NCBI RefSeq assembly: GCF_947497285.1
Contig: NZ_CANMFT010000001.1
Coordinates: 496,001-560,000 of the forward strand
Length of the DNA stretch: 64,000 nucleotides
Direction of reading: 5' to 3'
Source: an uncultured Aliiroseovarius sp.
GTDB lineage: Bacteria; Pseudomonadota; Alphaproteobacteria; Rhodobacterales; Rhodobacteraceae
In this document: in pieces, positions 1 through 64,000 of the stretch
Numbering within the stretch: position 1 is the first letter of the stretch
Layout of the letters: every line of letters starts with the position of its first letter
Notes under the pieces: model-generated
Told to the model about the DNA's origin: nothing
Database searches by the model: none
The model's input: the letters and a program-made list of their open reading frames with translations, nothing else
Translations under genes and position numbers: made by a program

Positions 1-597
1 CGCTTGCGCGCGCGCCTGCGGGGTGTCGGAGAGTTCCGTCACAAACCCCCAGTCCAGCGCCTGTTGTGCCTCGAACTGTTCAGCCGAATAGGTCAGCTTG
101 CGGATCACATCCCCGCGCGCCAAGCGCCGCATCAGGACCATGCCCCCCATGTCGGGGATGATGCCCCAGCGGCCTTCCATGATCGAAAAGCGCGTATCCG
201 GCGCGGCGATACGCATGTCCGCACCCAGCATGATCTGGAACGCGCCGCCGAACGCATAGCCATGCACGGCTGCGATCACGGGTTGTGGCATCTCTGCCCA
301 AACCATCGCGGCAGCTTGGAACAGGTTCGAATTGCCATGCGTGCGCTCCAGAAACACGCCGCCCTGCATGGCGAACTGCGCGATTTCTGGCATCGCGGCC
401 AGATCCAACCCGGCTGAAAACGCAGGCCCGTCGCCCGCCAGAACCACGGCGCGAATGTCTTTGCGCGCAGCAAGGGTTTCGCCTGCGGCCACGATGGCGC
501 GGATCATTTCAAGGTCCAGCGCGTTGCGCTTGTCGGCGCGGGTCAGGGTGACGGTGGCCACTTGGTTGTCTTCAGTGATGCGGACGCGGTCGGACAT
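1..597 (-). CDS. Enoyl-CoA hydratase/isomerase family protein (partial)
   Basis: The reading frame runs on the minus strand from an ATG at 597 to the window edge (199 codons), so the C-terminus is missing. It starts MSDRVRITEDNQVATVTL and shows crotonase-fold signatures: FSAGLDLAAMP (first oxyanion-hole loop) and GYAFGGAFQIMLGADMRIA (second loop), followed by a MEGRWGIIPDMGG segment. Family members hydrate or isomerise acyl-CoA thioesters in the cytoplasm. A GGAGAT Shine-Dalgarno sequence lies 5 bases before the start. The thioesterase gene upstream ends 60 bp away in the same direction, so the two are probably one acyl-CoA operon. The substrate cannot be told from the sequence. Confidence 0.9.
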   Translation of the reverse strand, partial: MSDRVRITEDNQVATVTLTRADKRNALDLEMIRAIVAAGETLAARKDIRAVVLAGDGPAFSAGLDLAAMPEIAQFAMQGGVFLERTHGNSNLFQAAAMVWAEMPQPVIAAVHGYAFGGAFQIMLGADMRIAAPDTRFSIMEGRWGIIPDMGGMVLMRRLARGDVIRKLTYSAEQFEAQQALDWGFVTELSDTPQARAQA

Positions 598-657
598 GGG
601 GATCTCCTGATTGGGCTTAGGCGCGAGTGTGCCGTTTGTCGGCAGCCGGGCCAACTG

Positions 658-1101
658 TCACGTTGCGGCAGGTGGTGTGGACACGGGAACCATCGTGCCC
701 AGAAGTTTGGCGATCAGCGTGCGCTGGCCGTCCTGTTCGGCCCAGACATCGGCTTCGACCGGGATCAGACGGCGGCCAATGCGCAACACGCACCCTTCGG
801 CGACCAGCCTGTCACCCTTGGCGGGCGCAAGCAGGTTGATCTTGATTTCCGAGGTCAGAACCTCGTGACCGTCGGGCATGACGGACAGCGCCGCATAGCC
901 CGCCGCTGTGTCGCCCAACGCAAAGGTCAGGGCCGCGTGACCAAACCCGTGCTGTTGGCGCATCGTGTCCGGGATCGGTGCGGTGATCTGACAAAAGCCA
1001 TACCGCAGATCGGTTATGTCAGCGCCGATCAACGTCATCAGGTTCTGTGCCGCAAAGCTGTCGCGGATTTTTGTTACGGTGTCTTGGGGTATGTCGGTCA
1101 T
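658..1101 (-). CDS. PaaI-type hotdog-fold thioesterase
   Basis: A 147-residue protein whose HGFGHAALTFALGDTAAGYA segment matches the HGG...D active-site helix region of PaaI-like acyl-CoA thioesterases. The later stretch EIKINLLAPAKGDRLVAEG is typical of the hotdog beta sheet. The family hydrolyses acyl-CoA, often aromatic, and works as a cytoplasmic tetramer. I chose the ATG at 1101 because AAAGGA sits 6 bases upstream; a TTG two codons earlier is also open. It lies just upstream of the enoyl-CoA hydratase gene, which suggests shared CoA-ester metabolism. The usual first-loop second Gly of HGG is F here (HGF). Confidence 0.85.
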   Translation of the reverse strand: MTDIPQDTVTKIRDSFAAQNLMTLIGADITDLRYGFCQITAPIPDTMRQQHGFGHAALTFALGDTAAGYAALSVMPDGHEVLTSEIKINLLAPAKGDRLVAEGCVLRIGRRLIPVEADVWAEQDGQRTLIAKLLGTMVPVSTPPAAT

Positions 1102-1174
1102 GAGCAATCCTTTGCGTCAGCCAAGACTAACATAACCCGCGCATTGTGAACCCGGAACGCGGCGTCAAACCCGG

Positions 1175-1837
1175 TTAACGCGGCATCGGGATTGGCTGCG
1201 GCGGGTCACCCAGAAGGACCGCGATGGCCTCTGGCCGCATCAGGCGCGACAGGACAGAGTGGTCGGACCGCAACCCACCCGTATAGGTGCCATAGGACGG
1301 CATGATCACCCGGTCGCCGTCGAACAACATACAAGGCCTGCTGACCGTGCGCCCCTTGATGTGCAGTCGCGCCTTGGGGTGGAAATGCCCGGTGATCTCG
1401 CCCGCCGCGCCCACCCGTGCGATATGGCGAAAGTGCAGCGGAGGGTGCAACAGCTCGGCCAGATGGGTGCCCGCGAACTCAATCGGGCCGGGATCATGGT
1501 TGCCTTCGATCCAAACCCAGCGGCGCCCGGCCATGAGGCGGTTCAACCACTGCGCTTCAACCTCGGGAAGGTTGTCGGACGCCTCAAGGTCATCGAAACT
1601 GTCGCCCAGACAGACCACGGTGCGTGCGCCAGATGCCTCGATATCGGTTTGAAGACGGTGCAACGTGTCGCGCGTTTCGTAAGGGGGAAGGATCGCGTCG
1701 CCCTTGCGCGCCATGCGTTCCGATTTGCCAAGATGCAGGTCGGACACGCACAAAAGCCACTCGTCCGGCCACCACAACGCACCGGATGGCAGCAAGGTCA
1801 GCTTCACCCCAGCCAAATTAAAGTCGTACCCCTTCAT
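1175..1837 (-). CDS. pdeM: Ligase-associated DNA damage response endonuclease PdeM
   Basis: A 220-residue calcineurin-like metallophosphoesterase. The metal-binding motifs are in family order: SDLHLGK (D-x-H), GDSFDD, GNHDPG and GHFHPKA, with the terminal PSYGTYTGGL segment characteristic of the PdeM group. In this family the protein is thought to act as a nuclease in DNA repair together with an Lhr-type helicase, a beta-CASP/MBL exonuclease and an ATP-dependent DNA ligase. The helicase gene is directly upstream, 56 bp away in the same direction. The exonuclease and ligase partners are not in this window. Confidence 0.92.
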   Translation of the reverse strand: MKGYDFNLAGVKLTLLPSGALWWPDEWLLCVSDLHLGKSERMARKGDAILPPYETRDTLHRLQTDIEASGARTVVCLGDSFDDLEASDNLPEVEAQWLNRLMAGRRWVWIEGNHDPGPIEFAGTHLAELLHPPLHFRHIARVGAAGEITGHFHPKARLHIKGRTVSRPCMLFDGDRVIMPSYGTYTGGLRSDHSVLSRLMRPEAIAVLLGDPPQPIPMPR

Positions 1838-1893
1838 ATAGTCTAGAAAGTCGATTTCCCGCGTTATTGCAAGCTATTACGACGCGTGGTGCG

Positions 1894-4308
1894 CTATACC
1901 AGCCCGGCTTCCATCATAAGGCGATCTGCTTCGGCGCGCATTAGGGCGTCTGCCCCGGCGCCGTCCACCGGCACCTTGCCGACCTCAAGGAACAGAGGGG
2001 CGGCGAAGGGCGTCACGCGACCCGGATGAACATGGTCGATCAGCCCGCCGGTGCGTGCCAGCATTTCGTCAATCCGGCCAAAGCCGATCAGCCCGCGCAT
2101 CGCCTCGTCGCGCGTGATCGACAGCAACAGGTGGTCCGGGTCGTATTTCCGGAGCGTGTCGTAAAGGATGTCGGCCGAGAACGTGGCCTGCCGCCCCGAA
2201 GATCGCTTGCCCGGCAGGTTGCGGGTGATCAGCCCGGCGATGGTGGCCGCACCCTTGAAGCTGCGTTTCATCAGGGCGTTTTCCGCAAGCCATCCGTCCA
2301 ACCCGTCACGCAGGCCTGTGGCGTCCAGCGCCTGCGCCGGGTTGTCCAGATGCGACACGGACCAAATCAGCGTGGCATAGTCGGTGGCGACAAAGCCCAG
2401 CGGGCCAAGTCCCATATCCTCCATCCGGCGGGTGACCATCAGGCCCAGCGTCTGCTGCGCGTTCTTGCCCGCAAAGCCATAGATGCAGGTATGGGGCCGG
2501 TCTTCGTGGTCGAAGCTTTCGACAAGGATGCGGCCTGAGCGGGGCAGCTGGCTGACCTCGCGCTGCAGTTCGATCCAGTCCAGCGTGTGGCGGGGCAGGT
2601 CGGGCAGGGGGGTGCGCTGCAGCAGGTCAAGGATGCGCTCCGACAGCTGCGTCGAGGTCGAAAACTTGGTGCCGGAGAACACCGCGAGCTTTGGCTTGCG
2701 GCCCCGGTCGCGGCTGACTTGCACCTCCATCTCGCGCAGGGTTTCAAAGCGGACGATCTGGCCGCCCATCAGGAACGTGTCGCCGGGCACCAGCGAGGCA
2801 GCGAAGCTTTCTTCGACCTCGCCCAAAGGCTTGCCGACCGAGGCGCGCGACCGCCCCTTCAACCGCACCTTCAGCGTATCGGTGTCGATGATCGTGCCGA
2901 CATTCATCCGCACCTGTTGGGCCAGCCGCGGGTCGCGCAACTGCCATTGCCCATCGGCGCGTTGCATCAGCCGCTGCCAGCGGTCATAGGCGCGCAGAGC
3001 GTAACCTCCGGTTGCCACGAAATCGAGGCAGGCATCGAAATCGGCACGGGTGAGATCCGCATAGGGGCCGGCGGTCGTCACCTCGGCGAAAAGGGCGTCG
3101 GCATCGAAAGGCGCGGCGCAGGCGGTGATCAGGATATGCTGGCACAGCACATCACGCGGGCCGGGGCCGCGCGGATCGCCGTCAAGGTCGTGGGCCAGCA
3201 CAGCCTCGATCGCGGCGTGACATTCGATGACTTCCCACCGGTTAGCGGGCAGGATCAGCGCTTTTGACGGCGCATTGTATCGGTGATTGGCCCGCCCGAT
3301 CCTCTGCACCAGCCGTTTGACGTTCTTAGGCGCGCCCACTTGAATGACCAGATCGACATCGCCCCAATCAAGCCCAAGATCCAGCGACCCCGTGCAGACC
3401 ACGGCGCGCAATTGGCCCGCAACCATCGCGGCCTCGACCTTCTTGCGTTGTTCCAGCGCCAGCGAGCCGTGGTGGATGCCGACGGGCAGGGCGGCGTCAT
3501 TGGCCATCCAGAGTTCGTGAAAGAAAATCTCGGCCTGCGCACGGGTGTTGTGGAAGATCAGGGTGGTCTTGTGTTTTGCGACCTCGTCCAATACTTCGCG
3601 GATCGCATAGCGCCCGCCGCCGCCCGACCACGGGGGCGGGGTGTCGGTGGTTAGCATTGCGATGTCGGGATCGGGGCCGGGGTCGGCTTCGATAATTTCG
3701 CACCGGGTTGGGTGCGGGGCAAGGAATTGAGCCAGCGCAGGCGGGTCTTCGACCGTGGCCGACAGCCCGACGCGTTTGAGGTCGGGGCAGAGCGCCTGCA
3801 ACCGCGACAGACACAACATCAGTTGATCGCCGCGTTTGCTTTCCGCCAAGGCGTGCAGCTCGTCCACCACCACGCGCCTCAGGCCCGCAAAAATGTGCGG
3901 CGCATCCTCGTAGCTCAGCAACAGCGCGAGGCTCTCGGGCGTGGTCAGCAGGATGTGCGGCGGGTCGGCGCGTTGGGCCTTCTTGCGGGTTTGGGTGGTG
4001 TCACCTGAGCGATCCTCGACCCGGATCGCCAGCTCCATATCCTCGATGGGCGTCATCAGGTTGCGCCGCATGTCGGCGGCCAGCGCCTTTAGAGGCGAGA
4101 TATAGAGCGTGTGCAATCCCGGACCGGGGGCCTCGCCCAGTTCGACCAGCGTCGGCAGAAACCCAGCAAGCGTTTTGCCGCCCCCTGTGGGCGCGATCAG
4201 CATCAAGGCCGGGTCGTTCGCTTGTTCCAGCATCCCGCGTTGATGCGGATGCGGGGTCCAACCGCGCTGGGTGAACCAGCGGTCGACATGAGGGGGCAGG
4301 GTGGTCAT
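1894..4308 (-). CDS. Ligase-associated DNA damage response DEXH-box helicase (Lhr-like)
   Basis: An 804-residue superfamily 2 helicase. Motif I is APTGGGKTLAGF, motif II is VVVDELHALAESKRGDQ (DELH box), motif III is GLSATVEDP, and motif VI is QRIGRANHR. The long C-terminal part matches the Lhr-core winged-helix and beta-barrel regions. Family members translocate 3' to 5' on single-stranded DNA, and this subtype travels with PdeM in repair clusters. The frame is open 53 codons further upstream, but that extension reads through terminator sequence, so the ATG at 4308 (MTTLPPHVDRW) is preferred even though it lacks a clear Shine-Dalgarno sequence. pdeM follows in the same operon. Confidence 0.9.
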   Translation of the reverse strand: MTTLPPHVDRWFTQRGWTPHPHQRGMLEQANDPALMLIAPTGGGKTLAGFLPTLVELGEAPGPGLHTLYISPLKALAADMRRNLMTPIEDMELAIRVEDRSGDTTQTRKKAQRADPPHILLTTPESLALLLSYEDAPHIFAGLRRVVVDELHALAESKRGDQLMLCLSRLQALCPDLKRVGLSATVEDPPALAQFLAPHPTRCEIIEADPGPDPDIAMLTTDTPPPWSGGGGRYAIREVLDEVAKHKTTLIFHNTRAQAEIFFHELWMANDAALPVGIHHGSLALEQRKKVEAAMVAGQLRAVVCTGSLDLGLDWGDVDLVIQVGAPKNVKRLVQRIGRANHRYNAPSKALILPANRWEVIECHAAIEAVLAHDLDGDPRGPGPRDVLCQHILITACAAPFDADALFAEVTTAGPYADLTRADFDACLDFVATGGYALRAYDRWQRLMQRADGQWQLRDPRLAQQVRMNVGTIIDTDTLKVRLKGRSRASVGKPLGEVEESFAASLVPGDTFLMGGQIVRFETLREMEVQVSRDRGRKPKLAVFSGTKFSTSTQLSERILDLLQRTPLPDLPRHTLDWIELQREVSQLPRSGRILVESFDHEDRPHTCIYGFAGKNAQQTLGLMVTRRMEDMGLGPLGFVATDYATLIWSVSHLDNPAQALDATGLRDGLDGWLAENALMKRSFKGAATIAGLITRNLPGKRSSGRQATFSADILYDTLRKYDPDHLLLSITRDEAMRGLIGFGRIDEMLARTGGLIDHVHPGRVTPFAAPLFLEVGKVPVDGAGADALMRAEADRLMMEAGLV

Positions 4309-4364
4309 GTGGGCAGGATAAGCAAAGCGCTGCGCCGTGAACATGCCGCAAATGGGTTGGGCAC

Positions 4365-4400
4365 AAAAAAGGGCGACGTGCGGCCATCCGCAAGTCGCCC
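4365..4400 (-). terminator. Rho-independent terminator after the AAA ATPase gene
   Basis: On the minus strand a stem GGGCGAC...GCGG pairs with CCGC...GTCGCCC and is followed by six T residues. It lies 24 bp beyond the AAA ATPase stop codon and 56 bp before the helicase start, so it separates the two transcription units. Confidence 0.85.
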
Positions 4401-4424
4401 CTGAATGCGTGCTGGAACAGCGTG

Positions 4425-5744
4425 CTAGTGCACGATTTCTTCTTCTTTCACGAACATGTTTTCCCATGCCCGGTCGATCAGTTCAGGCGTCATTTGCGGC
4501 GGAATTTTTTCGAAGCTGCAAATTGACAAGATCTGGTCGATCAGGAAGACCGGCTGGTAGTTTGCATAGATATTGTCAATCGTCGGATACTTGTTCTTCA
4601 AAAGGTGGATCAACGCATCTTGATTAAGCGGCAAGCCCTTCTTCTTTGCCACCATCGCAAAGATTTTCAGAAAGCCTTCCTGATCCGGGCCGTCGATCTT
4701 GATCTTGTAAAAGATCCGGCGCAATGCCGCTTTGTCGAAGATCTTGTTCGGGTGGAAGTTGGTCGAGAAGATGACCAGCGTGTCGAACGGCACCTCGAAT
4801 TTCTCACCCGATTGCAGGGCCAGAATATCTTTGTTTTCTTCCAATGGCACAATCCAGCGGTTGATCAGCGCCTGGGGCGGATCAGCTTGGCGGCCAAGGT
4901 CGTCGACGATGAAGACGCCGCCCGAAGATTTCAGCTGCAAAGACGCCGTATAGGTCCGCGCGGTCGGGTTATAGACCAGATCCAGCATGTCCAGCGTCAA
5001 TTCACCCCCGGTGATCACGGTGGGACGGTCGCACAGCACATAGCGACGGTCGTGCTTTTTCGAGGTCCGGCGCAGCGCGGCGGGATCATCGGCGGTTTCC
5101 TCGGCCGCGGTATGCACAATCGGGTCATAGACCGTGATCACCTGACCAGAATACTCAATCGCGCGCGGGACATAGATCCGGTCGCCAAGTGCGTCACGGA
5201 TCCCGTTCGAGATCGAGGACTTCCCGTTACCCGGAGGGCCATACATCAGGATCGACCGACCCGATCCGACCGCCGGGCCCAACTGGTCCAGCAGGTCAGG
5301 CGGCAAGATCAGATGTCCCATCGCACCGGTCAACTGATCACGCGACATGTGGATGTTGCGGATCGACTGACGCTTGACCTGTTTGGCATAGACCGACATT
5401 GGCACCGGCATGGCGCCGAAATATTCGGACTGCGACAGCGCATCAAGCGCGCGCGCCTTACCCGAGTCAGACAGCCGATAGCCCATTTCAGAAGATTTCG
5501 ATCCTGCATGAAGCGTGCCCATTGCTTCGACCAGACCGCCATCCCGGCTCATGTCGATCAGTTCCTGCACGACGCGTGCCGGCAGGCACAGAACGCGTTC
5601 AAGGTCAGAGATCTGTTCCAGATTGGTTCGGAACATGGTTTTCAGCAGGATATCCCGCATCATCACGTTGGTCAGTCCCGTCTCGGCCAAGCTCATGGCG
5701 GGCGGGGGGGCGATGATGTCCGTGTTCTGCACATTCATAGGCAT
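4425..5744 (-). CDS. AAA family ATPase of unassigned role
   Basis: A 439-residue protein with Walker A GPPGNGKSS (about residues 169-177), Walker B GGVFIVDD (about 275-282) and a sensor-1-like VIFSTNF. The roughly 150-residue N-terminal region is not a familiar domain and could be winged-helix (MMRDILLKTMF, SDLERVLCLPARVVQELI). The C-terminal part looks like an AAA lid. The protein has no predicted signal peptide or membrane segment, so it is probably cytoplasmic. The start at 5744 (MPMNVQ) is uncertain; in-frame starts also exist at 5738 and 5798. It is transcribed on its own, away from the membrane protein gene and with a terminator behind it. It resembles MoxR-like or DnaA/IstB-type ATPases only through the AAA core. 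I do not know its function. Confidence 0.8.
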   Translation of the reverse strand: MPMNVQNTDIIAPPPAMSLAETGLTNVMMRDILLKTMFRTNLEQISDLERVLCLPARVVQELIDMSRDGGLVEAMGTLHAGSKSSEMGYRLSDSGKARALDALSQSEYFGAMPVPMSVYAKQVKRQSIRNIHMSRDQLTGAMGHLILPPDLLDQLGPAVGSGRSILMYGPPGNGKSSISNGIRDALGDRIYVPRAIEYSGQVITVYDPIVHTAAEETADDPAALRRTSKKHDRRYVLCDRPTVITGGELTLDMLDLVYNPTARTYTASLQLKSSGGVFIVDDLGRQADPPQALINRWIVPLEENKDILALQSGEKFEVPFDTLVIFSTNFHPNKIFDKAALRRIFYKIKIDGPDQEGFLKIFAMVAKKKGLPLNQDALIHLLKNKYPTIDNIYANYQPVFLIDQILSICSFEKIPPQMTPELIDRAWENMFVKEEEIVH

Positions 5745-5808
5745 GCTCGATCTTATGTTGCGGTTTTGAATCGCCCAACCATTAACTTGGCCGAACAATT
5801 ACAAAGCG

Positions 5809-5836
5809 TTGCGTATCACCATATTGGCGCTAATTT
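5809..5836 (+). promoter_or_regulatory. Candidate sigma70-type promoter for the membrane protein gene
   Basis: TTGCGT at 5809-5814 and TAATTT at 5831-5836 are separated by 16 bp, 25 bp upstream of the ATG at 5861. This is a consensus match by eye only. Confidence 0.35.
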
Positions 5837-5860
5837 GGCTACAAAAGAATGAGGGCAGGT

Positions 5861-7555
5861 ATGAGCGCAAATAAAGGAAAGATTTTGGCAGCCTTTATGG
5901 CAGGGCTGTTGGGGCTCTTTGCCATTGTGACCTTTTCGAAGGGCGGTTTCTTCATCGGCAAGCATGAAGGCGACACGCTGCATCTGCTTCAGATGTTGTT
6001 GCGGATGGGGGATGGCGACTGGCCGCACCTCGATTTTGTCACCCCGATCGGGGTTCTGGCCTTTGCGCCGATCACCGTGTTTCTTGAGGCAGGTTATGGC
6101 GTCGGTCAGGCCATTCTGGCAGGCCAATTCCTTGTTGCCATTGTGTTTTTTCCAGTAGCCTGGTGGGTTGCAAAGTCGCGGTTCGAGGGGGGATGGGCGC
6201 TGCTTTTCGCAGCCACGATCCTTGTTTACGCGGTGGCGTTGGTGCATGGCGAGGCGCATGATTCCGTCTCGATCTCGATGCATTACAACCGTTGGGCCTG
6301 GGCGGCGGCGTTTTTGGCGATCACAACCACGATACTGCCGGGGCGCGAAGGCGACAATCCGCGCATCGATGGGGTGGTGGTCGGATTGGCGATGGCCGCG
6401 ATGGCATTGATTAAGGTGACCTATTTCGCAGCCTTTTTCATACCGATCCTTGTTGGGCTTTTGGCGCGGGGGGCGTGGCGCACGGTGTTGTGGGCGGCTC
6501 TGACCGGCGCTGTGGCGGCTGTTGTCGTCACGCTTTGGGCGGGCACGCCGCTGTTCTGGCTGGCCTATCTGCGCGATCTGCTGAACGTGGCGGCGTCGGA
6601 CGTGCGCCCGCAACCGGGTCGCGCCTTCGGTGATGTGGTCAGCGCGCCTGCCTATCTGGGCGGATCGCTGGTGGCCGTCCTTGCCGTGATTTTTCTGCGC
6701 CAAGCCGGGCGCAAGGCCGAGGGGCTGACGCTTTTGCTGCTTGTGCCCGCATTCTTCTATGTCACGTATCAAAACTTCGGAAATGATCCGCAATGGCTTT
6801 GGCTTCTGGGCATTTTGCTGTTTTCCATGCGGCCGAACGGCCCTGTCTTCAGCGGCTTTGGCTGGGATATGCAAAAAGCGATTTCCGCGGTGGCGCTGGC
6901 GGCGTTGTGTTTTGGCACGCCAAGTTTCTTGAACATGGCGGCAAGCCCGTTCCGCCACCTTGCCACGGACGTCGAGGACTACGCTGCCTTGATGCCTGGC
7001 ACGGGGGTGCACGAGGATCTGCAAACCTTCGCGCCACGCGCCTATCGCGTCGATGTGCGCCGCGCATTGGATGGTCCGGACACACCTTTTGCCGCCTACT
7101 ACGATGAAAAGGCGCGCGAAGATACGACCGTCACGTTCAAGGGCCGCACGTTAGAGTTCTGTTCACTGGAGCTTGGCATGGTCGCGTGGTTCAAGACCCT
7201 TGCCGATGACATCGCTGAATGGGATCAGGGGCGCGACAAGTCGCTGTTCACGGCGGACCTGTTGTCCAGCTATTGGATGTATGGCGACCTGAAGCCGCTT
7301 GAAGGTGGCGCGCCGTGGTATTACGGGGACCTGACCGGGATCGAGAATGCCGATTACCTGTTGTTGCCGCATTGCCCGCTGTCACCTGACACCAGCAAGA
7401 AAATCCTTGATGAGGTCACCGGCCAGCCTTGGTTCGATGCAGTGAAAGAGGTGCGGCGCACCGAGCTATACACGCTCTATAGCCTGCCCGGTGAACGCCC
7501 GATCAAGGTCGCGCCACCGAAAGAACCGGATGAAGAAACCTCTGCACAAGACTGA
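5861..7555 (+). CDS. Multi-pass membrane protein, GT-C-glycosyltransferase-like
   Basis: A 564-residue protein with about ten hydrophobic segments in its first 370 residues and a soluble C-terminal domain of about 190 residues. After the first membrane segment comes an acidic loop with EGDTLHLLQ, GDGDWPHLDFVTPIG. That pattern (acidic residues, a DG and a P-x-LDF-x-TP-x-G stretch) is typical of the first external loop of polyprenyl-phosphate-sugar-dependent GT-C enzymes. No family can be named with certainty. The start at 5861 has GAGGGCAGG directly before it. It is monocistronic, ending at a bidirectional terminator that faces the tad operon. It lies near both the Tad pilus genes and a probable arabinose-donor pathway, which is the basis for the pilus-glycosylation hypothesis in the findings. 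Confidence 0.7.
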   Translation: MSANKGKILAAFMAGLLGLFAIVTFSKGGFFIGKHEGDTLHLLQMLLRMGDGDWPHLDFVTPIGVLAFAPITVFLEAGYGVGQAILAGQFLVAIVFFPVAWWVAKSRFEGGWALLFAATILVYAVALVHGEAHDSVSISMHYNRWAWAAAFLAITTTILPGREGDNPRIDGVVVGLAMAAMALIKVTYFAAFFIPILVGLLARGAWRTVLWAALTGAVAAVVVTLWAGTPLFWLAYLRDLLNVAASDVRPQPGRAFGDVVSAPAYLGGSLVAVLAVIFLRQAGRKAEGLTLLLLVPAFFYVTYQNFGNDPQWLWLLGILLFSMRPNGPVFSGFGWDMQKAISAVALAALCFGTPSFLNMAASPFRHLATDVEDYAALMPGTGVHEDLQTFAPRAYRVDVRRALDGPDTPFAAYYDEKAREDTTVTFKGRTLEFCSLELGMVAWFKTLADDIAEWDQGRDKSLFTADLLSSYWMYGDLKPLEGGAPWYYGDLTGIENADYLLLPHCPLSPDTSKKILDEVTGQPWFDAVKEVRRTELYTLYSLPGERPIKVAPPKEPDEETSAQD

Positions 7556-7570
7556 GCGTGGCCCCACGAA

Positions 7571-7605
7571 AAAGCCCCCGCCAAGCGATGCTTGCGGGGG
7601 CTTTG
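7571..7605. terminator. Bidirectional terminator between convergent genes
   Basis: AAAGCCCCCGC(C)AAGC pairs with GCTTGCGGGGGCTTT around a GAT loop, a 15-bp stem with one bulge. A run of A on one side and T on the other lets it stop transcription both from the membrane protein gene and from the tad operon. Confidence 0.85.
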
Positions 7606-7627
7606 GCTTTGTTCGATCGTGGCGCGC

Positions 7628-8128
7628 TCAGGCGCCGGCGAAGGCTGCAATCACAAGATAAAAAATCAGCGTCGCGCCAAGGCTTAGCCCCATCGGGTAA
7701 TCTCGCCGCGTCCAGCTTTCCCAGTTTGGCGTCGCGTTGCGCAATGGCGTGATTTTCTTGGCCATGCGGTGCAGCACGAAGCCCACCACAATCATCACCG
7801 CAAACAACATCAGCACGAAATACGCATCTGAAAGTGCGACGAACGGCGCCATGGCGGCGGCGAATTTGGCATCGCCTGCGCCCAGCATCCGCCCCATATT
7901 CATCACGAAACCGATCACCAGGATCACCACGAGGTGCAGCCAGCGCCACAGATATTCGTTCAGGTCGAAGGCAATCAGCCCGACGATCGCAAACACCACC
8001 GTCAGTGCCATGACGGCCTTGTTGGGGATCTTCATTCGCGACAGATCAGACCAGGCAACCCACAAGGAAATCGGAACGGCGAAGGGCAGAAACAAGGTCG
8101 CTGCCCAACTTGTCAACGCGGTCGTCAT
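7628..8128 (-). CDS. cpaA: Prepilin peptidase (CpaA/TadV)
   Basis: A 166-residue type IV prepilin peptidase of family A24, of the short class used for Flp pilins. The two aspartates expected at the active site are present: SDLSRMKIPN (D28) and GAGDAK (D86, the GxGD motif). The rest is about six membrane helices. It removes the leader peptide from the Flp prepilins at the inner membrane. It is the last gene of the cpaE-to-cpaA unit and ends 23 bp from the shared terminator. Confidence 0.93.
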   Translation of the reverse strand: MTTALTSWAATLFLPFAVPISLWVAWSDLSRMKIPNKAVMALTVVFAIVGLIAFDLNEYLWRWLHLVVILVIGFVMNMGRMLGAGDAKFAAAMAPFVALSDAYFVLMLFAVMIVVGFVLHRMAKKITPLRNATPNWESWTRRDYPMGLSLGATLIFYLVIAAFAGA

Positions 8129-8135
8129 GTGCCGC

Positions 8136-9002
8136 TCACCCGTTCGAGACGTTGTTTTCCAGCGCTTCCAGCGCGCGCGTCGCGGCTTCGAAATGCTGTG
8201 GGTGCGTGTCGATGGCTTCTTGCAGCAGCCCTTTTCCGGTCGCTACATCGCCTTGCTTAATAGCCGACAGCGCCAAGGTGTGCAAAAGCTGCGCGCGTTC
8301 GATCTGGGTCATGGGAATGACCGGCAGGTCGTATTTGCGCTGCGCACCGCGCGCCAGAACAAGGTTGTTCTTGGCTGTGAACATCTTGTTGTCATAGTCC
8401 AGCGCCTGCGCGAACAGCTTTTCCGCCCCGCTGAAATCGGCGCGAGTCAGTTTGGAATAACCCCAGTTGTTCAGAACCGAACCGGGCTGCGTTGTCAGCC
8501 CAACCGCCGTTTCATAGTAGCTGTCAGACTTCTTCCATTCTTCATTGCTGTCGGCGATCATCGCCTCAAGCCGGTAACGGCGATAGGTTTCGTGGGTGGG
8601 CGGCACCTTGTCCAGAACCGCTTCGGCCTGATCCCAGTCGCCAGCCCGGATATAGGCATCTGCCAGACTGACACTGTCGGTTTGCGTGCCCTCGGCGCTC
8701 GCTACGATCGCTTTCCAGACCGGAATCGCTTCTGCCGGGCGCTTGGCGCGCACCAGCGATTGGGCCAAACCGCGTTTCAGGTCGATCCGATCCGGCGCAC
8801 CCTTTACGGCACGTTGGAAATAGGCGGCGGCCTCGTTCGGGTCGCCCACGGTCAACATGATGTCATTGAGGTTGCTTTCGTCGATCACGTTGACATCAGC
8901 CATAGCGCGTTCGACGTCTTCGCCGCCGGATTTCGACTTATCACAGGCCGAAAGTGCGACCGCGCTGCCGAGGCAGAGCGACAAAAAGATGGGATGGCGC
9001 AT
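8136..9002 (-). CDS. TPR-repeat lipoprotein, TadD-like
   Basis: A 288-residue protein with a lipoprotein signal (MRHPIFLSLCLGSAVALSAC, Cys20 as the lipidated residue) followed by several tetratricopeptide repeats, for example EAAAYFQRAVKGAPDRIDLK and GSVLNNWGYSKLTRADFSGAEKLF. TadD-type proteins are periplasmic or outer-membrane-attached helpers of the CpaC secretin. This is the second of two TPR lipoprotein genes in a row, which may reflect duplication of tadD. The gene sits 31 bp downstream of the other copy and 7 bp before cpaA. Confidence 0.85.
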   Translation of the reverse strand: MRHPIFLSLCLGSAVALSACDKSKSGGEDVERAMADVNVIDESNLNDIMLTVGDPNEAAAYFQRAVKGAPDRIDLKRGLAQSLVRAKRPAEAIPVWKAIVASAEGTQTDSVSLADAYIRAGDWDQAEAVLDKVPPTHETYRRYRLEAMIADSNEEWKKSDSYYETAVGLTTQPGSVLNNWGYSKLTRADFSGAEKLFAQALDYDNKMFTAKNNLVLARGAQRKYDLPVIPMTQIERAQLLHTLALSAIKQGDVATGKGLLQEAIDTHPQHFEAATRALEALENNVSNG

Positions 9003-9033
9003 GTTTGCGTCCTTTTACTGCTCGTGTCTTCGC

Positions 9034-9672
9034 TTAGATTTCGGACAGAAGCAGGTAATCTCCCGTTCCTCGCCGAACCAGCGCGAATGTATCATTATGC
9101 GCTTCATCATAGTCGGGATTTTCCATTTTTGCGAGCGCCAAGCGTAAATTCTCGCGAATTTGGGCAGATTGGCCACGATCCAGCCCAAACGCGATCCGAA
9201 AGACACGGGCCGCTTCGCCCGTTTGGCCGGTTTCCATCAGCACAACGCCCAAATTGTTCCATGCGGGAACGAAGGTGCTGTCCGTTTGCGTGGCCTTTCT
9301 GAGAAGCCGTTCCGCCTGTCCCAAACGGCCCAGCTGGAGGTTGGCTGACCCGATGGCAGACAGCACATCGACGGTGATGCCCTGTTCGCTGGCGGCACGC
9401 AGATAGGCCTTCAGGGCCAGTTCATGTTCGCCCGCAGCCGTCAGGCGGTGGCCAACGGTCAAGCCGTCAATGGATTCTTCGCCGCGCTTCAGGGCCGTCG
9501 GGGCATAGGGATTGCCGTCTTTTGCCGGAAACCCGTTGGGCGTCTGGCAGCTTGCCAGCGCGAGCACAATCAAAACACCAAGACCGCCACGCACGCGCAG
9601 CCGGTCTGTGGTTGATGCCAGGAAAAGGGCCGGTCGAATGAAAGCCGGTGGGGCAGGGCGGCGCGTGGTCAA
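9034..9672 (-). CDS. tadD: TPR-repeat lipoprotein TadD, probable TTG start
   Basis: A 212-residue protein with a hydrophobic stretch ending LALASC (lipobox, Cys42) and TPR repeats such as VLSAIGSANLQLGRLGQAER and VPAWNNLGVVLMETGQTGEA. The frame starts at TTG 9672, which has AAGGAG 6 bases upstream; no ATG in frame precedes the lipobox. The alternative GTG at codon 26 has no ribosome binding site but would give a more ordinary signal-peptide length. The TadD family assists secretin assembly at the outer membrane. The gene lies between tadC and the second TPR gene. Confidence 0.85.
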   Translation of the reverse strand: MTTRRPAPPAFIRPALFLASTTDRLRVRGGLGVLIVLALASCQTPNGFPAKDGNPYAPTALKRGEESIDGLTVGHRLTAAGEHELALKAYLRAASEQGITVDVLSAIGSANLQLGRLGQAERLLRKATQTDSTFVPAWNNLGVVLMETGQTGEAARVFRIAFGLDRGQSAQIRENLRLALAKMENPDYDEAHNDTFALVRRGTGDYLLLSEI

Positions 9673-9704
9673 AGTGCTCTCCTTCGCGCGGCCCGATGCC
9701 GGCG

Positions 9705-10679
9705 TCAGAACCGGACCTGCTTGAGGGTCAGATAGATGTCATAGATCGACGGACCGATCAGGATGATCAGAAGCGGCGGAACTGTCAGCATCATTGTGGC
9801 AAGTGTCATCTTGGTGGGCAAGGTATTTGCCTTCTCTTCCGCCCGCATAACCCGTTTGTCGCGCATTTCCGCGGCATAGACCCGCAACGCATCCGCGATC
9901 GAGGTGCCAAAGGTCGCAGACTGGATCATCACGGTCACAAAGCTGGCCACATCTGGCACGCCCGAGCGTTCAGACATGTCACGGAGCACCTGAATGCGGT
10001 CTTTACCAGCCTTCATTTCGTTCGAGACGATGGTGAATTCATCCGCCAGCGCCGGATAGGAGGCGCGAATTTCCTTGGAGACGCGCAAGATCGACTGGTC
10101 CAGCGATTGGCCGGCCTCAACACAGGTTAGCATCATGTCCAGCGCGTCGGGGAAACCGTTGGTGATCTCTTCCTTGCGCTCTTCGACCCGGCGCGTGACC
10201 CAGTATTTCGGCAACAGATAGCCACAGACACCTGGCACGAGGATCCACAACATCCGGGCTTGTGTCGACATTTCCTGTTCGTTGGCGGTTTTCAGGATGG
10301 TCAGAAAGACGCCAAAGATCAGCAACCCGATGCCAAGTGCAAACTGGGAAAAGTGGAACGTCCGCACGGCGTTCTTGCCGGGATAACCCGCCTGAAGCAG
10401 TTTCAACTGTATGGCTGAATATTCTTCCGCGTCCTGCGGTTCCAAAAAGGCCGAGTATTTCTCAAGCTTATTGGAGCCGGATGCGACACGCAGGTCGGCT
10501 TTTTGCCCGGCCTTCGCACCGCGTTCACGGGTTTGGCGCAGCTTGTCCAGCGGATCAACGGTGCGCTTCAACAAGAAGGGCAGAGCGAAGACGATAAACA
10601 ACAGCCCCACCCCACCGACGGCGATCATCGGACCCATCGGGCCCATCAGGTCTGTCAGAATAGTGTTGATCTGTTCCAT
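9705..10679 (-). CDS. tadC: Tad pilus inner-membrane platform protein TadC
   Basis: A 324-residue protein with a type II secretion F (GspF-like) domain in the C-terminal half (FPDALDMMLTCVEAGQSLDQSI ... GTSIADALRVYAAEMRDKR) and about four membrane helices. With TadB it forms the inner-membrane platform on which the CpaF ATPase drives Flp pilus assembly. The gene is 15 bp downstream of tadB and 32 bp upstream of the first TPR lipoprotein gene. Confidence 0.93.
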   Translation of the reverse strand: MEQINTILTDLMGPMGPMIAVGGVGLLFIVFALPFLLKRTVDPLDKLRQTRERGAKAGQKADLRVASGSNKLEKYSAFLEPQDAEEYSAIQLKLLQAGYPGKNAVRTFHFSQFALGIGLLIFGVFLTILKTANEQEMSTQARMLWILVPGVCGYLLPKYWVTRRVEERKEEITNGFPDALDMMLTCVEAGQSLDQSILRVSKEIRASYPALADEFTIVSNEMKAGKDRIQVLRDMSERSGVPDVASFVTVMIQSATFGTSIADALRVYAAEMRDKRVMRAEEKANTLPTKMTLATMMLTVPPLLIILIGPSIYDIYLTLKQVRF

Positions 10680-10694
10680 GTCCGTCTGACCCCC

Positions 10695-11663
10695 TCAGAC
10701 CTTGATGTTTACAAGCATGCGCATGACGAAGATGTTCGCCACAAGAAAGCCGGCAACAACCAGACAGGCCGGGATGAAATAAGGCGTGTCACGCACCTTG
10801 TCGTAATAGTTGGGCTGGATCAGGTTGATCATCACCAACGCCAGAACCGGGAAGCCCGACAGGAAGTTGCCGGACCATTTCGCCTCGGCGGTGATGGCGC
10901 GGACCCGGCGAAACAGCTTGAAGCGCGACCGGATCACCTTGGCCAGACCGTCCAGAATTTCGGCAAGATTGCCGCCCGAGGTCTGTTGAATGGTCACCGC
11001 AACGGCCAGAAATCGCATGTCCTGATTATCAAGGCGTTCCGCCATCGAAGACAGGGCTTCGCCCACGTCACGGCCATAGGCGCTTTCGTCAGCGATCAGG
11101 CCCATTTCGGTGCCAAGCGGGTCGGGAACCTCTTTTGCGACGATCTGCACGGCCGACGAAAACGGGTGTCCGACGCGCAAGCTGCGCACCATCAGTTCGA
11201 CGGCGTCGGGCAGCTGTTCTTCAATCATCGATGTGCGCTTCTTGGCCTTGTTGTTGATCCACATGTAGACACCACCGATGCCCATCACGATCGACACACC
11301 GATGCGCACGGGTGGCGACGCCGCAGTGGCGACGCTGAGCCCGACATAGGCAAAGACCGTCAACAGCCCCATGATCATCACCAACTGACCCGGTGTGAAC
11401 GCAATTGCGGCTTTCTGGGCTTTGGTGGCAAGCAAGGAATAAAACGGAATACCCTGCGCGCGAACGTGCTGGCCCATTTCCTTGCGCAGCTTTTCCAGAA
11501 CCTCTTCGCGCGCCGCGCCTTTTTCGAGCATATCGAGGCGCCGGTTCACGCGGTTGTTCAGGCTGATCGACTTGCCGAACACGGTCAAATAGATGCCTTC
11601 GACCAACAGCAGCACTGCCAGGAAGATCAGACCATAAAGGATCGGCTCAATGGAAATGGACAT
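10695..11663 (-). CDS. tadB: Tad pilus inner-membrane platform protein TadB
   Basis: A 322-residue protein with an N-terminal membrane anchor (ILYGLIFLAVLLLVEGIYL), a basic cytoplasmic linker and a type II secretion F domain (LPDAVELMVRSLRVGHPFSSA ... TSGGNLAEILDGLAKVIR). It pairs with TadC as the membrane platform of the Tad secretion machine. It starts 3 bp after the cpaF stop codon, so the two are likely translationally coupled. Confidence 0.93.
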   Translation of the reverse strand: MSISIEPILYGLIFLAVLLLVEGIYLTVFGKSISLNNRVNRRLDMLEKGAAREEVLEKLRKEMGQHVRAQGIPFYSLLATKAQKAAIAFTPGQLVMIMGLLTVFAYVGLSVATAASPPVRIGVSIVMGIGGVYMWINNKAKKRTSMIEEQLPDAVELMVRSLRVGHPFSSAVQIVAKEVPDPLGTEMGLIADESAYGRDVGEALSSMAERLDNQDMRFLAVAVTIQQTSGGNLAEILDGLAKVIRSRFKLFRRVRAITAEAKWSGNFLSGFPVLALVMINLIQPNYYDKVRDTPYFIPACLVVAGFLVANIFVMRMLVNIKV

Positions 11664-11666
11664 GGA

Positions 11667-13145
11667 TCATTCGCTCCAGGGTTCGTAAATGGATGCGGGC
11701 AGATCATAGCCCCACTGACGGAAGCGATCAGAATAATGCGACCGCACGCCGGTCGCGTTGAAGCGTCCGATGATCTTGCCGTCGGGCGCAAGGCCCAGAC
11801 GTTCATAGCGGAACACCTCCTGCATCGAGATGACTTCGCCTTCCATGCCGGTGATCTCGGTGATCGACACCATACGGCGCGAGCCATCTTGCAAGCGGCT
11901 GGCCTGAACGATCAGGTTCACAGCCGAAGCGATCTGGCTGCGCACCGCTTTCAGCGGCATCTCGATCCCGGCCATGGCGACCATGTTTTCCAGACGCGAC
12001 ACCGCATCACGGGCCGAGTTGGCGTGGATCGTCGTCATTGACCCATCGTGGCCGGTGTTCATGGCCTGTAGCATGTCGATGACTTCTTCGCCGCGGGTTT
12101 CCCCCACGATGATCCGGTCAGGACGCATCCGCAGGGCGTTTTTCAGACAGTCGCGTTGGCTGACCGCGCCCTTGCCCTCGACGTTCGAGGGGCGGCTTTC
12201 CATCCGGCCGACATGGGTCTGCTGGAGTTGAAGTTCGGCCGTGTCTTCGATCGTCAGAATGCGTTCCGAATTGTCGATGAAAGACGAGAGCGCGTTCAGC
12301 GTCGTCGTTTTACCAGAACCGGTCCCGCCCGATACGATGATATTCAGCCGGGTGGCGACGGCGGCCTGAAGATAGGCGGCCATCTCTTCCGAGAACGCGC
12401 CGAAATTCACCAGTTCGTCGATGCCCAGCTTGTCTTTCTTGAATTTACGAATTGAAACAAGCGATCCGTCCACCGCAATCGGCGGCACCATCGCGTTGAA
12501 GCGCGAACCATCCGCAAGACGGGCGTCGACATGCGGGTTGCTTTCATCCACGCGACGACCAACCGCCGATACGATCTTGTCGATGATGCGCAGAAGGTGG
12601 CGTTCATCCTTGAAGGTCACGTCGGTCAGTTGAAGCCGACCATCGCGTTCGACAAAGACCTGCTGCGGTCCGTTCACCAGAATATCGTTGACGGTGTCGT
12701 CTTGCAAAAGCGGCTCAAGGGGGCCAAGGCCCTTCACTTCGTCGTAGAGCTCCTGATTGAGCATCAAACGTTCGTCGCGGGTCAAAACAACGTCGCGTGT
12801 GGTCAGGAATTCTGACGTGATATCAGTGATTTCCGAACGCAGGTCTTTTTCCGAAGCGGATTCCAGCGCACCAAGGTTCAGGTTGTCCAGAAGCTCTTTG
12901 TGAAGCTCGGTCTTGATGTCGCCCAACCGCTCTTTGCGTTTGCGTTCCTTGTCGCCGGCGACCGGTTTGGCGTCTTGTGCCGGTAGTTGACGGCGCGTGA
13001 CGGAATGCTTTGCCGCGGAATCCGCCGCGCTGGGCGACTTCGCCTTTTCAGGCGTCGCCTCTGCCGAACGTCCACCGTCCACCGCTTTCAGTTGCGGGGT
13101 GCCTTTGGCGGGTGTCTTGGCGGGTTTTTTGTAGCGGGAAAACAT
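11667..13145 (-). CDS. cpaF: Tad pilus assembly ATPase CpaF/TadA
   Basis: A 492-residue secretion ATPase of the VirB11/GspE superfamily. Walker [10 protein letters not shown] is at about residues 273-281, the Asp box includes [12 protein letters not shown], and Walker B is RIIVGETRG at about 344-352, followed by the His-box segment [11 protein letters not shown]. The first 75 residues are low-complexity and basic. As a cytoplasmic hexamer it powers Flp pilus extension and probably retraction. It sits between cpaE and tadB, 14 bp after cpaE. Confidence 0.95.
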
Positions 13146-13159
13146 CGTGCCTCCGGGGG

Positions 13160-14410
13160 TCAGTTGGCTGTCGCTTCGGCCTGATTAACATCGTAAACAG
13201 ACTTGGCCAGTTTCTGGATTTCCTTGCGCAACGGATTTTTCGCCGCCGCCGATGCAAGGGGTGCACCATGGTCGCCTGCCTGGGTCACGGGCTTGCCACC
13301 ATCGGGCAGCTGAACCTCGATCGAGATATCCAGACTTTCCGCCAGACGCTTGACCCGCGATTTGCCAGCCAGATCTGTGAACTTCGGTGCGCGATTAAGC
13401 ACATAGCGAAGCTTGTCGACGGGCAGCTCTTCGGCTTTCAGGGCCTTGATCATCCGCAACGTGTTCTGCGCCGAGCGCAAATCAAGCTCAAGCGTAGCAA
13501 AATAGACATGGGACGCGTGCAGGACCGTTTCCGTCCACTGAACCAGCGTATTGGGCATGTCGATTATGACATAATCGAAATTGCAACGCGCCATTTCGAC
13601 AACCCGCTGGATATCTTCACTTGTCACCAGATCCAAAGGCAGCATGTCAGATGGCGCGGTCAGAACCTGCAACTGGTCGCCATATGTCAGCAACGCTTGC
13701 ATGAAGATGTCCTGATCCATCATCTCGGTGTCGGACAGCAGTTCATAAACCGCATCGCGACGGGGCAGGTCCAGATAGGTGGCGGCGGACCCGAATTGCA
13801 GACCGAAATCCAAAAGGCACACGCGCGGTGGGTCTTTCTTATTGGTTTGGGTCAGCTCCCACGCCAAGTTAACCGCAAGTGTCGTCGCACCGGTGCCGCC
13901 AGCCATCGGGTGCACTGCCAAAATAACAGCTTCGCGGTCCCCCTTGGGCTTGAGCGTCGTGGCATGATCGCCTGCGTCCACATCGGTTTGCTGGGTGGAT
14001 GCGGCGGCGCGCAAACGCGTGATCGCATCGTGCAACGCCCCTTCGGGAAGCGGGTAGGGGACGAATTCCTCGGCCCCCAGCTTCAAAAGCTGGTGCAAGG
14101 CGATCGGGCTTACCTCTTCGGCAATCACGATGACCTTGATATCTTTTTCGACGGCGGCCTTGATGACCCCTGCGACCTTTGACAGATCAGCTTCGTCCTG
14201 TTCGTCCAGCGCGATGGCCACAAATTCCAAGGCATCCGCATCGGGTTGCGCAAAGAAAGTGATGGCATCTTCCATCGTCAGGTCGCCCCAGGCTTCGCCC
14301 AGTTCGGCCTCCATGTCTTCGATCAGAAGATCGAAATTCTGAACATCCCTAGAGATCGTGCACGCGACGATCGGTTCGGGGTCTGTCTGTAGCGCAACAC
14401 TGCCACTCAT
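13160..14410 (-). CDS. cpaE: Tad pilus localisation ATPase CpaE/TadZ
   Basis: A 416-residue protein with an N-terminal receiver-like domain (ACTISRDVQNFDLLIEDMEAE ... KVIVIAEEVSP) and a ParA/MinD-like domain. The P-loop is atypical, AGGTGATT instead of KGGxGKT, as is common in this family. CpaE/TadZ marks the pole and recruits the Tad apparatus. I chose ATG 14410 (MSGSVALQ) because GGAAGGA lies 8 bases upstream; the frame is open ten codons further. It is the first gene of the seven-gene unit running to cpaA, and 390 bp of non-coding DNA precede it. Confidence 0.92.
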   Translation of the reverse strand: MSGSVALQTDPEPIVACTISRDVQNFDLLIEDMEAELGEAWGDLTMEDAITFFAQPDADALEFVAIALDEQDEADLSKVAGVIKAAVEKDIKVIVIAEEVSPIALHQLLKLGAEEFVPYPLPEGALHDAITRLRAAASTQQTDVDAGDHATTLKPKGDREAVILAVHPMAGGTGATTLAVNLAWELTQTNKKDPPRVCLLDFGLQFGSAATYLDLPRRDAVYELLSDTEMMDQDIFMQALLTYGDQLQVLTAPSDMLPLDLVTSEDIQRVVEMARCNFDYVIIDMPNTLVQWTETVLHASHVYFATLELDLRSAQNTLRMIKALKAEELPVDKLRYVLNRAPKFTDLAGKSRVKRLAESLDISIEVQLPDGGKPVTQAGDHGAPLASAAAKNPLRKEIQKLAKSVYDVNQAEATAN

Positions 14411-14800
14411 TGACTCATTCCTTCCAGTTCGAGCCCGCATTCAAGCATTCTGCCGTCGGGGCCTCTTTCCAGGAGAAGGTGCGCGAGTCGGATTTGCGCA
14501 CGGACTGCTCCCGGCAGGCCCAAGAAGTGCCAGCCAATCTGGGCAAGATTGCGGCTGAAACGGCCAAATTATTCGTTCTTTTGGGACGATCTTGTGCTGG
14601 GCATGGCATCTGTTTCGACCTGAGGAACGGCAAAGTCATTCGTGTTAAACGGGAACCGACGACCAATATATGGTGTGTTGGCTATATTAATAAGGCAAAT
14701 CACGATGTCCTACAGGGGGAAAGATTACGCCAACTTCCCTTGAATGTGGCAAAAATGTGGTCCGCGGGCGGATTTGAGCGGCAAACCGGCACCAAGACGC
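14411..14800. other. Intergenic region upstream of cpaE
   Basis: This 390-bp stretch lies between the cpaE start and the terminator behind the ompA-like gene. It has no convincing gene. The part around 14640-14710 is AT-rich (TATTAATA, ATATATGG) and is the likely promoter zone for the cpaE-cpaA operon. Open frames on both strands here lack a ribosome binding site and family resemblance. Confidence 0.5.
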
Positions 14801-14829
14801 AAAAAGGCGCGACCGTGTCGCGCCTTTTT
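14801..14829 (-). terminator. Rho-independent terminator after the OmpA-like gene
   Basis: AAAAAGGCGCGAC and GTCGCGCCTTTTT form a 13-bp perfect stem with a 3-base loop, 27 bp after the OmpA-like stop codon. It should stop the cpaB/cpaC/ompA transcript before cpaE. Confidence 0.88.
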
Positions 14830-14855
14830 GAAACTTGTCCGAGGGCTTAGCGGCG

Positions 14856-15533
14856 TCAGCCACCACCACCTTCGACCGTGCCAGCCGTGCCAGCCGAGAT
14901 GATCGGCACCGGAACTGCGCTTCTGATATATTCGCGATAGATAACTTCGGCGTATTTGCCGTCCAGAACCGTAGGGTGACGGCCAACAAAGCCGGTCACT
15001 TCGGTCACCGTGCGACGGTTGCGAAGCTCGGGCTGTTGCGTCGGGATCAGAGGCTGTGTTTCGCCATAGCTGACCACGGCTTCCAGACGCGAACGGCTGA
15101 TGCCTTGGGCAACAAGGTAATTCACAACCGCGCGGGCGCGGCGCATACCAAGACGCTTGTTATAGGCGTTCGACCCGACAAGGTCGGTGTGCCCATAAAC
15201 GCGGAACCGCAATTCAGGGAATTGGTTGATCCAATGGGCCTGCTTGCGCAGGATGTTGCGGGCCTGATCATCAAGATTGGCGCGGTTGAATTCAAAATTC
15301 ACCGTGTCTGCGGTTTCCTGGTTGAATCGATGCGCCATGCTGACGACAGCGTCGATCTTGCCCGTTTGCACCCCTTGGTTATAGGCGGTGGGCACGCCGA
15401 AATTGCCTTCGTCGATTTGGGCACCAGCTTCGCCGTGCCAGAACGCCAAGGCGGTTTTGTTGTCGGCGCAACCAGCCAGCAAGGCCATGATTGACGTCGC
15501 CGCGAGAAGGGGTTTGATCCGTGCGAGAGACAT
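14856..15533 (-). CDS. OmpA-family lipoprotein of the Tad cluster
   Basis: A 225-residue protein with a lipoprotein signal (SIMALLAGC, Cys22) and an OmpA-like peptidoglycan-binding domain (VNFEFNRANLDD ... VYGHTDLVGSNAYNKRLGMRRARAVVNYL). The C-terminus is glycine-rich. Genes of this type in Rhodobacteraceae tad clusters follow cpaC and probably tether the secretin to peptidoglycan. The start at 15533 overlaps no gene but is 1 bp from the cpaC stop, with GGAGG inside the cpaC end, so translation is likely coupled. Confidence 0.9.
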   Translation of the reverse strand: MSLARIKPLLAATSIMALLAGCADNKTALAFWHGEAGAQIDEGNFGVPTAYNQGVQTGKIDAVVSMAHRFNQETADTVNFEFNRANLDDQARNILRKQAHWINQFPELRFRVYGHTDLVGSNAYNKRLGMRRARAVVNYLVAQGISRSRLEAVVSYGETQPLIPTQQPELRNRRTVTEVTGFVGRHPTVLDGKYAEVIYREYIRSAVPVPIISAGTAGTVEGGGG

Positions 15534-15534
15534 C

Positions 15535-16944
15535 TCAGTCCTCCATTACATAGCCATAGGAACCCGAGAAATCCTGTTGCGCGACTTCGCCCGCCGCGCC
15601 CGTGCGCGGTTTGTTCGGGGCAGAGGTCTTGCCAAACAGGAACAGGTCTTTTTCGGAAGGCGGGCGAATGCGGTCAGTCGGAACTGCCAGAACTTCGCCG
15701 CGCGTCGGGCTGACAAGATGCGCGGTCACGATGATGACAAGCTCGGATTGCTTGCGTTCGTATTCCGTGGATCTGAACAGCGCGCCCAGCACCGGAAGGT
15801 CACCCAACCAAGGCACCGATCCGATCACGTCCTGAAAGTCGTCTTCGATCAAGCCCGCGATGGCAAAGCTTTCGCCATCCCGCATTTCGACCGTGGTCGA
15901 GGTTTCGCGGCGGCGGAACGAATTCAGCGTCAGACCACCGTTGTTATAGCTGATCGAGCTGTCGATGCCTGAAACGGCGGCGTTCAGTTGAAGATTGATC
16001 ACATCATCGGCAAGCACCGTTGGTGTAAAGGTCAGCTCGACCCCGAAAGGTTTGTAGCTGACTGTGATGCGATCTTCGCCGGAACTGACCGGGATCGGAT
16101 ATTCGCCACCTGCCAGGAACGAGGCTTCCTGACCTGACAACGCGGTCAGGTTGGGTTCGGCCAGTGTGCGAACGACGCCTTTGCTTTCAAGGGCTTCCAG
16201 AAGGATCCCCACTTGCAGGCTGCCGGCGCCAAAGCTCAGGCCAAAGACACCTTCCTGATCGCCATCGACAATGACGGGGAAGCTGCCGGCGTTGTTGCCG
16301 TTCTGCAGCCATGTGCCGGTTTCAGCAGCGATGGTCTGGTTGATCCCACCACTGAACCCGACAGAGCTGGACAGCGCTTTACGCACCGAGCGGCCCATTT
16401 CAGCAAAGCGCACCTTCAGCATGACCTGCTGGGTGCCGCCGACGGACATAAGGTTCGAGACACGTTCAGGCGCATAGCGCTGCGCCAGATCAAGCGCGCG
16501 GTCCATGCGCTGGATCGAACTGACCATACCCGACAGGACGATCCCGTCATTAGCGGTGCGCACTTCGATCTGTTCGCCGGGCAGGATTTGCCGCAGGCGT
16601 TCTTTGAATTCTGCGATGTCGGGGGCGACGTGCACCTCGACATTGGTAAGCAGCTTGCCATCAGCACCCAGCAGCGTCAGCGTCGTGCGTCCCGGTGTCT
16701 TGCCCAGCACGTAAATGGTGCGGTCCGACAGCGTCGAAATGTCGGCAATGCCCGGGTTTGCGATGGAAAGCTCGGCGAATGGTGCGTCACTTTCGACGAC
16801 CACTGCACGGTTCATGGGAACCTTTAGTGCGCCCGATGGGGCGCCACTCATGACGCGTAAGGTTTCAGCGGATGCCCCCATGGGAGCGCCTAAGCCCAGC
16901 GTCAGGCCCAAAAGGGCCGCCTTGATAAAACGATCATATTTCAT
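15535..16944 (-). CDS. cpaC: Tad pilus secretin CpaC/RcpA
   Basis: A 469-residue outer-membrane secretin. It has a Sec signal peptide (MKYDRFIKAALLGLTLGLGAPMGASA), an N-terminal pilus-motif/BON-like domain (LRQILPGEQIEVRTANDGIVLSG), and the secretin core with EPNLTALSGQEASFLAGGE and GLIEDDFQDVIGSVPWLGDLPVLG. It forms the outer-membrane channel for the Flp pilus. The start has GGCAGGA upstream. It is separated from cpaB by 214 bp holding a strong hairpin and a perfect palindrome, so it may have its own promoter. Confidence 0.94.
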   Translation of the reverse strand: MKYDRFIKAALLGLTLGLGAPMGASAETLRVMSGAPSGALKVPMNRAVVVESDAPFAELSIANPGIADISTLSDRTIYVLGKTPGRTTLTLLGADGKLLTNVEVHVAPDIAEFKERLRQILPGEQIEVRTANDGIVLSGMVSSIQRMDRALDLAQRYAPERVSNLMSVGGTQQVMLKVRFAEMGRSVRKALSSSVGFSGGINQTIAAETGTWLQNGNNAGSFPVIVDGDQEGVFGLSFGAGSLQVGILLEALESKGVVRTLAEPNLTALSGQEASFLAGGEYPIPVSSGEDRITVSYKPFGVELTFTPTVLADDVINLQLNAAVSGIDSSISYNNGGLTLNSFRRRETSTTVEMRDGESFAIAGLIEDDFQDVIGSVPWLGDLPVLGALFRSTEYERKQSELVIIVTAHLVSPTRGEVLAVPTDRIRPPSEKDLFLFGKTSAPNKPRTGAAGEVAQQDFSGSYGYVMED

Positions 16945-17041
16945 GTGATCCTGCCTCTCTGATCACGTCTCGATAGAAGGGGGCGACCCCTTTTGACTGC
17001 TCCGGATCTTCACGTCCGGTGATGGGTTTTTGCCCAATTAA

Positions 17042-17056
17042 AACGCAGACTGCGTT
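17042..17056. promoter_or_regulatory. Perfect palindrome upstream of cpaC, candidate operator
   Basis: AACGCAG-A-CTGCGTT is a perfect 7-1-7 inverted repeat about 100 bp before the cpaC start. No regulator family is recognised from it. Confidence 0.4.
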
Positions 17057-17125
17057 AGAAATTGAAAAAATGCAAGAATCAATGCCTTGTTGCCTCCTAT
17101 TCATGTGGATAAGTCGCAACAGTCT

Positions 17126-17146
17126 GCGGGCCGGGGGCCGGCCCGC
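17126..17146 (-). other. GC-rich hairpin between cpaB and cpaC
   Basis: GCGGGCCGG and CCGGCCCGC form a perfect 9-bp stem with a GGG loop, 12 bp after the cpaB stop. There is no T-run behind it on the minus strand, so it may be an mRNA stabiliser, processing site or weak terminator rather than a full terminator. Confidence 0.5.
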
Positions 17147-17158
17147 AAAGGGAAATTG

Positions 17159-17995
17159 TCATTCAGGACAGTCGATCGGGGTCTCGATGATGTCCGCGCC
17201 ACGGCGCGTTTTGATCGTGCAGATCTCTTTTTTCGGACCGACAACCTCACCAATCAACTCGTCTTGACCGACTTCGACAGCCGTCGAAACGGTTTCGTCT
17301 TTTGCGCCGACAAGCGACAGAGAAAGGCGACCGCTTGATTGGGCCTGCGCAAGCGCGGCCACCTGACGGGGCGTGACTTCGACCGTGACGGTGCGCGCAA
17401 TTGAGGGCGCAGCGCGGTCACTGTCCGCGATTTGGTCGACCGCGATCAGGGTCACACCGGCAAGGATCAGCTTTGTCACCGCCTGGTTGTTGCCCAGGTC
17501 ATCCACGCCGCGACCGGTCCAGTAGACATCGACCCGGTCTCCGGGGCGCAAAAAGCCCGACACGCCAGAGCTGACATCAACATTGATCGCAAATGCCCGC
17601 ATACCCGCAGACAGGCGCGACGCCACACCGGCATCGGCGCCCGGCTTGGTGACCTTAATGGTCATCAGGGCTTCGTCTTTTTCCATCGCCCGCAAAACGG
17701 TGCGGAATTTCTTTTCGCCGTCCGGGAAAATCTCGTCAATCGCGCGGAACGTGCCTTCGGGGATCGCATTCTCTGGCCAGTTCACCGGGCGAATGTCTTC
17801 CTCGGTCAGTTGCTCGCCATATCGCAGACCGCGATTTACGACAAAAACTTCGACCGTCGGCACTGCATTTGCGCGCGCGGCGCGTTCTGCTTCAAGCTGG
17901 GCTTGATAGTCGCCGATAAATCCCTGCGCCATATAGACTGCGAAGCCTGCAAGGCCGACGCCTACGACCAGGACCAGTCCAAAAACCAAACGCAT
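17159..17995 (-). CDS. cpaB: Tad pilus assembly protein CpaB/RcpC
   Basis: A 278-residue protein with one N-terminal membrane helix (LVFGLVLVVGVGLAGFAVYMAQGF), then an SAF/AFP-like domain (VEVFVVNRGLRYGEQLTEEDIRPVNWP) and the RcpC region (AFAINVDVSSGVSGFLRPGDRVDVYWTG). It works in the periplasm with the CpaC secretin. AAGGA lies 7 bases before the start at 17995. It is downstream of the flp pilin genes but behind their terminator, so it probably has a promoter of its own in 17996-18190. Confidence 0.92.
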   Translation of the reverse strand: MRLVFGLVLVVGVGLAGFAVYMAQGFIGDYQAQLEAERAARANAVPTVEVFVVNRGLRYGEQLTEEDIRPVNWPENAIPEGTFRAIDEIFPDGEKKFRTVLRAMEKDEALMTIKVTKPGADAGVASRLSAGMRAFAINVDVSSGVSGFLRPGDRVDVYWTGRGVDDLGNNQAVTKLILAGVTLIAVDQIADSDRAAPSIARTVTVEVTPRQVAALAQAQSSGRLSLSLVGAKDETVSTAVEVGQDELIGEVVGPKKEICTIKTRRGADIIETPIDCPE

Positions 17996-18191
17996 CTTGA
18001 ATCCTTTCCCTCAACCGAATGGAGAGCATCCCCAAAACGAACTAATTGATATATATGTCTTCGTGAATTGAGGCAATTTGAAGCACAAAGCATGAATTAA
18101 GGGTGAATTTCATCAAATGCGGCAACAATACTAGAGCTCGCCGATTTGATGTGTTGTTGTTGCATATCGACCAAAACCAGAATGCACAACG

Positions 18192-18224
18192 AAAAAGGCC
18201 GCGCCGGAGGGGCGCGGCCTTTCT
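18192..18224 (-). terminator. Rho-independent terminator after the flp genes
   Basis: On the minus strand AAGGCCGCGCC pairs with GGCGCGGCCTT, followed by a T-rich tail, 17 bp after the second flp stop codon. It ends the pilin transcript before cpaB, which favours high pilin expression relative to the machinery genes. Confidence 0.88.
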
Positions 18225-18240
18225 TGCACAAGCTTTGGGC

Positions 18241-18432
18241 TTAGTGCGTCATGATGGTCATGGTCGACAGGTTCGACGAGATCTTGTTGGCCAGCGATTT
18301 GGTGCCGCCCGAAACCGATGTCAGAACTGCGATGCCCAGGCCCACGATAGCTGCGGTCAGAACGACCCAGTCTACGGTCACGGCGCCGTCTTCGTCGGCC
18401 TTGAAAGTCTTGATCAGGTTGAAAAGTTTCAT
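18241..18432 (-). CDS. flp: Flp/Fap pilin, downstream copy
   Basis: A 63-residue type IVb prepilin. The leader MKLFNLIKTFKADEDG ends at Gly16, where CpaA should cut, leaving a mature pilin that starts AVTVDWVVLTAAIVGLG. The usual Glu5-Tyr6 pair of Flp pilins is Asp5-Trp6 here. AAGGAG lies 7 bases before the ATG. It is a near-perfect copy of the pilin gene 34 bp upstream; the proteins differ only at residue 4 (Phe here, Tyr there), inside the part that is removed, so both genes give the same mature pilin. Confidence 0.92.
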   Translation of the reverse strand: MKLFNLIKTFKADEDGAVTVDWVVLTAAIVGLGIAVLTSVSGGTKSLANKISSNLSTMTIMTH

Positions 18433-18466
18433 AGTAATACTCCTTGGTTACTGGTTAATGCGACGC

Positions 18467-18658
18467 TTAGTGCGTCATGATGGTCATTGTCGACAGGTTC
18501 GACGAGATCTTGTTGGCCAGCGATTTGGTGCCGCCCGAAACCGAAGTCAGAACTGCGATACCCAGGCCCACGATAGCTGCGGTCAGAACGACCCAGTCTA
18601 CGGTTACGGCGCCGTCTTCGTCGGCTTTGAAGGTCTTGATCAGGTTATAAAGTTTCAT
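18467..18658 (-). CDS. flp: Flp/Fap pilin, upstream copy
   Basis: A 63-residue type IVb prepilin with leader MKLYNLIKTFKADEDG and mature start AVTVDWVVLTA. It is the first gene of the twin-pilin transcript and has GGAG 9 bases before the ATG. The DNA differs from the downstream copy at about eight positions, mostly silent third-codon changes, which points to recent duplication or gene conversion. The 336 bp upstream are AT-rich and should hold the main pilin promoter. Confidence 0.92.
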   Translation of the reverse strand: MKLYNLIKTFKADEDGAVTVDWVVLTAAIVGLGIAVLTSVSGGTKSLANKISSNLSTMTIMTH

Positions 18659-18994
18659 TTTGTGTCACTCCGAAAAGGTGTTGTTTCGTTTCTTTCACCT
18701 TGGCGCCTGAACTGTTTGCCGTCCGCAGCGCTGCTTGGCATGTAGCTAATTAACCCCTTGATTGGGGCGAGAGTTGGGCGGGTTTCGTACCTTTTATGGC
18801 TTAACGATTTTTTAATGTATTTACTATTTAATGCTTTGAAAAACATAGAGAAAAAAATTGAAATAATCTTATAGTCCTTAATTTTGTGGGCTTTCTGACA
18901 TCAGTTTTGGAAACGATTCAAGGTAATTCTGGCTCTGTAGACACAAATCTGCGACAAAAGGCAAAACAATCCGAGGCAGAGCAGTGAACCGCAA
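18659..18994. other. Divergent intergenic region between flp and the transglycosylase gene
   Basis: This stretch has no gene. Bases 18790-18900 are strongly AT-rich for this genome (runs such as ATTTTTTAATG and AAAAAAATTG) and would suit a strong flp promoter with an UP-like element. A small CCCC-N6-GGGG hairpin lies at about 18754-18767. Confidence 0.5.
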
Positions 18995-19846
18995 ATGCGG
19001 CGCTTCGTAAACATAAGCATATTTCTGACCCTTGTAATGGGGTCTCAGGTGCAGGCGGATGACGCGCCGGCGCCCTTTGCTGACTTTACCTTCAAGCGAG
19101 TCGGCGTGCCGGATGCTGGGGCCAAACGGATCACCATCCAGATCGACCCGGCTGCTCAAGCCGCAGCTCTTGCCGTAAAACCCCGCACATCGCCAGACCA
19201 GACCGACAGCGCCGAACCGGGTGACGGGGACGCGGTCGTGGCAAGCGTCGCGCCGATCTCGCCTGAATGGGACTGGTTCTGGACCGCCGTTTCGCCGCGC
19301 CTAGACAAGGCAGGCCCCGCCAATGTGCGCGCGGCGCTGGATCTTGTCGCAACGCAAGAAGGTATGCCGCAGCCGCGCCTGCAACATCTGCAGGGCATCG
19401 CGCAGGCGTATGGCAAGGATATCCTGAGCGCGACGATCGGCACGCCTGTATCTCCGGCACTGGTGCTTGCGCTGATCTCGGTCGAAAGTGCAGGGCGCGT
19501 TGACGCTGAAAGCGGGGCAGGGGCGCAGGGGCTCATGCAATTGATTCCGGCGACGGCTGAACGCTTTGGTGTGGCAGATAGCGGTGACCCCACGCAGAAC
19601 ATCAAAGGTGGCGTGGCCTATTTGCAGTGGCTGCTGACCCATTTTCAGGGCGACCCCATTTTGGCCCTTGCCGGATATAATGCGGGCGAAAACGCAGTGA
19701 CCGACAATGGCGGTGTGCCTCCTTATGCGGAGACGCGTGCTTATGTGCCCAAGGTTCTGGCGGCATGGCAAGTGGCGCGTGGCCTGTGCCTGACCCCGCC
19801 AGAGCTTTTGTCTGACGGCTGTGTTTTTGCCGTGAACGGAGTGTAG
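18995..19846 (+). CDS. Lytic transglycosylase (SLT domain)
   Basis: A 283-residue exported protein with a signal peptide (MRRFVNISIFLTLVMGSQVQA) and a C-terminal SLT/GEWL domain: LALISVESAGRVDAESGAGAQ (catalytic Glu), GLMQLIPATAERFGV, and LALAGYNAGENAV. It would cleave peptidoglycan glycan strands in the periplasm. It lies between the tad cluster and a UbiA gene that starts 4 bp after its stop, so it is probably co-transcribed with that gene. It could open the wall for the pilus, but the sequence alone does not show this. Confidence 0.88.
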   Translation: MRRFVNISIFLTLVMGSQVQADDAPAPFADFTFKRVGVPDAGAKRITIQIDPAAQAAALAVKPRTSPDQTDSAEPGDGDAVVASVAPISPEWDWFWTAVSPRLDKAGPANVRAALDLVATQEGMPQPRLQHLQGIAQAYGKDILSATIGTPVSPALVLALISVESAGRVDAESGAGAQGLMQLIPATAERFGVADSGDPTQNIKGGVAYLQWLLTHFQGDPILALAGYNAGENAVTDNGGVPPYAETRAYVPKVLAAWQVARGLCLTPPELLSDGCVFAVNGV

Positions 19847-19850
19847 ACCA

Positions 19851-21308
19851 ATGGCTGACAATTCTGCCAACAAACCCGCCCGCAAGCCTTTGGTGCTGGA
19901 TGTCGATGGCACATTTCTGCGCACCGACATGTTGTTCGAATGCTTTTGGGCGGGCTTGGGAAAGAACCCGTTTGCCACGCTGAAGACCAGCTTTGCGCAT
20001 TTCAAAAACCCGGCACGCCTGAAGGCTGAACTGGCTCAGATTGCCCAGCTGCGCACCGACCTTCTGCCCGTCGAACCCGAGGTTCTGGCGATGGCACGCA
20101 CCGCGCAAAGCCAAGACTACGAGGTCATTTTGGCCTCGGCGTCGGACCAGTCGCTGGTGACACGTTTGGCAGCTGATCACGGCCTGTCAGAGCGCGTCTT
20201 CGCCTCTGACGGGGTGACCAACCTCAAGGGCGAACGCAAGGCCGACGCCTTGATCGCCGCCTATGGTGAAGAAGGGTTCGATTATGGTGGCAACGCCGCA
20301 GTGGATCGCGCGATCTGGGACCATGCAGATGGCGCATTGGTGGTGGGGGACGAACGCTCGGCCAAGGTGATGGAGGCACGCGGCAAACCCGTAACCCGCA
20401 TCAATGCGGGCTGGCGCATGAAAGATGTGCTGAGAAGCTTCCGCCCCCATCAATGGGTCAAGAACGTGCTTTTGTTTGTGCCGTTGATTGCGGGGCACGC
20501 GTTTGACCTGAACACCCTTATGATGGCGATCCTTGGGGTGATCAGCTTTTCGGCAGCGGCGTCGTCCATCTATCTGGTCAATGATCTTCTGGACCTTGAG
20601 GCCGATCGGCTGCATGTGAAGAAATGCAAACGTCCCTTTGCCTCGGGCGCGGTGCCGATACAGGTGGGGATGGTGTCGTTTCTGGTGTTGGCAGCGATCG
20701 CGTTGGGCGTTGCCGCGGCCCTTGGCTGGGCTTTTGTCGGTGTCGTCAGCTTCTATATGCTGTTGTCGCTGGCCTATTCCCTTAAGCTCAAGCGGATGCG
20801 CTGGGTCGATATCGCGGTGCTGGCCTCGCTCTACACACTCAGGGTGGTTGCGGGCGCGGCGGCGACAGGCATCTATGTGTCGGGCTACCTGCTTGTCTTC
20901 ATCTTCCCGGTGTTTCTGGCACTGGGCTGCGTGAAGCGGCTGACCGAGCTTACGTTGGCCACATCCGATGCCCGTCTGCCGGGGCGCGGCTATGGCCGCC
21001 CTGACCGGCCTGACCTGTTGAACGTGGCGTCGCTGGGTGTGGTGGCCGCGCTGGTCGCGTTTTTCCTCTATTCCTTCACCGATCAAGCCATCTCGCTTTA
21101 CAAGACGCAATGGCTGATCTGGGTGGCCGAGATCCCGCTGGCGTGGTGGATGATCCGCATGGTGCGTCTGGGCTGGCACGGCAAGCAGGATTACGACCCG
21201 ATCGTCTTTGCGATGAAGGACAAGCGCGGCATTGGCCTGATGTTGATGGCCATGTCGATCATGTTCTATGCCGCAGGCTTGTGGCAGGAATGGTTCGGGG
21301 TCGGCTAA
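19851..21308 (+). CDS. HAD-UbiA fusion: decaprenyl-phosphate phosphoribosyltransferase-like
   Basis: A 485-residue fusion. Residues 1-180 form a HAD-type domain (LVLDVDGTFLRTD with the DxD nucleophile pair, ILASASDQ as motif II, VVGDERSAKVM near motif IV but without the usual second Asp). The rest is a UbiA prenyltransferase with about eight helices and NDLLDLEADRLHVKKCKRP, the NDxxDxxxD diphosphate/metal motif. The HxxKxxRP continuation is that of 5-phosphoribosyl-1-pyrophosphate:decaprenyl-phosphate transferases. Together with the convergent DprE1/DprE2-like genes this suggests it makes polyprenyl-phosphoryl-phosphoribose, with the HAD part possibly removing the 5-phosphate. That second role is an inference. 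Confidence 0.82.
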   Translation: MADNSANKPARKPLVLDVDGTFLRTDMLFECFWAGLGKNPFATLKTSFAHFKNPARLKAELAQIAQLRTDLLPVEPEVLAMARTAQSQDYEVILASASDQSLVTRLAADHGLSERVFASDGVTNLKGERKADALIAAYGEEGFDYGGNAAVDRAIWDHADGALVVGDERSAKVMEARGKPVTRINAGWRMKDVLRSFRPHQWVKNVLLFVPLIAGHAFDLNTLMMAILGVISFSAAASSIYLVNDLLDLEADRLHVKKCKRPFASGAVPIQVGMVSFLVLAAIALGVAAALGWAFVGVVSFYMLLSLAYSLKLKRMRWVDIAVLASLYTLRVVAGAAATGIYVSGYLLVFIFPVFLALGCVKRLTELTLATSDARLPGRGYGRPDRPDLLNVASLGVVAALVAFFLYSFTDQAISLYKTQWLIWVAEIPLAWWMIRMVRLGWHGKQDYDPIVFAMKDKRGIGLMLMAMSIMFYAAGLWQEWFGVG

Positions 21309-21332
21309 CGCGCCGCCTAGTCAAACCGGTCC

Positions 21333-22082
21333 TCAGATCGACATTTTCTTAAAGACAAACTCCGGGATGTGTCGGATGATCAGCATGATATAGCGCCAGA
21401 AGAACGGTGTGTAGATTACGTTGCGCTGCTTCTCGACCGCTTTCAGGATGTCAGCCGCCACCTTCTGGGGTGAGGCGACAAGGAACATCCCTTCGATCCC
21501 CCATGTCATCGCGGTGTCCACGAAGCCGGGCTTTACCGTTACCACATGGCCGCCCGCGCGGGTCAGGCGGTTGCGCAGGCCCGACAGATAGGTGGCAAAT
21601 CCTGCCTTGGCCGAGCCATAGACATAGTTGCCGATTCGACCCCGATCGCCTGCAACCGAACAAACGCCGACAATTGTGCCCGCACCCCGGTCTTCGATGA
21701 TTGGGGCGAGCATGGTCAGGAATGCCGCAGGGCCGGTGTGGCTGTCTTTCACCACGCCTTCGATCAGGGCGGGGTTGGCGTCGATGTCTTCTTGAGCGGG
21801 CATCGAGCCAACAAAGACTGCGGCGTTGATCACGCCCTCCTCGCGCCCGGCGCGGTCGATGATCGGCTGGAAGGTTGCGATGTCGCGGGCGTCGAACTTC
21901 ACCGCCTCAGCGGTCACACCGCGCGCGGACAGGTCTGTTGCGGATCGTTTCAGGTCGTCCATATCGCGCCCGGCCAGAATGACACTTGCGCCTTGATCGG
22001 CCACGGCCTGCGCAAAGGCGCGCGCCATGGATGAGGTTGCACCTAGGATGATCCAGCACTGGTTTTGTTTGGTCTTTGTCAT
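21333..22082 (-). CDS. Short-chain dehydrogenase, DprE2-like
   Basis: A 249-residue SDR. It has IILGATSSMARAFAQAVADQG as the NAD(P)-binding loop (GxxxxxA variant), a GVCSVAGDRG serine segment, and YVYGSAKAGF (Y-x3-K catalytic pair). This arrangement matches decaprenylphosphoryl-2-keto-ribose reductase, which completes epimerisation of ribose to arabinose on the lipid carrier. The gene starts 4 bp after the stop codon of the DprE1-like oxidase, so the two are coupled as in mycobacteria. It ends 24 bp from the convergent UbiA gene. Confidence 0.82.
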   Translation of the reverse strand: MTKTKQNQCWIILGATSSMARAFAQAVADQGASVILAGRDMDDLKRSATDLSARGVTAEAVKFDARDIATFQPIIDRAGREEGVINAAVFVGSMPAQEDIDANPALIEGVVKDSHTGPAAFLTMLAPIIEDRGAGTIVGVCSVAGDRGRIGNYVYGSAKAGFATYLSGLRNRLTRAGGHVVTVKPGFVDTAMTWGIEGMFLVASPQKVAADILKAVEKQRNVIYTPFFWRYIMLIIRHIPEFVFKKMSI

Positions 22083-22086
22083 GTTC

Positions 22087-23400
22087 TTACTCCGCCTCGC
22101 GCAGGTTCAGACGGCGCACCATATCGGTTTCCAGCGCGTGATCCGGGTCGGCCTTGTTGACCTGTTTCACCCAGTCGCCATGTTCGGGATACATCGCCTT
22201 GATTGCGGGTCCAGTGGCCAATGCGTCCTTGGCAAGATAAAGCCGCCCGCCAGCGTCCATGGTCATGTCCTCAAGCATCGCGATCAGGTCGACAGCCGCG
22301 TCACGGGCGGGGAAATCGACGGCGAGCGTGTAGCCTTCCATCGGGAAGCTCATATGCCCGGCACGTCCCGGTCCCATGCGTTTGAGCACGGCCAGAGGCG
22401 ACGAAAGGCCTGCGCCCGCGATCAGCTCCAGCATCGCTTTCAAGGCACCTGCCTGGTCCAGCGGCACCACGTTTTGAAACTGGTAAAAGCCGCGTTTTCC
22501 GTAAAGGCGGTTCCAGTCGTGGATTTTGTCGAGCGGGAAGAAGAAGTCGTCGATCCGTTTGACGGACGAGCGCCCCGAGCTTGGCACCCGTCGGTAGTAA
22601 GCGTTGTTGAAGGCCCGGACGACCGGACCCGCCAGTGCGAAATTCGGCGCGTCCAGCGGGATCTTCTTGGACGGCTTTGCCTTGGGCAGAAGCCCTGCGG
22701 CCAACTCGGCCTCTTCAATGACACCGCGCCCAAGGGCTGCACCCTTGGCGGTCGTGTCGATCCAGCCGACCGTATAGGTCGCCTGACTGCCATCGAGCAG
22801 GGCAAGGTGGTCGTCCCAATCCTCGGCCCGGCGTTCTGTGACCATCATCACGTCGCCGGGGCAAGGTTTGAGTTGCAATTTCGCCTCAGCAATCACGCCG
22901 GTCTGGCCGATCCCGCCCATGGTGGCGCGGAACAGGTTTGCGTTGCGGGTGGGTGTGGCAACGGTGCGTTTGTCGCCATTGAACAGGGTGACAGAGAGCA
23001 CATGCTGGCCAAAACTGCCTTCGTTATGGTGGTTCTTGCCGTGCACGTCTTGTGCGATGCAGCCGCCCACGGTGGCAAAGCCGGTGCCGGGCATGACGGC
23101 GGGCAGCCATCCGCGCGGGGCGAAGACGTGGGCCAGATCACCGATGGTGATGCCGGCCTCGACCGTGACAACGCCGGTGTCTGCGTCAAAGTCGATGATG
23201 CGATTCATCCGCGTCATGTCGATGGCGCGACCACCGTCGTTTAGCGGCGCATCACCATAGGATCGGCAATTGCCGATGGCCGGGCAGGGATGCTGCGCCA
23301 CCGCGGCCTTCAGGCTCCGGGCGCGTTCGGGACGCGCCAGTTCGGCAGAGGCTTTCAGAACGCGGCCCCAGCCGGAATACTCGTTATTTTTCCAAACCAT
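22087..23400 (-). CDS. FAD-dependent oxidase, DprE1-like
   Basis: A 437-residue protein of the VAO/PCMH flavoprotein fold. It has GNCRSYGDAPLND, PGTGFATVGGCIAQDVHGK and HHNEGSFGQHVLSVTLFNGD, which follow the order and spacing of the FAD-binding region of decaprenylphosphoryl-ribose 2'-oxidase. The N-terminal WKNNEYSGWGRV also resembles DprE1 (gwgr). It would oxidise the ribosyl lipid at C2'. The start at 23400 overlaps the end of the upstream flippase-like gene by 17 bp, and the reductase follows 4 bp downstream. Confidence 0.85.
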   Translation of the reverse strand: MVWKNNEYSGWGRVLKASAELARPERARSLKAAVAQHPCPAIGNCRSYGDAPLNDGGRAIDMTRMNRIIDFDADTGVVTVEAGITIGDLAHVFAPRGWLPAVMPGTGFATVGGCIAQDVHGKNHHNEGSFGQHVLSVTLFNGDKRTVATPTRNANLFRATMGGIGQTGVIAEAKLQLKPCPGDVMMVTERRAEDWDDHLALLDGSQATYTVGWIDTTAKGAALGRGVIEEAELAAGLLPKAKPSKKIPLDAPNFALAGPVVRAFNNAYYRRVPSSGRSSVKRIDDFFFPLDKIHDWNRLYGKRGFYQFQNVVPLDQAGALKAMLELIAGAGLSSPLAVLKRMGPGRAGHMSFPMEGYTLAVDFPARDAAVDLIAMLEDMTMDAGGRLYLAKDALATGPAIKAMYPEHGDWVKQVNKADPDHALETDMVRRLNLREAE

Positions 23401-24412
23401 GTGTATGTCTCAAAGAGTTGCGTTCGGCGACGGGAAAGACCAGAAGGCCGATCCCGATGGCGAACCAAAGGGTTGTTACGCGGATGATGGCGGTGGCGGG
23501 GACGCTGACCTCAAGCGGCACGCCTTCCATCGCAAGCAGGGCGATCATGGCGGCTTCAGCCCCGCCGACGCCGCCGGGTGCACCGGTCAGGCCACCGGCA
23601 AGGGTTGAGAAGACGAAGATGGCGACCGCCTTGGCAAAGCCGATATCGGCCCCCATCCACATCAGAAGAAGGTGAAAGGCATAGCCTTCGGCAATCCAGC
23701 CAATGACCCCGATCAGAGCGGCAAGCGCCATCAATGTGGGCGAAGTGAACGCCGACAGCGAAAGGGAGGCACGGCGGATCTTGGCCCAAAGCCGCGCAAA
23801 CCGCCCGGTGATCCTGTGCCCCATCGTGGCAAACCAGCCCAGCAGGCGCGGTCGGGTCGCGGCGAAGGCGGCGATCAGGGCAAGGATGGTGACGGGCAGC
23901 CCGCCCGCGATCCCGGTGGCCGAAAAGGCCAGCGCAAGCCCAAGGATCAGGGCCATGGCTGACAGGTCCGATGCGCGATCAACCAACACAAGGGGGGCCG
24001 TGCGTTCAAACGCCCAACCGGTTTCGCGCTTCAGCCAGCGCATCCGCACCAGCTCGCCCACGCGGCCGGGTGTGACCGACATAGCAAAGCCGCCAAGGAA
24101 GTGGCGCAGGTCTTGGACAAGACCCGTGGGCAGTCCCAGTTTGCGCGCAAAGATATGCCAGCGCAGCCCACGAAACAGGTAATTCACAAGGCTGAGTGCA
24201 AGCAGGGCAACAAATTGCAAGCCCGTCAGCTTGGCAAGCTGGGCGCGGGTTTCGTCCCACCCGGTTGCAGCCGCCAGCCCGATCAGCCCGACCAGAACCA
24301 GCCCGAACAACCCAAACAGCACAAGCGTATCACGCAGCCGCCGGGGGGCGGCGTCCGGTGCAGATTGTTTCTCTGCAGTGGATGATATGGGGTTTGTGCT
24401 GCTCATTGTCAT
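23384..24412 (-). CDS. Lysylphosphatidylglycerol synthase transmembrane/flippase-like protein
   Basis: A 342-residue membrane protein with about eight helices and the UPF0104/LPG-synthase-TM signatures FRGLRWHIFARKLG, GGFAMSVTPGRVGELVRMRWLKR and LAGGLTGAPGGVGGAEAAMI. Such domains flip or stabilise lipid-linked molecules. As first gene of the unit leading into the DprE1/DprE2-like genes it is a candidate flippase for the lipid-linked sugar. The start is uncertain (ATG at 24412 or 24406, no clear ribosome binding site); the frame is open 30 codons further upstream. Confidence 0.8.
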   Translation of the reverse strand: MTMSSTNPISSTAEKQSAPDAAPRRLRDTLVLFGLFGLVLVGLIGLAAATGWDETRAQLAKLTGLQFVALLALSLVNYLFRGLRWHIFARKLGLPTGLVQDLRHFLGGFAMSVTPGRVGELVRMRWLKRETGWAFERTAPLVLVDRASDLSAMALILGLALAFSATGIAGGLPVTILALIAAFAATRPRLLGWFATMGHRITGRFARLWAKIRRASLSLSAFTSPTLMALAALIGVIGWIAEGYAFHLLLMWMGADIGFAKAVAIFVFSTLAGGLTGAPGGVGGAEAAMIALLAMEGVPLEVSVPATAIIRVTTLWFAIGIGLLVFPVAERNSLRHTHGLEK

Positions 24413-24525
24413 TGCCCGGCTTATGGCGGGGGATTGAGGCGAGATTATGAAAGCTTCCGCGCAATTGCGAGGGGAAATACGGCGAGAAGCCTTCACCCGC
24501 ACGCATCAGCCCCACGTGAAACAAC

Positions 24526-24551
24526 AAAGGGCCCCCGAACGGGAGCCCCTT
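24526..24551 (-). terminator. Rho-independent terminator after scoB
   Basis: On the minus strand AAGGG(G)CTCCCG pairs with CGGGGGCCCTT around a TTC loop, with one bulged G, followed by a T-rich tail (TGTTGTTT). It is 21 bp after the scoB stop codon. Confidence 0.75.
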
Positions 24552-24572
24552 GATATCGTGTTCGCGCTGGTT

Positions 24573-25202
24573 CTAGTTGACGATCGTCGCCTCGGTCGCG
24601 GCGCGCAATTCGTCCTCGGTCACGCCATCGGCGGTCTCGACGATTTTCAAGCCCCCCTCGACCACATCCAGAACCCCAAGGTTGGTGATGATACGGTCGA
24701 CCACAGCCTTGCCGGTCAGCGGCAGGGTGCATTCCTTCAGCACTTTGCTGTCGCCATGCTTGTTGGTGTGATCCATCACGACCACCACGCGGCCAACACC
24801 GGCCACAAGGTCCATCGCGCCGCCCATGCCTTTGACCAGCTTGCCGGGGATCATCCAGTTCGCCAGGTCGCCGTTTTCGGCCACTTCCATCGCGCCAAGG
24901 ATCGCCATGGCGATCTTGCCGCCCCGGATCATCCCAAAGCTCATCGAGCTGTCGAAATACGAGGTCTGGGGCAGTTCGGTGATGGTCTGCTTGCCGGCGT
25001 TGATCAGGTCGGCGTCGATCTCGGCCTCGGTCGGGAAGGGGCCCATGCCCAGCATGCCGTTTTCCGATTGCAGTGTGACCTCGACCCCGTCGGGGATGAA
25101 GTTCGATACCAGCGTCGGGATGCCGATGCCAAGGTTCACATACCAACCGTCTTGCAGTTCCTGTGCCGCGCGGGCGGCCATTTGATTGCGGTCCCATGCC
25201 AT
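24573..25202 (-). CDS. scoB: 3-oxoacid CoA-transferase subunit B
   Basis: A 209-residue beta subunit of succinyl-CoA:3-ketoacid CoA-transferase. The [10 protein letters not shown] motif holds the catalytic glutamate (ENG), and [14 protein letters not shown] is the N-terminal glycine-rich loop. It moves CoA from succinyl-CoA to acetoacetate. The true start is ATG 25202 (MAWDRNQ), with GGAGGG 8 bases upstream; the open frame upstream of it is noise. It follows scoA with 4 bp between the genes. Confidence 0.93.
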
Positions 25203-25206
25203 GATC

Positions 25207-25902
25207 TCAGCCCTCCCGAATGGTGCGTTGTTCGATACGCTTTTCGTGATCGCCCTGAATGATGCGATGCACATAGATGCCCGGCAGGTGGATCGCATCG
25301 GGGTCAAGCGACCCTGTCGGCACAATCTCCTCGACTTCGGCCACGCAAACCTTGCCACACATGGCGGCGGGCGGGTTGAAGTTGCGGGCGGTCTTGCGGA
25401 ACACAAGGTTGCCGGTTTCATCGGCTTTCCACGCTTTCACGATGGACAGGTCGGCGAAGATGCCTTCCTCAAGGATATATTCCTCGCCATTGAAGACCTT
25501 CACTTCTTTGCCTTCAGCGATGACGGTGCCCACGCCAGTTTTGGTATAAAAACCGGGGATGCCGTGACCGGCAGCGCGCATGCGCTCGGCCAATGTGCCT
25601 TGCGGGTTGAACTCAAGCTCCAACTCGCCCGACAGGTATTGGCGCATGAACTCGGCGTTTTCGCCCACATAGGACGACATCATTTTCTTGATCTGCTTGG
25701 TGTCCAGCAATTTGCCAAGCCCGAAGCCATCAACACCGCAGTTGTTTGATGCGATCGTGATGTCTTTGACGCCGCTTTCGACCAGCGCGTCGATCAGAAG
25801 CTCGGGAATGCCGCACAGACCAAAGCCCCCGGCGGCAATCAGCATGCCGTCGCTCAGCAGCCCATCAAGGGCTTCGCCGGCGCTGCCATATACCTTTTTC
25901 AT
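25207..25902 (-). CDS. scoA: 3-oxoacid CoA-transferase subunit A
   Basis: A 231-residue alpha subunit. The N-terminal [18 protein letters not shown] and [17 protein letters not shown] segments are conserved in SCOT alpha subunits, as is [16 protein letters not shown]. With ScoB it makes the heteromeric enzyme for ketone-body and acetoacetate use. AGAGG lies 8 bases before ATG 25902. The two genes form a short operon with a terminator behind scoB. Confidence 0.94.
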
Positions 25903-26088
25903 GAAAGTTACCTCTCGTCAGTTTCGCACCTGTTCTGACGCGTGGGGGGGAGGGAGTCAACGAAACGTGAGCGTTTGAGGCGCGCGCAGGTATTTCTACT
26001 TAGGTCCGAGTTCATGTGCTCGCGACACCTAAGGATAATGCACCGATGCGCATGCTAACGCACAGGTGTCTGAGACGGGGCTAAATGC

Positions 26089-26583
26089 CTACTGATTTGT
26101 GAGTCCCGCCAGAATTACGCCGCCAACACACAATATGCCCAGCACCAACAGCACAGAAACCCCGAGCCAAGTTGCGATGGCAAGCACAACCAGGCCGCCA
26201 ACCAATAGATACGGAAAAACGCCAACCCAAAAGCCGCCAATCAAATCGGTGAGCATTTCGGCGGGTTCGTCTGTTTTGGAGGTCAGGGCGCGATACAGCA
26301 CGAAAAGCGGAATGGCCACGGCAAGCAGGACAAAGACCCAAGACATCGTGACGCCATCTTCGGTGGCGTTGAACGACCACATGGCCAACCCCGCAAAAAC
26401 CAGAAAAGGCACAAGAGCCATGAGCGCGGTCAGAAACATGCCTTCAAACACGCCGGCAATTGACACAGTGCGTTTGCGGAAAAAGCTGTGCGTTCTGTCG
26501 GTTTGGATCGCGCGATCAACGTCGCGTTTCTCATCGTGCGCTTTGGCTTTTGCCTCGGTGATATAATCCCTGTTATCATTCAT
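26089..26583 (-). CDS. Hypothetical membrane protein
   Basis: A 164-residue protein not assigned to a family. After a charged N-terminus (NDNRDYITEAKAKAHDEKRDVDR) come four to five hydrophobic segments: about 45-65, 75-95, 115-135 and 140-160. It has no signal peptide and no recognisable motif. The ATG at 26583 was preferred over a TTG at 26595; neither has a clear ribosome binding site. It is divergent from the LuxR-type gene, with only 81 bp between the two starts, so the regulator may act on it. Confidence 0.6.
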   Translation of the reverse strand: MNDNRDYITEAKAKAHDEKRDVDRAIQTDRTHSFFRKRTVSIAGVFEGMFLTALMALVPFLVFAGLAMWSFNATEDGVTMSWVFVLLAVAIPLFVLYRALTSKTDEPAEMLTDLIGGFWVGVFPYLLVGGLVVLAIATWLGVSVLLVLGILCVGGVILAGLTNQ

Positions 26584-26664
26584 GCGATTGCTCAAATCTG
26601 TTTTTTTGCCCCAACGGTTTGCCCGACGAATTAGGCAAATTTAAGACCGCTACGCAATCGCACC

Positions 26665-26994
26665 ATGAATGAAGTTAAAGCCAGCGCAACCAAACCCTCA
26701 CCTCGGCCAGGACTATGTTGCGCAGCCGCTGGCTTTTTCACCGCAATGTTGCAAGCCATGTTCGCGCAATGGTCGTTGACCGAAGCCAAGCAGGACATCG
26801 CGCTGTTGACCGTCAATGGCATGACCGTGGCCGAGATCGCCGAGGCACGCAACACCAGTCGAGGCACGGTCAAATCGCAAAGCAACGCGATCTACCGCAA
26901 GGCTGGGGTAAAGGACCGCACGCAAGTAGTCGGCGCGGTTGTTGCGGACCTGCTTGAAGGGCCGGACGACCAGAAAAGAAAGGATGCCGCTTAG
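26665..26994 (+). CDS. Short LuxR-type helix-turn-helix protein
   Basis: A 109-residue protein with a LuxR/GerE C-terminal domain over residues about 36-97: WSLTEAKQDIALL, GMTVAEIAEARNTSRGTVKSQSNAIYRKAGV, DRTQVVGAVV. Residues 15-33 are weakly hydrophobic. Related Rhodobacteraceae proteins usually carry two membrane helices in front of the HTH; only a remnant is seen here, so the gene may be N-terminally shortened. There is no receiver or autoinducer-binding domain. No ribosome binding site is obvious at the ATG. Confidence 0.65.
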   Translation: MNEVKASATKPSPRPGLCCAAAGFFTAMLQAMFAQWSLTEAKQDIALLTVNGMTVAEIAEARNTSRGTVKSQSNAIYRKAGVKDRTQVVGAVVADLLEGPDDQKRKDAA

Positions 26995-27018
26995 GCCGCG
27001 CCCTTCTTGCTGCCCCCC

Positions 27019-27576
27019 TTAGATGACCCGCACTTGTGCGCCAATTGGCGTGATCGAGAACAGCTCGGCGATGGCGCTGTTGTATAGCCCGATACAGCCA
27101 TCCGAACTGCGCCGCCCGATCTTGCGCGTGTCATGGGTGCCGTGGATCAGATAAGCGGGCCAATCCAGATACATGGCGTGCGTGCCCAGCGGATTGTCCG
27201 GGCCGGGCGGGGTGTATTTCAGGTCTGGATTACGTTCCATCATACTGGGGGTCGGCGTCCAGTCTGGTCCGACCTTCTTGCGCACAATCTTTGTGTATCC
27301 GGTCTTGGTCAGTTCATCCGTCATCGGAACCGAGGAAGGATAAATGCGATAATCGCGGCCATCCGCGCTCCAGTAATGCAAGGCGCGCGAAACCGTGTCA
27401 CAGACGATCGTGACCCGGTCCAGCTTGTCGAAATGATCACGCCAGTCCTGACTGGCAAAGCTCGACACGTTGCGCTTAGCGGTTTCGATGATGGGTGTGG
27501 CAAGCCCGGCAGCGGGCAGCACGAAAGAGGCTGTTGCGCCCGCGATGACCGCGCGGCGCGAAAGAATACGTGACAT
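27019..27576 (-). CDS. L,D-transpeptidase (YkuD domain)
   Basis: A 185-residue exported protein. The N-terminus SRILSRRAVIAGATASFVLPAAGLA looks like a twin-arginine signal. The YkuD active site is complete: LIHGTHDTRKIGRRSSDGCI with His in HGT and the catalytic Cys in SDGCIGLYN. It would form 3-3 peptidoglycan cross-links or attach proteins to peptidoglycan in the periplasm. The ATG at 27576 was chosen because it places the Arg pair correctly; the frame is open 13 codons upstream. Confidence 0.88.
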   Translation of the reverse strand: MSRILSRRAVIAGATASFVLPAAGLATPIIETAKRNVSSFASQDWRDHFDKLDRVTIVCDTVSRALHYWSADGRDYRIYPSSVPMTDELTKTGYTKIVRKKVGPDWTPTPSMMERNPDLKYTPPGPDNPLGTHAMYLDWPAYLIHGTHDTRKIGRRSSDGCIGLYNSAIAELFSITPIGAQVRVI

Positions 27577-27714
27577 GGTGAGGCTCACTGTTCGATTGCG
27601 TTTGGCCGCAATCAATCCAACGCGCGCGCAGGTTTCAACTCACGAATGCGCGAGTTTGAATGTGGCACCCGCAGTGTCGCATTTCTGGCCCGGATCAAGG
27701 TGTCAAAGCCGCCG

Positions 27715-30291
27715 TCAGCCCTTGCTGGCGGCGGGCTTTTTCTTTGCGGCGGGTTTCTTTGCTGCCGCTTTCTTCTTCGGTGCTGCTTTCTTTTTCGCAG
27801 GTTTCTTCTTCCCGGCTTTTTCCGTGATCAGGGCGACCGCCATCTCCATGGTCACGTCAGCGGCTTCGACATCCTTGGGAATGGTCGCGTTGACCTTTTC
27901 CCATTTCACATAAGGCCCATAGCGCCCGTCCATGACATTGACCGGCCCGCCGTTTTCGGGATGTTCGCCCAGTTCTTTCAACGGCTTGGCCGCTGCGCGT
28001 CCGCGCCCACCGGGGTTGGCGCGTTTTTCCGCCAGCATCTCGACCGCGCGGTTCATGCCGATCTCGAACACGTCATCGGGGTCTTTCAGATTGGCATAGG
28101 TCGGTTTGGCGTCGTCGGGCAGTTTGTGCATGACATAAGGGCCAAAGCGCCCGAAATTCGCGCTGATCATGCCGCCTTCGGGGTGTTCGCCAATTTCGCG
28201 GGGCAAGGACAGCAGCACCAGAGCCTTCTCTAGGTCCATCGCGTCCTTGTCCCACCCTTTGGGCAGGCTGGCACGTGGTGGTTTTTTGTTTTCAGGCGTC
28301 GGTTCACCGCGCTGCACGTAGGGGCCGAAACGACCAGATTTCAACCAGATCTCGTCGCCCTGATCTTCGCCCAGCAGACGTTCATCCCCCTCGGCGCCTT
28401 CGCCCGCGATGGGGCGGGTATAGGTGCATTCAGGATAGTTGCCACAACCGACAAACCCACCAGTGCGCGAGGTTTTCAGGTGCAGCTGACCGTTGCCGCA
28501 TTTCGGGCAGATGCGCGGGTCTGATCCATCTTCGCGGGGCGGATACAGTTGCGGCGCAAGGGCGGCGTCGAGCTTGTCGAGCACTTCCGAAATGCGCAAT
28601 TCTGATGTCTCGGCAATTGCCGCCGAGAAATCACGCCAGAAGCGCGCAAGCACCTCTTTGTAATCCATATCGCCGGCCGAGATTTCGTCCAGCTCTTCTT
28701 CCAAATTCGCGGTGAACTCGTATCCCACATACTTGCGGAAGAAGTTCATCAGAAAGATCGTGACGATCCGTCCCTTATCCTCGGGGAACAGACGGTTCTT
28801 GTCCTTGCGAACATACTCGCGGTCCTGGATCGTGGTGATAACGGATGCGTAGGTCGAGGGGCGACCGATGCCCAGTTCTTCCATCCGCTTGACCAACGTG
28901 GCTTCGGTGTAACGGGGCGGGGGCTGGGTGAAATGCTGTTCGGGCGTGACACCCTTTTTCTCGGCCTTTTCGCCTTCCATGATCTGGGGCAGGCGCTTGT
29001 CGTCGTCATCCACCACCTGATCGTCGCGACCTTCTTCATAGACCTTCAGAAAGCCCTCGAACACGACAACCTGTCCGGTGGCGCGCAGCACGACCTGACC
29101 GTCGGATGAGCCCACATCAACCGTGGTGCGTTCGAACTTCGCGCTTTCCATCTGGCTGGCCAGCGTGCGCTTCCAGATCAGGTCGTAAAGCTTGCGCTGA
29201 TCGGGTTCCAACCGCGCCAGATCGCTCGCGGATACGGTCATATCGGTCGGGCGGATACATTCGTGTGCCTCTTGGGCGTTCTTGGCCTTGTTCTTGTAAA
29301 TCCGGGGCTTGGCCGGGATGAACTCCTTGCCATAGCGATCCGAAATCGCGTCACGCGCGGCGGCCACGGCTTCCGGCGCCATGTCGATCCCGTCGGTCCG
29401 CATGTAGGTGATGTAACCAGCTTCATACAGGCGCTGGGCCGTCGACATGGTCTGGCGCGCGCCAAAGCCGAACTTACGGCTGGCGTCCTGTTGCAGGGTC
29501 GACGTCATGAAGGGCGGCGAGGGGTTGCGGGTGGCAGGCTTGGCTTCCACCGATTGCACGGTCAGATCGCGCGAGGAAATCGCCTGCACGGCCATTTCGG
29601 CCGCGGTCTCATTCTCAAGGTCGTAACGGTCAAGTTTCTGGCCGCCAAGAACCGTCAAACGCGCCTCAAACTCCTGCCCGCGCGGGGTGGAGAGCAGGGC
29701 TTTCACAGACCAGTATTCGCGGGCCTTGAACGCCTCGATCTCTTCCTCACGCTCAACGATCAGGCGCAGGCAGACCGACTGCACACGGCCCGCAGAGCGC
29801 GCGCCGGGCAGTTTGCGCCACAGAACGGGGCTGAGGTTGAAGCCCACCAGATAATCCAGTGCGCGACGGGCCAGATAGGCCTCGACCAGATCGGTGTCGA
29901 CGTCGCGGGGATGCTCCATCGCCTCGGTCACTGCGGATTTGGTGATCGCGTTGAACACAACACGGCTGACCGGTGTGTCCTTCTTGATCGCCCGCCGCTT
30001 GCGCAGGGCTTCCTCAAGGTGCCACGAAATCGCTTCGCCTTCACGATCGGGGTCGGTTGCGAGGATCAGGTTGTTGTCGTCTTTCAACGCATCCGCAATG
30101 GCGCGCACGTGCTTGGCGCTGTCGCGACCAATTTCCCATGTCATGGCGAAATCGGCGTCTGTGTCGACCGATCCATCCTTGGGCGGCAAATCACGCACGT
30201 GACCGTAAGAGGCAAGAACGGTGTAGTCCGACCCAAGATACTTGTTGATGGTCTTGGCTTTGGCCGGGCTTTCAACGACGACAACTGGCAT
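27715..30291 (-). CDS. topA: DNA topoisomerase I
   Basis: An 858-residue type IA topoisomerase. The Toprim domain starts at residue 1 (VVVVESPAKAKTINKYLG, with DPDREGEAISWH as the acidic motif), and the active-site Tyr lies in GYITYMRTDG at about residue 296. One zinc-finger-like unit (CPKCGNGQL ... GCGNYPEC) and three degenerate GRFGPYV/GRYGPYV repeats follow. The last 45 residues are Lys-Ala-Pro repeats, a DNA-binding tail common in alphaproteobacteria. It relaxes negative supercoils. It is divergent from the uvrD-type helicase gene. Confidence 0.96.
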   Translation of the reverse strand: MPVVVVESPAKAKTINKYLGSDYTVLASYGHVRDLPPKDGSVDTDADFAMTWEIGRDSAKHVRAIADALKDDNNLILATDPDREGEAISWHLEEALRKRRAIKKDTPVSRVVFNAITKSAVTEAMEHPRDVDTDLVEAYLARRALDYLVGFNLSPVLWRKLPGARSAGRVQSVCLRLIVEREEEIEAFKAREYWSVKALLSTPRGQEFEARLTVLGGQKLDRYDLENETAAEMAVQAISSRDLTVQSVEAKPATRNPSPPFMTSTLQQDASRKFGFGARQTMSTAQRLYEAGYITYMRTDGIDMAPEAVAAARDAISDRYGKEFIPAKPRIYKNKAKNAQEAHECIRPTDMTVSASDLARLEPDQRKLYDLIWKRTLASQMESAKFERTTVDVGSSDGQVVLRATGQVVVFEGFLKVYEEGRDDQVVDDDDKRLPQIMEGEKAEKKGVTPEQHFTQPPPRYTEATLVKRMEELGIGRPSTYASVITTIQDREYVRKDKNRLFPEDKGRIVTIFLMNFFRKYVGYEFTANLEEELDEISAGDMDYKEVLARFWRDFSAAIAETSELRISEVLDKLDAALAPQLYPPREDGSDPRICPKCGNGQLHLKTSRTGGFVGCGNYPECTYTRPIAGEGAEGDERLLGEDQGDEIWLKSGRFGPYVQRGEPTPENKKPPRASLPKGWDKDAMDLEKALVLLSLPREIGEHPEGGMISANFGRFGPYVMHKLPDDAKPTYANLKDPDDVFEIGMNRAVEMLAEKRANPGGRGRAAAKPLKELGEHPENGGPVNVMDGRYGPYVKWEKVNATIPKDVEAADVTMEMAVALITEKAGKKKPAKKKAAPKKKAAAKKPAAKKKPAASKG

Positions 30292-30370
30292 GAACTTCCT
30301 CTCGACTCAGTCAGGCCACGCAATACTGGCCCCTCATCACGGGGCGTTAGATGGGTCGGGAAGGGGCAGG

Positions 30371-30398
30371 TTGTCAATGGCGTGTCATTATATATAGG
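30371..30398 (+). promoter_or_regulatory. Candidate promoter upstream of the UvrD/PcrA gene
   Basis: TTGTCA at 30371-30376 and TATAGG at 30393-30398 with a 16-bp spacer. A 7-bp hairpin (CGCCCCC/GGGGGCG, 30413-30430) follows in what would be the leader RNA. The assignment is by eye. Confidence 0.4.
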
Positions 30399-30471
30399 GG
30401 CAGGGTGCGCCACGCCCCCTTTAGGGGGCGGAGAATTTCAGCCCGCAGGCGACAATCGGTTTGCGCGCAAA

Positions 30472-30486
30472 GAACATTCGTGGAAC
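30472..30486. promoter_or_regulatory. SOS (LexA) box, GAAC-N7-GAAC
   Basis: GAAC-ATTCGTG-GAAC is an exact match to the direct-repeat LexA site known for Rhodobacter and rhizobia (GAACN7GAAC on one strand, GTTCN7GTTC on the other). It lies 39 bp before the UvrD/PcrA start codon and between the divergent topA and helicase genes. Confidence 0.7.
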
Positions 30487-30525
30487 ACTCTTCCCACCCG
30501 CATCCCCCGTTGATAAAGAACACCC

Positions 30526-32895
30526 ATGAGCGAATTCGACGAAAACGACGCATTCGAGGCCGCCGCCCGCCCCAGCCTGTCGCAACAGGCGATGGCCGCG
30601 CGCCCGATGCCTTACCTTGATGGGCTGAACCCCGCGCAACGCGAGGCGGTCGAGGTGTTGAACGGCCCCGTCCTGATGCTGGCGGGTGCGGGGACGGGGA
30701 AGACCAAGGCTCTGACGACGCGGATTGCGCATCTTTTGAACACCGGGCAGGCGCGGACGAACGAGATCCTTGCCGTAACCTTCACCAACAAGGCCGCGCG
30801 CGAGATGAAAGAGCGTGTCGCCAGCCTGCTGGGGCAAACGGTTGAGGGGATGCCCTGGATGGGCACGTTCCACTCAATCTGTGTGAAGCTTCTGCGCCGT
30901 CATGCCGAGCTTGTGGGGCTGAAAACGAACTTCACTATTCTGGACACGGACGACCAGATCAGGCTGATGAAGCAGCTGATTGCCGCCAACAATATCGACG
31001 AAAAGCGCTGGCCCGCGCGGCTGCTCGCTGGCGTGATCGACAACTGGAAGAACAGGGCTTGGACGCCCGAGGTGCTGCCGGCGGGTGAGGCCAACGCGTT
31101 CAATGGACGCGGCCCCGAGCTTTATGCGCAGTATCAGGCGCGGCTGAAGACGCTGAACGCCTGCGACTTCGGCGACCTGCTTTTGCACATGGTCACAATT
31201 TTTCAGAAACACGACGACATCCTGAAGCAATACCAAGGCTGGTTTCGCTACATCCTCGTCGACGAATACCAAGATACCAACGTGGCCCAATACCTGTGGC
31301 TGCGCCTGCTGGCGGCGGGTCACAAGAATATCTGCTGTGTGGGCGATGACGACCAGTCGATCTATGGCTGGCGCGGGGCGGAAGTGGGAAATATCTTACG
31401 GTTTGAAAAGGATTTTCCGGGCGCCAAAGTCGTCCGGCTGGAACAAAACTACCGGTCGACCGCGCATATTCTGGCGGCCGCCTCCGGCGTAATTGCGGGC
31501 AACGAAGACCGGCTGGGCAAAGAGCTTTGGACGGACGCCGAGGGCGGCGAAAAGGTCCGCCTGATCGGCCATTGGGACGGCGACGAAGAAGCCCGTTGGG
31601 TCGGTGAAGAAATCGAGGCGAAGCAATCGGGCACCCGTGGCCGCGCGCCGATGTCTTTGGACGATATGGCTATCCTCGTGCGCGCCTCCCACCAGATGCG
31701 CGCGTTTGAGGATCGTTTCCTGACCATCGGTCTGCCCTACCGCGTGATCGGCGGCCCACGTTTTTACGAGCGTTTGGAAATCCGCGATGCGATGGCCTAT
31801 TTCCGGCTGGCAGTGAGCCAAGACGACGATCTGGCGTTTGAACGCATCGTCAACACGCCGCGCCGCGGGCTGGGTGACAAGGCGGTGCAGACCATTCAGG
31901 GGCTTGCGCGCCAAAACGGCGTGTCGCTGGTCGAAGGCGCGCGGATTGCGGTCGAAAGCGGTGCCATCAAAGGCAAGGGCGGCAAGGGGCTGGCCGAGCT
32001 GGTCTTGGGGCTGGACCGCTGGTTCAACCAGTTGCGCGCCGAGGCTGACACCCATGTCGAAATGGCCGAGGTGATCTTGGAAGAATCCGGCTATACGGAC
32101 ATGTGGCTGAACGACAAAACGCCCGAGGCACCGGGGCGGCTTGAAAACCTCAAGGAACTGGTCAAGGCATTGGAAAGTTTTGAAAACCTGCAAGGGTTCT
32201 TGGAGCATATCAGCCTGATCATGGACAATGACAGCGACGACGCCGAGGAAAAAGTGACCATCATGACGCTACACGGCGCGAAGGGGTTGGAGTTTCCTGC
32301 GGTCTTCCTGCCGGGGTGGGAGGATGGGCTGTTCCCATCCCAACGCTCGATGGATGAAAGCGGGCTGAAGGGCCTCGAAGAAGAGCGCCGTCTGGCCTAT
32401 GTGGGTATCACACGGGCCGAGGAGATTTGCACGATCTCGTTTGCCGCCAATCGCCGCGTTTACGGCCAGTGGCAGTCACAACTCCCCTCGCGCTTCGTCG
32501 ATGAACTGCCCACAGACCATGTCGAGGTGCTGACCGCGCCGGGCCTTTACGGTGGTGGCTATGGTGGTGCGGCAGGCGATTTCGGTGCGTCACCGCTTGA
32601 GGACAAAGCCAGCCGGGCGGATGCCTATAACTCGCCGGGGTGGAAGCGGATGCAGGCGCAGGGGAATATACGCGCGAAATCCAGCCCGAACGAGGCGCGC
32701 GGGTTGGTGATCGACGCAACGGCAGTATCGTCCTTCACCCAAGGCGACCGCGTGTTTCACACCAAGTTCGGCTATGGCACGGTGATGGGCATCGAAGGCG
32801 ACAAGCTGGATATCGAGTTTGACAAGGCGGGAGCGAAGAAAGTCGTTTCCAAGTTCATCGTCCCTGCAGCGCAGGCGGGCGACGTGCCGTTCTAA
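30526..32895 (+). CDS. uvrD: ATP-dependent DNA helicase UvrD/PcrA
   Basis: A 789-residue superfamily 1A helicase. Motif Ia/I is LAGAGTGKTKALTTRIAHLL, motif II is LVDEYQDTN, motif III is DDQSIYGWRGAE, motif V is MTLHGAKGLEFPAVFLPGWE, and motif VI is YVGITRAEE. The C-terminal 50 residues (GDRVFHTKFGYGTVMGIEGD) are the Tudor-like domain of PcrA/UvrD that contacts RNA polymerase. It unwinds DNA 3' to 5' in repair and in removing stalled polymerase. A LexA box sits just upstream, so it is probably SOS-induced. Confidence 0.94.
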   Translation: MSEFDENDAFEAAARPSLSQQAMAARPMPYLDGLNPAQREAVEVLNGPVLMLAGAGTGKTKALTTRIAHLLNTGQARTNEILAVTFTNKAAREMKERVASLLGQTVEGMPWMGTFHSICVKLLRRHAELVGLKTNFTILDTDDQIRLMKQLIAANNIDEKRWPARLLAGVIDNWKNRAWTPEVLPAGEANAFNGRGPELYAQYQARLKTLNACDFGDLLLHMVTIFQKHDDILKQYQGWFRYILVDEYQDTNVAQYLWLRLLAAGHKNICCVGDDDQSIYGWRGAEVGNILRFEKDFPGAKVVRLEQNYRSTAHILAAASGVIAGNEDRLGKELWTDAEGGEKVRLIGHWDGDEEARWVGEEIEAKQSGTRGRAPMSLDDMAILVRASHQMRAFEDRFLTIGLPYRVIGGPRFYERLEIRDAMAYFRLAVSQDDDLAFERIVNTPRRGLGDKAVQTIQGLARQNGVSLVEGARIAVESGAIKGKGGKGLAELVLGLDRWFNQLRAEADTHVEMAEVILEESGYTDMWLNDKTPEAPGRLENLKELVKALESFENLQGFLEHISLIMDNDSDDAEEKVTIMTLHGAKGLEFPAVFLPGWEDGLFPSQRSMDESGLKGLEEERRLAYVGITRAEEICTISFAANRRVYGQWQSQLPSRFVDELPTDHVEVLTAPGLYGGGYGGAAGDFGASPLEDKASRADAYNSPGWKRMQAQGNIRAKSSPNEARGLVIDATAVSSFTQGDRVFHTKFGYGTVMGIEGDKLDIEFDKAGAKKVVSKFIVPAAQAGDVPF

Positions 32896-33028
32896 GAGAG
32901 CGTCGGGCCATCAGCGCCGATCTGCGCCGCCATGCACCTGCCTTGAAAGCGATGCCGTTATCCCGGACCACGCGTTTTTCCGGACCACCAAGGGTCGGCA
33001 GAGTCGTGGGCGAACAGCGGGTCCCGGA

Positions 33029-33277
33029 TCAGTGCAACCGCGCGCGCACCTTGTAGCCTTCAACCGTTCCTTCACCCAGCTTTTTCAGGGCTTCCAGCCG
33101 GTGCAAGCCTTCAATCAGCACATAGCCTTTGGCGTCTTCGCGCACGCGGATGGGCGTTAACTGTCCGTTCTCCAGAATATCCTCGGCCAAGGCATTGGCT
33201 TTGTCGTCCTCCAACGTCTTCAGGCGCTTGACCGGCACACGGATGGAGGCGATGGGAAGCGTTTCTTTTTTCAGCAT
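33029..33277 (-). CDS. Stand-alone ParB/sulfiredoxin-like domain protein
   Basis: An 82-residue protein that consists only of a ParB N-terminal-like domain: a strand IASIRVPVKRLKTLEDDKANAL, the helix AEDILENGQLTPIRVRED, and LIEGLHRLEALKKLGE, which corresponds to the GxHR box of ParB/Srx-fold nucleotide-binding proteins. No helix-turn-helix or dimerisation domain follows, so it is not a chromosome-partition ParB. Its role is unknown. The ATG at 33277 was taken; a GTG five codons upstream is also possible. It stands alone between the helicase and the small RNA array. Confidence 0.65.
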   Translation of the reverse strand: MLKKETLPIASIRVPVKRLKTLEDDKANALAEDILENGQLTPIRVREDAKGYVLIEGLHRLEALKKLGEGTVEGYKVRARLH

Positions 33278-33369
33278 GTCCCAAGCCTGCACGCTAAGCA
33301 GAAAATAAGCCAGCGTTATTGGATGAGTTCACCGTCCAAGCGTCCGGCTTCCATCCCGTTCGGACATAC

Positions 33370-33412
33370 AAAAAAAACGGCGACGCCCGGGAGGAGGTGA
33401 GCGCCACCGTTT
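33370..33412 (-). terminator. Last hairpin of the array doubles as terminator
   Basis: On the minus strand AAACGG...CCGTTT closes the eighth hairpin and runs directly into eight T residues (A8 at 33370-33377 on the plus strand). This ends the DUF1127-sRNA transcript and also carries a CCTCCTCCC loop. Confidence 0.85.
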
Positions 33413-33703
33413 CTATGTGATGCGGATCCCTGGGAGGAGGTAGGAACCCGACGTCAGAAGGTTTGGGGCCTGGGAGGAGGTAGACCCGTCACCGTATCGG
33501 TTCAACCCCGGGAGGAGGTGGGGCGAACCGGATCTTTGGGGGTGCAGTGGCGCCAGGGAGGAGGACGGCGCCACCGCGACCCGCGGACCTTCTAAGGGAG
33601 GAGGAAGAAGGCCCGAAACTTTGGTGATTGAGCGGCGAGGCCGGGGAGGAGGTCGACCCCGCCGCCAATCAAAGCCACCACCCGGGAGGAGGGAGGTGGT
33701 GGC
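33370..33703 (-). ncRNA. ccsR: Array of eight CCUCCUCCC-loop hairpins (CcsR/cuckoo RNA family)
   Basis: Nine-base GGGAGGAGG occurs eight times on the plus strand, at 33389, 33432, 33472, 33510, 33556, 33596, 33644 and 33684 (start positions, 38-48 bp apart). On the minus strand each reads CCTCCTCCC in the loop of a separate hairpin whose stems differ in sequence but are complementary within each unit. Examples are GCCACCACC/GGTGGTGGC (33674-33703), GTGGCGCC/GGCGCCAC (33547-33574), CGGTTC/GAACCG (33498-33530), CCTTCT/AGAAGG (33588-33611) and GATTG/CAATC (33626-33670). The units at 33418-33456 and 33460-33493 have weaker stems. The array begins 8 bp after a DUF1127 stop codon. This layout matches the CcsR RNAs of Rhodobacter sphaeroides, processed from a DUF1127 (ccaF1) mRNA. 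The motif resembles the anti-Shine-Dalgarno end of 16S rRNA. Confidence 0.88.
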
Positions 33704-33711
33704 CAGAAAAC

Positions 33712-33927
33712 TTAGTTGCCGTAAACGGCCATGCGCGCCACCAAGCGGACCGAAGCGCGGGCAATGCCCAGATCTTCCAGTTCGCGGTTGCTCAGCGCAT
33801 TCAATTCGCGCACGGTTTTGCGGAACAGCGCGCGGGTTTCCACCTGCTCTTTCCATTCGGCAAAGCGGGCGGCCAGACGGTCGGCAATGCCGACGGGGGC
33901 CAGAAGGATTTCGGTCGCGTGTGTCAT
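33712..33927 (-). CDS. DUF1127 small protein (CcaF1-like)
   Basis: A 71-residue protein whose second half is the DUF1127 domain: RKTVRELNALSNRELEDLGIARASVRLVARM, with the LxxLSxRELxDLGI core. It is Arg-rich with no membrane segment. The homologous small protein in Rhodobacter sphaeroides, CcaF1, is an RNA-binding protein that affects maturation and turnover of the CcsR RNAs made from the same transcript. The gene lies immediately before the eight-hairpin array. Its ribosome binding site is poor (GTAAG repeats only), so translation may be weak or controlled. Confidence 0.88.
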   Translation of the reverse strand: MTHATEILLAPVGIADRLAARFAEWKEQVETRALFRKTVRELNALSNRELEDLGIARASVRLVARMAVYGN

Positions 33928-34028
33928 CTTACTTACTCACTTACATGTCAGGCACAGCGGCCTGCGGGTCTCGCGGCCGATGCCGCTTTGAAAACGTGTT
34001 GGCGCTCACACTGTCGCCTTGAGACAGA

Positions 34029-34056
34029 AGATGGGGGGAATGCTGCAGATGCACAA
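34029..34056 (-). promoter_or_regulatory. Candidate RpoH-type promoter for the DUF1127-sRNA unit
   Basis: On the minus strand TTGTGC (34056-34051) and CCCCATCT (34036-34029) are 14 bp apart. CCCCATCT is an exact match to the CCCCATNT -10 element of heat-shock sigma factors; the -35 match is weaker. It is about 100 bp before the DUF1127 start. CcsR loci are known to be under RpoHI/RpoHII control. Confidence 0.4.
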
Positions 34057-34078
34057 TACCCCGATCAAGCAATCCCGA

Positions 34079-34095
34079 TATGCAAAAATTGCATA
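34079..34095. promoter_or_regulatory. Perfect palindrome TATGCAA-N3-TTGCATA
   Basis: Two 7-base half-sites separated by AAA form a perfect dyad, upstream of the RpoH-type promoter candidate for the DUF1127 gene. The regulator is unknown. Confidence 0.45.
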
Positions 34096-34153
34096 CGTAA
34101 AAATGCCATGATTTTAACTGGTTAATGCCTCAATCGGAGCAATTTGCCTGTAT

Positions 34154-34170
34154 TTTCTGCAATGCAGAAA
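34154..34170. promoter_or_regulatory. Perfect palindrome TTTCTGC-N3-GCAGAAA
   Basis: A second 7-3-7 perfect dyad with an AAT centre, 58 bp further towards mrp. It could be an operator for mrp or for the divergent DUF1127 unit. Confidence 0.4.
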
Positions 34171-34396
34171 CGATCTGAGAGAAGGTGACTTTAGGTCAAT
34201 TTGCGCACCGCCTCGTGCTTCGGCGCTGTGCCCAAAAATCGACCGTAAAGAAAAGCGCTCTGTGGCGGGTGGGGCCGCGATCTGCCTCCGTCAGCCGTGC
34301 CAATCTGCGCTGGCGTCACGCGCCCCAATGAACAGATGCCCCCTTGCGCCTGCGCTCAAAGCTGCCAAGTAATGGGCGAAGTCAAAGGAGTTTTGG

Positions 34397-35473
34397 ATGT
34401 CGGATATGCGCGAAAAGATTATGGGCACATTGTCCTCCATTGCCTTGCCTGATGGTGGGGATCTAGCGTCACGCGATATGGTGCGCGCGCTGACTGTCGA
34501 AAACGGGGCGGTCAGTTTCGTGATCGAAGCCGAGACCCCGGAAAAGGCAGCAGGTATGGAAGCACAGCGCCGCGCCGCTGAAGCGGCAATTGCCGCGCTG
34601 GACGGGGTCGAGCGCGTGTCCGTAATCCTGACCGCGCACGGCCCAGCAGCATCCGCGCCCAAAGCCCCGAACCTGAAGGTAGGTGGCCATCCCAAACCGC
34701 AGGCCGGACCGTTGCCGGTGCCCGGTGTCACCCATGTGATCGCCATTGCCTCGGGCAAGGGGGGCGTGGGGAAATCCACGCTCAGCTCCAACCTCGCCGT
34801 CGCACTGGCCCGTCAGGGGCGCAAAGTTGGGCTTCTGGACGCCGATATCCTTGGACCTTCGCAGCCCCGCATGATGGGCACCAGTCAACGCCCGTCGTCA
34901 CCAGATGGGGAACAGTTGATCCCCGTCGAAGCGCATGGCGTCAAGATGATGTCGATCGGGCTGATGTTGAAATCCGACCGCGAAGCCGTCGTGTGGCGCG
35001 GCCCGATGTTGATGGGCGCGCTGCAACAGATGCTGTTTCAGGTCGAATGGGCGCCGCTCGATATTCTGATCATCGACTTGCCGCCGGGCACGGGTGATGT
35101 GCAACTGACACTGGCGCAGAAATCGCAAATCACCGGAGCGATTGTGGTTTCGACCCCACAGGACGTGGCCTTGCTGGACGCGCGCAAAGCGATCGACATG
35201 TTCGATAAGCTGAACGTGCCGATCCTGGGGTTGGTTGAAAACATGTCCACCTATGTCTGCCCCAAATGCGGTCACGAGGCGCATTTGTTCGGTCACGGCG
35301 GTGTTCGCGACGAGGCCACCGAGCTGGGCGCACCCTTCCTTGGCGAAATCCCCTTGTCGCTGGATGTGCGCCTGGCGGGCGACAGCGGCACACCTGCCGC
35401 CGCGGGCGAGGGGTCAGTGGCCGATGCTTACACCAAGTTGGCGCAGGATCTCATTGCGCGCGGGATCGCCTGA
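34397..35473 (+). CDS. mrp: Mrp/NBP35 family iron-sulfur carrier ATPase
   Basis: A 358-residue protein with an N-terminal MIP18-like (DUF59) domain (residues about 1-80) and a ParA-type P-loop domain: [21 protein letters not shown] (deviant Walker A), [33 protein letters not shown]. The CPKCG pair in [19 protein letters not shown] is the CxxC that binds a bridging iron-sulfur cluster. It delivers clusters to target proteins in the cytoplasm. It is transcribed alone and ends in a strong terminator. Confidence 0.93.
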
Positions 35474-35502
35474 CCGCATCACACCCGACCAGATCGCGCC
35501 CC

Positions 35503-35541
35503 ACTGCCCGGCTGTCCCAAGACGGTGCCGGGCAGTTTTCC
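35503..35541 (+). terminator. Rho-independent terminator after mrp
   Basis: ACTGCCCGGC (35503-35512) pairs with GCCGGGCAGT (35527-35536), followed by TTTT. The stem is perfect over 10 bp and lies 30 bp after the mrp stop. Confidence 0.85.
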
Positions 35542-35907
35542 GTTTGCAATGACAGTGAACGCCAGCTGAGCGATGGGAAATCGTGGGACGCGTGCGGGGC
35601 GGTCTGCCCCCGCTTGCTCCTGTGAAGGTGGGAAATGGGGTGATTCACCTGTAATTGACGCAATTTGGGTGGAGTCTCCGTTCGAGATTTGGGCGGTGAC
35701 CCCTGCCAAATTCAAAAAATTTGCCGGAATTCAGAAAAAACCGGGAAAATGTGGGAATAAATTTCGCTGCGCTTGCAGCACCATATGTTGTGCAAATTTG
35801 TCTTTGTCACCCTAGGTGTCGCGCCATCCTTGCGGATTTTGCCACTAGATGTGGATTCTTGCGGGGGGTGCAAACAAGATGTGGGCCATTTTTCCCATAA
35901 AAAACTA
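35542..35907. other. Intergenic region upstream of the dcw promoter
   Basis: This 366-bp stretch has no convincing gene and is richer in A and T than its surroundings. It contains several TGGG words, including an 18-nt sequence at 35574-35591 that recurs inverted at the dcw promoter. Confidence 0.5.
35574..35591 (+). repeat. Distal inverted copy of the MraZ-type box
   Basis: Eighteen bases beginning TGGGAAATCGTGGG are identical to the reverse complement of 35910-35927 at the dcw promoter. The copy has the same TGGGA-N5-TGGGA direct repeat. Confidence 0.75.
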
Positions 35908-35936
35908 TTGCGTCCCACGATTTCCCAAGCTATCCC
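35908..35936 (+). promoter_or_regulatory. Candidate sigma70 promoter of the dcw leader
   Basis: TTGCGT (35908-35913) and TATCCC (35931-35936) have a 17-bp spacer. Transcription would start near 35943, about 260 bp before mraZ, matching the unusually long dcw leader known in Rhodobacter. Confidence 0.55.
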
Positions 35937-35937
35937 T
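35913..35937. promoter_or_regulatory. MraZ-type operator: three 5-bp boxes with 10-bp period
   Basis: TCCCA-N5-TCCCA-N5-TCCCT on the plus strand reads AGGGA-N5-TGGGA-N5-TGGGA on the minus strand. MraZ of Escherichia coli binds direct repeats of TGGGN with 5-bp spacers in front of its own gene. The three boxes cover the spacer and -10 element of the candidate promoter, a placement suited to autorepression by the MraZ encoded downstream. Confidence 0.65.
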
Positions 35938-35942
35938 AAATG

Positions 35943-36148
35943 CAAGATGAGGACGGGACATAAGAGGCAACAAGACCTCGCGACACTCCCAAGTCAGGTT
36001 TCATACAGGCACCCGCTTCATCCTAAGAAAGAGATCCGGCGCGAACGCGAGCAGACATCCCCCCAGGTGGCGCGCGCAGCTGGACACCCGGAAACGGGAC
36101 AGGCGGCGGATTGGGCAGTGGCAGCAGCTCAATCCGCCGTTTCTATTT
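35943..36148 (+). ncRNA. upsM: UpsM-like leader small RNA upstream of mraZ
   Basis: From the candidate start near 35943 to the T-rich tract at 36140-36148 a transcript of about 205 nt would form. It has a CCCG-GAAA-CGGG tetraloop hairpin (36087-36098) followed by an intrinsic terminator. In Rhodobacter sphaeroides the dcw leader yields UpsM, an sRNA of about 200 nt made by partial termination before mraZ. The position and architecture agree; sequence identity to UpsM was not tested. Confidence 0.65.
36104..36148 (+). terminator. Leader terminator upstream of mraZ
   Basis: CGGCGGATTG (36104-36113) pairs with CAATCCGCCG (36130-36139), a perfect 10-bp stem, followed by TTTCTATTT. It lies 54 bp before the mraZ start, so read-through is needed for dcw expression. 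Confidence 0.8.
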
Positions 36149-36202
36149 CAGCCCTAAATATTCGGGGCGCAGTGAAGTTGGGACAGTGAAGGAGCCGCGA
36201 AA

Positions 36203-36718
36203 GTGGCACGTAGGTTCAGAGGCGAAAGCCACCATAAGGTGGACGCGAAGGGCAGGGTTTCGATCCCAGCCCTGTTTCGCCGTGTTCTGGAAGCTGGCGA
36301 CCCCGACTGGACCGATGGTCTGAACCCTAACATTGTCATTGTATACGGCGACCACCGCCGCAATTTCCTTGAATGCTATACGATCGAGGCCATCGACGAG
36401 GTCGATACGAAGATCGCGAACCTGCCGCGCGGTTCGATCGAACGGCGCATGCTGGAACGGCTGTTCAACGGTCAGTCGCTGCCCACCACGGTGGATGAGA
36501 CCGGGCGGCTGGTGCTGCCCGCAAAGTTGCGCGCCAAAATCGGGCTTGAGAACGAGGCGTTCTTCATCGCCACCGGTGATACGTTCCAGATTTGGAAGCC
36601 CGAGACCTACGAAAATGTCGAAATGGCCAAGGCCGAGGCTTGGTTGGATGATCAACCCGAAGACTTCGATCCGCTGACGCTTCTAAGTGGCGGGTCCGTT
36701 TCCGGAGGGGATGGCTGA
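36203..36718 (+). CDS. mraZ: Transcriptional regulator MraZ
   Basis: A 171-residue protein with two AbrB/MraZ half-domains: [25 protein letters not shown] (residues 3-27) and [22 protein letters not shown] (about 92-113). It is the first gene of the division and cell wall cluster and represses it by binding repeated boxes upstream. The start is GTG 36203, supported by AAGGAG 8 bases before it. The stop lies just before the rsmH start. Confidence 0.95.
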
Positions 36719-36719
36719 C

Positions 36720-37718
36720 ATGACCGACCCGGCTGCCACCGAAAAACGTCCCCATATCCCAGTTCTATTACGACCGCTTTTGCAAGCGGTCGCGCCTGTT
36801 TCTGGCGATTGGGCGGATGGCACGTTCGGGGCAGGTGGGTATACACGCGGATTGCTGGACGCAGGCGCGGACTGGGTTTGCGGCATTGACCGTGACCCGA
36901 TGGTGTTCGACATGGCCGCCGACTGGGTCGCTGAGTATGGCGACCGGCTGGCCTTGCGTGAAGGCACATTCTCGGACTTGGACGAGTTGGCAGGTCGCCC
37001 GTTGGATGGTGTGGTGTTGGACCTTGGCGTCAGCTCGATGCAACTGGATCTGGCAGATCGCGGGTTTTCCTTCATGCGCGACGGGCCGCTGGACATGCGG
37101 ATGAGCCAATCCGGCCCGACCGCCGCCGATATCGTCAATCATGCCGACGAAGAAACGCTGGCCGATATCCTTTATCATTACGGCGAAGAACGTGCCTCGC
37201 GCCGGATTGCGCGGGCCATTGTCAGGGCGCGTGCTGAGGCGCCGTTTGAAACGACGCTGCAATTGGCCAGCGTCGTGGAAAAATGCCTGCCCCGCTCGAA
37301 ACCCGGTCAGAGCCACCCGGCCACACGGTCGTTTCAGGCGATCCGCATCGCGGTGAATGACGAATTCGGCCAACTGATCGACGGGCTGGAGGCCGCCGAG
37401 CGCGCCTTGAAGCCCGGCGGCAAACTGGCCGTCGTGACCTTTCATTCGATGGAAGATCGCGTGGTGAAGCGGTTCTTGCAGGCCCGCGCGTCCGAAGGCG
37501 GGGGCGGCTCGCGCTATGCGCCCGAGCAAGCGCAGGAAACGCCGCGGTTCAAGCTCACCCCAAAAAAGGCCATCGCGCCAGATGCCGATGAGCTTGCCCA
37601 TAACCCCCGCGCCCGGTCGTCCCGCCTGCGCGTCGCTACCCGCACAGATGCCCCCGCTGGTCCGTCCGACCGGCGCAAACTTGGCCTTCCACCCCTTGTT
37701 TTCAAGGACAAATCATAA
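36720..37718 (+). CDS. rsmH: 16S rRNA (cytosine(1402)-N4)-methyltransferase RsmH
   Basis: A 332-residue methyltransferase. [23 protein letters not shown] is the SAM-binding loop and first acidic strand, [21 protein letters not shown] the family signature, and [16 protein letters not shown] the C-terminal motif. It methylates C1402 in the ribosomal P site. The ATG at 36720 (MTDPAAT) is preferred because GGAGG lies 11 bases upstream; ATG 36711 is too close to the same site. ftsL follows with a 1-bp TAATG overlap. Confidence 0.95.
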
Positions 37719-38059
37719 TGCGTAGCTTGCTTTACATCACATCCGCTTTGGTCGTCATGGCATTGGCCTATTGGGCCTATTCCGAGAACTACAAAACCCA
37801 AGCCTCGCTGGATCGAGTCGAAGAATTGCAGAGCGAGATTGGCCAGATGCAAGAGCAGCTTTCCGTCCTGCGCGCTGAATGGGCCTATCTGAACCGCCCC
37901 GACCGCCTGCGTGATCTGGCCGAGATGAACTACGGGCGCCTTGGCCTGTTGCCGCTGGCACCAGAGCAGTTCGGCCGCGTCGATCAAATTGCCTATCCGT
38001 CCGAGGACGGCCCCGAGATCACGGAAACCTTTGATGTCAGCGGAGATCTTGATCGATGA
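37718..38059 (+). CDS. ftsL: Cell division protein FtsL
   Basis: A 113-residue bitopic protein. Residues 3-20 (SLLYITSALVVMALAYWA) form the membrane helix, and residues 28-55 (LDRVEELQSEIGQMQEQLSVLRAEW) a leucine-zipper-like coiled coil. The end of the coiled coil has YLNRPDRLRDLAEMNYG, conserved in alphaproteobacterial FtsL. It recruits FtsW/FtsI to the division site. It overlaps ftsI by 4 bp (ATGA). Confidence 0.9.
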   Translation: MRSLLYITSALVVMALAYWAYSENYKTQASLDRVEELQSEIGQMQEQLSVLRAEWAYLNRPDRLRDLAEMNYGRLGLLPLAPEQFGRVDQIAYPSEDGPEITETFDVSGDLDR

Positions 38060-39852
38060 CCCGTATTCCTCTGCGCCCACTGGCCCGCATTCTGGACGCC
38101 CGCGCCAAGGGTGAAAACCCCGACGCGATCGAACGTGAAAACCTGCGTCACCGCCATGAAGAAATCCGCGACCGTGCCCGACTTCAGTCCGAGGGTCGGT
38201 TGCTGGTGCTGGCAGGCATGTTCTTTTGTGCGTTTCTGGTGGTCGGCGGACGTATGGCCACCCTGTCCGCGACGGACCCCAAAGAGCCGCGCGCCCAAGC
38301 GCCCGGTGCGGCCATCGCGACCGCGCGCGCCGACATCGTTGATCGGCAGGGACGCCTTCTGGCCACCAACCTTGTTACCCACGCCCTTTACGCCCAGCCG
38401 CCCCAGATGGTGGACCCGCAACGCGCCGCGGACGAGCTGGTCAAGATCTTCCCCGACCTCAAGCGCGAGCGGCTGATCAAGGACTTCACAGGCACGCGCA
38501 AGTTCTTGTGGATCAAGAAGAAACTCAGCCCTGAGCAGAAGCAGGCCGTGTTCGATATCGGCGAACCCGGTCTTCTGTTCGGCCCGCGCGAGATGCGCCT
38601 CTATCCCAACGGAAAGCTGGCAGCGCATGTTCTGGGCGGGGCCAGTTTCGGTCGCGAAGGTGTCAGTGCGGCCGAGGTGATCGGTGTGGCGGGCGTCGAA
38701 AAGCAGTTCGACGACTATCTGCGCAACCCGGCAAATGGCGGCAAACCGCTTGAGCTGTCCATCGACCTGACCATCCAGACCGCGATCGAGCGGGTGCTGT
38801 ATGGCGGTATGAAGCTGATGAACGCCAAGGGGGCAGCAGCGATCTTGATGGATGTGCACAGCGGCGAGGTTATCTCGGTTGTGTCTTTGCCCGATTTCGA
38901 CCCCAACAAACGCCCGCGCGCGCTGACCAAAGGGGATCAGTCTGACAGCCCATTGTTCAACCGGGCCGTTCAGGGCGTGTATGAATTGGGATCGACCTTC
39001 AAGATTTTCACCGCCATTCAGGCGATGGATCTTGGGTTGGTGAACCCGAACACCGTGATTGATACCGATGTCCCGATGCGGATCGCAGGCTACCGGATTG
39101 GTGAGTTTAAGAACAAGAATTACGGTAAGCTTAGCGTCGCGGACATCATCGTGAAATCCTCGAACCGCGGCACCGGACGCATGGCATTGGAGATCGGCCC
39201 CGAGCGCCAGCAGGAATTTCTGCGCGCCATCGGCATGTTCGATCGCACCCCGTTTGAAATCGTCGAAGCGCGTGGCTCGACCCCGTTGCTGCCCAAGCAG
39301 TGGGGCAAGCTTAGCTCGGTGACCATTTCCTATGGTCACGGGCTGTCCTCGACGCCGATGCACCTTGCGGCCGGATATGCGGCGATCGCCAATGGTGGGT
39401 TCATGGTCAAGCCCACGGTTTTGAAACAGGACCGGATCGCGCGTGGCCCGCGTGTCATTTCGGCGACCTCGGCGGCGGCGGCGCGCGCGATGCTGCGCAA
39501 GGTCGTGACCGAAGGCACCGCGTCCTTTGGCGAGGTGGCGGGCTACAAGGTGGCGGGCAAGACCGGCACGGCGGACAAGCCAAGGCCGCAGGGCGGGTAT
39601 TATGACGACAAGGTGATCAACACTTTCGCCAGTATGTTCCCCGCGGACAATCCGAAATATGTGCTGGTGGTCACCTTGGACGAACCAGTCGAAACGACGG
39701 GCCCGAAGCCGCGCCGCACGGCCGGCTGGACCGCCGTGCCCGTCGCGGCCGAGATCATTCGCCGCGCGGCGCCTCTTTTGGGAATGAAGCCCGAAGCGGA
39801 ACCCGTCGTTGAATCCTTTGCGTCAACTGGGGTAACACTCACCTCGAACTGA
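38056..39852 (+). CDS. ftsI: Peptidoglycan transpeptidase FtsI (PBP3)
   Basis: A 598-residue class B penicillin-binding protein. A membrane anchor (LLVLAGMFFCAFLVVGGRM) precedes the pedestal domain. The transpeptidase motifs are STFKIF (SxxK, catalytic Ser), SSN (IIVKSSNRG) and KTGT (VAGKTGTADK). It cross-links septal peptidoglycan in the periplasm. The gene starts inside the ftsL stop (ATGA) and is followed 20 bp later by murE. Confidence 0.95.
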   Translation: MTRIPLRPLARILDARAKGENPDAIERENLRHRHEEIRDRARLQSEGRLLVLAGMFFCAFLVVGGRMATLSATDPKEPRAQAPGAAIATARADIVDRQGRLLATNLVTHALYAQPPQMVDPQRAADELVKIFPDLKRERLIKDFTGTRKFLWIKKKLSPEQKQAVFDIGEPGLLFGPREMRLYPNGKLAAHVLGGASFGREGVSAAEVIGVAGVEKQFDDYLRNPANGGKPLELSIDLTIQTAIERVLYGGMKLMNAKGAAAILMDVHSGEVISVVSLPDFDPNKRPRALTKGDQSDSPLFNRAVQGVYELGSTFKIFTAIQAMDLGLVNPNTVIDTDVPMRIAGYRIGEFKNKNYGKLSVADIIVKSSNRGTGRMALEIGPERQQEFLRAIGMFDRTPFEIVEARGSTPLLPKQWGKLSSVTISYGHGLSSTPMHLAAGYAAIANGGFMVKPTVLKQDRIARGPRVISATSAAAARAMLRKVVTEGTASFGEVAGYKVAGKTGTADKPRPQGGYYDDKVINTFASMFPADNPKYVLVVTLDEPVETTGPKPRRTAGWTAVPVAAEIIRRAAPLLGMKPEAEPVVESFASTGVTLTSN

Positions 39853-39872
39853 TCAGGACAGGCACGAACATC

Positions 39873-41363
39873 ATGGGCGCTGAGACGACAACGAAATCCC
39901 TGGCCGAGCTGGGGCTGAGCGCCCGGGGTGGCAAAGCGGTGCAGGTCACCGGCCTGTCGGTGGACAGCCGGTGTGTCAAACCCGGCCATTTGTTTGCGGC
40001 CCTGCCGGGATCAAAGGTGCATGGCGGCGAATTCATTCAATTTGCCCTGCGCATGAAGGCGGGTGCGATCCTGACCGACCCGGAAGGGGCAAAGATCGCC
40101 AAGGCGGAACTGGACGCCTCGGACGCGGCTTTGGTCGTCACCGAAGATCCACGTATGGCTTTGGCCTATGCCGCTGCCCTGTGGTTTGGCGCACAGCCCG
40201 AACATATGGTTGCAGCAACCGGCACCAACGGCAAGACATCGGTGGCCAATTTCACCCGACAAATCTGGACTTTGCTGGGGATCAAGGCGGCCAATCTGGG
40301 CACCACCGGGGTCGAAGGGGCCTTTACCGCGCCGCTGGCTCACACCACGCCCGAGCCGATCACCTTGCACAAGGTGCTGGCCGAAATGGCCGGCGCGGGT
40401 GTCACTCATGCGGCGATGGAGGCCTCGAGCCACGGCTTGGCACAACGCCGCTTGGATGGCGTGCGTCTGACCGCTGCGGCGTTCACGAATTTCACGCAGG
40501 ATCATCTGGACTACCACGAAACCTTCGAAGAATACTTCGCCGCCAAGGCCGGGTTGTTCGCCCGCGTGTTGCCAGAAGGCGGCACGGCTGTCATCAACAT
40601 GGATGACCCGAAAGGCGCCGAGATTGCCACCATTGCCGAAGCGCGCGGTCAAAACCTGATCCGCGTCGGGCAGGGTGATGACAACGAGTTGCGCATCAAA
40701 GCCCGTCGGTTCGACGCCACCGGGCAAGAGCTGATGTTCGCATGGCACGGCGCGGCACATACCGCACGGCTGGACCTAATCGGTGGGTTTCAAGCCGAAA
40801 ACGTCTTGGCAGCCGCTGGCTTGGCGATTGGCTGCGGGGCTGAACCGCAGCATGTGTTTGACACCTTCAAGGACTTGGAAACCGTTCGCGGCCGCATGCA
40901 ACTGGCCGCGACGCGTGACAACAAGGCAGCGGTGTTTGTCGACTATGCCCACACGCCAGACGCTTTGAAAACTGCGCTGCGCGCGATGCGCCCGCATGTG
41001 CTGGGCCGCCTTGTGGTGGTGTTTGGCGCAGGCGGCGACCGAGACACCTCGAAACGCGCGTTGATGGGGCAGGCGGCGGCAGAAAACGCGGACGTGGTGT
41101 TCGTGACCGACGACAACCCGCGCAGCGAAGACCCCGCCGCGATCCGCGCCATGGTGATGGCAGGCTGCCCCGAGGCGGTCAATGTCGGCGACCGGGCCGA
41201 GGCGATCTTGCGCGGCGTCGATGCGCTTGGTCCCGGTGATGCGCTTTTGATTGCAGGCAAGGGGCACGAAACTGGCCAGACAGTGGGCGATGATGTGCTG
41301 CCGTTTGATGATGCCGAACAGGCCTCGGTCGCGGTTGCCGCACTTGACGGACATTTGGCATGA
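39873..41363 (+). CDS. murE: UDP-MurNAc-L-Ala-D-Glu:meso-diaminopimelate ligase MurE
   Basis: A 496-residue Mur ligase. ATGTNGKTSVANF is the ATP loop, and VTDDNPRSEDP carries the DNPR motif that selects meso-diaminopimelate over lysine. LDGVRLTAAAFTNFTQDHLDYH is the central-domain signature. It adds the third residue of the stem peptide in the cytoplasm. It overlaps murF by 4 bp. Confidence 0.95.
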   Translation: MGAETTTKSLAELGLSARGGKAVQVTGLSVDSRCVKPGHLFAALPGSKVHGGEFIQFALRMKAGAILTDPEGAKIAKAELDASDAALVVTEDPRMALAYAAALWFGAQPEHMVAATGTNGKTSVANFTRQIWTLLGIKAANLGTTGVEGAFTAPLAHTTPEPITLHKVLAEMAGAGVTHAAMEASSHGLAQRRLDGVRLTAAAFTNFTQDHLDYHETFEEYFAAKAGLFARVLPEGGTAVINMDDPKGAEIATIAEARGQNLIRVGQGDDNELRIKARRFDATGQELMFAWHGAAHTARLDLIGGFQAENVLAAAGLAIGCGAEPQHVFDTFKDLETVRGRMQLAATRDNKAAVFVDYAHTPDALKTALRAMRPHVLGRLVVVFGAGGDRDTSKRALMGQAAAENADVVFVTDDNPRSEDPAAIRAMVMAGCPEAVNVGDRAEAILRGVDALGPGDALLIAGKGHETGQTVGDDVLPFDDAEQASVAVAALDGHLA

Positions 41364-42775
41364 GCCTGTGGCGCGCAGAAGATGCCGCGAAAGCGACGGG
41401 CGGGCAGGCGCAGGGTAATTGGGCGGTCGATGGCGTATCGATCGACACGCGCACGATCCAGCCGGGCGATCTGTTCGTTGCCCTGAAAGATGTGCGCGAC
41501 GGGCATGATTTCGTGGCGCAGGCGTTGGAAAAAGGCGCGGGCGCTGCGATGGTTAGTCGTATCCCTGATGATATCGACCCTGATGCGCCCCTGTTGATCG
41601 TCGATGACGTGCTGGCTGCGTTGGAAGCCCTTGGCCGGGCCGGGCGTGCGCGAACGAATGCGCGGGTCGTTGCGGTGACGGGGTCTGTCGGCAAGACCTC
41701 GACCAAGGAAATGCTGCGCGCGGTTCTGTCCGCGCAGGGCCGCACTCACGCGGCCGAGGCAAGCTATAACAACCATTGGGGCGTACCGCTGACGCTGGCG
41801 CGGATGCCTCAGGATGCCGAATTTGCCGTGATCGAGATCGGGATGAACCATCCCGGCGAAATAGGCCCGCTGGCCCGCATGGCGCGGCCCCATGTGGCGC
41901 TGGTCACGACCGTTGCGGCCGCACATCTTGAAGCCTTCGACGACCTATCCGGCATCGCGCGCGAAAAGGGCGCGATTTTTGAGGGGTTAGCGCCGGGCGG
42001 GATTGCCGTGATCAACGGCGACCTCGACACCACGCACGTTCTGGCAGAGGCCGCCACGGGGTTTCAGGCTGAAAGTTTCGGCGAAGGCGCAAAAAATGTT
42101 CACCGATTGACCCATGTCTCCCTGACCCCGGACGCCACGATCTGCAAAGCGGTGATTGCGGGCGAGGAACAGGTGTTCAAAATCGCGTCACCGGGGCGGC
42201 ATTTCGCGATGAATGCTCTGGCAGCACTGGTGGCGGCGCGGGCCTTGGGCGCGGATGCCACGCTGGCCGCTCGTTCCATGACGTCGTGGCAGCCCCCCAC
42301 CGGGCGTGGCACGCGCGAAGAGATTACGCTGGACGCCCCCGAAGGGTTGACCGTGACCTTGATCGACGACGCGTTCAATGCCAACCCCACCTCGATGGCG
42401 GCGGCACTTGAGGTGCTGGGCGCGATGGAGCCCGTGGACGGCGTTGGGCGCATCCAGAAAGGCCGCCGGATCGCGATCCTTGGCGACATGCTGGAACTTG
42501 GCCCAGACGAGGTCGCTCTACATGCAGAGATTGCCGATCTGCCCTTCATCGCAGCCATTGATCAGGTGCATTGCGTCGGTCCCCTCATGCACGCGCTTTG
42601 GGCGCGTTTGGACGGCGACCAGCAAGGCCTGTGGGTTGAAACGGCCGCCGACATGTCCGCGCAGGTGCGCAAGTTCATCGACGCAGGTGACGTGGTGCTG
42701 GTGAAGGGGTCGAAAGGCTCTTTGGTGTCTCAAACAGTTGACGCGATCCGCAAAATGGGTCAATCGCTTCGATAA
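41360..42775 (+). CDS. murF: UDP-MurNAc-tripeptide:D-Ala-D-Ala ligase MurF
   Basis: A 471-residue Mur ligase with GSVGKTSTKEML as ATP loop, EASYNNHWGVPLTLARMP and IEIGMNHPGEIGPLARMARP as family motifs, and LIDDAFNANPTSMAAAL in the C-terminal domain. It adds D-Ala-D-Ala to finish the UDP-MurNAc-pentapeptide. The start ATGA overlaps the murE stop. Confidence 0.95.
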   Translation: MSLWRAEDAAKATGGQAQGNWAVDGVSIDTRTIQPGDLFVALKDVRDGHDFVAQALEKGAGAAMVSRIPDDIDPDAPLLIVDDVLAALEALGRAGRARTNARVVAVTGSVGKTSTKEMLRAVLSAQGRTHAAEASYNNHWGVPLTLARMPQDAEFAVIEIGMNHPGEIGPLARMARPHVALVTTVAAAHLEAFDDLSGIAREKGAIFEGLAPGGIAVINGDLDTTHVLAEAATGFQAESFGEGAKNVHRLTHVSLTPDATICKAVIAGEEQVFKIASPGRHFAMNALAALVAARALGADATLAARSMTSWQPPTGRGTREEITLDAPEGLTVTLIDDAFNANPTSMAAALEVLGAMEPVDGVGRIQKGRRIAILGDMLELGPDEVALHAEIADLPFIAAIDQVHCVGPLMHALWARLDGDQQGLWVETAADMSAQVRKFIDAGDVVLVKGSKGSLVSQTVDAIRKMGQSLR

Positions 42776-42796
42776 TTCCAAAAAGGGACCCACAAT

Positions 42797-43879
42797 ATGT
42801 TGTATTGGTTGACCGAGTTTTCGGACGGTGGCGATGTTTTCAACCTGTTTCGCTATATCACCTTTCGATCGGGCGGGGCGTTCTTCACAGCCCTCATCTT
42901 CGGGTTCATTTTTGGCAAGCCGCTGATCAATATCTTGCGTCGCAGGCAGGGCAAAGGGCAGCCCATCCGCGAGGATGGGCCTGAGAGCCATAAAGAAAAG
43001 CAGGGCACGCCGACGATGGGCGGGCTGTTGATCCTGTCCGCCCTTCTTGTATCGACCCTGATGTGGGCGCGGCTGGACAATCCCTATATCTGGATCACGC
43101 TGTTCGTGACCTATGGCTTTGGTTTGATTGGGTTTGCCGATGACTACGCCAAGGTGTCCAAGGCCACCACGGCGGGCGTTTCGGGCAAGCTGCGCATGGG
43201 CCTCGGCTTGGCGATTGCCGCGATTGCGGGCTATCTGGCGTCGATCAGCCACCCCGAGGGGCTTCAGTTCCAGCTGGCGCTGCCGTTCTTCAAGGACACG
43301 CTGTTGAATATGGGGATATTCTTTATCCCCTTCGTGATGATCGTCATCGTCGGGGCTGCCAATGCGGTGAACCTGACCGACGGTCTGGACGGGCTGGCGA
43401 TTATGCCGGTGATGATCGCGGCAGGCACGTTGGGTGTGATTGCTTACGCCGTTGGCCGCGTCGACTTCACCGAATATCTGGACGTGCATTATGTGCCCGG
43501 CACGGGGGAGTTGTTTATTTTCACCTCGGCACTCATTGGCGGCGGGTTGGGCTTTCTTTGGTATAACGCCCCCCCTGCGGCGGTGTTCATGGGCGACACC
43601 GGGTCGCTGGCCTTGGGCGGCGCCTTGGGGGCCATCGCTGTCGCCACCAAGCACGAGATCGTTCTGGCCATCGTCGGCGGCCTCTTCGTGGTCGAGGCGC
43701 TGTCGGTCATCATTCAGGTGCTCTATTACAAACGCACCGGGCGCCGCGTGTTCCTGATGGCTCCGATTCACCACCATTTCGAACATCTGGGCTGGAAAGA
43801 GCCGCAGATCGTCATCCGCTTCTGGATCATCTCACTGATCCTCGCGCTGATCGGGCTGGCGACGCTGAAGGTGCGGTAA
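42797..43879 (+). CDS. mraY: Phospho-MurNAc-pentapeptide transferase MraY
   Basis: A 360-residue integral membrane enzyme with about ten helices. Motifs: [20 protein letters not shown] (DD pair), [13 protein letters not shown] and [11 protein letters not shown]. It moves phospho-MurNAc-pentapeptide onto undecaprenyl phosphate, forming lipid I. The gene is followed by a strong intrinsic terminator 24 bp after its stop. Confidence 0.95.
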
Positions 43880-43902
43880 CCACGCCGCACCGCCAAGATT
43901 TC

Positions 43903-43939
43903 AAGCCCTGCCTCTTAACAGGCGGGGCTTTTGTTTTTT
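43903..43939 (+). terminator. Rho-independent terminator inside the dcw cluster
   Basis: AAGCCCTGCCT (43903-43913) pairs with AGGCGGGGCTT (43920-43930) over 11 bp with one G-T pair, followed by a T-rich tract to 43939. It separates mraY from murD. Confidence 0.85.
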
Positions 43940-43983
43940 CGTCAACTCCGGTAGCGATGAAGCAACGAATGCAGGAGGCGCGG

Positions 43984-45393
43984 ATGATCCCGGTCAAAGG
44001 TTATGACGGCCAAAAGGTAGCGGTTTTGGGGCTTGGGCGCTCTGGCCTCGCAACGGCGCACGCACTGGAAGAAGGCGGGGCGGAAGCCCTGTGCTGGGAC
44101 GACAGCGCTGAAGCCCGTGACCGCGCCGAAGGCCAGGCCCTGATCCTGCATGATCTGTCCAAACCAGAGGCCTGGAAGGATGTGGCCGCGTTGATCGTCA
44201 GCCCCGGCATCCCGCATCTTTATCCCGAACCCAACAAGATCATCGCCGCCGCGATGGAGGCAGGCGTGCCCGTCGACAACGATATCGGCCTGTTCTTTCG
44301 CAGCTTTGCCACCTACGATTGGGACAGTTTCGAAGTGTCTCCGAAGGTGGTGGCGATCACCGGATCGAACGGCAAATCCACCACCTCGGCGCTGGTCCAT
44401 CACATTTTGCAAGAGGCAGGACGCCCCACGCAGTTGGCGGGCAATATCGGGCGCGGTGTGCTGGACATTGACCCCGCCCATGACGGCGAGGTCGTGGTGT
44501 TGGAACTGTCGAGCTATCAGACCGACCTTGCACGCGCCCTGACCCCGGACGTGGCCGTGTTCACCAACCTGTCGCCCGACCATCTGGACCGCCACGGCGG
44601 CATGGGCGGCTATTTCGCGGCCAAGCGCCGCCTGTTTGCAGAAGGTGGCCCGGATCGTGCGGTGATCGGCGTAGATGAACCCGAAGGTGTCTTTTTGGCG
44701 GGTCAACTGTCCGAAGGGCCGACCGATGACCGGGTGATCCGCATGTCTGTGGACCGCAAGCTGACCGGTCCCGGCTGGCAGGTCTTTGCGCGCAAGGGCT
44801 TTCTGTCGGAGTATCGCAAGGGGCGGCAGGTCGGCTCGATTGATCTTCGCGCGATCAAGGGGCTGCCCGGCACCCACAACCACCAGAACGCCTGCGCAGC
44901 TTACGCGGTCTGTCGCACGCTGGGGCTGGCGCCGAAACAGATCGAGGCCGCGTTTCACGCGTTCAAAGGCCTGCCGCACCGCTCGCAATTGGTGGGGGAA
45001 CGCAACGGCGTGGCGTTCATCAATGACAGCAAGGCCACCAATGTGGACAGCGCGCGGGCGGCCTTGTCAGCGTTTCGGAATATCCGCTGGATCGCGGGTG
45101 GTCTGGGCAAGGATGGCGGGATCGAAAGCCTGTCCGCCGATGATCTGTCTGGCGTCACGAAAGCTTACCTGATCGGCCATTCAGCGCGTGACTTCGCGCT
45201 GCAACTGGGCGACGTGCCGCACGAGATTTGCGAAACCATGGCGCAGGCCGTGGCGCAGGCGGCGGCTGATGCCCAACCCGGGGACACCGTTTTGCTGGCC
45301 CCAGCGGCTGCCAGTTTCGACCAATATCCGGATTTCGAAAAGCGCGGCGAGGATTTCTCCGGGCAGGTTGCAGCCCTGATCGCCAATCCATAG
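43984..45393 (+). CDS. murD: UDP-MurNAc-L-Ala:D-glutamate ligase MurD
   Basis: A 469-residue Mur ligase. The N-terminal [21 protein letters not shown] is the UDP-binding Rossmann-like loop, [20 protein letters not shown] the ATP loop, and [18 protein letters not shown] the central motif. [15 protein letters not shown] is in the C-terminal domain. It adds D-Glu. ATG 43984 has AGGAGG 5 bases upstream; nine extra in-frame codons upstream are not needed. Because of the terminator behind mraY it may need its own promoter or partial read-through. Confidence 0.94.
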
Positions 45394-45501
45394 CCTCGGC
45401 GGTATCCCGCAGCATACGAAGCACCGCGAAAACCCCTTGTTATAAAGGGTTTGCAAGGCGTCCTTGCTCTGCTACCTCTGTCGCAAAAGGAAGGGCGCGC
45501 G

Positions 45502-46788
45502 ATGTTTTCACTGGACGATCACCCACAGCGTTACGAGCTGGCAAACGAGTTACATGCCCGCCCGTCGCCCGCGTTGAAAGCGCCGGGGACGGCGGTGTAT
45601 CTGGCGGTGAAGCGACCAGAGAATGCGGCCAGTCGGGATCGCGATGCAGACAGGGCGCATTTGATCGACCTGCTGGATCGGTTCGGCGCCCCCCATCCCA
45701 GCCCCGGTGCGAACCACTATTTCGGGGCAATCGGCCGCTATCATCTGAAATGGGAACAGCATACCGAATTCGTCACCTATACGGTATTCGGTGATGGCGT
45801 TGCCTCGCGTGCCTTTGATCCCGCCGCCTTCGACGTGTTTCCCGATAATTGGCTGCAAACTGCCCCGGGCAAGCGCGTGACATCGGCCCATATCCGTATC
45901 GACACGATGCCCGACACCGAAGACGAGATGAATGAGGCGATCAGCAAGTGGTTCGTGTCGGAAAGTGTCGCCTCGACCTGGGTTCTGGAACGCGCAGCGA
46001 TGATCGCTGGGGATTTCCGCATTGACCCGGCGGGCCACATGCGCTTCGCCGCCTTTATCGGCAAGGATGCCGGCGACAGTCGCATCGGGCGGATCGTTCA
46101 GCGCCTGTGCGAGATCGAGACCTATAAGTCCATGTCCATGCTGGGCCTGCCGTTGGCGCGTAACCTACAGGCCAAGCTGGGTCATCTGGACGGAGAGTTG
46201 ACCCATCTGGTCAGCGCCATGTCACGCGATGACGAACCCGCCGAAGCGACGTTGGACGAATTGCTTCAAATCTCGTCCGAGCTTGAGGATTTGACGGCGG
46301 CGACCTCGTTTCGGTTAAGCGCCACGAAAGCCTATGAGGCGATTGTGCACCAACGGATCAGTTCGCTGCGTGAAGCCCGGTTCATGGATCGCCAGACCCT
46401 GAGCGAATTCATGATGCGCCGCTATGACCCGGCCATGCGCACGGTCAAAAGCGCCGAAAAGCAGCTGACGGCGATGGCGCGGCGGTCGATGCGCGCGGGC
46501 GATCTGTTGCGCACGCGCGTCGATGTGCAGCGGTCAGAGCAGAACCAAGCCCTGCTGGAAAGCATGAACCGACGCGCCGATATGCAGTTGCGGTTGCAGG
46601 AAACGGTCGAAGGCTTGTCCGTCGTCGCGATCAGCTACTACGCCGTGTCGCTGGCGGGCTATCTGGCCTATCCGCTGACGGACGTGCTTGGCATCTCGAA
46701 AGGGATGCTGACCGCGGTGCTTACGCTGCCTGTGGTTGGGCTTGTGTGGCTGGCCGTGCGACGGATCCGTCATTCGATCGAGAAGTGA
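45502..46788 (+). CDS. DUF3422 family protein
   Basis: A 428-residue protein that begins MFSLDDHPQRYELANELHARPSPAL and continues NHYFGAIGRYHLKWEQHTEFVTYT, both hallmarks of DUF3422. Two membrane helices sit at the C-terminus (VVAISYYAVSLAGYLAYPL and MLTAVLTLPVVGLVWLAV) after a helical region, a topology reminiscent of CorA-type proteins. The function is unknown. ATG 45502 is preceded by AAGGAAGGG; the open frame 17 codons upstream is not used. Its 3' end overlaps the convergent YeeE gene by 68 bp. Confidence 0.85.
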   Translation: MFSLDDHPQRYELANELHARPSPALKAPGTAVYLAVKRPENAASRDRDADRAHLIDLLDRFGAPHPSPGANHYFGAIGRYHLKWEQHTEFVTYTVFGDGVASRAFDPAAFDVFPDNWLQTAPGKRVTSAHIRIDTMPDTEDEMNEAISKWFVSESVASTWVLERAAMIAGDFRIDPAGHMRFAAFIGKDAGDSRIGRIVQRLCEIETYKSMSMLGLPLARNLQAKLGHLDGELTHLVSAMSRDDEPAEATLDELLQISSELEDLTAATSFRLSATKAYEAIVHQRISSLREARFMDRQTLSEFMMRRYDPAMRTVKSAEKQLTAMARRSMRAGDLLRTRVDVQRSEQNQALLESMNRRADMQLRLQETVEGLSVVAISYYAVSLAGYLAYPLTDVLGISKGMLTAVLTLPVVGLVWLAVRRIRHSIEK

Positions 46789-47785
46789 CGCGCGCATCAA
46801 CGCGCCCCGCAACCCATGCGCCCGCCGATATGGCCAGCAGCGCCAACACTGCCGCGACCGACAAAGTGGCTACGCCGGAAATACCGGCACCCACGGTGCA
46901 ACCGCCAGCCAGCACGCCACCAAAGCCCATCAAAGCGCCGCCGCTGAGGTAACGCCCCATCTGGGCCGGGCCATCAAAGCCCTGCCATTGGAAGCGCCCG
47001 GCGATCAGGGCTGATGCCAGCGCGCCAAGGATCACGCCGCCGATCAGGCCGGTGCCGAAATTGCCGCCAACGGCCGATGATGCAGCCGTCCAGAACAGCG
47101 TGTCGGCCAACGGCGCGGTGAACGAGAGGCTTTCGAAGGTGATCGGATCGAACTCGTCCTGCAGCACAAGCCCGGTGCCCAGCCACCCCAACGGGATCAG
47201 GGCACCCAAAAGGGCCGCAAGAACCAACATTCCAGCACGTGGGCGCGATTGGATCACAAGATAGCCTGCAAGCACCAGCGGCACCGCAGCTGTCCAGATG
47301 GGCAGGGTTGGGGCAGGGGTGACCACAGCCTCCAACGCGACGCGGGCGGGGGCCAGCAATCCTTTCAACGTGGCAAGCGCGGCCAGTGCGGCGACACCCA
47401 GCACGACCAGCGCGCGCAGGTTGCCCGAAGCTCCCAGCACGGCAAGGCGTGACAGGCAGCCGCGCGTCATGACCATGCCAACACCGAAGATCAGGCCGCC
47501 GATGATGATCGACAGAAAGGGCAGGTTTGCGGCTTGGAAGCGGTGGGCAGAGAATTCGACCCACCCGGCCTGAACGATGCCTTGTGTGCCCAGCACAGCG
47601 ACGGCCAGTGCGGTCAGCCAATTCGCCAAGGCGGATCGGTTGTCACCGCCGCCACCAATCAGGCCGCGGCGCAGGCAGAAACGTGTGATTTCCGCCAGCA
47701 CACCAAAGGCCACACCAAGTCCCAATCCAAAAAGGATCGAGGCTGTGCGTGGGGTCAGGGTCTCAAAGCCAAAGGTCTCAAACAT
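46721..47785 (-). CDS. YeeE/YedE family membrane transporter (thiosulfate-type)
   Basis: A 354-residue membrane protein with about nine helices and three conserved cysteine motifs: TRFCLRRGL, MTRGCLSRL and LAGGCTVGAGISG. In the TsuA branch of this family such cysteines carry thiosulfate through the membrane. Substrate here is inferred only. ATG 47785 has GGAG 8 bases upstream. The last 22 codons and the stop lie inside the 3' end of the convergent DUF3422 gene. Confidence 0.85.
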   Translation of the reverse strand: MFETFGFETLTPRTASILFGLGLGVAFGVLAEITRFCLRRGLIGGGGDNRSALANWLTALAVAVLGTQGIVQAGWVEFSAHRFQAANLPFLSIIIGGLIFGVGMVMTRGCLSRLAVLGASGNLRALVVLGVAALAALATLKGLLAPARVALEAVVTPAPTLPIWTAAVPLVLAGYLVIQSRPRAGMLVLAALLGALIPLGWLGTGLVLQDEFDPITFESLSFTAPLADTLFWTAASSAVGGNFGTGLIGGVILGALASALIAGRFQWQGFDGPAQMGRYLSGGALMGFGGVLAGGCTVGAGISGVATLSVAAVLALLAISAGAWVAGRVDARVTSRSNDGSVARPATQAQPQAA

Positions 47786-47818
47786 CTTCACGTCTCCGCT
47801 TTTGGGAATGTGTTCCAT

Positions 47819-48134
47819 CTGGCGGGATTGTTTCTGCCTTACAAGGGTCTATGTGGCGTGGCATCGCGGTGTCAGCAGAACATTTTCCTGCGCGATGCTT
47901 CTCGGGGTGAATGTCGTCTTGCCAAAGCCAGCCTGCACCGAACGCGGGCCAACCCCGATCGCATCACCTGTGTCCTTGCGTCCTTTTTTAGCTTGCGTCC
48001 CAAGACCGCGTGGCTGATCCAATGCACACCGGTCGCAAGATGGTTGAACGCTTGATCAATTCGGCGCAGAGTTTGGTCAGGCCCACATCACAATCAGACA
48101 CACCCACACATGCCGCAACAAGGAGCGTTCACCC
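47819..48134. other. Intergenic region between YeeE and M20 peptidase genes
   Basis: No gene, repeat or terminator was recognised in this divergent 316-bp region apart from the AAGGAG ribosome binding site of the peptidase gene at its end. It presumably holds two promoters. Confidence 0.4.
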
Positions 48135-49298
48135 GTGCCGATCAAGAACCGATTTGCCGAGCTGCAAGCCGAAATCACGGCATGGCGGCGTGATTTCCAC
48201 GCTCATCCCGAACTGATGTTCGACACACACCGCACGGCAGGCATCGTTGCCGAAAAGCTACGCGCGTTTGGCTGTGACGACGTGGTCGAAGGCCTTGGGC
48301 GCACCGGCGTGGTCGGGGTCATTCGTGGCAAGGCCAATGGGTCGGGCAAAGTGGTGGCGCTGCGCGCAGATATGGACGCGCTGCCGATCGAAGAGGAAAC
48401 AGGGCTGGACTATGCCTCGACCCAGCCCGGCAAGATGCACGCCTGCGGGCATGACGGACATACGGCGATGCTGTTGGGGGCTGCGAAATACCTGTCTGAA
48501 ACGCGCAATTTCGACGGTACCTGCGTCGTCATCTTCCAGCCAGCCGAAGAGGGCGGAGGCGGGGCGCGTGTCATGTGTGAAGATGGGTTGATGGACCGGT
48601 TCGGTATTCAGGAAGTTTACGGGATGCACAACTGGCCGGGCCATGAACAGGGGACGTTTGCGATCCGCCCCGGCCCGTTTTTTGCCGCAACCGACCTTTT
48701 GGACATCCGTTTCGAAGGGCGTGGCGGACATGCCGCCAAACCGCATGACACGATTGATCCGGTGGTGATGGCGTCTCAGGCGGTTCAAGCCTTGCAGACC
48801 ATCGCGTCACGCAATGCCGATCCAACCGAACAGGTGGTTTTGTCCATCACGTCAGTTGAAACAAGTTCCAAGACTTTCAATGTGATACCGCAGAGTGTTC
48901 ATCTTCTGGGAACGGTGCGAACGCTTTCGCAGGAGGTTCGAGATCTGGCCGAGGCACGGGTGCATGCGATCTGTAACGGTATTGCCGACACGTTCGGCGG
49001 GACCGCGACCGTGCGCTACGATCGCAATTACCCCGTGATGGTCAACCATGACGAACAAACCGAATTTGCCGCCAAAGTCGCTACATCCGTGGCCGGGGCA
49101 TGCGACGACGCCCCCTTGGTCATGGGCGGCGAGGATTTTGCCTATATGCTGGAAGAGCGGCCCGGCGCCTATATCCTTGTGGGCAATGGCGATACGGCGA
49201 TGGTCCACCACCCAGAATACAACTTCAACGACGAGGTGATTCCGCAAGGCTGTTCGTGGTGGGCTGAAATCGTCGAGCAGCGGATGCCGGCGCGTTAA
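48135..49298 (+). CDS. M20 family amidohydrolase/peptidase (hippurate-hydrolase-like)
   Basis: A 387-residue cytoplasmic metallohydrolase of the M20D type. ALRADMDALPIEEETG and HACGHDGHTAMLLGAAKYL carry the first metal ligands, PAEEGGGGARVM the catalytic Glu pair, and MGGEDFAYMLEERPGAY the late ligand region. Family members remove acyl groups from amino acids or open indole-acetyl-amino-acid and hippurate amides. The start is GTG 48135 with AGGAG 9 bases upstream. It is probably monocistronic and convergent with moaA. Confidence 0.9.
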   Translation: MPIKNRFAELQAEITAWRRDFHAHPELMFDTHRTAGIVAEKLRAFGCDDVVEGLGRTGVVGVIRGKANGSGKVVALRADMDALPIEEETGLDYASTQPGKMHACGHDGHTAMLLGAAKYLSETRNFDGTCVVIFQPAEEGGGGARVMCEDGLMDRFGIQEVYGMHNWPGHEQGTFAIRPGPFFAATDLLDIRFEGRGGHAAKPHDTIDPVVMASQAVQALQTIASRNADPTEQVVLSITSVETSSKTFNVIPQSVHLLGTVRTLSQEVRDLAEARVHAICNGIADTFGGTATVRYDRNYPVMVNHDEQTEFAAKVATSVAGACDDAPLVMGGEDFAYMLEERPGAYILVGNGDTAMVHHPEYNFNDEVIPQGCSWWAEIVEQRMPAR

Positions 49299-49327
49299 AC
49301 ACCACCGCCGCAGTCCGCACCTGCCGG

Positions 49328-50335
49328 TCAGCCACCTGTGTGGTTCATATGGCGGATTGTCTGACCTTGCACACCCTGACGGGAGTAATCGAAATCGTGC
49401 CCTTTGGGCTTTCGCCCGATGGCCGCGTGAATGGCGTCGATCAAGACCGCATCATTTTCCGACGCACGCAGGGGCGCACGCAGGTCAGACATGCCGTCAT
49501 GGCCCAGACAGGTGTAGAGCTGGCCGGTGCAACTCATCCGCACGCGGTTGCAGCTTTCGCAGAAATTGTGGCTGAGCGGGGTGATCAGGCCGATTTTCTG
49601 GCCGGTTTCCTGCACGCGCATATACCGGGCTGGTCCGCCGGTGGTTTCATCCAGATCAGTCAGCGTCAGGCGGTCCGCCAATTGGGCGCGTAGGTCTGAA
49701 AGCGCCCAATACTGCCCAATCCGGTCCTCGGCCCCCATATCGCCCATTGGCATGACCTCGATAAAGGTCAGATCCATGCCTTTTGCCGCGCACCAATCGA
49801 CCAACGAGAACAACTCATCTTCGTTGAACCCCTTCAGCGCGACCGCGTTGATCTTGACCTTCAAACCGGCCTCAAGTGCGGCATCCACGCCGCGCAGAAC
49901 CTGGGGCAGGCGACCCCAGCGGGTAATCCGGGCGAATTTCGACTCGTCCAGCGTATCAAGAGAGATATTTACCCGACGCACGCCAGCGGCATATAGGTCG
50001 TCGGCAAACCGGTGCAGTTGCGAGCCATTGGTCGTCAGTGTCAATTCGTCCAGCGCACCGCTTTCCAGATGGCGGCCCATGGCCCCGAAAAATCCCATGA
50101 TTCCCTTGCGCACAAGCGGCTCGCCCCCGGTGATACGCAACTTGCGCACCCCAAGCCCGATGAAAGCTGTGCAGATGCGGTCCAGCTCCTCAAGCGTCAG
50201 AAGATCCTTCTTTGGCAGAAAGGTCATATCCTCGGACATGCAATAGGTGCAGCGAAAATCACACCGGTCCGTGACAGACAGGCGCAAGTAGGTAACCGCC
50301 CGCATGAACGGGTCGATGAGCGTCGGCGTTTCCAT
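49328..50335 (-). CDS. moaA: GTP 3',8-cyclase MoaA
   Basis: A 335-residue radical SAM enzyme. The N-terminal [13 protein letters not shown] is the CxxxCxxC cluster site and [13 protein letters not shown] the SAM-contact motif. The C-terminal cluster site is [22 protein letters not shown], and the protein ends with Gly-Gly as MoaA needs for activity. It turns GTP into the first molybdopterin precursor. No other molybdenum-cofactor gene is near. The first TTG/ATG choice is clear (ATG 50335). Confidence 0.95.
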
Positions 50336-50429
50336 GCTGTAACACTAGTTGCGGGCGGTCTGGCGCGCAAGAGACGCAGGCGTCAAATCCGCCGTTGAAA
50401 GCGACGCGAAATTGCGCCACGCTACAGTT

Positions 50430-50900
50430 ATGAAACACACAATTCTTATTCCGCTTTTTTGCGTTGGGCTTGCCGGGTGTTCCGGTCTTGATATGGACAA
50501 CCTCCTGCCGCGCCCGCCGCATCTTCAAAACCAACCGCGTGCGACGATGACACCTAACACGCCGCCCGCGCCGCCGATGAACGCGACGACGATCGACGAT
50601 TTCGACACCGCGTCTGATGAAGACAAGATGGCGGCGGCGGCGACTGCACCCGTCGACACCGGGTCCATCGGCACAACCGTGGCCAGCCTTGGCGACCCTG
50701 CGGCACCCGGGTTTTGGATGGAGACGCCCTTGGTTTCTTCAGACACGCAAGGCCGGGTGAAATCGAAAGTGACTGGTCGCACGGTCAAAGTCACCCTGCG
50801 CCCCATTTCCAGCGGTGGCAGCCGTATCTCTCTGTCTGCACTGCAACTTCTGGATCTTGATCTGTCCGGGCTGCATGAATTGGTGGTCTACGGATCGTGA
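50430..50900 (+). CDS. Hypothetical lipoprotein
   Basis: A 156-residue protein with a lipoprotein signal (MKHTILIPLFCVGLAGCSG, Cys17) and a proline- and alanine-rich linker (residues 30-75). Its C-terminal half is predicted beta-rich (GFWMETPLVSSDTQGRVKSK, VKVTLRPISSGGSRISLSALQLLDL). No family is recognised. It overlaps the acyl-CoA synthetase start by 4 bp (GTGA) but otherwise has no evident link to it. The ATG at 50430 lacks a good ribosome binding site. Confidence 0.75.
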   Translation: MKHTILIPLFCVGLAGCSGLDMDNLLPRPPHLQNQPRATMTPNTPPAPPMNATTIDDFDTASDEDKMAAAATAPVDTGSIGTTVASLGDPAAPGFWMETPLVSSDTQGRVKSKVTGRTVKVTLRPISSGGSRISLSALQLLDLDLSGLHELVVYGS

Positions 50901-52552
50901 GCCCACGCCTGTCGGACGCGGCGTGGCTGGAACATGGGCGCGCGCGCAAGCTTGTCGCCCCATGGGCGTCTTGGGGCAAGATGCGCGCCGCGTTTCGCTG
51001 GGATATTCCCAAGCATTTCAACATCGCCGAACGGTGCTGTGACAGCTGGGCAGCACTTGACCCCGACCGCGTGGCCCTGACCCATGTGTCACAGGATGGC
51101 AGCGCGCAGGACTGGACATTTGGCACGCTGAAAGAGGCCTCGGACAGGCTTGCATCCGTCTTGCAGGCGCGCGGCTTGCGCAAGGGCGACCGGATTGCAG
51201 TGTTGCTCGGGCAGGGGCCAGAGGTTCTGATCACCCATTTCGCCGCCTACAAACTGGGCGCCGTGGTGTTGCCGTTGTTTACTTTGTTCGGCGCCGATGC
51301 GTTGGCTTACCGCTTGTCCGACAGCGGCGCGCGCATGGTGGTGACGGATGCAGAAAGCCTTGGCAAGATTGATGAAATTCGCGTCAGCCTGCCTGACCTG
51401 ACCGAGGTCTTCACAACCACCGCCACAGCCGGCGGGCGTGACTTCTGGGCCGAAATCGACGCTGCAACGCCCTATTCCACTGACCATTCCACTCTGGCCG
51501 AAGACCCTGCGGTGATGATCTATACCTCGGGCACTACGGGGCCACCCAAAGGTGTGCTGCACGCACATCGCTTTTTGCTGGGCCATCTGCCCTGCGTCGA
51601 AACCTATAACGAGGATTTTCCGCAGCTGGGTGACAAGGGTTGGACCCCGGCGGATTGGGCGTGGATCGGTGGGTTGATGGACCTTGCCATTCCGTTCCTG
51701 TATTTCGGTGTGCCGATCGTCAGCCATCGAATGCGCAAGTTTGACGCGCCAACGGCATATCGTCTGATCGCCACCCATAAAGTCCGCAATCTGTTCATGC
51801 CACCGACGGCATTGAAACTTCTGCGCCAGTCCGAAAGCCCAACCTTGGGTGTCGACATTCGGTCAATTGGGTCGGGGGGCGAAAGCCTTGGCGCCGGCCT
51901 TCTGAGGTGGGCACGCGACGTGCTGGGCGTCGATGTGAACGAGTTCTATGGCCAGACCGAATGCAATCTTGTCCTGTCCTCTGTCGCGGGGGCGATGGAC
52001 GTGAAGCCGGGCAGTATGGGGCAGGCCATTCCGGGCCATGAGGTTGCCGTGATTGATGATCAGGGTCGCGAATGTGCGCCCGGTGAAATGGGCGAGATTG
52101 CGGTCAGAACCGGTGACCCGGTGATGTTCTTGCGCTATTGGAACCTGCCCGAAAAGACGGCCGAGAAGTTTCAGAGCGACTGGATGCGCACTGGCGATCT
52201 GGCTGTGCGCGATGGCGACGGCTATTTCACCTTTGCCAGTCGCGATGACGACGTGATCACTTCGGCAGGCTACCGCATTGGGCCGTCCGAGATCGAAAAC
52301 TGCCTGATGACACACCCCGATGTGGTCATGGCCGCTGTGATCGGCGTGCCGGACCCGTTACGCACCGAAGCGGTGAAAGCAATTGTCGTCCCCCGCACAG
52401 GGGCCGATCTGACAGATCTTGGCGACCATCTGATCCAACTAGTGCGTGACCGCGTCAGCCCTCATGTGGCGCCGCGTCAGGTGGAATTTGTGGCAGATCT
52501 GCCGATGACGGCCACAGGCAAGATCATGCGACGCGCGCTGCGCGACGGGTAA
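50897..52552 (+). CDS. AMP-dependent acyl-CoA synthetase
   Basis: A 551-residue adenylate-forming enzyme. MIYTSGTTGPPKGVLHAH is the P-loop-like motif, EFYGQTECN the A5 motif, MRTGDLAVRDGDGYF the A7 motif, RDDDVITSAGYRIGPSEIE the hinge, and MTATGKIMRRAL carries the catalytic Lys. It resembles medium-chain and AcsA-like acyl-CoA synthetases; the exact acid is unknown. The start is GTG 50897, inside the lipoprotein stop codon. Confidence 0.9.
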   Translation: MSPRLSDAAWLEHGRARKLVAPWASWGKMRAAFRWDIPKHFNIAERCCDSWAALDPDRVALTHVSQDGSAQDWTFGTLKEASDRLASVLQARGLRKGDRIAVLLGQGPEVLITHFAAYKLGAVVLPLFTLFGADALAYRLSDSGARMVVTDAESLGKIDEIRVSLPDLTEVFTTTATAGGRDFWAEIDAATPYSTDHSTLAEDPAVMIYTSGTTGPPKGVLHAHRFLLGHLPCVETYNEDFPQLGDKGWTPADWAWIGGLMDLAIPFLYFGVPIVSHRMRKFDAPTAYRLIATHKVRNLFMPPTALKLLRQSESPTLGVDIRSIGSGGESLGAGLLRWARDVLGVDVNEFYGQTECNLVLSSVAGAMDVKPGSMGQAIPGHEVAVIDDQGRECAPGEMGEIAVRTGDPVMFLRYWNLPEKTAEKFQSDWMRTGDLAVRDGDGYFTFASRDDDVITSAGYRIGPSEIENCLMTHPDVVMAAVIGVPDPLRTEAVKAIVVPRTGADLTDLGDHLIQLVRDRVSPHVAPRQVEFVADLPMTATGKIMRRALRDG

Positions 52553-52601
52553 AGGGCCGGACCGCTCAAGGTCTCGGCAGCGCGCTGTGTCGTGGCCGTG
52601 G

Positions 52602-53342
52602 CTACTGGGACGCTTCCAGCAGGTCTTGCGAATAGGGATGGGTCGCTTTCATCTGCCTGAGCGCCTCGACGTCCAGAATCTCGACAATCTCGCCATCCTT
52701 CATCACGGCCAGCCGGTCGCACATATGGCTCACAACCGACAGATCATGCGACACCATGAGGTAGGTCAGCTTATGTTCGGCGCGCAGGTCGGCCAGCAGA
52801 TTCAGGATTTCCGCCTGCACCGACACATCCAGCGCCGAGGTGGGTTCATCAAGCAGAAGCAGGTCCGGTTCGGGCGCCAGTGCACGGGCGATGGCGACCC
52901 GCTGACGCTGCCCGCCGGACAGTTGGTGCGGATAGCGGAACCGGAAACTCTGGCCCAACCCAACGTCACCCAACAGCTTCACCACGCGGGTATCAATATC
53001 CTTGAACCCATGCAGTTGCAGCGTCTCGCCCAGCACCTGATCCACCGAATGGCGCGGGTGAAGCGAGGCATAGGGGTCTTGGAACACCATCTGCACCGTC
53101 TTGAAGAACGCCTTGGGGCGCTTGTGGGTGATCTGTTCGCCTTCGACCGTGATCGTGCCAGACCAGTCCGGCGCAAGGCCGGTAATCGCGCGCAGAATGG
53201 TCGACTTACCCGATCCGCTTTCGCCCACCAGCCCAAAGCTTTCGCCTTCCATTACGTCGAATGTGGCGTCTTTGACCGCATCCACCCGGTCGCGATGGGT
53301 GCCGAACCAGACGTTCAGGTTTTGAACTTCCAACATCTTCAT
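52602..53342 (-). CDS. Peptide ABC transporter ATPase (DppF-like)
   Basis: A 246-residue ABC ATPase: Walker A GESGSGKST, signature LSGGQRQRVAIARAL, Walker B LLLLDEPTSAL. It has no clear C-terminal oligopeptide-transporter extension and is therefore short for DppF (usually about 330). The start overlaps the end of the DppD-like gene by 4 bp. It ends the dipeptide operon, convergent with the acyl-CoA synthetase gene. Confidence 0.92.
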   Translation of the reverse strand: MKMLEVQNLNVWFGTHRDRVDAVKDATFDVMEGESFGLVGESGSGKSTILRAITGLAPDWSGTITVEGEQITHKRPKAFFKTVQMVFQDPYASLHPRHSVDQVLGETLQLHGFKDIDTRVVKLLGDVGLGQSFRFRYPHQLSGGQRQRVAIARALAPEPDLLLLDEPTSALDVSVQAEILNLLADLRAEHKLTYLMVSHDLSVVSHMCDRLAVMKDGEIVEILDVEALRQMKATHPYSQDLLEASQ

Positions 53343-54199
53343 ACGCGTCCACTCACACTTGGGGCGTCTGACCAGGCGGGGTCACGCTGCAACACTTCCA
53401 GCCGATCACGCGGCGCGTCCAGCCGGGGCAGAGAATTCAGCAGCCCGCGGGTATAAGGGTGCTTGGCGTCATGCAGCTTGTCGGCGTCGCAAACCTCGAC
53501 GATCCGGCCCGCATACATGATCAACACGCGGTCACAGAAATCGGCCACAAGGTTCAGGTCGTGACTGATGAAGATCAGCCCCATGCCGCGTTCTTTCACC
53601 AGCTTGTCCATGATATCCAGCACCTGCCGCTGCACGGACACATCCAGCGCCGAGGTCGGCTCGTCCGCGATCAGGATCTCGGGGTTCGGAATCAGCATCA
53701 TGGCGATCATGATCCGCTGGCCCATCCCGCCCGACATTTCGTGCGGATAAGCGCGCATGACCCGTTCGGAATCACGGATCGACACGGCCTCCAACATCTC
53801 AAGCGACTTGTTATAGGCCGCCGACTTGGACACGGAATTGTGCAGCCGGTATGCCTCGATGATCTGATCGCCGATGGTCATTACCGGGTTGAGAGAGAAT
53901 TTCGGGTCCTGCATCACCATGCTGATCCGCTGGCCGCGCACGTCGCGCATTTCCTTCTCGGTTTTGTCCAGCAGGTTGACGCCTTCAAGGTTGATATGAT
54001 CGGCCTCGACGATCCCCGGCGGCCGGATCAGCCGCAGGATGGCGCGGCCGGTCATCGACTTGCCCGAGCCGCTTTCGCCCACGATCCCCAACCGCTCGCG
54101 CCCCAGTGTAAACGACACACCGCGCACCGCGTCAAACACGCCTTGGCGGGTCGGGAATTTCACCCAAAGGTTTTCGACATCAAGTAGCACACTCATCAT
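53339..54199 (-). CDS. Peptide ABC transporter ATPase (DppD-like)
   Basis: A 286-residue ABC ATPase: Walker A GESGSGKSM, signature MSGGMGQRIMIAMML, Walker B ILIADEPTSAL. The C-terminal HPYTRGLLNSLPRLD is the oligopeptide/dipeptide transporter signature of the DppD/OppD group. It overlaps genes on both sides by 4 bp, so the ATPases and the DppC-like permease are coupled. Confidence 0.93.
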   Translation of the reverse strand: MMSVLLDVENLWVKFPTRQGVFDAVRGVSFTLGRERLGIVGESGSGKSMTGRAILRLIRPPGIVEADHINLEGVNLLDKTEKEMRDVRGQRISMVMQDPKFSLNPVMTIGDQIIEAYRLHNSVSKSAAYNKSLEMLEAVSIRDSERVMRAYPHEMSGGMGQRIMIAMMLIPNPEILIADEPTSALDVSVQRQVLDIMDKLVKERGMGLIFISHDLNLVADFCDRVLIMYAGRIVEVCDADKLHDAKHPYTRGLLNSLPRLDAPRDRLEVLQRDPAWSDAPSVSGRV

Positions 54200-55104
54200 T
54201 CACCTGCCTTCGGATCAAGGACATCACGCAGACCGTCGCCCAGAAGGTTGAACGCCAAAGAGACCGTGAAGATGGCCAGACCGGGCATGGTGGCGACCCA
54301 CCAGTGATCCAGAATGAACCGGCGCCCTTCGGAAATCATCGCGCCCCATTCCGGGCTGGGTGGTTGCGCGCCAAGGCCAAGAAAACCGAGCCCGGCAGCG
54401 GCCAGAATGATCCCCGCCATGTCCAGCGTCACCCGCACGATCAGGGACGAAATGCACAAGGGCCAGATATGCTTGGTAATGATGCGCAGCGGCCCGGCCC
54501 CCTGCAGCTTGATCGCGCTGATATAGTCCGAGGAGCGGATGGTCAGCGTCTCGGCCCGCGCAATCCGCGCGTAAGGTGGCCATGCGGTCAGCGAGATCGC
54601 CAGAACCGCGTTTTCAATCCCGGCGCCCAGAGCGGCCACGAAAGCCAGCGCCAGAACCAGACGGGGGAAGGCCAGGAAAATATCGGTAATCCGCATCAGG
54701 ATCGTATCGGTCCAGCCGCCTACATAGCCCGAGATCGTGCCAACCAGCAGCCCCGCCACCGGCGCGATCAGCGCCACCAGCGCCACGATATACAGCGTGA
54801 TCCGCGCGCCATAGATCAGCCGCGACAGGATATCGCGGCCAAGGCTGTCGGTGCCGAAGATGTGACCCTCGGTTCCTAGCGGTGCCAGCCGGTTGCCCAG
54901 ATCCTGCACAAAGGGATTATGCGGCGACAGCCACGGCGCGGCGGCCGCTATGAACACCAAGGCTACCAGAATGCCCAAACCGATCATCGCCATCGTATTG
55001 CTGCGAAACGACAGCCAGCCCTGATAGAAGGCGGATATCTTGGCATGGCGGCGCGACGTCGGCGTGTCCGTCAAAAGCCACTGTTTCAGTGTTTGTTCTG
55101 TCAT
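54196..55104 (-). CDS. Peptide ABC transporter permease (DppC-like)
   Basis: A 302-residue permease with about six helices. It has the N-terminal FRSNTMAMIGLGILVALVF, a FGTDSLGRDILSRLIYGAR motif typical of DppC, and the EAA-loop region YARIARAETLTIRSSDYISAIKLQGAG. It forms the transmembrane channel with the DppB-like partner. It is 15 bp downstream of that gene. Confidence 0.93.
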   Translation of the reverse strand: MTEQTLKQWLLTDTPTSRRHAKISAFYQGWLSFRSNTMAMIGLGILVALVFIAAAAPWLSPHNPFVQDLGNRLAPLGTEGHIFGTDSLGRDILSRLIYGARITLYIVALVALIAPVAGLLVGTISGYVGGWTDTILMRITDIFLAFPRLVLALAFVAALGAGIENAVLAISLTAWPPYARIARAETLTIRSSDYISAIKLQGAGPLRIITKHIWPLCISSLIVRVTLDMAGIILAAAGLGFLGLGAQPPSPEWGAMISEGRRFILDHWWVATMPGLAIFTVSLAFNLLGDGLRDVLDPKAGE

Positions 55105-55119
55105 TGATACTGTCCCGCC

Positions 55120-56193
55120 CTATTTCGCGCGTGGATCAAAGACCTTGTAGAGCAGGTCAGAGAAAATATTGAGCAGGATGAAGACCAAACCCACCACAAC
55201 AGTGCCGCCAAGCACAGCGTTCATGTCCGCGGACAGAAGCGCTGTGGTGATATAGCTGCCGATACCGGGCCACGAGAAGATGATCTCGGTCAGCACGGAT
55301 CCTTCCAAAAGCCCCGCATAGCTGAGTGCGATCACGGTGATCAGTTGCACGCGGATGTTCTTGAAGGCGTGTTTCCAGATCACGTCCCACTCCGACATGC
55401 CCTTCACGCGGGCTGTGGTGATATACTCGGCGCTGAGCTGTTCCAGCATGAACGACCGCGTCATGCGGCTGATATAGGCGAGTGAATAATAGCCAAGCAG
55501 CGAGGCTGGCAGGATGATGTGGGAAAACGCGTCCTTGAACACGTCCCAATTGCCGTCCAATGCCGCGTCGATCAGGATCATGCCGGTCACACTGGGGACG
55601 ACATCGACATAGAAAATGCCAACCCGGCCCGGACCGCCAACCCATCCAAGAATGCCATAGAAGATCAAAAGCCCCATCAGGCCGAGCCAGAAAATGGGCA
55701 TGGAATACCCCACAAGGGCCAACACCCGTGCGACCTGGTCGATCCATGATCCCTTACGCACTGCGGCCAGCACGCCAAGTGGCACACCCAGAATGACGCC
55801 GAACAGAATGCCCAGCGTGGCCAGCTCTAGCGTGGCGGGGAACACCCGCGCGATATCCTCGGACACCGGGCGCGCGTTCAGAAGCGAGGTGCCGAAATCC
55901 AGATGCAGCACGTCCCAGAGGTAATACAGAAACTGAACGATCAAGGGCTTGTCCAACCCAAGCTGCTCATACACGGCGTCATAAGTCGATTGCGAGGCGC
56001 GTTCACCAACGATGGACAGCACCGGATCAATCGGCATGACCCGCCCGATAATGAAGGTGATAAACAGCAGGCCCAACAACGTCACCGCGATCGAGCTAAG
56101 CGTTCTGACAGCCGTTTTCAGCGCCGGCCAAAGCGTGTCTGAAAGAGGCGCCCGTGTTGGGCGCCTCTCGTTATTGTCTTCGGTCAGGGCCAT
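55120..56193 (-). CDS. Peptide ABC transporter permease (DppB-like)
   Basis: A 357-residue permease with about six helices. It shows FGTSLLNARPVSEDIARVFPATLELA and the EAA loop YITTARVKGMSEWDVIWKHAFKN, both typical of DppB/OppB. An N-terminal extension of about 30 polar residues precedes the first helix. It starts directly after the binding-protein stop codon with no gap. Confidence 0.93.
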   Translation of the reverse strand: MALTEDNNERRPTRAPLSDTLWPALKTAVRTLSSIAVTLLGLLFITFIIGRVMPIDPVLSIVGERASQSTYDAVYEQLGLDKPLIVQFLYYLWDVLHLDFGTSLLNARPVSEDIARVFPATLELATLGILFGVILGVPLGVLAAVRKGSWIDQVARVLALVGYSMPIFWLGLMGLLIFYGILGWVGGPGRVGIFYVDVVPSVTGMILIDAALDGNWDVFKDAFSHIILPASLLGYYSLAYISRMTRSFMLEQLSAEYITTARVKGMSEWDVIWKHAFKNIRVQLITVIALSYAGLLEGSVLTEIIFSWPGIGSYITTALLSADMNAVLGGTVVVGLVFILLNIFSDLLYKVFDPRAK

Positions 56194-57789
56194 TTATTTG
56201 GTGACCTGCCAATAGGCAGCAGAGGTCACGGCTTGTCCGGTCGACCAGTTCATCACGTTGTCACGCAGCGCAGATTGTTCGATCTGCTGGAACATGATCG
56301 CGAAGGGTGAGATCTCGCGGAACTCGGCCTGAATGTCCTGATACATCTGCACCCGCTTGTCGCGATCGCCCTCGGTTACGGCGGCCTCGACCTTCGGTGT
56401 CAGCCCGCCTGTATCCCAGGCATTCCGCCAGGCCAGAAGGCCGGTGGCGTTCGCCTCGTCGCTGTTGTCGGGGTTATAGGCAAAGGTGCCCGCATTGGTT
56501 TGCGGGTCAGGATAGTCCGGCCCCCATGCCCCCAGATACATATCCAACTCGCGCGCACGATAGCGAGCAAGGATCTGTTTCGCCGTACCCACGGTGATGT
56601 TCAGCGTGATTCCAGCCTGCGCGAAGGTGTTTTGCAGCGATTGAGCGATCTCCATGCGTTCCTGCGCCTCGCGCACGCCTGTTTCGATCTCAAGCCCTTC
56701 GACACCGGCAGCCGCCAAAAGTTCCTTGGCCTTTTCGATGTTCAGCGAGAAGGGATTTTCCTCGGACGCGCCAAGATAGGTGGCGGGCAGGAAGTTCTGG
56801 TGGATCGTATACTGCCCCTTCAGGAAGCTGTTTTTCATGCCCTCATAGTCGATCAGATATTTGATCGCCTGACGAACCTCAGGCTTGGACAGTTCAGGGT
56901 GCTTCTGGTTCAGGGACAGATACATCAGACGGCCTTTCAGCTCGTCCTCGACCTTGATGCCACCAGCTTCCATCACACCGGCAATATCTTCCGGGTTCAG
57001 GTTGCGGGCGATGTCGATGTCACCACGCTCCAGCAGCAAACGTTGCGACGCGCTTTCCAGCACGTGCCGCACGATCACCCGCTCCATCGTCGGCGCGCCG
57101 CCGTAATAGTCCGGATAAGCTTCAAGCGTCACGCTTTCATTGGGCTTCCAGCCTGCCATCGTATAGGGACCGGAGCCAGCCGAGTTGGTTTTCAGCCATG
57201 TGTTGCCCATGTCGCCGTCAACCTCGTTGGCCATGACGGTTTCTTTGTCGACAATCCCGCCAATGGTGGCCGTCAGACAGTTCAACACGAACGAGGTCGC
57301 GTATTGCTTGTCCGTCGTGATCATCAGCTTGTTGCCGTCGGCCTTGATGGTCTCGGTCGCGTTTTCAGGGGTGAACCCGAACTGGGTCAGGATGAACGCA
57401 GGCGTCTTGTTCAGGATCACCGCGCGTTGCAGCGAATACGCCGCATCTTCGGCGCGAACCGGGTTGCCGGAATGGAACGTGACGCCTTCACGCATGGTGA
57501 AGGTGATGGTCTTGCCGTCCTCGCTGACCTCCCAGCTTTCGGCAAGGCCGGGTTGGTAGCCTGCGGCAAGGTCAAGCGGGTCCAGGTAGACCAGACGGCT
57601 ATAGACGTTGCGGCTGATGTCCGAGCCCGCGAACTCAAAGCTTTCCGCCGGGTCCAGCGTGGTCACATCGTCGATACGGTTGGCGATGACCAGCATGTTG
57701 GCGGGCGTTTCCGCGTAAGCCGCAAAGGAGGATACCCCCATCGCCACGCCAATCGCAGCACTTGTCAGTAATCTATTGATAGCATTCAT
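56194..57789 (-). CDS. Peptide ABC transporter substrate-binding protein (SBP family 5)
   Basis: A 531-residue periplasmic binding protein. The signal peptide is MNAINRLLTSAAIGVAMGVSSFAAYA; the family-5 N-terminal motif is TLDPAESFEFAGSDISRNVYSRLVY, and ITFTMREGVTFHSGNPVRAEDAAYS follows. It captures peptides or similar solutes for the DppBC permease. GGAGAGG lies before the start. It follows the dipeptidase gene by 51 bp in the same operon. Confidence 0.94.
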   Translation of the reverse strand: MNAINRLLTSAAIGVAMGVSSFAAYAETPANMLVIANRIDDVTTLDPAESFEFAGSDISRNVYSRLVYLDPLDLAAGYQPGLAESWEVSEDGKTITFTMREGVTFHSGNPVRAEDAAYSLQRAVILNKTPAFILTQFGFTPENATETIKADGNKLMITTDKQYATSFVLNCLTATIGGIVDKETVMANEVDGDMGNTWLKTNSAGSGPYTMAGWKPNESVTLEAYPDYYGGAPTMERVIVRHVLESASQRLLLERGDIDIARNLNPEDIAGVMEAGGIKVEDELKGRLMYLSLNQKHPELSKPEVRQAIKYLIDYEGMKNSFLKGQYTIHQNFLPATYLGASEENPFSLNIEKAKELLAAAGVEGLEIETGVREAQERMEIAQSLQNTFAQAGITLNITVGTAKQILARYRARELDMYLGAWGPDYPDPQTNAGTFAYNPDNSDEANATGLLAWRNAWDTGGLTPKVEAAVTEGDRDKRVQMYQDIQAEFREISPFAIMFQQIEQSALRDNVMNWSTGQAVTSAAYWQVTK

Positions 57790-57840
57790 GTTTTGAACCT
57801 CTCCTGTTCAGTTTCATTTCGGGCTGCGCGCGCGGCGGGG

Positions 57841-58902
57841 TTATTGCCCCCAGGTTTTCTCCAACACTCGCAACCAGTTTTCTTGGCAAAGCTTGGCGAT
57901 CAACGCCTCGCCATACCCATGCTGCGCCATGGCGTGCCTCAGCTTTGGCAAGCCGGCGCAGGACGTCAGGTCTTCGGGCACGATCGCCCCGTCATAGTCT
58001 GATCCAAGCCCCACACGGTCTTCGCCCAAATGGTCGATCAGGTGATCAAGATGACGCAACATCTGTTCCAACGGGACATCTGCCACCATGCGGCCATCGT
58101 CGCGCAGGAAGGCAACGGCGAAGTTCAGCCCCACCATACCATCACTTTCACGGATTGCGGCAAGTTGTTTGTCAGTCAGGTTGCGACTGTGCGAGCAAAT
58201 GGCGTGGGCGTTGGAATGCGTGGCCACCAAGGGCTTGGTCGAATGGCGCGCCACGTCCCAGAACCCGGCTTCGTTCAAATGCGACAGATCGACCATGATG
58301 CCAAGCTCGTTGCAGCGTCTGATCAGCCTTAGCCCGTGATCGGTCAGCCCGTCGCCGATATCGCCGGTGCTGGGATACCGAAAGGGCACGCCATGGCCAA
58401 AGATCGTCGATCTGCTCCAAACCGGGCCAAGCGATCGCAATCCGGCCTGATACAAGACCTCCAGCGTGTTCAACTCGGCGTCGATGGCCTCGGCGCCTTC
58501 GATGTGGAAGATCGCGGCCATCTGACCGGCCTTCAGCACATCGCGGATCTGGGCGGCACTGCGGCACACCGTCAGCGCGCCGCGCTTTTCCAGATCAAAC
58601 AGAATGGCGGCCTGCGCCATCACCACGGGGAAGGCGTCTTCCCAATCAATGGGATCGGGCAGTGGCAAGTCATAGCTTGGCTTGGTCATTTGCTCGGTCT
58701 TGAAATCAAGATCGGTGGGCGAGGGGATGTAGACCGCGAAAAACCCGCCGCCGAAACCGCCGGCCTTGGCACGCGCAGCGTCGATGGCGCCAACCCGCCC
58801 GGTCAGGAAGCTGTCCGCCACAGCAAGGCCGCCGGCGCGATACAGCTTTAGCAGGACGTCGTTATGCCCATCAAAGACAACTGGAGCAGTTGGATCGGTC
58901 AC
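57841..58902 (-). CDS. Membrane dipeptidase (M19 family)
   Basis: A 353-residue zinc dipeptidase of the renal-dipeptidase family. FDGHNDVLLKLY gives the first metal ligands (H-x-D), IEGAEAIDAELNTLE the bridging Glu, VDLSHLNEAGFWDVARHSTKPLVATHSNAH the two later His ligands, and VGLGSDYDG the final Asp. It hydrolyses dipeptides, including D-residue ones. GTG 58902 (VTDPTAPV) has GGGGGA 9 bases upstream; an upstream in-frame ATG at 58953 lacks one. As first gene of the uptake operon it links import and cleavage. Confidence 0.9.
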   Translation of the reverse strand: MTDPTAPVVFDGHNDVLLKLYRAGGLAVADSFLTGRVGAIDAARAKAGGFGGGFFAVYIPSPTDLDFKTEQMTKPSYDLPLPDPIDWEDAFPVVMAQAAILFDLEKRGALTVCRSAAQIRDVLKAGQMAAIFHIEGAEAIDAELNTLEVLYQAGLRSLGPVWSRSTIFGHGVPFRYPSTGDIGDGLTDHGLRLIRRCNELGIMVDLSHLNEAGFWDVARHSTKPLVATHSNAHAICSHSRNLTDKQLAAIRESDGMVGLNFAVAFLRDDGRMVADVPLEQMLRHLDHLIDHLGEDRVGLGSDYDGAIVPEDLTSCAGLPKLRHAMAQHGYGEALIAKLCQENWLRVLEKTWGQ

Positions 58903-58970
58903 GTGTGATTTCCCCCAAGAAACACCTGAACAGCTTATTGCAGTATTTCTCATGGACCAGTGTAAAGTGC

Positions 58971-58985
58971 ATGATAAAAGATCAT
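58971..58985. promoter_or_regulatory. Candidate LysR operator in the divergent promoter region
   Basis: ATGAT-N5-ATCAT (58971-58985) contains T-N11-A, the LysR box pattern, as part of an inverted repeat. It is 30 bp before the LysR gene and 69 bp from the dipeptidase start. Confidence 0.45.
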
Positions 58986-59014
58986 AGCCCCATTACCAAT
59001 ACGCAGAGAGTCCC

Positions 59015-59923
59015 ATGCCCACGAAGACTTGGCACAGCTTGCCTGAATACCAAGCCCTGCGCGCCCTGATGGAAAGCGGCACCACCTCGAAGGCGGCGAT
59101 CCGGCTTGGGCGGTCGCAATCTGCCGTCAGCCGCTCCATCGCACATTTGGAGGCGCGCACCGGCCGTATCTTGTTCGAACGCGAAGGCGGGCGGCTGCGG
59201 CCAACCAACGAGGCGGTGCAGATGAACCGCCGTCTCGACCCGCTTTTCGAGGCGCTGGACCGGATCGATGGCCCACCCGAGCGAGCACAGGAAACCCTGC
59301 GCATCATTGCCCCGCCCACCTATGCCCACCGGTTCCTGGTCCAGCACATCGCTAATTTCCTGAAGACCAACCCGCATTTTTTCATCAGTCTTGAGGTGTC
59401 GCCGTCCGAAGATGTCATTCGCGGCGTTTTGGAGCGGCGCTTTGACCTGGGCGTCACCGGGGTCGAACTGTCGCGCAGTGGCGTGAAGCTGACCCCTTAT
59501 CGCAACTCAAGCGCGGTTTGCGTCATGCCCAACGACCACCCGCTGGCGGGGCGTGATATCATCCACCCCGAAGACCTGCACGGACAGGCCTTGGTCGCGT
59601 TGACACACCGCCACGCCCGCCGCGCCCAACTCGAGAAGGTCTTGCACGCCAGCCGAAGCACACCGCGTATCGTTGCCGAGGTCTCGACCTCGTTCGCCGC
59701 GGTCGATCTGGCGAAAGAGGGCTTGGGCCTGACCATCGTGAACCCGTTTCCGATTGTGCAATACCGCTCTGACGACGTGGTGTTTCGCCCCTTTGCGTCG
59801 CAAATCGACTATCGGAGCTATTTTGTGACCAGCGACCACCGCCCCACACCCGGCATTGCGCGTGCGTTCATGCGCCACCTCAGGCTGCACACGGCAAAAG
59901 ATCCGTTCTCGGACAAAGCCTGA
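59015..59923 (+). CDS. LysR family transcriptional regulator of the dipeptide operon
   Basis: A 302-residue LysR regulator. The N-terminal helix-turn-helix is LPEYQALRALMESGTTSKAAIRLGRSQSAVSRSIAHLEARTG, and the effector-binding domain spans residues about 90-295. It is divergent from the dipeptidase-transporter operon across 112 bp with a T-N11-A dyad, so it probably controls that operon and itself. The inducer, possibly a dipeptide, is not known. Confidence 0.9.
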   Translation: MPTKTWHSLPEYQALRALMESGTTSKAAIRLGRSQSAVSRSIAHLEARTGRILFEREGGRLRPTNEAVQMNRRLDPLFEALDRIDGPPERAQETLRIIAPPTYAHRFLVQHIANFLKTNPHFFISLEVSPSEDVIRGVLERRFDLGVTGVELSRSGVKLTPYRNSSAVCVMPNDHPLAGRDIIHPEDLHGQALVALTHRHARRAQLEKVLHASRSTPRIVAEVSTSFAAVDLAKEGLGLTIVNPFPIVQYRSDDVVFRPFASQIDYRSYFVTSDHRPTPGIARAFMRHLRLHTAKDPFSDKA

Positions 59924-59939
59924 GCGGTGTCAGGTGGGG

Positions 59940-60617
59940 TCAGGGCAGATACTTACCGGCCTCTTTGCGGGCAAATGCCTTCATCTTGTCTCCATGGGCG
60001 ACAAGAAAGGCGCGGGTGCGGTCGGGGTCGTGCTTTGACAGATCGCGCAGCCACCATGCCACGGCTTTCTGAATGAACCAGTCGTGGTCCTCGACATACC
60101 CCTCGGCCCATCCCAACACGCGGTCGCGGATCGCAAGTTCGTCAGGTTTCGGGAAGTTCTGCTTGGTCCAGGGCAGCGTGATCACTAGGGCGGCGCGGCG
60201 GCTCCACATGTGGTCCGATCTGGTCCAACCCTCAACGGTGTCGATGCGCGCGGGGTCGGCGACCAGCCGCTTTTGACCGGCCATGCAGACATGATCGGCA
60301 ATTGCCCAACTGTCGAAGTCAGGCACCCAGCTTTGGATCAACGCCCAAGCCGCGTCGTCCGGGCGCAAACGCGCTTGGGTCAGCAGCTTGGCCGCCGCGA
60401 TGCGCGCTTCAAAGATGTCGCTTTGCCAGAGCTGGTCGGCCAGCCCTACACGCTGTTCGACAGGCAGGGTTTGCCGCCAGCTTTTGGTCAGGTCGTTCAG
60501 CGCCGGGTTTGGTATGCCCAGCACTTCGCGCGTCTGCTTGTGATAGGCGGCCATGCCTTCGGCGCGACCTTCTTCCACATGCGATTTCAGCGCGGCGAGG
60601 GCATCATCCAGCGTCAT
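59940..60617 (-). CDS. DNA alkylation repair protein (AlkD-like)
   Basis: A 225-residue all-helical HEAT-repeat-like protein. WVPDFDSWAIADHVCMAG matches the Trp/Asp segment and MWSRRAALVITLPW the Arg segment that line the DNA-contact groove of AlkD. AlkD is a glycosylase for N3- and N7-alkylated purines. ATG 60617 overlaps the glmS stop (ATGA), so the two are translated together. The 50 codons open upstream are inside glmS and are not part of the gene. Confidence 0.85.
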   Translation of the reverse strand: MTLDDALAALKSHVEEGRAEGMAAYHKQTREVLGIPNPALNDLTKSWRQTLPVEQRVGLADQLWQSDIFEARIAAAKLLTQARLRPDDAAWALIQSWVPDFDSWAIADHVCMAGQKRLVADPARIDTVEGWTRSDHMWSRRAALVITLPWTKQNFPKPDELAIRDRVLGWAEGYVEDHDWFIQKAVAWWLRDLSKHDPDRTRAFLVAHGDKMKAFARKEAGKYLP

Positions 60618-62434
60618 TCGACCGTGACCGACTTGGCAAGGTTGCGGGGCTGGTCCACATCGGTGCCTTTGGCAATCGCGGTGTGATAGGCCAAAAGCTG
60701 GGCCGGGATCGCGTAAAGGATTGGCTGAACAAGTTCGGGCGCTTCTGGCAGGGCAAGTGTTTGCCAAACCCCGTCGCCCGCCTCTTTCGCAGCGCGTGCG
60801 TCTGACACCAGAACCACACGGCCGCCGCGTGCCATGACCTCTTGCATGTTGGACACCGTCTTGTCGAACAGCTTGTCATGGGGCGCCATCACCACGGTTG
60901 GGGTGGCCTTGTCGACCAGCGCAATGGGTCCGTGTTTCAGTTCACCTGACGCATAACCTTCGGCGTGTATATAGCTGATTTCTTTTAATTTTAGCGCGCC
61001 TTCGAGCGCCAAAGGAAACATCTGCCCGCGCCCCAAAAACAGCACATCGCGTGCTTCGGCCAATTGCGCCGCGATCTTTTTGGTCGCCGCGTCAATGGTC
61101 AGGGCGTGGCTCATCAGGCCGGGCAATTGGCGCAGTTCAAACAGGTGCTGCCGCAGGCCGGCGTCGTCCAGATGACCGCGATCATGCGCCGCTTTCAGTG
61201 CCATGATTGCAAAGCAGGTCAACTGGCAAGTGAATGCCTTGGTTGAGGCGACCGACACTTCCGGCCCTGCATGGATTTCCACCGCCACGTCGCTTTCGCG
61301 CGCGATAGAGCTTTCGGGCACATTGATCAGGCTGACGATCTTGTCCACCTTACCTGCCGAGTAGCGCAACGCGGCCAGCGTATCGGCGGTTTCGCCCGAC
61401 TGGCTGACGAACAGGCCCAAGCTGCGGGGTGCAAATGGCGCTTCGCGATAGCGAAATTCGCTTGCCACGTCGATGTCGATGGGCAGGCGGGCGTAGTGTT
61501 CAAACCAGTATTTCGCCACCAACCCGGCATAGTAGGCCGTGCCGCAGGCGACGATGGACAGGCGGTCGACATCGGCAAAATTGATACCGCCCATGTCCAT
61601 GGTGATCTGGTCGCCTTGCACATAGGCATTCAGCACTTCGCCAACCACGGTCGGTTGCTGGGCGATTTCCTTCGCCATGAAGTGTTTGTAGCCGCCTTTT
61701 TCGATCCGGGCTGCGTCAAGGCGCACCTGTTTCATCGGGCGGTTGGCAAGGCGCCCTTCGGCGTCGAATATCTCCGCCCCGTCGCGGGTGACGACGGCCC
61801 AGTCGCCTTCTTCCAGATATGTGATCTTGTCGGTCATCGGGGCCAGCGCGATGGCGTCAGAGCCCACGAACATCTCGCCCTCACCATGTCCAATGGCCAG
61901 TGGGCTGCCTTTGCGCGCGGCGATCATCAGGTCGTGTTCACCGTCAAACAGGAAGCACAGCGCAAACGCGCCTTCCAACTCGGACAGCGTGGCGGCCACG
62001 GCCTCTTTCGGCGTTTTGCCGCGTGCGACGTGGCTTTGGGCCAGCAGGGCAACGGTTTCGGTGTCGGTCTCGGTCGAGAACTCCAACCCTTCTGCCGCAA
62101 GTTGCGCGCGCAGCTCGCGGAAGTTTTCGATGATCCCGTTATGCACCACCGCGACCGATCCTGCCTGGTGCGGGTGGGCGTTGTCGGTGGTCGGCGCGCC
62201 ATGGGTGGCCCAGCGGGTGTGACCGATGCCGGATTTCCCTGCCAACGGGTCATGCACCAGCATGTCCGACAGGTTCACCAATTTGCCGACGGCGCGGCGG
62301 CGTTCCAAAGACCCCGCCTCGTTGATCGTCGCAATCCCGGCGCTGTCATAACCGCGATATTCCAGCCGCTTCAGCGCCTCAACCAAGATGGGTGCGGCCT
62401 CGTGATTGCCCAGGACCCCTACAATTCCACACAT
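60614..62434 (-). CDS. glmS: Glutamine:fructose-6-phosphate aminotransferase GlmS
   Basis: A 606-residue enzyme starting MCGIVGVLG, so Cys2 is the catalytic nucleophile after Met removal. The N-terminal glutaminase domain has HTRWATHGAPTTDNAHPH. Two SIS domains follow (IVACGTAYYAGLVAKYWFE, LFVSQSGETADTLAALRY; VLFLGRGQMFPLALEGALKLKE), and the C-terminus DQPRNLAKSVTVE is conserved. It makes glucosamine-6-phosphate, the first step to UDP-GlcNAc. It starts 1 bp after glmU. Confidence 0.96.
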   Translation of the reverse strand: MCGIVGVLGNHEAAPILVEALKRLEYRGYDSAGIATINEAGSLERRRAVGKLVNLSDMLVHDPLAGKSGIGHTRWATHGAPTTDNAHPHQAGSVAVVHNGIIENFRELRAQLAAEGLEFSTETDTETVALLAQSHVARGKTPKEAVAATLSELEGAFALCFLFDGEHDLMIAARKGSPLAIGHGEGEMFVGSDAIALAPMTDKITYLEEGDWAVVTRDGAEIFDAEGRLANRPMKQVRLDAARIEKGGYKHFMAKEIAQQPTVVGEVLNAYVQGDQITMDMGGINFADVDRLSIVACGTAYYAGLVAKYWFEHYARLPIDIDVASEFRYREAPFAPRSLGLFVSQSGETADTLAALRYSAGKVDKIVSLINVPESSIARESDVAVEIHAGPEVSVASTKAFTCQLTCFAIMALKAAHDRGHLDDAGLRQHLFELRQLPGLMSHALTIDAATKKIAAQLAEARDVLFLGRGQMFPLALEGALKLKEISYIHAEGYASGELKHGPIALVDKATPTVVMAPHDKLFDKTVSNMQEVMARGGRVVLVSDARAAKEAGDGVWQTLALPEAPELVQPILYAIPAQLLAYHTAIAKGTDVDQPRNLAKSVTVE

Positions 62435-62435
62435 T

Positions 62436-63791
62436 TCAGGATCCTTTCATGCGCTTGGCCTTGGCGGCCTTTAGCTTTGCAAACAGTTTGACGGCAAGGC
62501 CGGGTTTGACCTCCATCTTGGCGCGGGCGACCGCCATGGCACCGGCGGGCACATCTTTGGTGACCACGGTGCCGGTTGCCGTCATCGCCTCGTCCCCGAT
62601 GGATACGGGGGCCACAAGGCAGGTGTTTGACCCGATGAACGTCCGCGCGCCGATGTCCGTGCGGTGTTTGGAGACACCGTCATAGTTGCAGGTGATGGTG
62701 CCTGCGCCAATATTGGCGTGCTCGCCGACACGCGCGTCGCCCACATAGGACAGGTGGTTGACCTTCGCGCCTTCTTCGATCTGGGCGTTCTTGATCTCGA
62801 CGAAATTGCCCACCTTGGCGTCATTGGCCAGTTCGGCACCGGGGCGCAGGCGGGCATAGGGGCCGACCACCGCGCCGCGCGAGACGTGGCAGCCTTCGAG
62901 GTGTGAAAACGCGCGGATCAATGCGCCGCTTTCAACGGTCACGCCGGGGCCGAACACCACGTTGGGTTCCACCACCGTATCGCGCCCGATGACGGTGTCA
63001 TGGGCAAAAAAGACCGTGTCGCGAGCAATCAGCGTGACACCATCTTCCAGCGCGGCGTCGCGGGCGCGGGTCTGGAATACCTGTTCGGCGGCGGCCAGTT
63101 CGGCACGGGAATTGATGCCGAGGGTTTCCGCTTCGTCGCAGGTTACCACCGAGGCGGTCAGACCGCGCGCGCGGGCGACCGACACGATATCGGGCAAGTA
63201 ATATTCGCCCGCTGCGTTGTCGTTTCCAACCCCGTCCAGCAGGTCGAACAGAAGCTTAGCGTCTGCTGCAACAACGCCGCTGTTACAAAGTGTTACGGCG
63301 CGTTCTTCATCTGATGCATCTTTGAATTCAACGATGCGATCCAGCCCGCCATCCTTGACGATCAAGCGCCCATAACGGCCGGGGTCTGCGGCCTCAAAGC
63401 CCAGCACAACCACGTCTGCGCCCTTCGTGCGCGCCGCTGCCATCGCCTCAAGCGTCTCGGTGCGGATGAAGGGCGTGTCGCCGTAAAGCACGATCGCGTC
63501 GCCGGTGAACCCGTCCAGCGCGGCCCGCGCCTGTTGAACCGCGTGACCGGTGCCCAACTGTTCTTCCTGCACGGTGATGGATATCTCGGGGTCGATGTCC
63601 TTGGCCGCAGCTTCGACCATCTGGGCGCCGTGACCCACAACCAGCACCGCGCGATCCGGCAACAAAGCAGCCCCCGATGCCAACGCATGGGCAAACAGCG
63701 GAGCGCCTGCAATCTCGTGCATCACTTTGGGCAGGTCGGAATTCATCCGTGTTCCCTTGCCAGCGGCAAGGACAATCAGGGCGGTCGCCAT
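62436..63791 (-). CDS. glmU: Bifunctional GlcNAc-1-P uridyltransferase/GlcN-1-P acetyltransferase GlmU
   Basis: A 451-residue enzyme. The N-terminal pyrophosphorylase has ALIVLAAGKGTRMNSDLPKVMH and LYGDTPFI; the C-terminal half is a left-handed beta-helix of hexapeptide repeats (VNHLSYVGDARVGEHANIGAGTITCNYDG). It makes UDP-GlcNAc from glucosamine-1-phosphate. ATG 63791 was chosen over one six codons upstream because it aligns with the MxxLIVLAAG family start. It leads the glmU-glmS-alkD operon. Confidence 0.96.
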   Translation of the reverse strand: MATALIVLAAGKGTRMNSDLPKVMHEIAGAPLFAHALASGAALLPDRAVLVVGHGAQMVEAAAKDIDPEISITVQEEQLGTGHAVQQARAALDGFTGDAIVLYGDTPFIRTETLEAMAAARTKGADVVVLGFEAADPGRYGRLIVKDGGLDRIVEFKDASDEERAVTLCNSGVVAADAKLLFDLLDGVGNDNAAGEYYLPDIVSVARARGLTASVVTCDEAETLGINSRAELAAAEQVFQTRARDAALEDGVTLIARDTVFFAHDTVIGRDTVVEPNVVFGPGVTVESGALIRAFSHLEGCHVSRGAVVGPYARLRPGAELANDAKVGNFVEIKNAQIEEGAKVNHLSYVGDARVGEHANIGAGTITCNYDGVSKHRTDIGARTFIGSNTCLVAPVSIGDEAMTATGTVVTKDVPAGAMAVARAKMEVKPGLAVKLFAKLKAAKAKRMKGS

Positions 63792-63866
63792 ATCTATCTG
63801 CTCTTCCAATTTCTTTTCGCCCGTTTTACCCCTTGGGGCGCGGCTCGCAAGCGAAAGCTGTTCAAT

Positions 63867-63884
63867 TAACCTTACGCGAGGTTA
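63867..63884. promoter_or_regulatory. Palindrome between glmU and the HAD phosphatase gene
   Basis: TAACCT-N6-AGGTTA is a perfect inverted repeat in the 139-bp divergent region. It could be an operator for either side. No regulator is recognised. Confidence 0.4.
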
Positions 63885-63930
63885 CAGGCTTGGCGGGGAA
63901 TTGCCAGAGGCACCAAAGACAGAGGTCAAC

Positions 63931-64000
63931 ATGACGAACCCACAAACCCAAGGGCGCCGCACGGTGATCTTCGATCTGGATGGAACATTGGCAGATACGT
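63931..64000 (+). CDS. gph: HAD-family phosphatase, probably phosphoglycolate phosphatase (partial)
   Basis: The frame begins at ATG 63931 with AGAGG 7 bases upstream and runs off the window after 23 codons. It reads MTNPQTQGRRTVIFDLDGTL and then ADT, with the HAD nucleophile motif DLDGTLADT. A gph gene divergent from glmU is a common arrangement in Rhodobacteraceae, which supports the guess at function. Confidence 0.75.
   Translation, partial: MTNPQTQGRRTVIFDLDGTLADT

Follow-up and report, generated by a model that had tools for sequence, protein, structure and literature searches.

An eight-hairpin array that looks like four CcsR-type RNA units behind a DUF1127 gene of Aliiroseovarius

What kind of element is formed by the motif GGGAGGAGG, which recurs eight times next to a small gene in the window (the whole 64-kb stretch of Aliiroseovarius DNA analysed here), and what could it do for the cell? 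The copies, which start at 33389, 33432, 33472, 33510, 33556, 33596, 33644 and 33684, all lie on a single strand and within one array, with successive spacings of 43, 40, 38, 46, 40, 48 and 40; shuffled windows held 0.54 copies on average and none of 100 reached eight. Count, positions and shuffles thus bear out the original prediction of eight copies spaced 38–48 bp apart. The whole genome holds 15 copies against 10 for the reversed control, and the eight of the array are the sole cluster, the seven others being at background level. When the minus strand is folded, all eight copies fall, as had been claimed, in the loop of a hairpin of their own, each showing CCUCCUCCC, and the full array has a folding energy of −166.2 kcal/mol, where 100 shuffles gave −121.6 (z = −8.1). 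The U8 end ascribed to the last hairpin is also in place: the tract, at 33370..33377 on the minus strand and 3′ of hairpin 8, is terminator-like in sequence and presumably acts as an intrinsic terminator, while a terminator scan with a loop limit of 8 nt did not have it among its calls.

Throughout the genus the loop is nearly invariant and the stems change. In an alignment of 20 of the 21 genus arrays (that of G402, which contains Ns, was excluded, and hairpin 1 of G397 is absent, cut by the chosen coordinates), double changes, affecting both sides of a pair, were found at 51 of 101 base pairs; the shuffle mean was 31.9 and none of 500 shuffles reached 51, a count that should not be taken for a probability, as the genus relatives share ancestry. 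Paired cells made up 90.6% in the alignment and 36–49% when the partners were slid by one to three columns, a control that retains this ancestry, and the weakest of five covariation measures, that of further pair types, was reached by 7 of 500 shuffles. Reading along the minus strand, compensatory change affects 6 of 11 pairs in hairpin 1 (33673..33704, loop motif 33684–33692), 3 of 18 in hairpin 2 (33625..33671, loop motif 33644–33652), 7 of 10 in hairpin 3 (33584..33615, loop motif 33596–33604), 9 of 16 in hairpin 4 (33540..33582, loop motif 33556–33564), 9 of 11 in hairpin 5 (33498..33530, loop motif 33510–33518), 7 of 9 in hairpin 6, which is made of two helices (33460..33493, loop motif 33472–33480), 5 of 12 in hairpin 7 (33419..33455, loop motif 33432–33440) and 5 of 14 in hairpin 8 (33375..33412, loop motif 33389–33397), the last with 100% of its cells paired across the 20 arrays. 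RNAalifold, given this alignment, found six of the hairpins (2, 3, 4, 6, 7 and 8), missed hairpin 1 and mis-paired hairpin 5. Stems that did not co-vary in relatives would have told against the original prediction; compensatory change is seen in all eight hairpins, so that its picture of changing stems around a fixed loop stands.

Directly upstream of the array and on the same strand lies a gene coding for a CcaF1-like DUF1127 protein of 71 aa (33712..33927, minus strand; Pfam PF06568, 34.1 bits against a cut-off of 23.3), and a DUF1127-like motif was found in all 21 genus loci. Beyond this gene and a conserved upstream region, mrp is divergently oriented (34397–35473, plus strand). Downstream of the array, a small open reading frame of 87 aa (33029–33292, minus strand) is ParB_N-like at 23.0 bits, below the Pfam cut-off of 26.3. 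To compare this arrangement with that of Rhodobacter sphaeroides, we used the sole genome among 395 of the family, G046, with a COX1 fragment 100% identical to PDB 1m56, which we take to be the R. sphaeroides protein; a CcsR1 match of 106.2 bits at its locus (L173) is consistent with this identity. There too a 71-aa DUF1127 gene, to whose product the window protein is 41% identical over 70 aa, is found with a divergent mrp. The published accounts describe four named CcsR RNAs in R. sphaeroides, cut from the 3′ UTR of ccaF1 by RNase E together with CcaF1 (PMC10253847, PMC8625941), an RNA-binding protein acting in CcsR maturation (PMC10253847), the ccaF1-CcsR operon being transcribed from an RpoHI/RpoHII promoter (PMC3320616) and its CcsR RNAs destabilised by PNPase (PMC7866481). 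The window shares with ccaF1-CcsR1-4 (CIN1/cuckoo, RF02791) the upstream 71-aa DUF1127 gene and the divergent mrp, CCUCCUCCC loops in what look like two-hairpin units, and, as discussed below, paired upstream boxes and the string TTGTGC-N15-CCCATNT. The locus belongs to a described RNA type, CcsR/cuckoo: gene order, loops and covarying stems agree with the earlier claim of a DUF1127-linked array of this kind, with a fixed anti-Shine-Dalgarno loop.

How is such an array to be counted? CcsR/cuckoo-type RNAs have two to four hairpins (PMC4504443), and the R. sphaeroides RNA RSs0680a consists of two stem-loops (PMC3927594, section 2.7). The Rfam model of CcsR1, RF02791, is 83 nt long with a gathering score of 65.3 bits; an Rfam search in gathering mode reported nothing for the locus, and the array is not filed as RF02791. 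In E-value mode the covariance-model search suggested along with the original prediction gave what was hoped for in part, four full-length matches that tile the array without reaching a gathering-level score (26.9–44.0 bits, E-values from 2e-9 to 3e-4). On the minus strand these span hairpins 1 and 2 (33627–33710, 44.0 bits), 3 and 4 (33539–33619, 37.1 bits), 5 and 6 (33458–33535, 26.9 bits, E = 2.8e-4) and 7 and 8 (33372–33455, 37.2 bits). When the whole window was searched, matches were confined to the array and three of the four units were retained, the third and weakest not being recovered; four genus relatives showed two or three units at E 0.01, never four. Of the seven units at the R. 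sphaeroides-identified locus, one passes the gathering score (106.2 bits, the rest at 39.4–47.3), hence we understand this cut-off as marking CcsR1 proper and not the array family as a whole. Because full-length CcsR1 matches tile the array four times and RSs0680a has two stem-loops, the array looks like four CcsR-type two-hairpin units, on matches that lie below gathering. Layout, for which we used motif spacing since neighbouring local folds overlap and make their linker lengths useless, gives a less clean picture: mean spacings in 20 of the 21 genus arrays are 39.8, 46.4, 38.8, 45.7, 36.8, 38.5 and 42.8, the final two breaking the short-long pattern of dimers. The resemblance of even-numbered hairpins to each other (mean identity 0.443, where odd-odd and odd-even pairs both have 0.324) likewise fits dimers only partly. 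Other models matched as well: ar14 (RF02344) twice, at 55.4 and 45.7 bits, below its gathering score of 58.8, which it passes in three of the four genus relatives scanned (L050, L025 and L039, not L041), and, weakly and in E-value mode, ar7 and a Streptomyces RNA.

Counted in this way, the locus is not the expanded one that had been announced from a comparison of eight hairpins with four RNAs. The R. sphaeroides-identified locus (L173:3707–4457) has seven units of two hairpins each, with 14 loops; five of these units are near-identical and about 114 nt apart. The window array, with eight loops in what look like four units, is thus the smaller of the two; that seven units stand there against four published CcsR RNAs may be a matter of strain, assembly or naming. 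The window also differs from that locus in that its eight stems all differ and are joined by short linkers, whereas the linkers there are long. Counting copies in relatives, as had been advised, upheld eight as the number of the genus and revealed a much wider range beyond it. The motif pattern was found in all 21 genus genomes, hairpin order is maintained throughout the genus alignment, and 19 of them have eight copies of the core CTCCTCCC in the array, the two others, with seven, having one degenerate loop (G395) or Ns in the array (G402); eight hairpins seems to be an old condition that is nearly fixed in the genus. The exact two-motif pattern was matched in 304 of 395 family genomes; 44, the window's genome included, have seven or more exact pairs of the motif on a single strand, a rough lower bound, as the reversed control has matches of its own in some genomes, eight of them in G277. 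In 26 folded 3-kb family loci we counted from 1 to 26 hairpins, their spacing often alternating between short and long, as in dimers; eight of these loci have at least eight hairpins, seven of them in one run, with the caveats that the array of L037 is broken by a 341-nt gap and the count of L015 includes one distant motif. Core-motif clusters in 40 distinct family loci ranged from 2 to 26, with at least eight in 20, in a sample biased by 15 loci chosen for a high pattern score or as R. sphaeroides or genus mate. In size, the window array thus falls inside the span seen in its family. The longest array (L022, G146:C1:334949–336119) has 26 hairpins in a higher-order repeat of about 140 nt, apparently a recent tandem duplication. 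Class-wide, the pattern matched in 22 of 387 genomes, 5 inside the family and 17 outside, the latter mostly with one or two pairs. Nine were counted in a class relative of 7.4 Mb (G774), which has several separate sites with two to four CCUCCUCCC motifs, like the multi-copy rhizobial ar14 type, and three genomes of another family, f9, share a similar single CCUCCUCCC pair (G421:C1:2640745, G535:C2:162539 and G747:C1:2180475), which is probably not due to chance and may belong to a different two-motif RNA.

What such an array would do can be approached from its relatives. The NfeR1/ar14 RNA (RF02344) of rhizobia carries the identical loop on hypervariable stems; unlike the window array, with its eight hairpins in the 3′ UTR of a DUF1127 gene and ar14 matches below gathering, NfeR1 is a free-standing small RNA with three hairpins and a sigma-70 promoter of its own (PMC10746234, PMC7143759). 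In Sinorhizobium meliloti it acts at the ribosome-binding site to silence ntrB and transporter mRNAs, and mutation of its three loops abolishes the silencing of ntrB (PMC10746234). SmelA075 and SmelA099 of the same organism also have CCUCCUCCC loops on variable stems, with three and four hairpins and several copies per genome, in which they differ from the window (PMC3927594, section 2.7). We infer induction, processing and target pairing from these relatives, and consider it quite probable that the locus produces a stress-induced DUF1127 mRNA, the 3′ UTR of which is cut into small RNAs that block ribosome-binding sites. The operon would consist of the CcaF1-like gene and of a 3′ UTR with four CcsR-type units, two CCUCCUCCC hairpins each; stress would elicit an mRNA that starts at the upstream promoter and ends at hairpin 8 and its U8 tract, and this mRNA would be cleaved to give two-hairpin small RNAs, RNase E and the DUF1127 protein being the probable agents. 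Their stems would hold the loop open even as the stem sequence drifts, and the loop, complementary to Shine-Dalgarno sequences, would pair with ribosome-binding sites on mRNAs for transport and carbon metabolism and so block their translation.

Candidate targets are found in the window's own genome, where GGAGGAGG stands 3–9 nt before an ATG 11 times, at 10 sites, against one for the reversed control. Frames of at least 40 aa follow at eight sites, and six of the seven scanned belong to a Pfam family: malic enzyme, DUF4212, cytidylate kinase, a Virulence_fact-domain protein, an ABC ATPase and an NMT1-like protein. Across the 21 genus genomes, the full 9-mer complement was matched at start sites 33 times, three of them inside the array, against 8 for controls. 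Its most recurrent instance is the ribosome-binding site of a DUF4212 gene, GGGAGGAGGCTT[T]CATG, in 9 of the 21 genomes (loci L227, L212, L214, L215, L216, L219, L220, L221 and L235), the gene being recognised by Pfam in the window copy and by near-identical protein starts in the other eight. The exact pattern is absent from 11 of the 21 genomes; in G395 the match is one of the string. A few other genes with the loop complement recur, in two genomes each. The complement could reflect a strong Shine-Dalgarno site conserved for its own sake, and DUF4212 as a target of the array is, on sequence, a lead, not proof.

A second explanation, which we regard as unlikely, has the uncut array act as a protein sponge, the repeated loop titrating an RNA-binding protein, possibly the DUF1127 protein, with loop number as capacity. 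CsrB titrates CsrA in this way, and sponges of this sort are typically built of many copies of one constant loop carried on differing stems; array size, moreover, varies among relatives and reaches 26 hairpins. That CcaF1 binds RNA and acts in CcsR maturation (PMC10253847) would suit it too; yet the loop is a Shine-Dalgarno complement, the NfeR1 loop of S. meliloti acts by base pairing (PMC10746234), and the R. sphaeroides array is cut into separate RNAs (PMC10253847, PMC8625941). Rather less credible still is a plain structural role without action in trans, in which the hairpins would guard the DUF1127 mRNA against exonucleases or set the rate of its decay: a fixed loop is not required for protection, but this one is nearly invariant while the stems change, even if the position at the 3′ end of the gene, the terminator-like last hairpin and the effect of PNPase on CcsR in R. 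sphaeroides (PMC7866481) would agree with it. A DNA-level or chance G-rich repeat devoid of RNA function, which the G/A-rich 9-mer and its seven further genomic copies might suggest, has almost nothing left to it and we reject it, as it is contradicted by clustering on one strand (0 of 100 shuffles), by compensatory changes in eight stems and by the presence of the array in 21 of 21 genus genomes.

Upstream of the DUF1127 gene, on the minus strand, two exact TGCA-N6-GCAT boxes, the promoter-proximal and LsrB-like one at 34040..34053 and the distal one at 34080..34093, lie 40 bp apart, and a possible RpoH-type promoter read from the sequence, TTGTGC-N15-CCCATCT (34029..34056, minus strand), overlaps the proximal box. 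TTGTGC-N15-CCCATNT resembles the consensus of RpoH promoters. The same layout, with TTGTGC-N15-CCCATGT, can be read in the R. sphaeroides-identified locus, and a promoter scan of the window locus returned no sigma-70 site. With at most one mismatch allowed over both boxes, the pair is present 39–40 bp apart in all 21 genus loci, which are closely related and not independent: it is exact in 13 of them and has one mismatch in the other 8, and none of 1050 shuffles contained it. It is also present in 33 of 44 family loci, or 30 of 40 (18 exact) after four duplicates were dropped, and in 0 of 2200 shuffles; L019, L023 and L036, anchored on stray motifs and devoid of a box, were excluded before the count, and the ten misses include L161, L165 and L167, with stray-motif anchors, and L022, with 387 upstream bases. 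In real DNA, cut into 700-base stretches, none of the 474 taken from 80 named COX1 loci had the pair; three of 510 stretches from other loci did, all three from array-containing loci. The single box has 162 strand-matches genome-wide, and 6 in the window against 4.7 by chance, so that a lone box carries little meaning, in contrast to the conserved pair. These paired TGCA-N6-GCAT boxes upstream of a DUF1127 gene are what is new here.

In sequence, the two window boxes match the published LsrB site of the NfeR1 promoter, TGCA-N6-GCAT (PMC10746234). In Brucella, VtlR activates three DUF1127 genes and AbcR2, its motif being given as CAATGCAGCCATGCA (PMC12595884), while another published VtlR box reads GCAT-N3-TG-N3-T (PMC7486931). 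Allowing two mismatches, CAATGCAGCCATGCA overlaps the distal box in 28 of 40 family upstream regions against 1 of 400 shuffles, and is found in 2 of 21 genus upstream regions against 1 of 210 shuffles; the window's own upstream region is without it, its best match lying elsewhere with 4 mismatches, the same as in shuffles. As for the regulator, the window's genome has 21 LysR-type matches above the Pfam HTH_1 cut-off. One LysR-type protein (L177:793–1737, minus strand), whose best PDB match is 9hh1 at 252 bits, has an N-terminus whose first residues resemble VtlR/LsrB, which makes it a candidate. For the seven of the 21 proteins run against NCBIfam, no VtlR- or LsrB-named model was among the best 25 per protein, nor above cut-off. 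The trxB neighbourhood, considered as a home of the LysR gene, did not yield one: an Lrp-like gene was read there from the sequence, and no LysR gene was seen among the ORFs listed. The excerpts of the literature searched gave no link between VtlR or LsrB and ccaF1/RSP_6037.

We propose that the operon has two inputs, a stress sigma factor and a LysR regulator, the latter a prediction. More tentatively, and with somewhat more doubt than belief, we suggest that across the Rhodobacteraceae the DUF1127-CcsR operon may be under a VtlR/LsrB-type LysR regulator acting through two boxes, one of which overlaps the RpoH-type −35, and that the array may be the adjustable-dose output of the circuit that drives DUF1127 genes, AbcR and NfeR1 in rhizobia and Brucella, its length, up to 26 hairpins, setting the dose. 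The consequences of the analysis bear first on counting: one RNA of the R. sphaeroides type equals two hairpins, and with the unit so corrected, array size varies widely between genera and is nearly fixed within one genus. As to regulation, the promoter boxes would connect the CcsR circuit of Rhodobacter with the LsrB/VtlR circuit described in rhizobia and Brucella, two circuits that are treated apart in the excerpts of the literature consulted.
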